Below, one piece after another: positions 1-33,267 of a stretch of 33,267 bases of DNA. The notes beneath the pieces were generated by a model that worked only from the letters and a program-made list of their open reading frames with translations, was not told where the DNA came from and searched no databases. Numbering within the stretch: the first letter of the stretch is position 1; the number at the start of each line of letters is the position of its first letter. A program made the position numbers and the translations under genes. This stretch comes from Ignavibacteria bacterium (GTDB lineage: Bacteria; Bacteroidota; Ignavibacteria; Ignavibacteriales; Melioribacteraceae), in contig JAAYAN010000188.1 in assembly GCA_012719345.1 (NCBI GenBank), positions 1 through 33,267 on the forward strand. The letters run 5' to 3'.

Positions 1-193
1 AACATAAGTAAAATTTTGCAAAAAAAAAAAAGGAAATTTGCAAGAAATATTAAATAATTGTTAAAAATAAATAACTATGCAGATAATTGCCGGGTTTATT
101 AGTTGGAAAATAATGCTTTTTATTGCGAAAATGTTGTGCGGTTTATTTTATACTCAGTTTAACCTGCTATAATTATTACAAATGGTTCTTTGC
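1..193. other. Non-coding AT-rich left edge
   Basis: I see no credible gene here. The stretch is AT-rich, with a run of A near position 20-31, and lies downstream of the minus-strand secreted protein. No terminator-like hairpin is obvious. Confidence 0.4.
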
Positions 194-509
194 TTAAACC
201 TCATTTCTAATTTCTAAATACTCATTGCTAATTACTGATTTTTTAACTACCTCTCCAAATACAAGCAGGGCGGGACGTTCGGCATTTTGAGAATCTGCCG
301 TGAGATTTTTTAATGTAGTTATAATTATTTTTTGCTTGGGTAGCGAAGCTTTAGAAATTATTGCAGCCGGCATTTCAGGATCAGCGCCGTTTATTTTACT
401 GAGCGCAGGCTGTGGAATATTTAACGAGCTAGTTCTGTAAGGGGAATAAGATACAGGTCCGCCACCAATTAAGAAGTTTGCAGGATTTAATGAACCCCAC
501 CAATTGTTT
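194..509 (-). pseudogene. Out-of-frame C-terminal continuation of the secreted beta-helix protein
   Basis: On the minus strand, shifting the frame by one base at the T-run 507-509 (AAA on the coding strand) turns YAQTIGGVH-stop into YAQ-NNWWGSLNPANF and keeps the frame open to a stop at 194-196. NNWWG is a common closing motif of beta-helix repeats, so this is the true continuation. Coding CAAAC where CAAAAC would restore the frame points to loss of one A. This may be a real mutation or a homopolymer sequencing or assembly error. I see no clear type IX sorting domain at the restored end. Confidence 0.75.
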
Positions 510-3288
510 GGGCGTAAACATAACCCTGAGTAGTGTTTAATAAATTATAACTGTCGTTAACTAAATTATTATACCCGCCGTAGGTTGAGTTGCCGACAAT
601 TGGTAAAGCATTATTGAAAACAATAACTCCATACGAATTTCCGCTTATTTGATTCCCAATCTGAGTGGAAGGATTCCCGATTTTCGGGTTTGAATTTGAT
701 GAGCAGTAAATACCCGTATTATTATTTTGAATATAACTTTCTTTTATTACCGGCGATGAATACAATAAATTAATTCCAGTCGAGTTGTTATGAATGTTGC
801 AATCCTGTATTGTTGGACTTGAACCATAAAGATAAATACCGTCCGTGCAGCCGCTAATTGCCGTGTTGTATATTCCTATGCTTACACCGTTTTCGTAAAT
901 ACCGCGGTATGCGTTCCGGATTTGACAGTAGTTGATATTTCCCATTGACATATTTGTTGTAAACTTTATCCCGTTCTGAGTTGTGGCATTTGGCGAAACA
1001 AAATCAAATGTTATCGGCGAGGCTGCGGTTCCGTTGGCTGTTAATGTTCCGTAGCTTCCTACTGTGAGCGATACGCCGTTATTAAAAGTTAAATTTGTAC
1101 CTGGCGCAATTGTTAATGTTACTCCACTCATTACAGTTATAGAAGTATTAATAGCAATTTGACCGCCCATAGTTACACTACTTCTGATTTCACCCTCCAG
1201 ATAATTAACCGTTGCCTGTGCTTTTGGAACCGAATTTCCGGCAGAATTATATGCAACAACAACATAACTATAGGTTCCGATTAAATAAGTTTCATCTGTC
1301 CAATTAGTAATATTTGCCCCGGTTGTTGCTACTAATGTATATCCATTTAGTGTTCCGTCCCAAGTACCGCCACCTTGTTTTCTATAGATTTTAAAACCGC
1401 TTTCGTTATTTTGAACTGGATAATATGTGAAATTAGAACTGCTGCCTTCTCTTTGATAAACAAGCGTGTTTGGACAAGTATTATCATTCCATGTTAAAGT
1501 ACGACGCATAGCAGCATTTATATTCAATGAAGTAGGTGTTGCTGATCGAGCATTTCCTGATTGCAATATAATTGATGAATATAAGGAAGTAATTGAGTTT
1601 GCCAAGTCGACACTACAAAAATTAACAATTCCATTCTTAAATTTTTCAATTCTGGTTGCTCCAACAGGGTATCCGATTATTGGAACAGTAAAAACCAAGC
1701 TATTTAAAATGTATGAACCGGATAATGTTAAGTCATCATTATCTCCTGTGTAATTGGGCGCCCTTCTTAATTCACTATCAAAAAGGCTATACATAAAACA
1801 GGCAATGGCTCCTTCAACTTTTGTATTATCTTTATTATAACCGGGAGTTATATCAGATTGTCTGCTGTCAAGAAATTCGTAAAATGCATCGAAATAGTCC
1901 CGCTCCTGATGTTCCAATCTATCCGGTAGTTCTAATGAATACCAATAATCGTGACAAACAGCATTATAACATTCAGCCCAACCTTCTGTCCATGCAAAAT
2001 TATTTGCTGTTTCCAGCTCAAAATAATGACCATTAACACTTGAATAATCGGAGGAATATTGATACCCGACTTTATCATATTCAATAAAATGTCCATATTC
2101 ATGATAGGACACTTTAGAGCCTGGACTCCGGTTGAAGCATATATGAGCGACAGATGTCCAAATGTCATTTTGTCCATCCATTCCATTCTCTCTAAAATAT
2201 GATGAAGAAGATTGCGTTCTTGTATAATATCGAACTCCATGTGGCTCAAAACCCAATTTATTAATACAAAACAAACGCGCTCTATATAGATAACGCAAAG
2301 CTCCCCCTTCAGATGAACTTATTTTGGGATTAACTGTGAAATTCACATTGGTCGTACATCCGCTGATGTCAATTATACCGGTTGCATCTATTGGGACCCA
2401 TTGAGCTCCGACGCCTCTGTCTCCGTTAAAAGTAGCATCATTTGCAGCAGTACCATATAATCTTATTGAATTGGAGAAATGGCTTGCAGGATGATCCGAA
2501 TTGAAATAAAAAAGAAAATAAAAATTACCATCCATATCTGTATCTGCATAACCTATGTGTTCACTTTCACTATTATATGGTGTATATGCTGTTGAAGGAT
2601 CATTATCATAATCCCAATCAAGCCATACCCGCGTAGCAGGCAACCCTTTATTAACTGTTGAAAAAGAATATGCCTCAGAAGCTTGTTCATAAAACACTTT
2701 CCCCCGGATATATACTAATATTCTATATGCAGAAGCGGATTTGTTCAATGACTTTGAAGAAGTTGAAACAAAGTTGGTATCAGAAATCGGTGCAGGTATA
2801 ACCTTTGTTTCATTTCGTGAAATAATTACAGGCGGTTTATCAAATATTACATCAGGTCTTTCTCCATATTCAATTATTTCGCCCTTTTTAATTTGAAAAT
2901 ATAAAGGAAATGTTTGATAAGAACCAACCTTATCAACAGTGGGTTTATCCGTGTTAAAACCCATACCAATTTCAATGAAATGATAACCATCGTCAAATGC
3001 TTCCGTTGGAAATTCTAAATCTATCATTTGGTTTTTTAAATATTTCCCAATATTTTTTTCATATTGCACACTTGCAAGCTTTTTCTTTTTATCTGTATTC
3101 AACTTAATGAAAACTTCCCCGTCAGCAATCGGTTCAACTTTAATATGAATTTTACTCGTGTTATTATTTTTTTGATTTGAAATACTTAACTCTTTCAGTA
3201 TAAACGGGGATCTGATATCTTCTTGTCCGTTTATTTTGTTTTCCATTATTAATAAAATTACCAATAACAGCATCATTATTTTTTTCAC
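487..3288 (-). CDS. Secreted HEYGH metallopeptidase-like protein with Fn3-like and beta-helix regions (3' end frameshifted)
   Basis: The 933-residue reading starts with GTG, supported by a GAGGT ribosome site six bases upstream; an ATG four codons later is the alternative. A signal peptide covers about residues 1-21, so the product is exported. Residues 396-400 read HEYGH and 435-439 read EGWAE. An HExxH motif followed by a distal glutamate is the usual zinc-ligand pattern of gluzincin-type peptidases, but I cannot name the family and activity is inferred. About 600-695 looks like a fibronectin type III domain. From about 700 there are short repeats rich in N, G, I and S (such as SPTIQDCNIHNNSTGI), typical of a right-handed parallel beta-helix of the NosD/pectate-lyase kind. 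The frame ends abruptly in TIGGVH, while the next frame reads NNWWGS and continues for about 100 codons, so the real product was probably about 1031 residues. It follows the lipoprotein gene by 27 bp on the same strand. Confidence 0.8.
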   Translation of the reverse strand: MKKIMMLLLVILLIMENKINGQEDIRSPFILKELSISNQKNNNTSKIHIKVEPIADGEVFIKLNTDKKKKLASVQYEKNIGKYLKNQMIDLEFPTEAFDDGYHFIEIGMGFNTDKPTVDKVGSYQTFPLYFQIKKGEIIEYGERPDVIFDKPPVIISRNETKVIPAPISDTNFVSTSSKSLNKSASAYRILVYIRGKVFYEQASEAYSFSTVNKGLPATRVWLDWDYDNDPSTAYTPYNSESEHIGYADTDMDGNFYFLFYFNSDHPASHFSNSIRLYGTAANDATFNGDRGVGAQWVPIDATGIIDISGCTTNVNFTVNPKISSSEGGALRYLYRARLFCINKLGFEPHGVRYYTRTQSSSSYFRENGMDGQNDIWTSVAHICFNRSPGSKVSYHEYGHFIEYDKVGYQYSSDYSSVNGHYFELETANNFAWTEGWAECYNAVCHDYWYSLELPDRLEHQERDYFDAFYEFLDSRQSDITPGYNKDNTKVEGAIACFMYSLFDSELRRAPNYTGDNDDLTLSGSYILNSLVFTVPIIGYPVGATRIEKFKNGIVNFCSVDLANSITSLYSSIILQSGNARSATPTSLNINAAMRRTLTWNDNTCPNTLVYQREGSSSNFTYYPVQNNESGFKIYRKQGGGTWDGTLNGYTLVATTGANITNWTDETYLIGTYSYVVVAYNSAGNSVPKAQATVNYLEGEIRSSVTMGGQIAINTSITVMSGVTLTIAPGTNLTFNNGVSLTVGSYGTLTANGTAASPITFDFVSPNATTQNGIKFTTNMSMGNINYCQIRNAYRGIYENGVSIGIYNTAISGCTDGIYLYGSSPTIQDCNIHNNSTGINLLYSSPVIKESYIQNNNTGIYCSSNSNPKIGNPSTQIGNQISGNSYGVIVFNNALPIVGNSTYGGYNNLVNDSYNLLNTTQGYVYAQTIGGVH

Positions 3289-3315
3289 AAATTACCTCAA
3301 TAAATGGTTTATATT

Positions 3316-3840
3316 TTATGGTCTTTTTAGTTCAATAACTTGAGCAGGTCCGCCTCCTTGTATCCATTTTATCTCTCTCACTTCTGGTGATATAATACTG
3401 TACATTTTAGAACTGTCTTGAACATAAATTGAATCATAAGCGGCATCAATAACCAATGTATAGACATCCGCATCATAAAGAATTTTAAATTTCCAGATTT
3501 CCTTTTGAGTAACCCCTGCCTGAAAATTCGTTCGTTTGCGAAAGTTTTTGTCAGTTGTTAAGGTATCCGAATACGGATATACTAAAAGGGAGGGTGAATT
3601 TTCTCTTGCTACAAAACTTACAGAACTCCAGCCTGTTCCTGTAAATTTAGGTTGTAAAGTAATTTCCAAACTAACAGTTGTATCTTTTATTGCATAAGGC
3701 GGGTCGGCGGTTATTTTCCATATACGACTTTCAAATGGATATTCCCCTGCATAAGGTTCAATATTTTCTGTAGAAGTATTTTTGCAAGAATAAGTTAAGC
3801 AACCTACAAAACTCAATATTATTAAAAATAGTTTTTTCAT
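3316..3840 (-). CDS. Putative lipoprotein of unknown function
   Basis: This 174-residue protein begins with a short charged and hydrophobic signal (MKKLFLIILS) ending near TYSC at Cys19, which fits a lipoprotein signal, although Tyr at -2 makes the lipobox imperfect. The rest is a soluble, beta-rich sequence with alternating hydrophobic residues (VSLEITLQPKF, WKFKILYDADVYTLVIDA), suggesting a beta-sandwich. I recognise no family and no catalytic motif. It lies 27 bp upstream of the secreted metallopeptidase-like gene on the same strand, so the two are probably co-transcribed and the lipoprotein may act at the cell envelope with that product. Confidence 0.65.
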   Translation of the reverse strand: MKKLFLIILSFVGCLTYSCKNTSTENIEPYAGEYPFESRIWKITADPPYAIKDTTVSLEITLQPKFTGTGWSSVSFVARENSPSLLVYPYSDTLTTDKNFRKRTNFQAGVTQKEIWKFKILYDADVYTLVIDAAYDSIYVQDSSKMYSIISPEVREIKWIQGGGPAQVIELKRP

Positions 3841-4193
3841 TTTCTCCGCTCCTTTAAATAATTTTGTTCCGTTAAAATAGAACTCCGTTTTACTTGTTTC
3901 AAATTATAAAATAAACGAAATTAGCACAAGCAAATTATTTAACTTAGCATAAAATTTATATTAAGATTTTTATAGAGGTTAAAGGCTAAAATAGTTAATT
4001 ATTTGCAATGCCCTGAAACCAAATAATGCAGTTTTTGAATAATAAATGTTGGGACGGAGAAATTTATCGTCCGAATACGTTCACGGATGTTCGGAAACGA
4101 ACACTTTTAAGTTTGTTTTGTTGTTTTTTTTGGAATAAATTTGAAAGGAATGAATTTTGCATTATTTGCATACTAAAATTTGATGAGCGCATA
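3841..4193. promoter_or_regulatory. Divergent intergenic region, lipoprotein / response regulator
   Basis: The 353 bases between the lipoprotein start and the chosen ATG of the response regulator are AT-rich and must hold promoters for both directions. An open frame runs through 4026-4193 ahead of the regulator, but its translation (Cys- and Phe-rich) matches no receiver-domain N-terminus and looks non-coding. A sigma54-like element is described separately. No hairpin stands out. Confidence 0.5.
4145..4161 (+). promoter_or_regulatory. Candidate sigma54 (-24/-12) promoter
   Basis: GG at 4147-4148 and GC at 4159-4160 are separated by exactly ten bases, and the -12 side reads TTTTGCA, close to the sigma54 consensus TTGCW. 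A start about 12 bases after the GC would give a leader of roughly 20 bases before the ATG at 4194. The downstream gene is a sigma54 activator, so autoregulation is plausible. One short match in AT-rich DNA can occur by chance. Confidence 0.35.
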
Positions 4194-5552
4194 ATGGCTA
4201 ATGTTTTGATAGTTGACGATAACGAAGATATTCTTGTTGCGGCAAAACTTTTACTTAAACCTATTGCAACAGTTTTAACGGAGAACGATCCTAATAAAAT
4301 TCCCGGATTATTAAATGACGGAAATTTCGATGTAATTTTCCTCGATATGAATTTTACGCTTGATAAAACAAGCGGACAGGAAGGTTTTTACTGGCTGAAG
4401 GAAATTTTAAAGATTGATCCGCTTGCAGTTGTAATTCTTATAACCGCATATGGAGATGTTGAAACCGCTGTTAAGGGTGTAAAAGAAGGCGCAACAGATT
4501 TTGTTCTTAAACCCTGGCATAACGAAAAGCTGCTCGCTACGTATTTTTCCGCGTTAAAATTGCGCGAATCGAGGCTTGAAATCAGTCGGATGAAAGACAG
4601 ACAGAAATTTTTAAATGAAGAAAGTTCAATCGGCTTTTGCGATATTATCGGTTCCTCGGAGCCAATGAAAAAAGTGTTCAACACAATTCAAAAAGTAAGC
4701 GGCACAGATGCAAACGTGCTTATTCTTGGCGAAAACGGAACAGGCAAAGAGCTTATATCTCGGTCGATTCACAAAATGTCCAAGCGCGCTAACGAAATTT
4801 TTGTAAGCGTGGATGTCGGAGCAATAAGCCATAGTTTATTCGAAAGCGAATTGTTCGGACACGTTAAAGGCGCATTTACCGATGCCCGCGAAGATCGTCC
4901 CGGAAGATTTGAAATTGCATCCGGAGGAACACTTTTTCTTGATGAAATCGGGAATATTCCGGTCGCCCAGCAGTCAAAGTTGCTTTCGGTTCTACAGAAC
5001 AGGCAGGTTTCACGAGTCGGCTCAAACAGTTTTAAGCCGATAGATATCAGGCTTATCTGCGCGACCAATATGCAGGTTTATCAAATGGTTTCCGATAATT
5101 TATTCCGGCAGGATTTGCTTTACCGAATAAATACAATTGAAATTAAAATACCTCCTCTTCGCGAAAGGAAAACTGATATTCCGCTGCTGACTGAATATTT
5201 TTTATCAATTTACAAGAAAAAATACAACAAACCCGAAATGACTGTAAACCCTGTAACCATTTCGAAATTAGAAAATTACAACTGGCCCGGAAACGTGCGC
5301 GAGCTTCAGCACGCAATTGAAAGGGCGGTTATTATGTGCGAAACAGATGAATTAAATCCGCACGACTTTTTCTTTTCATCACAGACTGAAAAAGAAAATT
5401 TTGAACTGGACAGCTACAACCTTGACGATTTGGAAAAAACCGCAATACGCAAAATACTTTTAAAATACGACGGTAATGTTACAAAAGCTGCTAAAGAACT
5501 TGGAATAACGCGGGCTTCGCTGTACAGAAGAATGGAGAAATATGGAATTTAA
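4194..5552 (+). CDS. NtrC-family sigma54-dependent response regulator
   Basis: Residue numbers use the ATG at 4194 (452 aa); an upstream ATG at 4026 would add 56 residues that fit no receiver domain. Residues 1-120 are a REC domain with acidic D8/D9, phospho-acceptor D51 (VIFLDM), T84 and K106 (LKPW). Residues about 150-390 are an AAA+ ATPase with Walker A GENGTGKE (179-186), Walker B TLFLDE and the sigma54-contact loop written GAFTDA rather than GAFTGA (226-231). The end is a Fis-type helix-turn-helix (KAAKELGITRASLYRRM). The protein should activate RpoN-dependent promoters when phosphorylated, most likely by the histidine kinase two genes on. It overlaps the phosphatase gene by 11 bp, so translation is coupled. 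Confidence 0.92.
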   Translation: MANVLIVDDNEDILVAAKLLLKPIATVLTENDPNKIPGLLNDGNFDVIFLDMNFTLDKTSGQEGFYWLKEILKIDPLAVVILITAYGDVETAVKGVKEGATDFVLKPWHNEKLLATYFSALKLRESRLEISRMKDRQKFLNEESSIGFCDIIGSSEPMKKVFNTIQKVSGTDANVLILGENGTGKELISRSIHKMSKRANEIFVSVDVGAISHSLFESELFGHVKGAFTDAREDRPGRFEIASGGTLFLDEIGNIPVAQQSKLLSVLQNRQVSRVGSNSFKPIDIRLICATNMQVYQMVSDNLFRQDLLYRINTIEIKIPPLRERKTDIPLLTEYFLSIYKKKYNKPEMTVNPVTISKLENYNWPGNVRELQHAIERAVIMCETDELNPHDFFFSSQTEKENFELDSYNLDDLEKTAIRKILLKYDGNVTKAAKELGITRASLYRRMEKYGI

Positions 5553-6930
5553 CCGATTCCGGATAAATATTTTTGCGCGGGTTTTTGCGCTTATTGTTTC
5601 AATTTCAGCCGCTGCCGGTTTTTTTTATTTTAAATTTTACCTGCAATCAGGTTTATTTTTTCCGCTTATTGTTTATCTAATAATTTCGTTAATCCGTTTT
5701 GTTGAAACGACAAACAGAAATCTTAAAAAATTTCTTGATTCTGTCCGCTATTCCGATTTTTCTGTTAATTTCGCTGATAACAATCTAGGTTCATCTTTTT
5801 CGGAATTAAAGGACTCTTTCAGTTCGGTTATCAGCGACTTCCGAAAACAGCGAAAGGAAACCGAAGAGCAGCATCAATATTTGCAGACAGTACTTAAGCA
5901 TATCGGTGTCGGTTTTATTTCTTATGATAAAGAAGGAATTGTAAGTCTGGTTAATCCTGCAGCACAAAAATTACTCGGGATGAATAATCTGCTTAAAATT
6001 CGGCAGCTTAACACACTCAACCCTGAATTCGAAAGAATCCTTGAAGAATTAAAATCGGATAATAAATTTCTTTTAGGTGCTGATACAAACAAAATTTCAC
6101 TGAATGCCACTGAATTCGTTATAAAAGGGAAAAGATATAAACTCGTAACACTTCAAAACATTACAGGCGAGCTTGAACGCGAAAGAATGGCAAACGAACT
6201 TGAAATTGGCCGAAAAATTCAAATGCGCCTAATTCCACAGGATTTCCTTCCAATTCCCGGATATCAAATCAGCGGAATATGCAACCCGGCAAAAGAAGTT
6301 GGCGGCGATTACTACGATTACGCAATTCCCGGCGAAGGAAAACTCGGACTTGTTATAGGCGATGTTTCCGGCAAAGGCGTTCCCGCTTCAATTTACATGA
6401 CTTTGGCTAAAGGCATTTTTCAATCCTACGCCGAAACATCCCACTCCCCTAAAGAGGTTCTTTCTTCGATGAATAATTCTTTAATAAAACACCTCGAAAA
6501 GGGCGTTTTTATTACAATGATTTACGGCGTTCTCGATTATGTGAATGACACTTTCACGTTTTGCCGGGCTGGGCATAATCCAGCAATTTATTATAACTCC
6601 CGCACAAATGAGTTCAGCTGTTTAAAACCGGCAGGCACGGCATTGGGTTTCGGTTCATCGGATATTTTCCGGAATATAATTACCGAGGAGACAGTTTCTT
6701 TACAAGACGGAGATTTTGTACTGCTTTATACCGACGGACTGACAGAAGCGAAAAACAAAAACGGCGGATTTTACGGCGAAGAAAAACTTATTTCTCTTGT
6801 TAAAGAGAACATCAGCAAATCGCCAAGCGAATTGATTTTAGAAATAAGAAACGATTTGAATAATTTTGAACAGGATTCCGAGCAATATGATGATATTACG
6901 TTAGTTGTTATTAAAAAAATAGCAAGGTAA
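5542..6930 (+). CDS. Membrane-anchored PAS - SpoIIE/RsbU-type PP2C phosphatase
   Basis: This 462-residue protein has two membrane helices at about 10-30 and 38-55, a HAMP-like linker (KFLDSVRYSDFS), a PAS-like domain at about 110-205, and a PP2C/SpoIIE Ser/Thr phosphatase domain at about 220-460. Metal-binding signatures are intact: VGGDYYDY, GDVSGKG, LLYTDGLTEA and QYDDITLVV. Such enzymes usually dephosphorylate a STAS anti-anti-sigma protein in partner-switching cascades, but no STAS or RsbW-like gene is in the window, so the substrate is unknown. The first ~125 residues are paralogous to those of the downstream histidine kinase. The start overlaps the regulator by 11 bp, and the kinase begins 8 bp after the stop. 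Confidence 0.88.
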   Translation: MEFNRFRINIFARVFALIVSISAAAGFFYFKFYLQSGLFFPLIVYLIISLIRFVETTNRNLKKFLDSVRYSDFSVNFADNNLGSSFSELKDSFSSVISDFRKQRKETEEQHQYLQTVLKHIGVGFISYDKEGIVSLVNPAAQKLLGMNNLLKIRQLNTLNPEFERILEELKSDNKFLLGADTNKISLNATEFVIKGKRYKLVTLQNITGELERERMANELEIGRKIQMRLIPQDFLPIPGYQISGICNPAKEVGGDYYDYAIPGEGKLGLVIGDVSGKGVPASIYMTLAKGIFQSYAETSHSPKEVLSSMNNSLIKHLEKGVFITMIYGVLDYVNDTFTFCRAGHNPAIYYNSRTNEFSCLKPAGTALGFGSSDIFRNIITEETVSLQDGDFVLLYTDGLTEAKNKNGGFYGEEKLISLVKENISKSPSELILEIRNDLNNFEQDSEQYDDITLVVIKKIAR

Positions 6931-6938
6931 TTTTAAAT

Positions 6939-8279
6939 ATGAAAAACTTCCGCGTGCAGATAATTTTGCGATTAATTTTAATTGTCGTCAATGTTGTGAT
7001 AATCTCGCAGATTTACAGCAAAAGCGGTTTTAATTTCCTTATTTTTCTTTTTGCTGCGCTTCTTTTTCTTCAAGTTTTTTTATTGTTCCGGTATATCGAT
7101 ATTGTAAACAAAGAGCTTACCAAATTTCTGCAGTCAATTAAATATTCCGATTTTTCCGCAGGGTTTAACAAAGATTATCTCGGCGGTTCGTTTACCGGAC
7201 TTAACGAAGCATTCCGTGATGTGATGAAAAAATTTCAGGAAGCGCGCGCGGAAAAGGAGGAAAATTTCAGATATCTTCAAACAGTAATCCAGCACGTAGG
7301 CATAGGTTTAATTTCGTTTAATCAGCTCGGCGATGTTGAGTTTTTCAATTCCGCCGCGAAAAAAAACCTAAAAATAAACAGTCTTAAAAACATCAATCAA
7401 CTAAACGGTACATATAAAAATCTGCTGGAAAAATTTAATGCAATTAAAGCCGGCGAAAAAATTACAATAAAAATAAACGCCGAAAACGATTTACAGCATT
7501 TGTTTATATATGCAACCGAATTTAAAATGCGCAACCAGAATGTTAAGCTTATTGCAATGCAGAATATTCAAAACGAACTTGAAGAACAGGAAATGCAGGC
7601 TTGGCAAAAACTTATACGCGTTCTTACTCACGAAATTATGAACTCAATTACTCCTATTTCATCGCTTGCTTCCACATTAAGCAAAATGCTGCCCGAACTT
7701 AAATCCGGGTGCGATACCGGCAATACCGAAATTTTTGAAGATATTGATTCCGCTGTAAATACAATACATAAGCGCAGCAACGGTCTGCTGAATTTTGTAG
7801 AAAAATACAGAAGTCTTACCCGCATACCGAAACCTGTATTTGCAAGCGTATCTGTCGATCAGCTTTTTATCAGGATGAAACTGCTGATGCTCCCCTCCCT
7901 TTCCGAAAATAACATTTCGCTGAATACAAAGGTAAATCCCGAAAATCTGGAATTGTATGCTGATTCCGATTTAATTGAGCAGGTTCTTATCAATCTTCTA
8001 AAAAACGCAATACAATCTTTAGGGAAAAGTGATAGCGGTGTTATTTCACTTACCGCAGGAATAGATAATCAAGGGAAAGCTGTAATAAAAGTAACAGATA
8101 ACGGTCCCGGAATAAAAGAAGATGTTGCAGATAAAATATTCGTTCCGTTTTTCAGCACTAAACAGGACGGCAGCGGCATAGGGTTAAGCATCTCGCGCCA
8201 GATTATCCGCGCCCACGGCGGCAGTCTGCAGGTTTCTTCAAAACCCAACGAAGAAACTGTGTTTACGATAAGGCTGTAG
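6939..8279 (+). CDS. NtrY-like membrane sensor histidine kinase
   Basis: This 446-residue kinase has two membrane helices at about 8-25 and 31-52, a HAMP-like linker, and a PAS-like region at about 110-210. A HisKA core reads LTHEIMNSITPISS with phospho-acceptor H231. The HATPase domain has the N box (LINLLKNAIQS), G1 box (DNGPGI) and GSGIGLSISRQII. All catalytic boxes are present, so it should autophosphorylate and is the natural partner of the NtrC-type regulator two genes upstream. Its N-terminus is paralogous to the phosphatase beside it (compare KYSDFSAGFNKDYLGGSF with RYSDFSVNFADNNLGSSF), suggesting that both read the same signal. The last 27 codons are the segment that recurs at 10007 and 11184. 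Confidence 0.92.
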   Translation: MKNFRVQIILRLILIVVNVVIISQIYSKSGFNFLIFLFAALLFLQVFLLFRYIDIVNKELTKFLQSIKYSDFSAGFNKDYLGGSFTGLNEAFRDVMKKFQEARAEKEENFRYLQTVIQHVGIGLISFNQLGDVEFFNSAAKKNLKINSLKNINQLNGTYKNLLEKFNAIKAGEKITIKINAENDLQHLFIYATEFKMRNQNVKLIAMQNIQNELEEQEMQAWQKLIRVLTHEIMNSITPISSLASTLSKMLPELKSGCDTGNTEIFEDIDSAVNTIHKRSNGLLNFVEKYRSLTRIPKPVFASVSVDQLFIRMKLLMLPSLSENNISLNTKVNPENLELYADSDLIEQVLINLLKNAIQSLGKSDSGVISLTAGIDNQGKAVIKVTDNGPGIKEDVADKIFVPFFSTKQDGSGIGLSISRQIIRAHGGSLQVSSKPNEETVFTIRL

Positions 8280-8283
8280 ATTT
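8196..8283 (+). repeat. Copy A of the kinase 3'-end repeat (intact gene end)
   Basis: This is the functional 3' end of the kinase gene, encoding RQIIRAHGGSLQVSS onward to the TAG, plus a few bases. Two diverged direct repeats of it follow in the same orientation (copies B and C). Together they frame the GNAT-nitrilase and nuclease genes. Confidence 0.85.
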
Positions 8284-8426
8284 CTTAATTGATAAATATC
8301 ATATTGTGTTTTAATTATTAAAAGAATAAATACTTGAATATATCTTTATTATTTTTAGATTTAAGAAAATTGGAATTTAAACCTGATAAGCAGATAATGA
8401 AGTTTTGGGAGGTATTAAAGTAATAT

Positions 8427-9950
8427 ATGAAAGAAATAGATAATATAAGGTTAGAATTCTTAAAAGTAGAAGATTACAATGATTTAAAAGAAGCAATGAT
8501 TGAATCATATGCTAATATGCCCCAAGCTTTTTGGAAAGAACAACATATAAGAACTTTGGTAGAAAATTTTCCGGACGGACAGGTTGTAATTAAAATTAAT
8601 AATGAGTTTGCAGGTTGTGCCCTTTCAATAATTGTTGATTATATACGATTTGATTACAAACATACGTATAAGGAAATAACCGGAAATTACACTTTTAACA
8701 CCCATACATCCGATGGTGATATTCTTTATGGCATTGATGTTTTTATTCGTCCGAAATTTCGCGGGTTACGACTTGGAAGAAGATTATATGATTATCGTAA
8801 AGAGCTTTGCGAACGATTGAATCTTAAAGGCATAGTTTTTGGCGGCAGGATACCATACTATCATAAATATTCCAAAGAAATAACACCAAAAGAATACATC
8901 GAAAAAGTAAGAAAAAAGGAAATTCACGATCCAGTTCTTGATTTTCAAATGTCGAATGATTTTCATCCTGCAAGAATATTGCAAGGCTATTTAGAAGGAG
9001 ATAAAGAATCAAAAGAATTTGCTGTACTCTTAAAATGGAATAATGTTTATTACGAAAAACCATCTTTAAAAGCCGCAGTGAAAAAGACTGTTGTAAGATT
9101 GGGTTTAATACAATGGCAAATGCGTTTGTATAAAAACTTTGATGAAGTAATGCAGCAGGCTGAGTATTTTGTTGATGCTGTTTCGGGCTATAGGGCTGAT
9201 TTTGCTTTATTTCCAGAATTTTTTAATGCCCCTTTAATGGCAGAAAACAATCATCTTTCGGAACCTGAAGCTATCCGCGAGTTAGCCAAGCATACATCAA
9301 ATATTGTTTCAAAGTTTTCTGAATTAGCAATTTCATACAACATAAATATTATCACAGGCAGCATGCCTGAGGTTGTAAACAATCAACTATATAACGCCGG
9401 CTATCTTTGTAAAAGGGACGGCGGTATTGAACGTTTTGAAAAACTTCACGTTACACCGGATGAATCGAAAGTCTGGGGATTACAAGGCGGAAACACACTT
9501 AAAACATTTGATACAGATTGCGGAAAAATTGGGATTTTAATCTGCTATGATGTAGAGTTTCCAGAATTAAGCCGATTGTTAGCTGACGAAGGAATGGATA
9601 TTTTATTTGTCCCTTTTTTAACTGATACACAAAATGGATATTCAAGAGTACGTAATTGTGCTCAGGCCAGAGCAATTGAAAATGAATGTTTTGTTGCAAT
9701 AGCCGGAAGCGTTGGTAATTTACCTAAAGTACACAATATGGATATTCAATATGCACAATCTATGGTTTTTACACCTTGCGATTTTGCTTTTCCAACTAAT
9801 GGAATAAAAGCAGAGGCAACACCAAATACCGAAATGATTTTACTGGCAGATGTTGATATTGATTTACTGAGAGAATTAAATCAATTTGGAAGTGTAAGGA
9901 ATTTAAAAGATAGAAGAAATGACATTTATAAGATTAATAAGTTTATCTAA
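8427..9950 (+). CDS. GNAT N-acetyltransferase - carbon-nitrogen hydrolase (nitrilase) fusion
   Basis: This 507-residue protein joins two domains. Residues 1-210 are a GNAT acetyltransferase with the acetyl-CoA loop RPKFRGLRLGRRLYD (108-122). Residues about 222-507 are a nitrilase-superfamily hydrolase whose Glu-Lys-Cys triad is visible: E264 (LFPEFF), K339 (RFEKLHVTP) and C373 (LICYDVEFPE). Fusions of this kind occur across Bacteroidota and are generally annotated bifunctional, with no substrate that I can name. A GGGAGG lies 14 bases before the ATG, a long spacing. The gene follows the signalling operon by 147 bp and sits between copies A and B of the kinase-end repeat, so it may belong to an inserted unit rather than to the operon. 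Confidence 0.88.
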   Translation: MKEIDNIRLEFLKVEDYNDLKEAMIESYANMPQAFWKEQHIRTLVENFPDGQVVIKINNEFAGCALSIIVDYIRFDYKHTYKEITGNYTFNTHTSDGDILYGIDVFIRPKFRGLRLGRRLYDYRKELCERLNLKGIVFGGRIPYYHKYSKEITPKEYIEKVRKKEIHDPVLDFQMSNDFHPARILQGYLEGDKESKEFAVLLKWNNVYYEKPSLKAAVKKTVVRLGLIQWQMRLYKNFDEVMQQAEYFVDAVSGYRADFALFPEFFNAPLMAENNHLSEPEAIRELAKHTSNIVSKFSELAISYNINIITGSMPEVVNNQLYNAGYLCKRDGGIERFEKLHVTPDESKVWGLQGGNTLKTFDTDCGKIGILICYDVEFPELSRLLADEGMDILFVPFLTDTQNGYSRVRNCAQARAIENECFVAIAGSVGNLPKVHNMDIQYAQSMVFTPCDFAFPTNGIKAEATPNTEMILLADVDIDLLRELNQFGSVRNLKDRRNDIYKINKFI

Positions 9951-10006
9951 ACAATATAATTGCTTTACCATCTTATAGTATAATTTATTTTTGTTTCACA
10001 CGAAAA

Positions 10007-10085
10007 TATCCGCGTGCACGGCGGCAGTCTGCAAGTTACATCCAAACCCAACGAAGAAACATTGTTTACGATAAGGTTGTAGATT
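10007..10085 (+). repeat. Copy B: remnant of the kinase 3' end (still in frame)
   Basis: This direct repeat of 8205-8283 differs at about ten positions. Read in the kinase frame it still encodes IRVHGGSLQVTS, KPNEETLFTIRL and a TAG stop, with mostly synonymous or conservative changes (A to V, S to T, V to L). It has no start or upstream kinase sequence. It therefore looks like the tail of a related but distinct kinase allele left downstream of the nitrilase gene. Confidence 0.85.
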
Positions 10086-10177
10086 AAATATTAGATCGCT
10101 GTTAAGGTAAAAGAATGAGCATAATTTTTTAAAAATGTTTTTGTATTTTTTAAGAGAGAAATTAAGGATCTGACAAA

Positions 10178-11179
10178 GTGCTTCAAAAAACAGAAATATA
10201 CCAAAAGCTGATTGACACTATTGGAACAACTATTGAAAACGCCAGACAGAGAGCAGTTCAAGCTGTTAATAATGAATTACTGCAAGCAAACTGGGCTGTT
10301 GGCAAATTTTTAGTTGAATACGAACAAAATGGCAATGAGAAAGCAGAATATGGTAGTTCTCTGCTGGCAAATTTATCAAAAGACTTAAAATTGCGGTTTG
10401 GTAAAGGTTTTAGTAAAAGCAACATTTATTTGATGAGACAATTTTACTTAAAATACCAAATTTTCCAGTCAGTGACTGGAAAATTGACATGGACTCATTA
10501 TGCCGAATTATTAGGAGTTTCGGATGATAATGCACGAGGGTTTTATGAAAAGCAATCTGTAATAGAAAATTGGAGTGTCCGCGAATTAAAAAGACAAATT
10601 AATTCATCTTTGTTTGAGCGATTAGCTTTAAGTCAAGATAAACAAGGTGTTTTAAAATTGGCAGAGCGAGGGTTAATTATCGATAATCCCAAAGATATTG
10701 TAAAAGACCCTTATATTTTAGAATTCCTTCAAATTCCTGAACAACATCGTATGACAGAAAGCAAGCTGGAACAAAAAATTATCGATAATCTTCAAACATT
10801 TTTACTTGAATTGGGGAAAGGATTTTCCTTTGTTGGAAGACAGTATAGAATTACTTTAGATAATGACCATTATTATGTGGATTTGGTTTTCTATCATAGG
10901 ATTTTGAAATGTTTTGTTTTAATTGACCTAAAGACAAAGCATGTGAAACATCAGGATATTGGACAAATGAACTTGTATTTGAACTATTTCAAATCAGAAG
11001 AAAATTCGGAAGGAGATAATCCTCCGATAGGCATTGTTCTTGGCGCAGACAAAAACGATATACTTGTTGAATACGCTATCGGAGGAATTTCAAATAATAT
11101 TTTTGTTTCCAAATACCAGTTGTATTTACCTGATAAAAAAGTATTAGAACAAAAAGTAAAGGAATTGATTGCTGAATAA
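10178..11179 (+). CDS. YhcG/DUF1016-type PDDEXK nuclease family protein
   Basis: This 333-residue protein begins at GTG with a well-placed AAGGA nine bases upstream. The N-terminal half (about 10-150) is the alpha-helical DUF1016 region (YGSSLLANLSKDLKLRFGKGFS, shown here in part as YGSSLLANLSKDL). The C-terminal half is the PDDEXK nuclease fold, with D235 (YYVDLVFYH), D250 and K252 (LIDLKTKH). The family is widespread and patchily distributed in bacteria, often beside restriction systems or mobile DNA. Nuclease activity and a defence role are inferred from the fold, not shown. The gene stands alone between copies B and C of the kinase-end repeat, and no methylase or helicase accompanies it. 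Confidence 0.88.
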   Translation: MLQKTEIYQKLIDTIGTTIENARQRAVQAVNNELLQANWAVGKFLVEYEQNGNEKAEYGSSLLANLSKDLKLRFGKGFSKSNIYLMRQFYLKYQIFQSVTGKLTWTHYAELLGVSDDNARGFYEKQSVIENWSVRELKRQINSSLFERLALSQDKQGVLKLAERGLIIDNPKDIVKDPYILEFLQIPEQHRMTESKLEQKIIDNLQTFLLELGKGFSFVGRQYRITLDNDHYYVDLVFYHRILKCFVLIDLKTKHVKHQDIGQMNLYLNYFKSEENSEGDNPPIGIVLGADKNDILVEYAIGGISNNIFVSKYQLYLPDKKVLEQKVKELIAE

Positions 11180-11183
11180 AAAC

Positions 11184-11272
11184 CGCCAGATTATCCGCGC
11201 ACACGGCGGAAGTTTGCATGGTGTCTTCTAAACCAAACGAAGAAACAGTGTTTACGATAAGGTTGTAGATTT
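11184..11272 (+). repeat. Copy C: remnant of the kinase 3' end (frameshifted)
   Basis: This direct repeat of 8196-8283 begins at the same CGCCAGATTATCC and ends at TAGATTT, five bases after the nuclease stop codon. Its differences from copy A fall mainly at third codon positions (GCC/GCA, GGC/GGA, AGTCTG/AGTTTG, CCC/CCA). One extra T at about 11219 breaks the frame after SLQ. It is thus a decayed tail of a kinase allele that had diverged under selection before becoming a remnant. Confidence 0.85.
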
Positions 11273-11353
11273 TAGAATGTTTAGAGGTTAAAAAACTTGA
11301 ATTTATCACTCCCATTTGCGGATATTATGCAACAAAAAAATAAACTTTAAACT

Positions 11354-11372
11354 GCCTATACACAATATTGCT
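11354..11372 (+). repeat. Left flank of a possible integron-like cassette
   Basis: GCCTATACACAATATTGCTC resembles GCCCATATACTCAATGTTA at 12580-12598, so the membrane-protein gene between them is flanked by imperfect direct repeats. The second copy is also one arm of a hairpin. The match is short and AT-rich, hence the low confidence. Confidence 0.35.
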
Positions 11373-11414
11373 CATGGAAAGAGTTAGCCGAATTAAACCA
11401 CAGAACAGACACCT

Positions 11415-12479
11415 ATGAAAAAGAGAACTATACTTATTTTATTACTTATAATTTTTCTGATTCCTCAAACAATTTTAGCTAATGCCGGAACTGCATTAAT
11501 GTGGATGCCAATCCTTCAATTAATGTTTGGAAATCTGCTAATCGGACTAATTGAGGGATTTGCAGTTTCATTGATTTATAAAACAAAGTGGTATCGGTCG
11601 ATTTTGATAATGATTGGAGGGAATTATGTTTCTTGGCTTATTGGAAATGGATTAATACTTTTATTTCAAGAATTCATAATTGATGTAGCATTTCAACTTA
11701 AAGGCGTATTTGTTTCTTGGATTATTAGTATAGTAATTCTTTATTTTCTTACCGTAATAATTGAATTTCCCTTTTTCAATTGGATATTCAAAGAAGAAAA
11801 CAGAAGTCGGAAACGCTCTTGGAGATTATCATTAATCTTAAATGTAATTACTTACACAGCAATGATTCTAATTTACTTGAGTGTTAGTAAATACAACTTC
11901 TTTACAGACTTGAAAATAAACCAGTCTTTACTTGATAAGGATTACAAACTTGAACTTTACCTAAAAGAAGGTGGTAATATTTATAAAGGGAAAATATCTA
12001 GTGATTTCAAACGAAAATTAGTTTATAAAATTCCAGAAAAATATAAAAACTTATATCCGTCGTTGATAGAAAACCCGAAAGATTCAACAATTGATTTGTT
12101 TTTAGTAAACTATAGTAATGACACATTACTGTTGGAAAGATCTTTCATTGAAACTAAGGATAAAGTTTTTTACCCAATTATATATGAAAAATATGGTTGG
12201 GTGAAATCAGATTTTAGAGACACAACAAATAGAGACTGGGAAGCATCTGCAGGAGGTTGGGCTATTGAAGGCTTGACTATTAACGATGAAAATGAATTAA
12301 AAGAAAACTATGCATTTGAAGTTCCTTGGATGTTTTGGGGAATTGGACAAGTATCAATAATAAATCAAAATGAATTGATCTGTGTAATATATGGTCGATT
12401 AGTAATTATGAATAAGGACACAAAAGAAATTGCGTATATTACTAAAGCTGACAATTATATGATAAGAAAAATAGAGTAA
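11415..12479 (+). CDS. Unrecognised multi-pass membrane protein
   Basis: This 354-residue protein starts with a signal-like helix (MKKRTILILLLIIFL, to about 22). It has further hydrophobic segments at about 30-55, 60-85, 95-120 and 138-158, then a soluble C-terminal half of about 190 residues rich in K, Y, N and W. I recognise neither half. The soluble part has no evident catalytic motif, and its beta-like pattern (KLVYKIPEKYKNLYPS, IDLFLVNYSNDTLLLERS) suggests a binding or sensing domain on one face of the membrane. Its AT-rich composition and cassette-like flanks differ from the neighbouring housekeeping-type genes and suggest acquisition. It has no obvious partner. Confidence 0.7.
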   Translation: MKKRTILILLLIIFLIPQTILANAGTALMWMPILQLMFGNLLIGLIEGFAVSLIYKTKWYRSILIMIGGNYVSWLIGNGLILLFQEFIIDVAFQLKGVFVSWIISIVILYFLTVIIEFPFFNWIFKEENRSRKRSWRLSLILNVITYTAMILIYLSVSKYNFFTDLKINQSLLDKDYKLELYLKEGGNIYKGKISSDFKRKLVYKIPEKYKNLYPSLIENPKDSTIDLFLVNYSNDTLLLERSFIETKDKVFYPIIYEKYGWVKSDFRDTTNRDWEASAGGWAIEGLTINDENELKENYAFEVPWMFWGIGQVSIINQNELICVIYGRLVIMNKDTKEIAYITKADNYMIRKIE

Positions 12480-12484
12480 CGACC

Positions 12485-12598
12485 TAACAATGTATATGTC
12501 TCATAGGTTATCGAGAGTTTTCACTAGCATCTATTTTAGTGCAACCAACTTAATAGGTTCGTAATCCGCAATCCCTTACGCCCATATACTCAATGTTA
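12485..12598. repeat. Large imperfect hairpin after the membrane-protein gene (attC-like)
   Basis: TAACAATGTATATG at 12485-12498 pairs with CATATACTCAATGTTA at 12583-12598 with one bulge and one mismatch, closing a loop of about 85 bases. Inside it are smaller stems such as CACTA/TAGTG and GTAA/TTAC. The left end contains ACCTAAC, which matches the RYYYAAC core of integron attC sites; the right end GTTAATA fits GTTRRRY only partly. From memory, similar long hairpins follow lone accessory genes in many Bacteroidota genomes. No integrase is nearby. Confidence 0.45.
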
Positions 12599-12631
12599 AT
12601 AGCAGGAATTTAACAATTCAAAACACAAAAT

Positions 12632-12659
12632 ATGAAACAGACAATAATTCTTTTATAAT
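12632..12659 (+). promoter_or_regulatory. Possible promoter of the flavodoxin-like gene
   Basis: TATAAT at 12654-12659 is preceded, after 16 bases, by ATGAAA as a weak -35 element. It lies 30 bp before the ATG at 12689. The DNA is very AT-rich, so a chance match is possible. Confidence 0.3.
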
Positions 12660-12688
12660 ATAATAATTCAAATACAAGCGAGGCGATT

Positions 12689-13282
12689 ATGAACAAAAGA
12701 ACTTTTTTGAAAACCGGTTTATCCGCAATTGGTCTGTTAGCAATCCCTAATAATTTATGGGGTATGGAATTTTTTCCGACAACAAAAAATACTGAATGGG
12801 CTATACTTTATGGAACCTGGTGCGGTACTGCCCGCGATGCAAGTGTTTGGATTTCGGAAGGAATGGATGGAATTGCCGACGTATTTGATGTTCGGGAGAA
12901 CCCTGATTTATCCAAATACAAACATCTTATTATCGGCGGAGCAATTCGCAGCGGAGTAACATCAAATGAACTTCAGGAATATTTAGCAAAGCATAAAGAA
13001 ATTGTAAAGAATAAAACCAGAGGATTGTTTGCCGTTTGCGGGAATATGAGGCAACCGGTTACACAGGAGCAATATAAAAATCTCATTGATAATCATCTTG
13101 CCCAGCTAACAACTTCCGGTAAAATTCCCTCCAAAGTATTTTTGGGACGTATTACCTGGGGTCTTATGGAACCAGATGTACAAAAACAAATGAAAGCTTT
13201 CCCAAATATGGAAGAATACGATAATCTTAAACGAAGTGAATGTATGGAGTTTGGCAAAGAAATTTTGAAATCGGTTAAGTAG
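12689..13282 (+). CDS. Exported flavodoxin-domain protein
   Basis: This 197-residue protein has an N-terminus (MNKRTFLKTGLSAIGLLAIP) that looks like a Tat-type signal with Lys-Arg in place of Arg-Arg, followed by a flavodoxin-like fold. ILYGTWCGTARDAS (about 39-52) fits the flavodoxin phosphate-binding loop, and VFDVRENPDLSKYKHLIIGGAIRSG fits the second and third strands of the HemG/flavodoxin_5 group. It probably binds FMN and transfers electrons outside the cytoplasm, although the partner is not in the window. Gene length and the final helix match a complete domain. It is monocistronic, and convergent with the esterase gene across a strong terminator. Confidence 0.75.
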   Translation: MNKRTFLKTGLSAIGLLAIPNNLWGMEFFPTTKNTEWAILYGTWCGTARDASVWISEGMDGIADVFDVRENPDLSKYKHLIIGGAIRSGVTSNELQEYLAKHKEIVKNKTRGLFAVCGNMRQPVTQEQYKNLIDNHLAQLTTSGKIPSKVFLGRITWGLMEPDVQKQMKAFPNMEEYDNLKRSECMEFGKEILKSVK

Positions 13283-13370
13283 AATTCATAGTACTCTTCA
13301 ATTTAGAAAGAGTATATTTTTCTTTTTTATGAATTGTAAAATTTAAAGGATAGAAAAGTCATTACGTAAA

Positions 13371-13398
13371 AAAATCCCGGAAATATATCCGGGATTTT
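13371..13398. terminator. Bidirectional rho-independent terminator
   Basis: AAAATCCCGG (13371-13380) pairs perfectly with CCGGGATTTT (13389-13398) around an 8-base loop. An A-run on the left and T-run on the right allow termination in both directions. It lies between the convergent flavodoxin-like and esterase genes. Confidence 0.85.
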
Positions 13399-13420
13399 AG
13401 TTTCATTTATTTCTTAATAT

Positions 13421-14842
13421 TTATCTCCATTTAAAAGAGCTGCCCAAATAAACTGGAGTTTCACTCATTTTTAAATCTTTTTTATCTCCTTTGGCATCAA
13501 AAATCATAAACTCCGGAGAAGTCTTTGTATATGGAGTCCAGATGCCTTTTTCCATTCCATTAGGATTGCCATATTTTGCAAAATTTGTCCAGTAATCTAC
13601 AATTTGTATGCTTAATTCTTCATCGCCTTTTGTAAATGGACGCCAGCTATGTTTGAATGAATGGAAAATATACCATAAATCGGCTGAGTGAAAAGCGCCG
13701 CTGCTATCTCCCGGCAACTGACGCTGGAAAATATAAGCATAAGCCGGTTTTTTACTTTTCTCGGAGCGCAAAGCGCAAAAATCGCCTACAGCTTGCGACA
13801 TATCCATTAAATCATTAGCTGTATATCCAATCATATATGGAATATCCGCAATTTTTTCTTGTAATGCCGTTTCGCTGAATGTACCAGTCAGTACATAATT
13901 ATCAACAACAGGAGAAAAGAATATGCGTGTTTTTGTTGTATCAGCATATTCTGTTGCCATTTTTGTGAGTTCATCGAATGATAACGCGCGCATATCAGCC
14001 AATGTTGATTTATTAAAGAAATCCATCATTTTTTTGCACTGAATCTGTGCTGTATCGAGAACAATTCCTGGTCTCAAATTGCTAAGTCCGCCGCCGCTCA
14101 TGCTAATAGCTTTGCTGACCATATCTCTGGAAAGCGGTGAAGCGCATAAAGATTGAATGCTGCCGGCGCCTGCACTTTGTCCAAACACTGTTATGTTTGA
14201 AGGATCGCCGCCAAACTGTTCGATATTATTTTTAATCCATTTTAAAGCTGCTATCTGATCCATTAAACCATAATTGCCGGAAACACCTTGCTTGCTTTCA
14301 GCAGAAAGTAATGGATGGGATAAAAATCCAAGAACGCCAAGACGGTAAGTTACTGTTACCAAAATAACTCCGCGCGAAGCCCAATCTTCACCGCCGTCCA
14401 TTTCAGGTTCAAATGCAAAACCTTCGCGGTATCCGCCGCCATGTATCCACATTGCAACCGGTAATTTTTTGTTTGTTTCGCCTGCTGCAGGAGTCCAAAC
14501 ATTTAAATAAAGACAATCCTCGCTAAAAGGTACTGTGCCGCTTGCTCTCCATTCTTTACCATAAAAACTTTCCGGATCCCAAGCAGTTTGCATAGATGCT
14601 GCGCCATATTTGTCAGCTACTTTTACACCTTCCCAAGGTAAAACAGGCTGCGGTTCTTTCCAACGTAATTCGCCAACAGGAGGAGCTGCAAAAGGTATTC
14701 CTTTATAAGCAACTATTCCTTTAGTCGGAGTTTCAACTCCTTTAATTTTACCGCCTTCAATTGTTAAAACTGGATTTGGATCACTGCAGGAACTTAATAG
14801 AAACAATGCAAAAACAAAAAAACTTAGAGCTAATTTTTTCAT
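13421..14842 (-). CDS. Lipoprotein type-B carboxylesterase (PnbA-like)
   Basis: The start is set at the ATG at 14842 (473 aa), which has an AAGGAAG ribosome site just upstream and opens a proper lipoprotein signal (MKKLALSFFVFALFLLSSC, Cys19). An upstream ATG at 14878 would put 12 charged residues before the signal. The body is the alpha/beta-hydrolase carboxylesterase type B fold: PFSEDCLYLNVWTP, the oxyanion loop IHGGGY, and the nucleophile in FGQSAGAGS (Ser223). Near the end, HSADLWYIF supplies the catalytic His. The usual acidic residue is probably the Asp in GYTANDLM, where many relatives have Glu. Such enzymes cleave carboxylic esters, and an envelope location suggests release of acyl groups from external substrates. 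Confidence 0.9.
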   Translation of the reverse strand: MKKLALSFFVFALFLLSSCSDPNPVLTIEGGKIKGVETPTKGIVAYKGIPFAAPPVGELRWKEPQPVLPWEGVKVADKYGAASMQTAWDPESFYGKEWRASGTVPFSEDCLYLNVWTPAAGETNKKLPVAMWIHGGGYREGFAFEPEMDGGEDWASRGVILVTVTYRLGVLGFLSHPLLSAESKQGVSGNYGLMDQIAALKWIKNNIEQFGGDPSNITVFGQSAGAGSIQSLCASPLSRDMVSKAISMSGGGLSNLRPGIVLDTAQIQCKKMMDFFNKSTLADMRALSFDELTKMATEYADTTKTRIFFSPVVDNYVLTGTFSETALQEKIADIPYMIGYTANDLMDMSQAVGDFCALRSEKSKKPAYAYIFQRQLPGDSSGAFHSADLWYIFHSFKHSWRPFTKGDEELSIQIVDYWTNFAKYGNPNGMEKGIWTPYTKTSPEFMIFDAKGDKKDLKMSETPVYLGSSFKWR

Positions 14843-15132
14843 AAGACTTCCTTTTTTAGTAAAGTAAATTTTAGTCAATTAATTTTGAAAAAAACAACTT
14901 TATAACTTACAAAAAAATATAATTTATACTAATATTTTAATTACTAATTTCATTTTTCAGATATATCATTTCAATCAGTAATATTTTTGAATCTTTATTC
15001 AATTATTCTGAATATTAGATTAATTTTTGAAGATCAAAAAATATATGCTAAAATTAATTGAACTTTAATGAAAAAAATTACAATATTGATCATAATAATT
15101 TTAATATTTTTAAATTAAAAACCGGATATACA
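14843..15132. promoter_or_regulatory. Divergent AT-rich intergenic region, esterase / DUF3237 protein
   Basis: These 290 bases separate two divergent exported-protein genes and must carry both promoters. The sequence is extremely AT-rich, so many TATAAT-like strings occur and none can be singled out. An in-frame ATG at 15058 precedes the DUF3237 gene but would add residues ahead of the signal peptide. Confidence 0.4.
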
Positions 15133-15687
15133 ATGAAAAAACTAATTGAATTTATGAATGTGTTGTTAGTAGTTTTATTTCTCGCATCTTTATTATCCGG
15201 AAAATTATCCGCACAAAACTTAGAAGCAAATAAAGACAGTGAATTATACAAAGATTTTAAGGCAGAATTTGCCTGGGAAGCAAAAGTAAAGATTGGAGAT
15301 GCATTACCGGTTGGAAAAAGTAAACATGGTATTAGGAATATTATTCCCATAACAGGCGGCACTTTCAGCGGTCCAAAAATTAAAGGCGAAATTTTACCAG
15401 TGGGCGCCGATTGGCAGCTTATACGTCCTGATGCGGATACAGAGTTAAATGCACGCTACTTATTAAAAACTGATGATGGCTATATTCTTCAGGTAATTAA
15501 TAAAGTGCTTATTCATAATTCAGCAGACGAACCTTCATACATTAAATCTGTAATCGATCTCGAAGCTCCTGCCGGAAGCCCTTACGAATATCTAAATCAT
15601 TCGATATTTTTAGGAACTTTGCAAATACCCGAAATTAAGCCGGACGAAGAACCTTACGTAATAATAAGGGTTTACAGACTTATGTAG
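15133..15687 (+). CDS. Exported DUF3237-family protein
   Basis: The start is placed at the ATG at 15133 (184 aa), because it begins the signal peptide MKKLIEFMNVLLVVLFLASL, cut after about LSAQ. The upstream ATG at 15058 would put 25 Asn-rich residues in front. The mature part follows the DUF3237 pattern: GIRNIIPITGGTFSGPKIKG, then GEILPVGADWQLIRPD, then LNARYLLKTDDGYILQV. DUF3237 proteins are small beta-barrels of unproven function, usually cytoplasmic, so the signal peptide is notable. The gene is divergent from the esterase and convergent with manA. Confidence 0.75.
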   Translation: MKKLIEFMNVLLVVLFLASLLSGKLSAQNLEANKDSELYKDFKAEFAWEAKVKIGDALPVGKSKHGIRNIIPITGGTFSGPKIKGEILPVGADWQLIRPDADTELNARYLLKTDDGYILQVINKVLIHNSADEPSYIKSVIDLEAPAGSPYEYLNHSIFLGTLQIPEIKPDEEPYVIIRVYRLM

Positions 15688-15769
15688 TTATTTGAATAGC
15701 TAAAAATTGCAAACAAGACTAAGAATACGTTTTATTTACAATAGTTATCAGCAGTTTTTCTGAATTCAA

Positions 15770-16981
15770 TTAAGGGATATAAGCTTTATAAATAAGCGTA
15801 TCTTCGCTTGCAATAATAGAATATTCATTAAGTTCAGCGGGAATCATAACCGTCTGTCCTTTTACAAATTCAACTTCTTTTTGCAGCCATTTACAACGTA
15901 TTTTCCCTTCAACAATTATAAATATGGATACAGTATCCGAATTTTCAAGCCGGATTGTATCTTTTTCAATCTGGTATTTTTTAATTTCAAATTCGGGCGC
16001 AGGAGTTTTGTAAACATAATCGCAGCCAGAGCTGTCCTTTCCTAATATTTCAACAGGAGCTCTTTCGTATTTTAAAATATCTACAAGAGTTTTTACATCC
16101 TTAAATTTTGGAGTTAATCCCGCCCGCACAACATTATCGCTGTTTGCCATACATTCAACAATATTTCCTTTCAGATATGCATGAGGTATTCCGGCTTTTA
16201 AGAATACTCCCTCTCCTTTTTTTAGATGAACCAAGTTCAGCATAAATATAGAAAGCAGACCGACATCGTTTCCATATTGTCTTTTAAGCTCAATAAAAAG
16301 CATTTCACGTTCATTTTTTTCATCTTTTGAAAGAATATTTTTCTCTAGGTTATTTAATGCTATTTCAAGAGCATCTTCATCATTCAGTGCTTTTATCATT
16401 AGTTTGGAATAAAGATTTTTCAGCCAATATTTTGCTTCTTCATCATTACTGCCGGGATGTTTTAAAAATTCTGCACCAACAAACTCGGCAATTTCGCTGT
16501 AATATTTTAATGTTTCAATAAGTTCATCAATAGAACGAAAACCAACCAGCGCGGTTAAATCGCCCAGAGCAATTGCAATTTCGGGCTTGTGGTTATCATC
16601 GGGGTAGTTTTGCGGATCTTTCTTATACAGTTCTCCAGCCTGTTCTTTATTAGGATGAGCCTGGATAGAAAGAGCTTCGGCGGCAGATAGAATTTTAAAT
16701 AAGTACGGAAGCTGATTATTAAATTTTCCGGCAGCTTTTTTACCTAATATTTCTTCGGGATATTGGTTTATAAAATCATCAAATTTTACTTTACCCGCAT
16801 CAGTAATAACTTGTGACGAAAGTTTCTTGTGCGCGCCAATCCATAATTCTGCATAAGGTTTATCTTTTTCTGGTTCAATTCCTAATAATTTAGGTATAAA
16901 AGCGTCGTCATTTTTCGTTCCCCATTGGTAATTTTGTATGCTGCTTTCTAATATGTATGGTTTTATCTCAAAGACTGCCAT
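15770..16981 (-). CDS. manA: Mannose-6-phosphate isomerase, class I
   Basis: The enzyme interconverts mannose 6-phosphate and fructose 6-phosphate. I chose the ATG at 16981 (403 aa) because AGGAA lies seven bases before it; the ATG two codons earlier touches that site. Class I features are visible: NYQWGTK near the start, LSIQAHPNKEQA with the zinc-binding Gln and His, KPEIAIAL with the zinc-binding Glu, and AGIPHAYLKGNIVECMANSDNVVRAG (shown in part) with the last His and the substrate Arg region. Length is typical. It follows the HAD phosphatase gene by about 70 bp on the same strand and is probably co-transcribed with it, after the ara operon terminator. Confidence 0.93.
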   Translation of the reverse strand: MAVFEIKPYILESSIQNYQWGTKNDDAFIPKLLGIEPEKDKPYAELWIGAHKKLSSQVITDAGKVKFDDFINQYPEEILGKKAAGKFNNQLPYLFKILSAAEALSIQAHPNKEQAGELYKKDPQNYPDDNHKPEIAIALGDLTALVGFRSIDELIETLKYYSEIAEFVGAEFLKHPGSNDEEAKYWLKNLYSKLMIKALNDEDALEIALNNLEKNILSKDEKNEREMLFIELKRQYGNDVGLLSIFMLNLVHLKKGEGVFLKAGIPHAYLKGNIVECMANSDNVVRAGLTPKFKDVKTLVDILKYERAPVEILGKDSSGCDYVYKTPAPEFEIKKYQIEKDTIRLENSDTVSIFIIVEGKIRCKWLQKEVEFVKGQTVMIPAELNEYSIIASEDTLIYKAYIP

Positions 16982-17054
16982 TTTCATTTCCTATATTTTA
17001 TAAGCACAAAAATAACAAATTTGAATTAAGAAATTGAAAATATCAGCTGAATAA

Positions 17055-17639
17055 TCAGATGTAATCCCTAACGTCGGTAATTTTCATCCCGGCTTTTATT
17101 GCAGCTTCAATTCCAAGTTCTCCATCTTCAAAAACTTGACAATCTTGAGCTGAAATGTTAAAATGCTTTGCCGCATATAAAAAAAGATCAGGTGCGGGTT
17201 TTGGTTTCATATCATCATCGGCTGTTAAAATCAAATCGAATAATTCCAGAATTCCAACTGTTTCAAGCTCTGCTTTCACAATTTTTCCGCTACCGCCGGA
17301 AACGACAGCCATTAGTAACTTTTTGTAATAATCCTTTGCAATCTTTACAACCGGGTCAATTGCTTTTAAATGAGGAAGTTTCTCATAAAATACCCGGTGT
17401 TTTGCTTCAATCACTTTTTGGGTAATTAGATTTGTTCCGAATGTCTTATTAAAAAGAGGAACAATATCCACGCTTTTCATTCCTTTAACGGAATCGAAAA
17501 AATCGAAATTAAACTCAGCTCCGTTTGCTTTAATTGCTGTTTCCCAAGAATAATTGTGTATCGGCATCGAATCGACAAGTGTTCCATCGCAATCAAATAT
17601 TAAAGCTTTTACATTTTTATAAATTTCTATTTCTGCCAT
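17055..17639 (-). CDS. HAD-superfamily sugar-phosphate phosphatase / beta-phosphoglucomutase-like
   Basis: The ATG at 17639 (194 aa) is preferred, because the upstream ATG at 17693 would translate straight through the araA terminator hairpin and add 18 residues unrelated to the fold. HAD motifs are in order: FDCDGTLVDS (motif I), VVSGG (motif II region), KPKPAPD (motif III) and FEDGELGIEAA (motif IV). A helical cap lies between I and II. The sequence resembles the YqaB/beta-phosphoglucomutase group, which dephosphorylates or mutates small sugar phosphates; the exact substrate cannot be told. It is followed by manA on the same strand. Confidence 0.85.
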   Translation of the reverse strand: MAEIEIYKNVKALIFDCDGTLVDSMPIHNYSWETAIKANGAEFNFDFFDSVKGMKSVDIVPLFNKTFGTNLITQKVIEAKHRVFYEKLPHLKAIDPVVKIAKDYYKKLLMAVVSGGSGKIVKAELETVGILELFDLILTADDDMKPKPAPDLFLYAAKHFNISAQDCQVFEDGELGIEAAIKAGMKITDVRDYI

Positions 17640-17659
17640 CTTACTTTTCACTATTAATA

Positions 17660-17690
17660 AAAAAATCCGGTTTGCATTTTGCAAACCGGA
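17660..17690 (-). terminator. Rho-independent terminator of the ara operon
   Basis: On the minus strand TCCGGTTTGC pairs perfectly with GCAAACCGGA around a 5-base loop (17666-17690), followed by seven T. It lies about 30 bp after the araA stop, and only about 20 bp before the HAD phosphatase ATG, so read-through or a promoter inside it must serve the next genes. Confidence 0.88.
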
Positions 17691-17722
17691 CACAATAATT
17701 TTTAACTATTAATTTTTAATTA

Positions 17723-19216
17723 TTACTTACTAAAATATCCTTCGTTCCAACGTAATTCTTTTTTGAAATCGGAGATATTTGTTTTAGCGTCAATTGTAAC
17801 CATTTCAATACCAGCCATTTCGCAAAAATCTTCAAGGTATTCGGAAGTAACAACCTGACTGAATGAAGTATGATGAGCTCCGCCAGCAAGTATCCACGCT
17901 CCTGCTCCAATTTCCAGATTTGGTTTCGGTATCCACATTACGCGCGCAACAGGAAGTTTTGGCAGCGGCTGATCGGGTGGAACAACTTCCACTTCGTTAA
18001 CAATCATCCGGAAACGGTTACCCATATCAATAATAGTAGCATTTACCGCCGGACCTGAAGGAACATTAAACACCAATCTCGGCGGATCATCTTTCTTTCC
18101 TATTCCAAGATGATGAGCTTCAAGAGATGGTTTTCCTTCAGCTATGCTTTCACATACTTCAAGCATGTGTGCACCAAGTACTTTCATTCCAGATGGATCT
18201 AAATGATATGTGTAATCTTCCATAAATGAAGTTCCGCCTGGTAAACCTTCAGACATAACTTTCATTGCGCGGACAAGCGCGGATGTTTTCCAGTCGCCTT
18301 CAGCGCCAAATCCGTAACCTTCGTTCATTAGTCTTTGAACAGCAATTCCCGGAAGCTGTTTTAGTCCGTGCAAATCTTCAAATGTTGTAGTAAAGGCTGT
18401 AAAGTTTCCTGATTGCAAAAAGCTTCTCATTCCAGCTTCTATCCTTGCGGCTTCACGCAAATTTGAATATTTGCTTCCATCATTTTTAACATCTGCTGAA
18501 AGAATATATTTTTCAGCATATTCTTTTAATAGTTTATCTATTTCAGAATCGCTTACTTCGTTAACACATTTAACTAAATCGCCTACTCCATACCCGTTTA
18601 CAGAATAACCGAATTTCATCTGCGCTTCAACCTTATCACCTTCGGTAACTGCTACTTCGCGCATATTATCGCCAAATCGTGCAATCTTTCCCTGACGCAT
18701 ATCCTGCCAGCCTGCAGCAGCGCGCATCCAAACGGCAAGTTTTTTCTGAACATTTTCATCTTGCCAGAAACCGACAATTACTTTGCGGTTGATGCCAAGT
18801 CTTGTGCAGATAAACCCAAATTCTCTATCACCATGCGCAGATTGATTAAGATTCATAAAATCCATATCAATCTCGCTCCAAGGAATATCGCGGTTTAACT
18901 GAGTGTGTAAATGTACAAATGGTTTATTCAATATTTTTAATCCTGCAATCCACATTTTAGCAGGTGAAAAGGTATGCATCCAAGTGATTAATCCAATACA
19001 CTGTTTTGCATTATTTGCTTCGAGCATTAAATTATAAATTGCATCTGGTGTTGTAAGAACCGGTTTAAAAACTATCTTTATAGGAAGATTATTGGACTTA
19101 TTCAATCCGTTAACAATTTCCTGTGAGTCTTTTGCAACCTGCTCAAGTGTTTTGGAACCATATAAGTGCTGGCTTCCTGTAGCAAACCAAACTTCAAAAT
19201 TTTGAAAATGATTCAT
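17723..19216 (-). CDS. araA: L-arabinose isomerase
   Basis: The enzyme converts L-arabinose to L-ribulose in the cytoplasm, the first step of the AraBAD pathway. The 497-residue length is standard. The N-terminus ([14 protein letters not shown]) and the metal/catalytic region are clear: [15 protein letters not shown] and [12 protein letters not shown] hold the two Glu ligands, EAHHLGIG one His, and GGAHHTSF the last His. It is the final gene of galM-symporter-araB-araD-araA, 15 bp after araD, and is closed by a strong terminator. Confidence 0.97.
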
Positions 19217-19231
19217 ATATTTTTCCTTATT

Positions 19232-19918
19232 TTATTTCTGACCGTAATAAGCGTTTGGTCCGTGTTTACGTTGGTAATGTTTATTTAAAATATAATCCGG
19301 CAAAACCGCAGAAGGATTTAATTGCAAAGTAAATAGAGCCATTTCAGCAACACGCTCAAGTGTAATACTATTTTTAACAGCATCTATAGCATTTTTCCCC
19401 CACGAAAATGGAGCGTGACCGGCAACTAAAACAGAAGGAATGCTTACAGGATCCAGACTTTTAAATCGTTCTACAATTATTTTTCCCGTATTTAATTCAT
19501 AATTTTCATATACTTCATTTTCTGTAAGCTGACGTGTAACTGGAATTTTCCCAGAAAAATGATCGGCATGAGTAGTACCCAAACAATTGATTTCGGCATT
19601 TGCCTGGCAAAATACAGTTGCAAATTTACTGTGAGTATGAACAACAGCCCCAATTTTGGGAAAAGCTTTATAAAGTTCTATATGTGTTGCTGTATCAGAC
19701 GAAGGCTTTTTATCTCCGCTTACAACTTCGCCTTTAAGATTTACAATTACCATGTCGTCAGCTTTCATTTTATTGTAATCTACACCGCTCGGTTTGATAA
19801 TCACAACGCCTTCAGCGCGATTAATTGCGCTTACATTCCCCCAAGTGAGTAATACAAGTCCGGAATTAACAAGTGAAATATTTGCTTCAAATACTTCATT
19901 CTTTAATTCTTCAAACAT
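19232..19918 (-). CDS. araD: L-ribulose-5-phosphate 4-epimerase
   Basis: The enzyme epimerises L-ribulose 5-phosphate to D-xylulose 5-phosphate, the last step of the arabinose pathway. The 228 residues carry the class II aldolase/epimerase signatures: LTWGNVSAI near the N-terminus, KPSGVDY, the zinc ligands in VVHTHSKFAT, and the third zinc His in AGHAPFSWG. The ATG overlaps the araB end by 8 bp, and the GGGGGA inside the araB tail serves as its ribosome site, so the two are translationally coupled. Confidence 0.96.
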   Translation of the reverse strand: MFEELKNEVFEANISLVNSGLVLLTWGNVSAINRAEGVVIIKPSGVDYNKMKADDMVIVNLKGEVVSGDKKPSSDTATHIELYKAFPKIGAVVHTHSKFATVFCQANAEINCLGTTHADHFSGKIPVTRQLTENEVYENYELNTGKIIVERFKSLDPVSIPSVLVAGHAPFSWGKNAIDAVKNSITLERVAEMALFTLQLNPSAVLPDYILNKHYQRKHGPNAYYGQK

Positions 19919-21617
19919 TATTCCCCCTTGCTTTATCGCGAATATTTAATAAATCCTTCATAACATTATTCATCTTACCTGTCCAATTTTCAGTTCCAAA
20001 TGAATCATAAAGCTGTCTGTAAAGCTTATAAAGTTTTTTGTAGACTTCAACATTTTCGGGAATAGGGGTATATTCTTTGCTTATAGAAGTCATTGTTCTT
20101 TTTGCTTGGTCAATAGAATCATATCCACCGGCATTTTTTCCAGCGGCAACTGCTGCAAATATTCCTGCTCCCAATGCGGGTGTTTGCTCGCTGCCGGATA
20201 TTTTCATCGGTCTGTTAGCAATATCAGCATATATTTGCATTAAAATTGGACTTTTAATTGCAAGACCTCCGCAATTTATAACATCATTAATTTTTACTCC
20301 GTATTCTTCAATCCTATCAATAATTGCGAGGGCTCCAAATGCAGTTGCTTCCATCAGAGCGCGATAAATTTCGTGCGGCTGTGTATGCAAAGTCTGACCA
20401 AGAAGTAATCCGGTTAGTCTTACATCAACAAGAATTGTACGATTTCCGTTATTCCAGTCAAGTGCTAATAAACCGCTTTCTCCCGGTTTTAACTCTGCTG
20501 CTTTTTTATCAAGATTTTGAAATTTTTCACCATTTGAACTTCCATAACTTTCAGGGACAAGATTATTTACAAACCAAAGGAAAATGTCACCTACTCCGGA
20601 TTGTCCGGCTTCAATTCCATAATATTTATTCATTACCGAACCATTTACAATACCGCATACTCCAGGAATATCTTTTAATTTTTGAGATACCGGAGAAACC
20701 ATAATATCGCAAGTACTGGTTCCTATAATTTTCACTAACGTTCCTTCTGTAATTCCAGCACCAACAGCTCCCATATGAGCATCAAATGCTCCTACAGAAA
20801 CTATTACTTCTGTTGTAAGTCCGAGTTTATCTGCCCATTCTTTCGAAAGATTTCCAGCTTTTTGTTCAGCTGTATAAGCTTCCGAATAAAGTCTTTCCCT
20901 TAAATCTCCTAATCCTGGGGATAGGGTATTTAAATATTCTTCATCCGGTAATCCGCCCCATTCTTCGCTGAACATTGCCTTGTGCCCGGCAGCGCATATA
21001 CTTCTTTTTAGTTTCAGCGGATCTTTTTCCCCTGTAAGCGAGGCTGTTATCCAGTCGCATATTTCAACAAAACTGAATGCAGCATTAAACACTTCCGGAT
21101 TTATTTTTTTTAATCTTAGTATTTTGCTCCAAAACCATTCAGAGGAATAAACACCGCCGATTTTGGCTAGATATTGAGGACGTATTTTTGCAGCTGTTTC
21201 AGTTATGAAAGCGGCTTCCTCGTAACTTGTATGGTCTTTCCAAAGCCAGCACATTGCATCGGGATTTCCGCTGAATTTTGGATTAAAACACAAAGCTTCA
21301 CCATTTTTATCTACAGGCATAGGACTGCTTCCGGTTGTGTCTACACCGATGCCTATAACATCTTTCTGATTAAATTCTGCATTATTTTGCTTTGCCTTTT
21401 CTATTGCCCCTTTAATTGTTGTTTCAATTCCAATTATATAATCAGCCGGATTTTGTCTTGCTAAATTCGGATCTTTATTGTCAACTATTACACCGGCGCT
21501 TCCCGAGGGATATGGAAAAACAAATGAGGCTACTTCACTTCCGTCTTCTACTTTCATTATTAAAGAACGGCACGAATTTGTGCCGTAATCTAAACCAATT
21601 ACGTATTTATTTTTCAT
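19911..21617 (-). CDS. araB: Ribulokinase (L-ribulokinase)
   Basis: The enzyme phosphorylates L-ribulose with ATP. The 568-residue FGGY-family protein begins YVIGLDYGTNSCRSLI (phosphate-1 loop), contains GIGVDTTGSSPMPVD (substrate and catalytic region), and has the C-terminal FGGY segment with INCGGLAIKSPILMQIYADI and the adenosine-binding GAGIFAAVAAG. It overlaps araD by 8 bp downstream. Upstream, a hairpin separates it from the symporter gene, so its expression may differ from that gene. Confidence 0.96.
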   Translation of the reverse strand: MKNKYVIGLDYGTNSCRSLIMKVEDGSEVASFVFPYPSGSAGVIVDNKDPNLARQNPADYIIGIETTIKGAIEKAKQNNAEFNQKDVIGIGVDTTGSSPMPVDKNGEALCFNPKFSGNPDAMCWLWKDHTSYEEAAFITETAAKIRPQYLAKIGGVYSSEWFWSKILRLKKINPEVFNAAFSFVEICDWITASLTGEKDPLKLKRSICAAGHKAMFSEEWGGLPDEEYLNTLSPGLGDLRERLYSEAYTAEQKAGNLSKEWADKLGLTTEVIVSVGAFDAHMGAVGAGITEGTLVKIIGTSTCDIMVSPVSQKLKDIPGVCGIVNGSVMNKYYGIEAGQSGVGDIFLWFVNNLVPESYGSSNGEKFQNLDKKAAELKPGESGLLALDWNNGNRTILVDVRLTGLLLGQTLHTQPHEIYRALMEATAFGALAIIDRIEEYGVKINDVINCGGLAIKSPILMQIYADIANRPMKISGSEQTPALGAGIFAAVAAGKNAGGYDSIDQAKRTMTSISKEYTPIPENVEVYKKLYKLYRQLYDSFGTENWTGKMNNVMKDLLNIRDKARGNNV

Positions 21618-21650
21618 TTTATTTCTGATTTTATTGAGATTTATTTAAAT

Positions 21651-21681
21651 AAAAAACAGGCATCTTGTAAAACAAGATGCC
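21651..21681 (-). terminator. Hairpin with T-run between symporter gene and araB
   Basis: On the minus strand GGCATCTTGT pairs perfectly with ACAAGATGCC around a 3-base loop (21659-21681), followed by TGTTTTTTATT. This is a classic intrinsic terminator placed inside the operon after the symporter gene. It may reduce transcription into araB or stabilise the upstream message. Confidence 0.75.
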
Positions 21682-21691
21682 TCACAATTTA

Positions 21692-23446
21692 TCAACCTGT
21701 AAATGAGAGATATGCAATCAATATTAAAACAACTACTAAAACTGATAACATAACATCTATCTTTGTCCAACTTGCCCTTGTTTCTTCTTTATCTGCTTCC
21801 GATGTTGTTCCATAAGTCAAACCGCTTATCTTTTCATAAGATGGCGCTTCAGTCATAAGACTTACAATTACCATTACAGCAACACATATAACAAAAATAA
21901 GCAAGCTGTAATATTGAAAGAAAATGTTATTTACTATCCAGAAGAATGAACCTTCCGAATAGACAAATCCGTCAATCAGTTTTGTAGGAGTATCAACCGC
22001 AAGTCTGAAAAGACCTAGACCGAAACCGGTAATTAAAGCAGCCAAACATCCTTTTGCATTTAAACGTTTGTAAAACACACCAAGGAAAAACACAACAAAA
22101 ATAGGAGGAGCAAGATAAGCCTGAACTCCTTGCAGATAATCGTAAAGTCCTCTTCCTCCTTTTATAACAGGAATCCAAAGCAATCCTACAATCACCATAA
22201 CAGCAGTTGCAACACGTCCTACCCAAACCATCTTTTCCTGAGTAACATCTTTTTTAATTCTTGCATAAAAATCTATTGTAAACAATGTTGCACAAGCATT
22301 AAAAACACCGGCAAGAGAACTCATCAATGCTGCCAGCAAGCCTGCAACAACTAAACCTCTTACACCTACAGGTAAAACATTTGCAACCATAAGAGGGAAA
22401 GCGCTTTGAGCATTTTCTCTGATTACTTGCCCGTCTGCGCCAATTAAAGCCGACTGCAAAGCAGGGATTTTTCCGCTTTGAGCTAAAGCCATGCATATCA
22501 TTCCAGGAATGATAAAAATAAACACAGGTAATAGTTTGAAAAATGAAGCAGCTATTGAGCCTCTTCTTGCTTCTGTTTGATTAGGAGCAGAAAGTGCACG
22601 CTGAACAATATATTGATCAGTTGTCCAATACCACAAACCTATAACCGGAGCAGCAAAAAGCATTCCCAACCAAGGATAATGATCGTTAAAATACCAAGCC
22701 ATTTTACCTGCTTCGCGAACAGGAGCCCAAGTTCCTTCTACTCCGGCCGGAACCAGCGGTTTCCATAAATTAAACATATCCGATCCAAGAACTGCTCTAA
22801 GTTCAGACCAGCCGCCTAAAGCTTCTAATCCGAAAAATGTAACCAATGCTGAACCGATAATCAAAATTACAGTCTGTAATGCTTCAGTATAAGCAACAGC
22901 AGCCATTCCACCAAGAATTGTATAAAGTCCGGTAATTACTATTACAAGAATAGAACCGACCCAGAAGCTGTCGAGACCCATAAAATTCATTTCAGGCAAT
23001 AACACTGCAAATACAACACCGCCGGCAAATATTCCAACAGCAATTTTTGTTAATACATAAGCCACTAACGAAATTATTGAAAGAACTGTCCGTGATGCCG
23101 GTGAAAATCTTCTTTCAAGAAATTCGGGCATTGTAAATACTTTAGAACGCATATAAAAAGGCACCATAACCCAGCCAAGTACCAGCAAACACCAAGCGTG
23201 TAATTCGTAGTGGGCCATAGCCACACCGTCTGTAGCACCTGATCCAGCAAGTCCAACTAGATGTTCGGAACCAATATTTGAAGCAAAGATTGATGCACCG
23301 ACAATAAACCAACCAAGATGTCTTCCTGCAAGGAAGTAATCATCAGTTGTTTTTTTCTGCCGTTTAATTACCCACCAGGCGAGCCCTAATATTACTGCAA
23401 AATATAAAGCTAAAACTACCCAGTCAAAAGGTTGTAAAATTCCCAT
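21692..23446 (-). CDS. Sodium:solute symporter (SSS family), probably an arabinose or hexose transporter
   Basis: This 584-residue protein has about 14 predicted membrane helices. It shows SSS/SGLT signatures: DDYFLAGRHLGWFIVGAS, the IGSEHLVGLAGSGA segment, GLYTILGGMAAVAYTEALQ, and WYWTTDQYIVQRALSA. It resembles bacterial SGLT-type sugar symporters such as vSGLT. Its position between galM and araBDA argues for Na+-driven uptake of L-arabinose, possibly galactose or glucose; specificity cannot be read from the sequence. An AGGGAA ribosome site precedes the ATG, 23 bp after galM. Confidence 0.9.
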   Translation of the reverse strand: MGILQPFDWVVLALYFAVILGLAWWVIKRQKKTTDDYFLAGRHLGWFIVGASIFASNIGSEHLVGLAGSGATDGVAMAHYELHAWCLLVLGWVMVPFYMRSKVFTMPEFLERRFSPASRTVLSIISLVAYVLTKIAVGIFAGGVVFAVLLPEMNFMGLDSFWVGSILVIVITGLYTILGGMAAVAYTEALQTVILIIGSALVTFFGLEALGGWSELRAVLGSDMFNLWKPLVPAGVEGTWAPVREAGKMAWYFNDHYPWLGMLFAAPVIGLWYWTTDQYIVQRALSAPNQTEARRGSIAASFFKLLPVFIFIIPGMICMALAQSGKIPALQSALIGADGQVIRENAQSAFPLMVANVLPVGVRGLVVAGLLAALMSSLAGVFNACATLFTIDFYARIKKDVTQEKMVWVGRVATAVMVIVGLLWIPVIKGGRGLYDYLQGVQAYLAPPIFVVFFLGVFYKRLNAKGCLAALITGFGLGLFRLAVDTPTKLIDGFVYSEGSFFWIVNNIFFQYYSLLIFVICVAVMVIVSLMTEAPSYEKISGLTYGTTSEADKEETRASWTKIDVMLSVLVVVLILIAYLSFTG

Positions 23447-23469
23447 AATTATTCCCTTATTTTAATTAA

Positions 23470-24615
23470 TTATTTAATGAGAAATCTGTAAATTGTGTGC
23501 TGGCTGTATGTTTCCCCAGGATTAAGTCTTACTGAAGGAAAATTTTCTTTATTAGGTGAATCCGGATAATGCTGGTTTTCAAGACAAAGAGCTGTTCTGT
23601 GCTGATATTTAATTCCATTTTTTCCGGTAAAAGTACCATCGATAAAATTCCCTGAATAAAACTGTATTCCGGGTTCATCCGATAAAACTTCCATTAACCT
23701 GCCGCTTTCTGCGTCGTAAAGCGTACAAACTTTTTTAACAGTTCCGTCAGCATTATTAATTACCCAGTTATGATCGTAGCCTTGTCCGTTTTTTAATTGT
23801 TCGTTTTCATCATTTATTCTTAAACCGATTTTAGTTGGTTTTCTGAAATCGAAAGGAGTATTTTGAACAGAATCTAATTTGCCTGTTGTAATTGATTCGC
23901 TGTCAATCGGAGTATAATAATCGGCATCAATCCACAATTCATTATCCAATATAGTTTTTTCCATATTGCCGCTGATATTAAAATATGAATGCTGAGTCGG
24001 ATTAATAATTGTCGGTTTATCTGTTGTAGCTGTATATTTTATATCAAGTTCGTTATTATTTGTTAAAGTATAAACTACCTGAATTTTCAGATTTCCAGGA
24101 TACCCTTCTTCTCCGTCTTTGCTTAAATATTCTAATTTTACAGAAGGACCGTCTGCAGTCATTTCAGCTTTTGAATTCCATAAAGCTTTATAAAAGCCAA
24201 CATTACCGCCATGTAAATGATTGTTGCCATCGTTAACAGTAACCTGATATTCTTCATTATCAATTTTGAATTTTCCTTTGCCAATACGGTTTCCGTATCT
24301 GCCAACTATTGTTCCAATAAAAGTTTTGTTATTAACATAGCCTTCAAGAGAATCAAAACCGAAAACAACATCTTCCATTTTCCCGTTTTTATCCGGTACG
24401 CAAAGAGAAACAACAATTGCTCCGTAATTTGTTATTTTAGCTGTTGCTCCTTTTTCATTTTTCAATGAATATATTGTAACAACCGAACCATCGTTTAATT
24501 TTCCGAATTCTTTTTCGTCAATCATCTTTTCCTCAGTGTTAGAATTGTTTTTGCAAGACAAAATTAAAAAACTCGTAATAAATACAATTGTAATAATACT
24601 ACTTAACTTAATCAT
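23470..24615 (-). CDS. galM: Aldose 1-epimerase (mutarotase), lipoprotein form
   Basis: The enzyme interconverts alpha and beta anomers of aldoses. A lipoprotein signal (MIKLSSIITIVFITSFLILSC, Cys21) shows that the protein is anchored outside the cytoplasm, unlike the cytoplasmic E. coli enzyme. GalM features are complete: GRYGNRIGKGKF, DGNNHLHGG, the catalytic His in NPTQHSYFNISG, GYDHNWVIN, and the catalytic Glu in CLENQHYPDSPN. It heads the galM-symporter-araBDA block, with AGAGGAAG before the ATG, and probably supplies the anomer that the symporter takes up. Confidence 0.93.
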   Translation of the reverse strand: MIKLSSIITIVFITSFLILSCKNNSNTEEKMIDEKEFGKLNDGSVVTIYSLKNEKGATAKITNYGAIVVSLCVPDKNGKMEDVVFGFDSLEGYVNNKTFIGTIVGRYGNRIGKGKFKIDNEEYQVTVNDGNNHLHGGNVGFYKALWNSKAEMTADGPSVKLEYLSKDGEEGYPGNLKIQVVYTLTNNNELDIKYTATTDKPTIINPTQHSYFNISGNMEKTILDNELWIDADYYTPIDSESITTGKLDSVQNTPFDFRKPTKIGLRINDENEQLKNGQGYDHNWVINNADGTVKKVCTLYDAESGRLMEVLSDEPGIQFYSGNFIDGTFTGKNGIKYQHRTALCLENQHYPDSPNKENFPSVRLNPGETYSQHTIYRFLIK

Positions 24616-24630
24616 ATCTTCCTCTTTTTC

Positions 24631-24669
24631 AATGAATTAGTTTGCCTAAAATAGGAATATGGATTCATT
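24631..24669. promoter_or_regulatory. Possible operator upstream of galM and the ara operon
   Basis: AATGAAT at 24631-24637 and ATTCATT at 24663-24669 form a perfect 7-bp inverted repeat in the 97-bp gap between the XylR-type regulator gene and galM. That is the expected place for the ara operon promoter. The repeat is short and AT-rich, so this is tentative. Confidence 0.25.
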
Positions 24670-24712
24670 AAAAAAAACCAATATAATCTTTTTTCTAACC
24701 ATTTTGCGCAAA

Positions 24713-25873
24713 TTAAATTTGTGAACATTTCTGGTTTAATTTTCTGAATGACCGCAATCCCATCCCTTTTTCTTTATTAAAATATCTTGATATATGTTCA
24801 ATGTCGGTAAAGTTAAATATCTGGGTAATTTCCGAAATTGTAAGATTTGTTTCGATTAACAATTTTGAAATGGATTCTACTCTTACGCGCCTTATTTCAT
24901 CGGATATTGTTCTGCGAATTGTTTTTTTAAAATGCAGCTCAAGACTTCTGCGGCTAAGTTTTGTACATGCCACAACATCGTCCACCGTTATTTTGCTCTT
25001 TTGATTATTCCGTATAAATCTTAATGCTTTTTTTACATCTTCATTATTTATTGCTAATAAATCGGTTGATTGCCTTTGAACAACATGGGTGCCTGTAACA
25101 ACTATTTTCTGCCCGTTTATTTTTTCACCGCTCATCAGTTTATCCAGCAATGATGCCGCATAAAATCCTGCGTTCTCGGTATTAAGCGCAATACTTGTTA
25201 ACGGAGGATCGCTAAGTTCACAGACGATTGAATCGTTATCTACGCCGATTACTGCAATTTCTTCGGGAATTTTAATCCCTAAAACTTTACAAGCTTCCAA
25301 AATATGCAAAGCCCTGTCGTCATTACAAGCCATTATTCCTGCGGGTTTCTGCAAATCAGTAAGCCATTCCTGAAGCGCCGAAAATTCATTGTACCACAGA
25401 TCCGGATTTTTAATTGCTGTAGTATTAAATGCCGAAACATTATAACCCGCATTTGAAATAAATTGAGAAAATGCTTTTTCGCGATCGCCTGACCAGCCGA
25501 AATCACTGAATCCGCAAAAAGCAAAGTTTTTCAGCCCTTTGCTTAAAAGGTGTTCTCCCGCCAGTTTTGCAATGATGCTTGAATCGGTTACAACGGTAGG
25601 GACATTCTCATCAAGTTCCTTTTCGTGATGGACAAATATCATCGGCACTTTTATTTTGGAAAGATCTTGTATATCCATTGAGTCGCGCAAAATTATACCA
25701 TCAACATCTTGATGTATTTTTATGGCATCAGGATGTTTAATTCCGCTGGCTTCCCAATAAAATGTCCACCCACCTACATTTCGGGAATACCTTACTATTC
25801 CATATAATAATTCCCGCCCAAATGTTCTTGACGATTCTATTAACAGCAAAACTTTTTTATAATTTGAAGTCAT
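24713..25873 (-). CDS. XylR-type AraC-family transcriptional regulator
   Basis: The 386 residues comprise a LacI/PBP1-like sugar-binding domain (about 1-270, with VLLLIESSRTFGRELLYGI and ACNDDRALHILEACKVLGI) and a C-terminal AraC-type double helix-turn-helix (about 285-382, with VDDVVACTKLSRRSLELHF). This is the architecture of E. coli XylR, an activator that binds a pentose. Lying just upstream of galM-symporter-araBDA, it is most likely the arabinose-responsive activator of that block. The gene follows the LacI regulator by 20 bp on the same strand, so the two regulators are probably co-transcribed. Confidence 0.88.
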   Translation of the reverse strand: MTSNYKKVLLLIESSRTFGRELLYGIVRYSRNVGGWTFYWEASGIKHPDAIKIHQDVDGIILRDSMDIQDLSKIKVPMIFVHHEKELDENVPTVVTDSSIIAKLAGEHLLSKGLKNFAFCGFSDFGWSGDREKAFSQFISNAGYNVSAFNTTAIKNPDLWYNEFSALQEWLTDLQKPAGIMACNDDRALHILEACKVLGIKIPEEIAVIGVDNDSIVCELSDPPLTSIALNTENAGFYAASLLDKLMSGEKINGQKIVVTGTHVVQRQSTDLLAINNEDVKKALRFIRNNQKSKITVDDVVACTKLSRRSLELHFKKTIRRTISDEIRRVRVESISKLLIETNLTISEITQIFNFTDIEHISRYFNKEKGMGLRSFRKLNQKCSQI

Positions 25874-25893
25874 AGTTTATATCTGATATAAAT

Positions 25894-26922
25894 TTATTTA
25901 GAATTAAAATTTATGCAAGTTCCTCGTAATATTAAATTTGTATCTATCTCTATTTTTTTCGGAACGTAGTTTTCGCGGTTATTCATATTATCTATGAGAA
26001 GTTGAACAGCATTTTGGGCAATTTGACTAACTGGCTGATTTATACAGCTGAGCGGAGGTGAAAGAAATTCCTGGACTTTAGTATTTCCGAAACAAATTAC
26101 ATCAATATCTTCCGGAATTTTTAATCCGAGTTCGCGGGCAGCCATATAAACACCCAGGGCAACAGGATATGTTACAGCAAAAATTAAATCGGGCAAACGT
26201 TTTGCTTTATAAAGTTCCATAAAAGTATCGTACCCGTGTTTTTCACCAAATCCACCGCGCGAAACCCAATACGGCATAACAGGCACGTTATTATCTTTCA
26301 TAGCCTGTTCGAAACCTCTGAATCTTTCCTGACCGATGTTGATATCCGAATAGCCGGCGAAGTGTGCAATTTTTTTATATCCTAAATTAATAGCGTGGGT
26401 AATTGCTTTATATGCACCCCCGAAATTATCAGCTTCAACAATATTTATGTTATCCAAAGGCGGAATTCTGTCGATAAAAACGACTGGAATTCCCCGTTGT
26501 ATGAGAGTTCTAAAAACCGAAAAATCCTTAGTTTCCTGAGTGATAGAAATTATTAAACCGTCAACCTGCATCGAAAGCAGCGTCTGGATATTCTTTTTTT
26601 CCTTTTCGGGATTTTCCTGCGATACAGTAAGAATGACTTCATATTTTTTTTCGTTTGCATAATCGTAAATGCATTCTGTAATATCTCCGAAAAAGAAATG
26701 TGCCACTTTAGGAACCACAACCCCAATCATATGGGATTTTTTTGATGAAAGATTGCGTGCCAGATAATTAGGAGTATAACCCATTTCCTTTGCAACTGAT
26801 TTTATTGTTGCTGTCATCTGCTTGGAAATATCGGAATGATTCCGCAATGCCTTAGATACAGTAACTACAGAAACATTTAGTTTTTCAGCGATATTTTTTA
26901 ATTTGACCGGTTTATTTTGCAT
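25894..26922 (-). CDS. LacI-family transcriptional regulator
   Basis: The 342 residues have an N-terminal LacI helix-turn-helix (VKLKNIAEKLNVSVVTVSKAL), a hinge helix region (YTPNYLARNLSSKKS) and a periplasmic-binding-protein-like effector domain (IGVVVPKVAHFFFGDI; VDVICFGN in the form IDVICFGN). It starts 2 bp after the kduD stop, which makes it part of the kduI-kduD transcript. It is therefore a likely repressor of uronate genes, answering to a pathway intermediate such as a keto-deoxy sugar acid, though the ligand is inferred. Confidence 0.92.
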   Translation of the reverse strand: MQNKPVKLKNIAEKLNVSVVTVSKALRNHSDISKQMTATIKSVAKEMGYTPNYLARNLSSKKSHMIGVVVPKVAHFFFGDITECIYDYANEKKYEVILTVSQENPEKEKKNIQTLLSMQVDGLIISITQETKDFSVFRTLIQRGIPVVFIDRIPPLDNINIVEADNFGGAYKAITHAINLGYKKIAHFAGYSDINIGQERFRGFEQAMKDNNVPVMPYWVSRGGFGEKHGYDTFMELYKAKRLPDLIFAVTYPVALGVYMAARELGLKIPEDIDVICFGNTKVQEFLSPPLSCINQPVSQIAQNAVQLLIDNMNNRENYVPKKIEIDTNLILRGTCINFNSK

Positions 26923-26924
26923 TA

Positions 26925-27686
26925 TTATCTTCCCATCCAGCCGCCATCAACTGTAATGACGGTACCGTTTACATAATTAGAAGCTTCCGAGCAAAGATAA
27001 AGCGCAGCACCGGCTAAATCTTCAGGATTTCCCCATCTTCCGGCGGGAATTCTTTCGAGAATTGCACTATTCCTTGCCTTATCTTCACGAAGCGCTTTGG
27101 TGTTATCTGTTTCTATATAACCGGGAGCAATTGCATTAACATTAACTCCTTTTCCCGCCCATTCGTTTGAAAATGCCATTACAATTTGTTTGATGCCTCC
27201 TTTTGCAGCGGCATAAGCAGGAATTGTAATTCCTCCCTGAAAAGATAAAAGCGAAGCTGTGAATACAATTTTTCCGCTTCCCCGCTTTATCATATCTTTT
27301 CCAAATTCGCGGGTTAGAATAAATTGAGAATTCAGATTTACTTCAATTACCTTGTCCCAATATTCATCAGGATATTCTGCAGCAGGTTTGCGCAAAATCG
27401 TTCCGGCATTATTAATAAGAATATTAATGATGGGAAATGTGTTTTTCACTTTCGAAATAAATCCATATAAACTTTTCCTGTCCGAAAAATCGCAGGTATA
27501 TCCGGTAAACTTCTTTCCAAGCGATAAAATATATTTTTCTGTTTCGGTAAAATTTCCGCTGGCAGAAACTCCGATAATGTCCGCTCCGGCTTCGGATAAA
27601 GCATAAGCCATTGCCTGTCCTATTCCCCTGCTGCAGCCGGTTACCAATGCAGTTTTTCCTGTAAGATTGAATTTATCCAGAATCAT
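26925..27686 (-). CDS. kduD: 2-dehydro-3-deoxy-D-gluconate 5-dehydrogenase (KduD-type SDR)
   Basis: This SDR reduces 2,5-diketo-3-deoxy-D-gluconate to 2-keto-3-deoxygluconate. With the ATG at 27686 it is 253 aa, the length of E. coli KduD, and a GAGG lies eight bases upstream; the ATG two codons earlier overlaps that site. Motifs: TGCSRGIGQAMA (cofactor loop), NNAGT, the Ser in TASLLSFQGG, and the YAAAK catalytic Tyr/Lys. Its place 5-11 bp after kduI and before a LacI gene supports the uronate role over a general SDR. Confidence 0.9.
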   Translation of the reverse strand: MILDKFNLTGKTALVTGCSRGIGQAMAYALSEAGADIIGVSASGNFTETEKYILSLGKKFTGYTCDFSDRKSLYGFISKVKNTFPIINILINNAGTILRKPAAEYPDEYWDKVIEVNLNSQFILTREFGKDMIKRGSGKIVFTASLLSFQGGITIPAYAAAKGGIKQIVMAFSNEWAGKGVNVNAIAPGYIETDNTKALREDKARNSAILERIPAGRWGNPEDLAGAALYLCSEASNYVNGTVITVDGGWMGR

Positions 27687-27697
27687 TTTCATTTCCT

Positions 27698-28531
27698 CTA
27701 TTTCAATTCATTCATTTTTATCGGATCCATATCATCGAAAACCTGGTTTTCGCCGCCCATCGCCCAGATAAATGAATAATTTTTAGTTGCACATCCGGCG
27801 TGCATCGACCAGCTTGGCGAAAGAACCGCCTGTCTGTCGCGGACAACAATATGCCTTGTTTCCCCGGCAGAACCGCAAATATGGAATACGACAGAATCGC
27901 CGGTAAGATTGAAATACATATAGACTTCCGAACGCCTGATGTGAGTGTGTCCCGGCATAGTGTTCCAGACGCTTCCTTCTTCCAATTCTGTAAGTCCCAT
28001 TACAAGCTGGCAGGTCTGAACATTTCCGGGATGAATATATTTATAAATTGTCCGTTTATTTGCTTCCTTAAGCGAACCCAGATTCACGGGAGAAGCTTCG
28101 GAAGGCTTTATCTGCTTAACAGGATATTCTTTGTGAGCGGGATAGCTTACAAAATAAAACTGCGCCGGAAAATTCTCATTATCGCTTTCAAAAAGAATTT
28201 CCTTTGAACCTTTACCAATATAGAGTGCGTCTTTATTTTCCATAACGTGTATAGTACCATCGACTTTAATTTTACCCGAATGCCCGATATTTATAATTCC
28301 GATTTCCCTTCTTTCGGTAAAATAATCAGCAGCCATTTCTTTTTTTTCGGCTTCAAGTTTAAGTATTTTTCCCGAAGGCACTGCCGTTCCGGTAATTGAA
28401 CGGTCAATATCGGAATATGTCATAGTTATTTCATTTACTTCGAAAAGATCTTCTATTAGAAATGAATCTCTCAATTCATCCGTACCCATTTGTTTGAATC
28501 CTTTCATATCCGGTGAAAATCTCACAACCAT
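27698..28531 (-). CDS. kduI: 5-dehydro-4-deoxy-D-glucuronate isomerase
   Basis: KduI isomerises 5-keto-4-deoxyuronate, formed from unsaturated uronates released by pectate or glycosaminoglycan lyases, to the substrate of KduD. The 277-residue length matches E. coli KduI (278). The cupin metal site is visible in MPGHTHIRRSEVYMYF (two His and one Glu), with a further His in SWSMHAGCATKNYSFIWAMGG. A GAGGT ribosome site precedes the ATG. It is followed within a few bases by kduD. Between it and the upstream gnd gene lies a 118-bp gap containing a repeat-built hairpin. Confidence 0.95.
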   Translation of the reverse strand: MVVRFSPDMKGFKQMGTDELRDSFLIEDLFEVNEITMTYSDIDRSITGTAVPSGKILKLEAEKKEMAADYFTERREIGIINIGHSGKIKVDGTIHVMENKDALYIGKGSKEILFESDNENFPAQFYFVSYPAHKEYPVKQIKPSEASPVNLGSLKEANKRTIYKYIHPGNVQTCQLVMGLTELEEGSVWNTMPGHTHIRRSEVYMYFNLTGDSVVFHICGSAGETRHIVVRDRQAVLSPSWSMHAGCATKNYSFIWAMGGENQVFDDMDPIKMNELK

Positions 28532-28566
28532 AGTTACCTCTTATTTAAGATTACAAAAACAAAAGC

Positions 28567-28649
28567 GAGTAAGAGTAAGAGTATGATTAAGAGTAAGAAT
28601 AGGAGTAAGAAACAACAATTGTCTTACTCTTACTTCTTACTCTTACTCT
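28567..28649. repeat. Hairpin built from iterated GAGTAA / TTACTC units
   Basis: The left arm (about 28567-28612) carries repeated AAGAGTAAGA-type units and the right arm (28622-28649) their complement, around a loop containing CAACAATTG. The right arm abuts the gnd stop codon. On the minus strand an all-purine arm is followed by an all-pyrimidine arm. It may terminate or stabilise the gnd transcript. The slippage-prone repeats suggest growth by replication slippage. It is not a CRISPR array: the units are short and imperfect, and there are no spacers. Confidence 0.7.
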
Positions 28650-30104
28650 TTAAACAATATATGTCGATGACGCTGTATCGCCGCCTTTACCTGTCCAGTT
28701 TGTATGGAAAAATTCTCCACGCGGTTTATCGGTTCTTTCGTACATATGCGCGCCGAAATAATCCCGTTGAGCCTGAAGAAGATTTGCCGGGAGACGCTCG
28801 TTTCTGAAACCGTCGAAATAATTTAACGCCGTTGTAAGAGCGGGACACCAGATTCCGTTTGTAACGGCTGCGGCAATTACTCTGCGCCAGCTTTCCTGTG
28901 CCGATTCAATTTTTTCTTTGAAAAACGGATCAAGCAACAGATTTGAAAGATTAGGATTTTTATCAAAAGCTTCTTTAATTTTACCAAGAAATACTGAACG
29001 GATGATACAGCCGCCGCGCCACATTAAAGCAATTCCGCCATTGTTTAGATTCCAGCCGTATTCTTTTGCTGCATAACGCATAAGAACATAACCCTGCGCG
29101 TACGATACCATTTTTGAAGCATACAATGCATTTTTCAAATCATCGATAAATGCTTTTTTATCGCCCTCAAATTTTGGTTTTGGTCCTGCAATCTTTTTGG
29201 CAGCGTCAACTCTTTCATCTTTCATTGCGGAAAGACATCTTGCAAAAACTGCTTCGCCGATTAATGTAAGCGGAACGCCGAAATCGAGCGCCGAAACTGC
29301 CGTCCATTTCCCTGTTCCTTTCTGTCCGGCTGTATCAAGAATTTTATCGACAAGCGGCAAGCCGTCGGCATCTTTAAATGCAAGTATATCGCGCGTAATT
29401 TCAATTAAATAACTGTCAAGTTCGCCTTTATTCCAATCTTTAAATACTTCGTGCATTTCATCGGCAGTCATTCCTAAAAGGTCTTTCATTATTTGGTAAG
29501 CTTCGCAGATAAGCTGCATATCGCCGTATTCAATTCCGTTGTGAACCATTTTAACGAAATGCCCTGCGCCGTTTTCGCCAACCCAATCGCAGCAGGGAAC
29601 GCCGCCATCAACTTTTGCGGCAATACTTTGGAAAATAGGTTTAACGTGTTCCCAAGCTTTTGGAGAACCGCCGGGCATAATTGAAGGTCCGTTTAAAGCT
29701 CCTTCCTCGCCGCCCGAAACTCCTGTTCCGATAAATAAAAATCCTTTTTCTTCAAGATATTTTGTTCTGCGGATTGAATCCGGGAAGTGCGAGTTTCCGC
29801 CGTCGATTATTATATCGCCTTTATCGAGATGAGGAATAAGCTGCTCGATAAAATCATCGACAGCTTTGCCGGCTTTTACCATAAGCATAATTTTGCGCGG
29901 ACTTTGAAGATTTTCAACAAGTTCCTCGATGGAATGTGCGCCGATAATATTTTTCTCTTTGCCCCTTCCGTTTACAAAATTTTCAACTTTTTCAACCGTT
30001 CTGTTGTAAACCGCAACCGTAAATCCTTTGCTTTCCATATTAAGCACAAGGTTTTCGCCCATTACTGCAAGGCCCACCAACCCGATATCTGCTAATTTTT
30101 TCAT
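28650..30104 (-). CDS. gnd: 6-phosphogluconate dehydrogenase, decarboxylating
   Basis: The enzyme oxidises 6-phosphogluconate with NADP+ to ribulose 5-phosphate and CO2. At 484 residues it is a full long-form Gnd. IGLVGLAVMGENLVLNMESKG is the cofactor-binding loop with GLAVMG, VYNRT the cofactor-selecting strand, GVSGGEEGALNGPSIMPGG the substrate-binding segment, and FVKMVHNGIEYGDMQ contains the catalytic Lys and the His/Asn. It lies 24 bp after the PdxB-like gene. Placing it among uronate genes suggests that gluconate is an intermediate of this locus. Confidence 0.96.
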   Translation of the reverse strand: MKKLADIGLVGLAVMGENLVLNMESKGFTVAVYNRTVEKVENFVNGRGKEKNIIGAHSIEELVENLQSPRKIMLMVKAGKAVDDFIEQLIPHLDKGDIIIDGGNSHFPDSIRRTKYLEEKGFLFIGTGVSGGEEGALNGPSIMPGGSPKAWEHVKPIFQSIAAKVDGGVPCCDWVGENGAGHFVKMVHNGIEYGDMQLICEAYQIMKDLLGMTADEMHEVFKDWNKGELDSYLIEITRDILAFKDADGLPLVDKILDTAGQKGTGKWTAVSALDFGVPLTLIGEAVFARCLSAMKDERVDAAKKIAGPKPKFEGDKKAFIDDLKNALYASKMVSYAQGYVLMRYAAKEYGWNLNNGGIALMWRGGCIIRSVFLGKIKEAFDKNPNLSNLLLDPFFKEKIESAQESWRRVIAAAVTNGIWCPALTTALNYFDGFRNERLPANLLQAQRDYFGAHMYERTDKPRGEFFHTNWTGKGGDTASSTYIV

Positions 30105-30128
30105 ATTAATTCTCCATTTATTTTTAAT

Positions 30129-31274
30129 TTAATTTTTTAATTTGAACTGAAATCCAGCGGCAATTTTATTTATTTCATCGTTTGAGTTTGTCAAGTTTAT
30201 AAAATAGTTGTGAAATTCTCTTCGCACAGGATAATTGCCCCGCTGTTCTTCGAATGCTTCCGGCGAACTTCTTAAATTCCTGTCGTCATTTCGTATATCA
30301 TAAGTTTTAATAATTGCTTCGCAAATTATTTCCTGCGGAGTTTTATTTTTGCAATCAATGTTGATATTCAAACCGTCGGCAGGTTCGGAAATACTTGCAG
30401 GATTCCAGTTATCTTTCATCCCGAGATTAAAGAAATTGTTAATTGCATTTACGCAAACTGCCGTTCCGTTTGCTTTACCATCCGCAGAATATCCGGCAAT
30501 ATGCGGTGTTCCAATATCTACAAGTTTGTGAAGCTCGGAATCAATCTCCGGCTCTCCTTCCCAAACATCAAGCGCGCAAAATGAAACTTTGCCGGACTTG
30601 ATTGTATTTTTTAACGCCGAAGTTTTTACGACTTGTCCGCGCGAACTGTTAAAAATGACTTTTGAATTTTTAAATTTTTCGAAGAAAGTTTCATCGGCAA
30701 GATGATAAGTTTTATCAATCCCGCTTTTATTTAACGGTACGTGAAATGTGATAATATCGCTTTTTTCAATAAGCTCATCGAGTTCTGTAAATTTTTCATT
30801 TCCTTCTTCACGCGCGCGCGGCGGGTCGCATAAAAGGACTTTCATTCCTAACATTTCGGCAATTCCTGCAACTTTACTTCCAACATTTCCAACACCGACA
30901 ACGCCGATTGTTTTATCCGTAAAGTTAAAAATTTGCTTTTGCGATAGAACAACCAAAGCCGAAGCGATATATTGGCGAACCGAAGAAGAGTTGCAGCCGG
31001 GAGCGTTAAGCCACTTTATTCCAGCCTGCTCGCAATAATTTGTATCAATGTGGTCATAACCGATTGTAGCTGTAGTGATTAGTTTCACGCTGCTTTTCTC
31101 AAGCAAATCCGCGTTGCAGATTGTACGCGTCCGAGTAATGATTGCATCAGCATCTTTAACAATTCCTTTTGTTATTTCACTGCCCTTATGATATTCAATA
31201 TCTGCATAATCCTCAAAAACTCCTTTGAGGAAAGGGATTTTGTCATCGGCAATTATTTTTATTCTTTTTCCCAT
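30129..31274 (-). CDS. PdxB-like D-2-hydroxyacid dehydrogenase (4-phosphoerythronate dehydrogenase family)
   Basis: This 381-residue dehydrogenase shows the PdxB N-terminus (IIADDKIPF, then GSEITKGIVKDADAIITRT), the Rossmann loop GVVGVGNVGSKVA, the RGQVV catalytic Arg region, a Glu, and the GTPHIAGYSADGK His. A DUF3410-like dimerisation tail has YDIRNDDRNLRSSPEAF and YPVRREFHNY. In vitamin B6 synthesis PdxB oxidises 4-phospho-D-erythronate. The start codon overlaps the previous stop (TAATG), so it is coupled to the LarA homologue. Inside a sugar-acid operon it may act on a related phosphorylated or free aldonate; which one cannot be decided here. Confidence 0.82.
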   Translation of the reverse strand: MGKRIKIIADDKIPFLKGVFEDYADIEYHKGSEITKGIVKDADAIITRTRTICNADLLEKSSVKLITTATIGYDHIDTNYCEQAGIKWLNAPGCNSSSVRQYIASALVVLSQKQIFNFTDKTIGVVGVGNVGSKVAGIAEMLGMKVLLCDPPRAREEGNEKFTELDELIEKSDIITFHVPLNKSGIDKTYHLADETFFEKFKNSKVIFNSSRGQVVKTSALKNTIKSGKVSFCALDVWEGEPEIDSELHKLVDIGTPHIAGYSADGKANGTAVCVNAINNFFNLGMKDNWNPASISEPADGLNINIDCKNKTPQEIICEAIIKTYDIRNDDRNLRSSPEAFEEQRGNYPVRREFHNYFINLTNSNDEINKIAAGFQFKLKN

Positions 31275-32545
31275 TATTTAAACCTATCCTTAAAAGCCCA
31301 TAAACCAAGCGCCGGATTTGAAATAAAAAATATTTCTTCACCATCCGGCATTGTATTAAATCCGTCTGTCAGTTTTTCGGGATTGTATTTTTTCATCATT
31401 TCATCAAGAGGAGCATAGCTGAAATTTACGCTTTCAATTTCCTGCTTTGTTAAATTTCCTGGGCAATATGTAATTTTAAATCTGTTTTCCGAAGAACCGT
31501 GAATTAAATGCGCGGCAGCGCTGAGATTATTTTTTAACTCCTTATTTTCTTCAACAAAATTTAATACTTCCGGAGTTGTTACATATCCGTATTTCCTGAT
31601 TAGCCTGTCAATTTCCTTATCCTCGCCGAATTCTTTTAATCCCGGAGCAAGAACAATTAATTCACCGCCGTCGTCAATAGCCATCCGCGTTCTGTAAATA
31701 CTTTTATTTCCAAGCCAGGTTGATTTAAATTCTGACGGATCGAGATAAACCACTACTTTTTTCAGCGGTTTTTCGAGCATAATAAAATTTACTTTTAACG
31801 ATAATTCAGAAGCAAGTCTGAAACATTCGAAATCATCCCCGATATATAGTCCGCGCAAAACGAGATTATTGTTTTCGTCTTTGGAAATTACAGTCTGGAT
31901 ATATAAAACCGGCAGGTTTTTAGCAAAATTATCCGATGCGTAATTCAGAACTTTCCGGACCGCAGTATCGGCTCGTCCCATAATTCTTTCCATTCCGTAA
32001 ACTGCACCGAGATAGTGACTTTTATTTATCCCGTCTCTGCCGCCCGTTCCCACAAATATATTTTTATTGTAATTTGCCATCCCTATTACTTCGTGAGGAA
32101 CAACCTGCCCGATTGAAAGAATCAAGTCGAAATTTCCTTCAACCAGCAATTTATTTACCTGCGCCGGCCACGAATATGAAACGCGTCCTTCCGAAACTTC
32201 TTTTAGAAATTCAGCAGGAACTTCGCCGAGTGTTGTCAAATCTTCTTTCCATCTGTGAACGCGAAAAAGATTTTTAGGAATATCCCCGAACATTTCTTCA
32301 ATTTCCCTTTCGGTCATTGCTGCGTGCGTGCCGAGCGCCGGAAGAATATCCGTCATTTTTTCTTTAAAATACTGATACGAATAGTTTGTAAGTTCTCCAG
32401 CTTTTGAATGAAACCGCGTAAAATCCGGCGGGATTGCCAAAACTTTATTCACTCCGCCAATTTTATCAAAAACCGACCATAGAATATTTTTCACTTCTTC
32501 TTTTGTAAAAACTTTATTTTCGCTGCCTTCGGCAAAATATAACAT
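31274..32545 (-). CDS. LarA-family nickel-pincer-dependent 2-hydroxyacid racemase/epimerase
   Basis: The 423 residues match the LarA superfamily (DUF2088): PPDFTRFHSKAGELT (compare the DxTRP region of LarA), ALGTHAAMTEREI (ALGTH motif), QVVPHEVIGMA (second catalytic His region) and VGTGGRDGINKSHYLGA, where a Lys is available for the cofactor link. LarA enzymes invert C2 of hydroxyacids using the nickel-pincer nucleotide. The published superfamily includes D-gluconate 2-epimerases, and beside a mannonate-type SDR and gnd that activity is the best guess. LarB, LarC and LarE, which make the cofactor, are not in the window. It is coupled by one shared base to the PdxB-like gene. Confidence 0.82.
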   Translation of the reverse strand: MLYFAEGSENKVFTKEEVKNILWSVFDKIGGVNKVLAIPPDFTRFHSKAGELTNYSYQYFKEKMTDILPALGTHAAMTEREIEEMFGDIPKNLFRVHRWKEDLTTLGEVPAEFLKEVSEGRVSYSWPAQVNKLLVEGNFDLILSIGQVVPHEVIGMANYNKNIFVGTGGRDGINKSHYLGAVYGMERIMGRADTAVRKVLNYASDNFAKNLPVLYIQTVISKDENNNLVLRGLYIGDDFECFRLASELSLKVNFIMLEKPLKKVVVYLDPSEFKSTWLGNKSIYRTRMAIDDGGELIVLAPGLKEFGEDKEIDRLIRKYGYVTTPEVLNFVEENKELKNNLSAAAHLIHGSSENRFKITYCPGNLTKQEIESVNFSYAPLDEMMKKYNPEKLTDGFNTMPDGEEIFFISNPALGLWAFKDRFK

Positions 32546-32577
32546 AATTTATCAATCCTTAAAAAATCGTTTAACTT

Positions 32578-33267
32578 TTAAACTCCGCTGTAAGCGTTAA
32601 ATCCGCCGTCAATCGGTATTATTACGCCTGTAATAAATTTTGCAAGATCCGAAACTAAAAACAGCAAAGTTCCAACCAATTCTTCCGGTTCGCCAAATCT
32701 TCCCATCGGCGTGCCGTCAATAATTTTATGTCCGCGTGGTGAAAGCTGGTTTGTTTCTTTATCAATCAATAAAAATCTGTTTTGAGCAGTCAGGAAAAAC
32801 CCGGGAGCAATTGCGTTTACGCGTATGTTCAATTTTGCAAAATGCACGGCAAGCCATTCTGTTAAATTATTTATGCTTGCTTTTGCTGCAGAATATGCAG
32901 GAATTTTCGTTAACGGTCTGAAAGAATTCATTGAAGAAATATTTATTATTGAACCGCCTCTGCCAATCATATCCTCTGTAAAAATCATTGTCGGCAAAAC
33001 CGTTCCTAAAAAGTTCAAATCGAAAACTCTTCTGAATCCTTCAATATCCAGCCCGAAAAATCCTTTGGAAAGATCGCCGATATTTTCTTCAGATAAAAAC
33101 TCGAGCTGCGTTGTAGCAGTCGGGGCATTTCCACCGGCGCCATTAATTAAAATATCAACTTTACCGAGTTTTTCATTTACTTCTTTTTTTGCAGTTAACA
33201 AGGCTTCCCTGTCAAGCACATTGCCAAAAACTGCAATCGTGCTTTCGGGAAATCCGGCGTTAACCAT
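32578..33267 (-). CDS. SDR-family oxidoreductase, probably D-mannonate/fructuronate type (N-terminus outside window)
   Basis: The visible 229 residues lack the N-terminal GxxxGxG cofactor loop, so the gene continues past the right edge and the Met at the edge is internal. What remains is the rest of an SDR: DILINGAGGNAP, NISSMNSFRPLTKIPAYSAAK with catalytic Ser, Tyr and Lys, and the C-terminal GVIIPIDGGFNAYSGV. The sequence (GNAPTATTQ, GFFLTAQNRFLL) resembles SDRs found beside uxuA in Bacteroidota and annotated as D-mannonate oxidoreductases. Position upstream of the LarA homologue supports a role in uronate/aldonate metabolism. Other sugar-acid substrates remain possible. Confidence 0.8.
   Translation of the reverse strand: MVNAGFPESTIAVFGNVLDREALLTAKKEVNEKLGKVDILINGAGGNAPTATTQLEFLSEENIGDLSKGFFGLDIEGFRRVFDLNFLGTVLPTMIFTEDMIGRGGSIINISSMNSFRPLTKIPAYSAAKASINNLTEWLAVHFAKLNIRVNAIAPGFFLTAQNRFLLIDKETNQLSPRGHKIIDGTPMGRFGEPEELVGTLLFLVSDLAKFITGVIIPIDGGFNAYSGV

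Follow-up and report, generated by a model that had tools for sequence, protein, structure and literature searches.

A probable hexuronate-catabolism operon in an Ignavibacteria bacterium, with a predicted LarA-superfamily epimerase and no recognisable larB, larC or larE in the genome

A putative mannonate-to-gluconate route

The stretch of DNA analysed here (the window) is an entire contig of an Ignavibacteria bacterium (C231, 33,267 bp), and carries a gene cluster for the breakdown of plant-polymer sugar acids via the pentose phosphate pathway. It appears to hold the lower section of an operon for hexuronate catabolism, in which an SDR would convert D-fructuronate into D-mannonate and a LarA homologue of superfamily group 18 would invert a hexonate at C2, most likely turning D-mannonate into D-gluconate. 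6-Phosphogluconate would then come from a PfkB-family kinase whose gene lies elsewhere in the genome, and the gnd product would decarboxylate it to ribulose 5-phosphate. A route through these intermediates is likely here; that the operon runs it with group 18 acting on mannonate, the PfkB protein acting on gluconate, and the whole standing in place of mannonate dehydratase, is the account that we favour with moderate confidence, on the grounds of family membership, conservation of the operon and of residues, and the presence or absence of genes. In this lineage the cofactor of the epimerase is apparently not supplied by LarB, LarC and LarE.

The mannonate-to-gluconate route is already known in outline and cannot count as new: a 2012 proposal put it forward for Thermotoga maritima (credited to Rodionova et al. 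2012 in PMC6978723), a regulon for the gnd-uxaR-uxaE-uxaD-gntE-gntK route has been described in that species (PMC3750489), and the action of GntE on D-mannonate was measured in vitro in 2020, together with the kinetics of GntE2 (PMC7583248). The chemistry proposed here would be that of the T. maritima UxaE/UxaD/GntE/GntK route. In both systems, an SDR mannonate oxidoreductase, an epimerase of the LarA superfamily and gnd share one operon, and mannonate would enter the pentose phosphate pathway; UxaE, too, is encoded in the operon in some of the window's relatives. However, the window's epimerase belongs to group 18 and theirs to group 20, the kinase is of the PfkB family here and GntK there, and larBCE go undetected in the window's genome, while the LarC profile does find a match in T. 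maritima.

The operon and its conservation

SDR, LarA homologue, PdxB and gnd all lie on the minus strand and are read from right to left. The SDR (32578..33267), of the D-mannonate oxidoreductase/fructuronate reductase type (UxaD/UxuB-like), matches NF006132 ("D-mannonate oxidoreductase") with 325.1 bits (cut-off 281), over profile positions 60-280 only, because the gene runs off the contig end and its 5' part is missing. The LarA homologue (31274..32545, 423 aa) is a predicted hexonate C2-epimerase. Between it and gnd lies a PdxB-type 4-phosphoerythronate dehydrogenase, a 2-hydroxyacid dehydrogenase (30129..31274; NF001309, 443.9 bits, cut-off 434; PDB 3oet/5dt9/2o4c). The gene gnd itself (28650..30104) encodes an NADP-dependent, decarboxylating 6-phosphogluconate dehydrogenase (TIGR00873, 786.6 bits, cut-off 426.7). 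Profiles thus confirm the SDR, LarA homologue and gnd that were originally placed in line, a description that omitted PdxB. SDR and larA are 32 bp apart, larA and PdxB overlap by one base at the larA stop, and PdxB and gnd are separated by 24 bp; a single transcription unit is therefore likely. Downstream of gnd follow, on the same strand, kduI, for the 5-dehydro-4-deoxy-D-glucuronate isomerase of the unsaturated-uronate branch (27698..28531; NF002091, 411.9 bits, cut-off 250), and a kduD-like SDR gene for 2-dehydro-3-deoxygluconate 5-dehydrogenase (26925..27692; TIGR01832, 329.1 bits, slightly below the cut-off of 338.85). A LacI-family protein, also on the minus strand (25894..26922; PF00356/PF13377), is, judging by its position, perhaps the regulator of the uronate unit.

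The arrangement recurs among relatives. Eighty loci were fetched, the best 80 of 567 relatives found, a choice biased towards close kin; three gave no larA ORF above 300 aa in the ORF list used, and the other 77 together with the window make 78 group 18 loci. Neighbours were counted on the same strand within six ORFs of larA and assigned by best match, an SDR being taken as mannonate-type when it resembled the window's SDR more than KduD. Mannonate-type SDR and gnd were each found in 61 of the 78 loci, a PfkB kinase of the slot type in 44, Eda in 26, UxaC in 24, UxaE in 20, a KdgK-type kinase in 16, PdxB likewise in 16, and UxuA in 6. The association of SDR and gnd with group 18 larA is not due to chance. 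The common order is SDR - PfkB-family kinase - LarA homologue - gnd, with the slot-type kinase immediately adjoining larA in 38 loci and gnd directly following it in 44. In 15 of the 78 loci, among them the window's own, the SDR-larA interval is empty, in a count that pooled mannonate-type SDR with KduD and slot kinase with KdgK. An extended version is seen in the single-contig genome G203: MFS - UxaC - UxaE - Eda - SDR - PfkB - LarAH18 - gnd - transketolase - KduI - KduD.

The group 18 enzyme

By profile score, the LarA homologue is a clear member of group 18, matching NF052594 ("NPN_18_hexonate", annotated as "nickel-dependent putative hexonate epimerase") with 682.9 bits (cut-off 500), as well as PF09861. 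In a sequence alignment to 4nar, the catalytic residues D41, H74, H151 and K281 correspond to LarA D72, H108, H174 and K298, and the NPN-site residues R44, K161 and H177 to LarA R75, K184 and H200. Each of these seven residues is kept in 78/78 group 18 sequences. Since the full LarA active site is retained, the epimerase probably still relies on a hydride-transfer cofactor of the nickel-pincer type. The window's protein agrees with NF052594 in score and in all seven residues. The name that NCBIfam gives the group, so far known only as putative hexonate epimerases, implies nickel and NPN, but the known NPN synthesis genes are undetected in the window's genome.

The protein also bears the signature described for D-gluconate 2-epimerases (GntE). 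This signature is E, V, A and H at LarA positions F175, F176, W358 and T359 (PMC11770544), and the window's protein has E152, V153, A345 and H346 at these positions, as mapped by sequence alignment to T. maritima GntE2 (4nar) and not by superposition on LarA; across the 78 sequences they are present in 78, 78, 77 and 78, respectively. For GntE2, N348 has been given as the counterpart of W358 (PMC7583248), and it aligns with an identical residue, N340. An AF2 model (pLDDT 89, pTM 0.87) finds its best match in T. maritima 4nar (Z 39.8, 26% identity in the structural alignment, 389 residues at 2.3 A) and matches LarA 5huq with Z 26.7, consistent with a LarA-enzyme fold. The GntE2 loop GFSGGxK reads GMANYNK in group 18 and falls within a low-confidence part of the model. 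No assay of a group 18 enzyme was found in the parts of the literature searched.

It is conceivable, although unlikely, that the substrate of group 18 is some other 2-hydroxy acid from uronate breakdown, such as altronate or allonate, and that the adjacency of gnd reflects co-regulation. The native substrate of the related group 19 was suspected by the authors to be a different one, given its high KM for mannonate (PMC7583248), and this alternative gains from the PdxB of 16/78 operons, which is unaccounted for. However, gnd directly after larA in 44/78 loci points to 6-phosphogluconate, the SDR profile is the mannonate one, and the signature residues fit GntE, all of which argue against this alternative.

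Kinase and mannonate dehydratase

The window's genome holds a copy of the slot kinase outside the operon (C155:5882-6961), 82% identical to the Alkaliflexus copy, and a separate KdgK on contig C95. Three representatives of the slot kinase were tested and fell below every NCBIfam cut-off; among solved structures, the KDG kinase 2afb comes closest. TIGR01313, for GntK-type gluconokinases, has no match in the window's genome, in a search confined to that type; the model is also without a match in T. maritima and so does not cover every gluconokinase. The gluconate kinase that was expected beyond the window is thus not found as a GntK, and a candidate of the PfkB family takes its place. No report of kinase or epimerase genes of this kind was found in the literature searched.

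The proposed bypass of mannonate dehydratase is in keeping with the genome, in which PF03786, the UxuA-type family, the only dehydratase type covered, has no match; neither the window nor contigs C95 and C155 match the UxaC, UxaE, Eda and UxuA reference proteins. Among 51 genomes that carry group 18, uxuA (PF03786) is absent from 27 and present in 24, some of these with distant or partial matches only. These 24 genomes, and the loci with uxuA (6/78), a KdgK-type kinase (16/78) or eda (26/78) near larA, are what an epimerase working in reverse would call for, producing mannonate from gluconate to feed mannonate dehydratase and the KDG pathway. We consider this direction very improbable: uxuA is absent from the window's genome and from 27/51 carriers overall, and the conserved neighbour is gnd, not uxuA (61 vs 6 of 78).

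The opposite order of kinase and epimerase is a rival reading. Should phosphorylation come first, PfkB would make 6-phosphomannonate and group 18 would be a 6-phosphomannonate 2-epimerase, yielding 6-phosphogluconate directly. Extracts of Lactobacillus suebicus were shown to have both mannonate kinase and 6-phosphomannonate 2-epimerase activity, but these were assigned to no genes (PMC6978723). Where present, the kinase usually stands between SDR and epimerase, which is the order of such a path, and N280, beside the catalytic lysine, is found in 78/78 group 18 sequences where GntE2 has G286. Gene order, however, counts for little as evidence; the GntEs that share the signature residues take free mannonate as substrate (PMC11770544); and the window's genome has its kinase outside the operon. 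We regard this order as possible but doubtful. The L. suebicus pathway resembles the one favoured here, with epimerisation first, in reaching 6-phosphogluconate by an isomerase route and using gnd without mannonate dehydratase; it differs in phosphorylating first and continuing by phosphoketolase, and in that no genes were identified there (PMC6978723).

Observations that run against the main reading are the undetected larBCE, a slot kinase below every NCBIfam cut-off in the three representatives and nearest to a KDG kinase, the position of the kinase outside the operon, the empty SDR-larA interval of 15/78 loci, UxuA-family genes in 24/51 carriers, and the GMANYNK loop.

A LarA enzyme without larB, larC and larE

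To our knowledge, larB, larC and larE are the only known genes for synthesis of the nickel-pincer cofactor. The original prediction held that the route needs them, and none of the three is recognisable in the genome search: larC has no profile match, the best larB match is partial at 36.4 bits (cut-off 175), and the best larE match among those listed is partial at 37.4 bits (cut-off 150). We read these weak matches as PurE and other PP-loop proteins. The search for larB and larE was extended to 51 carrier genomes, comprising the window's genome and the genomes behind 50 of the 80 fetched loci, which were selected mainly for long contigs. All three genes are missing in 21/51, a set that leaves out G043 (larB and larE, no larC) and G045 (larB only), and 28/51 are larC-positive. 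Exceptions among the latter are G019, without a larB match, G029, with larB at 173.6 bits, just below the cut-off of 175, and G033 and G039, in which LarE is below its cut-off among the matches listed (126.9 and 132.2 bits). In a class sample of 391 genomes, searched for larC only, 31/32 group 18 carriers of the window's order lack larC. Three of these are single-contig genomes, and their operons are intact.

Incomplete assembly does not account for the absence, given a listed completeness of 100% for G000, the 21 carriers without all three genes, and the three single-contig carriers without larC. Nor do larBCE appear to serve other LarA paralogues only, for group 18 is the sole PF09861 match in 19/28 larC-positive carriers; there, NPN therefore probably serves group 18. 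A HAD protein considered as a replacement cofactor gene was not supported, being near larA in 7/21 negatives and 2/27 positives (48 loci of known larBCE status, counted by hand). The larBCE-negative enzymes bear no mark in sequence either: with columns compared for a differing majority residue held by >80% of one set and >60% of the other, only column 103 (Leu vs Val) differs, and none of the seven active-site residues does. The negative sequences do not form one clade, with nine changes on a quick tree, two of them forced by well-supported branches.

Purifying selection acts on the group 18 enzyme, whose nickel-pincer residues are all intact. Pairs including a larBCE-negative genome gave dN/dS values of 0.029-0.089 in the six that could be computed, one further such pair being saturated, and all seven catalytic and NPN-site residues are kept in 21/21 larBCE-negative sequences. 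The undetected cofactor genes of 21/51 carriers could be taken to mean that the enzyme is a dead relic in such lineages, a reading that concerns function at all and not the substrate. It is disfavoured, indeed barely credible, in view of this constraint, the complete active sites, and the intact operons of the three single-contig genomes without larC.

We give even weight to the proposition that, across a large part of the window's order, an epimerase of the LarA superfamily functions in the absence of LarB, LarC and LarE, either independently of NPN with the LarA active site kept, or through an undiscovered route of cofactor synthesis or acquisition. No report of a LarA without larBCE was found in the literature searched. 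In cyanobacteria and others, larBCE occur without larA (PMC11796402), so that LarA and its cofactor genes are uncoupled there too, but as a mirror image: cofactor genes without LarA there, LarA without cofactor genes here.

Absence of larBCE or of a gluconokinase had been named as grounds for rejecting the route. Taken literally, that absence is what was found, and the route is not refuted by it: many relatives have a PfkB-family kinase in the kinase position, and in many genomes that lack larBCE the enzyme remains intact and under constraint. The path from fructuronate to ribulose 5-phosphate fits the conserved operon, the GntE signature, the missing uxuA and the genomic kinase; the part that did not hold is the expected supply of the epimerase's cofactor.

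Implications

The route broadens the range of the Thermotoga-type pathway to include Ignavibacteriota, Bacteroidota, Planctomycetota and others, comes with a PfkB-family protein as a candidate gluconate or mannonate kinase, and may point to the kind of genes left unidentified in L. suebicus. The unexpected element of the operon is the cofactor and not the route. A conserved LarA enzyme is split from the only known NPN synthesis genes in many genomes of the order, single-contig ones included, and, if true, NPN independence or an undiscovered cofactor route would overturn the current rule by which LarA enzymes depend on LarBCE.

A putative hexonate epimerase

The LarA homologue (31274-32545, minus strand, 423 aa) scores 682.9 bits (cut-off 500) with NF052594, the NCBIfam model for LarA group 18, titled "nickel-dependent putative hexonate epimerase"; its second-best model in that collection reaches only 40.2 bits. 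The nearest solved relative, both by sequence and by predicted structure, is Thermotoga maritima GntE2 (4nar), to which the predicted structure aligns with a Z of 39.8 and 2.3 Å over 389 residues at 26% identity; the Z for LarA itself (5huq) is 26.7. Alignment to 4nar places the catalytic and nickel-pincer cofactor (NPN)-site residues, with roles as described for LarA enzymes in PMC7583248, at D41, R44, H74, H151, K161, H177 and K281, each of which is kept in all 78 group-18 sequences, from the window and 77 of the best 80 of 567 relatives. The four specificity positions (E152, V153, A345 and H346) match the E, V, A, H pattern given for gluconate 2-epimerases in PMC11770544. A hexonate substrate for group 18 appears in PMC7583248 as a hypothesis only. 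One oddity runs across the whole group: the GFSGGxK loop of GntE2 is GMANYNK in group 18 (F for Y in one of 48 sequences counted), in what is the least certain region of the structure model.

A conserved, probable operon

The window is contig C231 (33,267 bp) in full, from a 4.02-Mb draft with a listed completeness of 100% and contamination of 2.53%. Leftwards from the contig end, which truncates the SDR at its 5' side, lie the SDR, the LarA homologue, a PdxB-type dehydrogenase (30129-31274, minus strand), gnd, kduI, kduD and a LacI regulator, the first four separated by 32 bp, a 1-base overlap and 24 bp. The SDR, larA and gnd are in line, as originally noted, with the PdxB-type dehydrogenase, which the original observation did not mention, between larA and gnd. 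PdxB is near larA in 16 of 78 group-18 loci; it might, for example, serve to make vitamin B6 out of pentose-phosphate carbon. Adjoining this uronate unit is an apparent arabinose unit (17723-24615, minus strand). It includes what we take, from the translations, to be an isomerase, an aldolase-type epimerase and an FGGY kinase. Profile matches then add an SSS symporter and an aldose 1-epimerase. A XylR-like regulator at 24713-25873 (minus strand) fuses a LacI-type sensor domain to an AraC-type DNA-binding domain.

The 78 loci comprise the window and the 77 with a larA ORF above 300 aa among the best 80 of 567 relatives from a genome-collection scan, ORFs having been called in all 80. Neighbours on the same strand within six ORFs of larA, named by best match, are a mannonate-type SDR (61 loci), gnd (61), a PfkB-family kinase that we call the slot kinase (44), a KdgK-type kinase (16), Eda (26), UxaC (24), UxaE (20), UxuA (6), KduI (14), KduD (14), a HAD protein (11) and a PPi-type phosphofructokinase (9), counts that are limited by the contig ends shortening many loci. 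The slot kinase immediately adjoins larA in 38 loci and gnd directly follows larA in 44. Between SDR and larA, a lone PfkB kinase is found in 29 loci, nothing in 15 (the window included) and other arrangements in 17, the SDR being absent within four ORFs upstream in the remaining 17. The fullest arrangement seen, in the single-contig genome G203, reads MFS, UxaC, UxaE, Eda, SDR, PfkB, LarAH18, gnd, transketolase, KduI and KduD. In some relatives (L003:7736-9994, L008, L011, L016, L038 and L141:7872-8762), the place of the PfkB kinase before larA is taken by a homologue of PPi-type phosphofructokinase together with a HAD protein, possibly a non-orthologous kinase replacement; L028 and L141 have the HAD protein next to a PfkB kinase.

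Kinase and dehydratase supply

The proposed route from mannonate through gluconate needs a gluconate kinase. No GntK-type gluconokinase is matched anywhere in the window's genome, although the model used fails on T. maritima as well. A candidate is present as a slot-kinase copy on another contig, C155, which scores 637.5 bits, shares 82% identity with its Alkaliflexus counterpart and is separate from KdgK on contig C95. Three slot-kinase representatives reach no NCBIfam cut-off, and the nearest solved relative of the family is the KDG kinase 2afb. UxuA of the PF03786 type, the dehydratase family searched for (enolase-type dehydratases lie outside it), is absent from the window's genome and from 27 of 51 carriers of group 18; it is present in 24, some with only distant or partial matches. 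Without this UxuA, the obvious way out for mannonate would be through larA.

A LarA enzyme without cofactor genes

A LarA route would also need larB, larC and larE for NPN synthesis, and none of the three is detected in the window's genome. The 51 carriers surveyed (the window's genome and 50 drawn from the 80 loci) include 21, this one among them, in which all three are missing; larC is found in 28, larB above cut-off in 28 and larE above cut-off in 27, with mixed content in two (G043 and G045). Since group 18 is the sole PF09861 match in 19 of the 28 larC-positive genomes, larBCE, where present, probably serve group 18. Alkaliflexus has a larE-larB-larC cluster (L142:2700-5133) in which LarE and LarB are divergent and LarC is short, its 287 aa matching the profile no further than position 227 of 375; a second, canonical LarE is encoded elsewhere in that genome. 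In a sample of 391 genomes of the class, where larC was the one cofactor gene searched for, group 18 is above cut-off in 67, and larC accompanies it in 1 of 32 carriers in the window's order versus 29 of 35 elsewhere (Fisher p = 7e-12, uncorrected for relatedness). No match to larC is found in G163, G203 or G233, all single-contig carriers, and six of those 35 carriers elsewhere in the class lack it too.

Each of the 21 larBCE-negative genomes keeps the group-18 protein as its single PF09861 match, with the same active-site residues as in the larBCE-positive set. Simple Nei-Gojobori counts, with several dS values near saturation, give a dN/dS of 0.029-0.089 for six computable pairs with a larBCE-negative genome (a seventh is saturated), somewhat less constrained than the 0.010-0.030 of three pairs with larBCE-positive genomes (a fourth is saturated), and 0.041 for one pair without known larBCE status. 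The persistence of both gene and active site without larBCE favours an enzyme that still uses NPN, or a close analogue of it, over one that has lost its function.

Relation to known systems

The original idea of a LarA-based route from mannonate through gluconate to the pentose phosphate pathway is sound in outline but not new, because PMC6978723 credits it in T. maritima to Rodionova 2012. The same paper describes a different order in L. suebicus extracts, in which phosphorylation comes first, on mannonate, by genes not identified there. About 15% of genomes hold larBCE without larA according to PMC11796402, the reverse of the situation described here, for which no earlier report was found in a literature search missing most subscription papers. 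The novelty lies partly in the operon around group 18 and its PfkB kinase, but chiefly in a LarA enzyme whose cofactor genes are missing.
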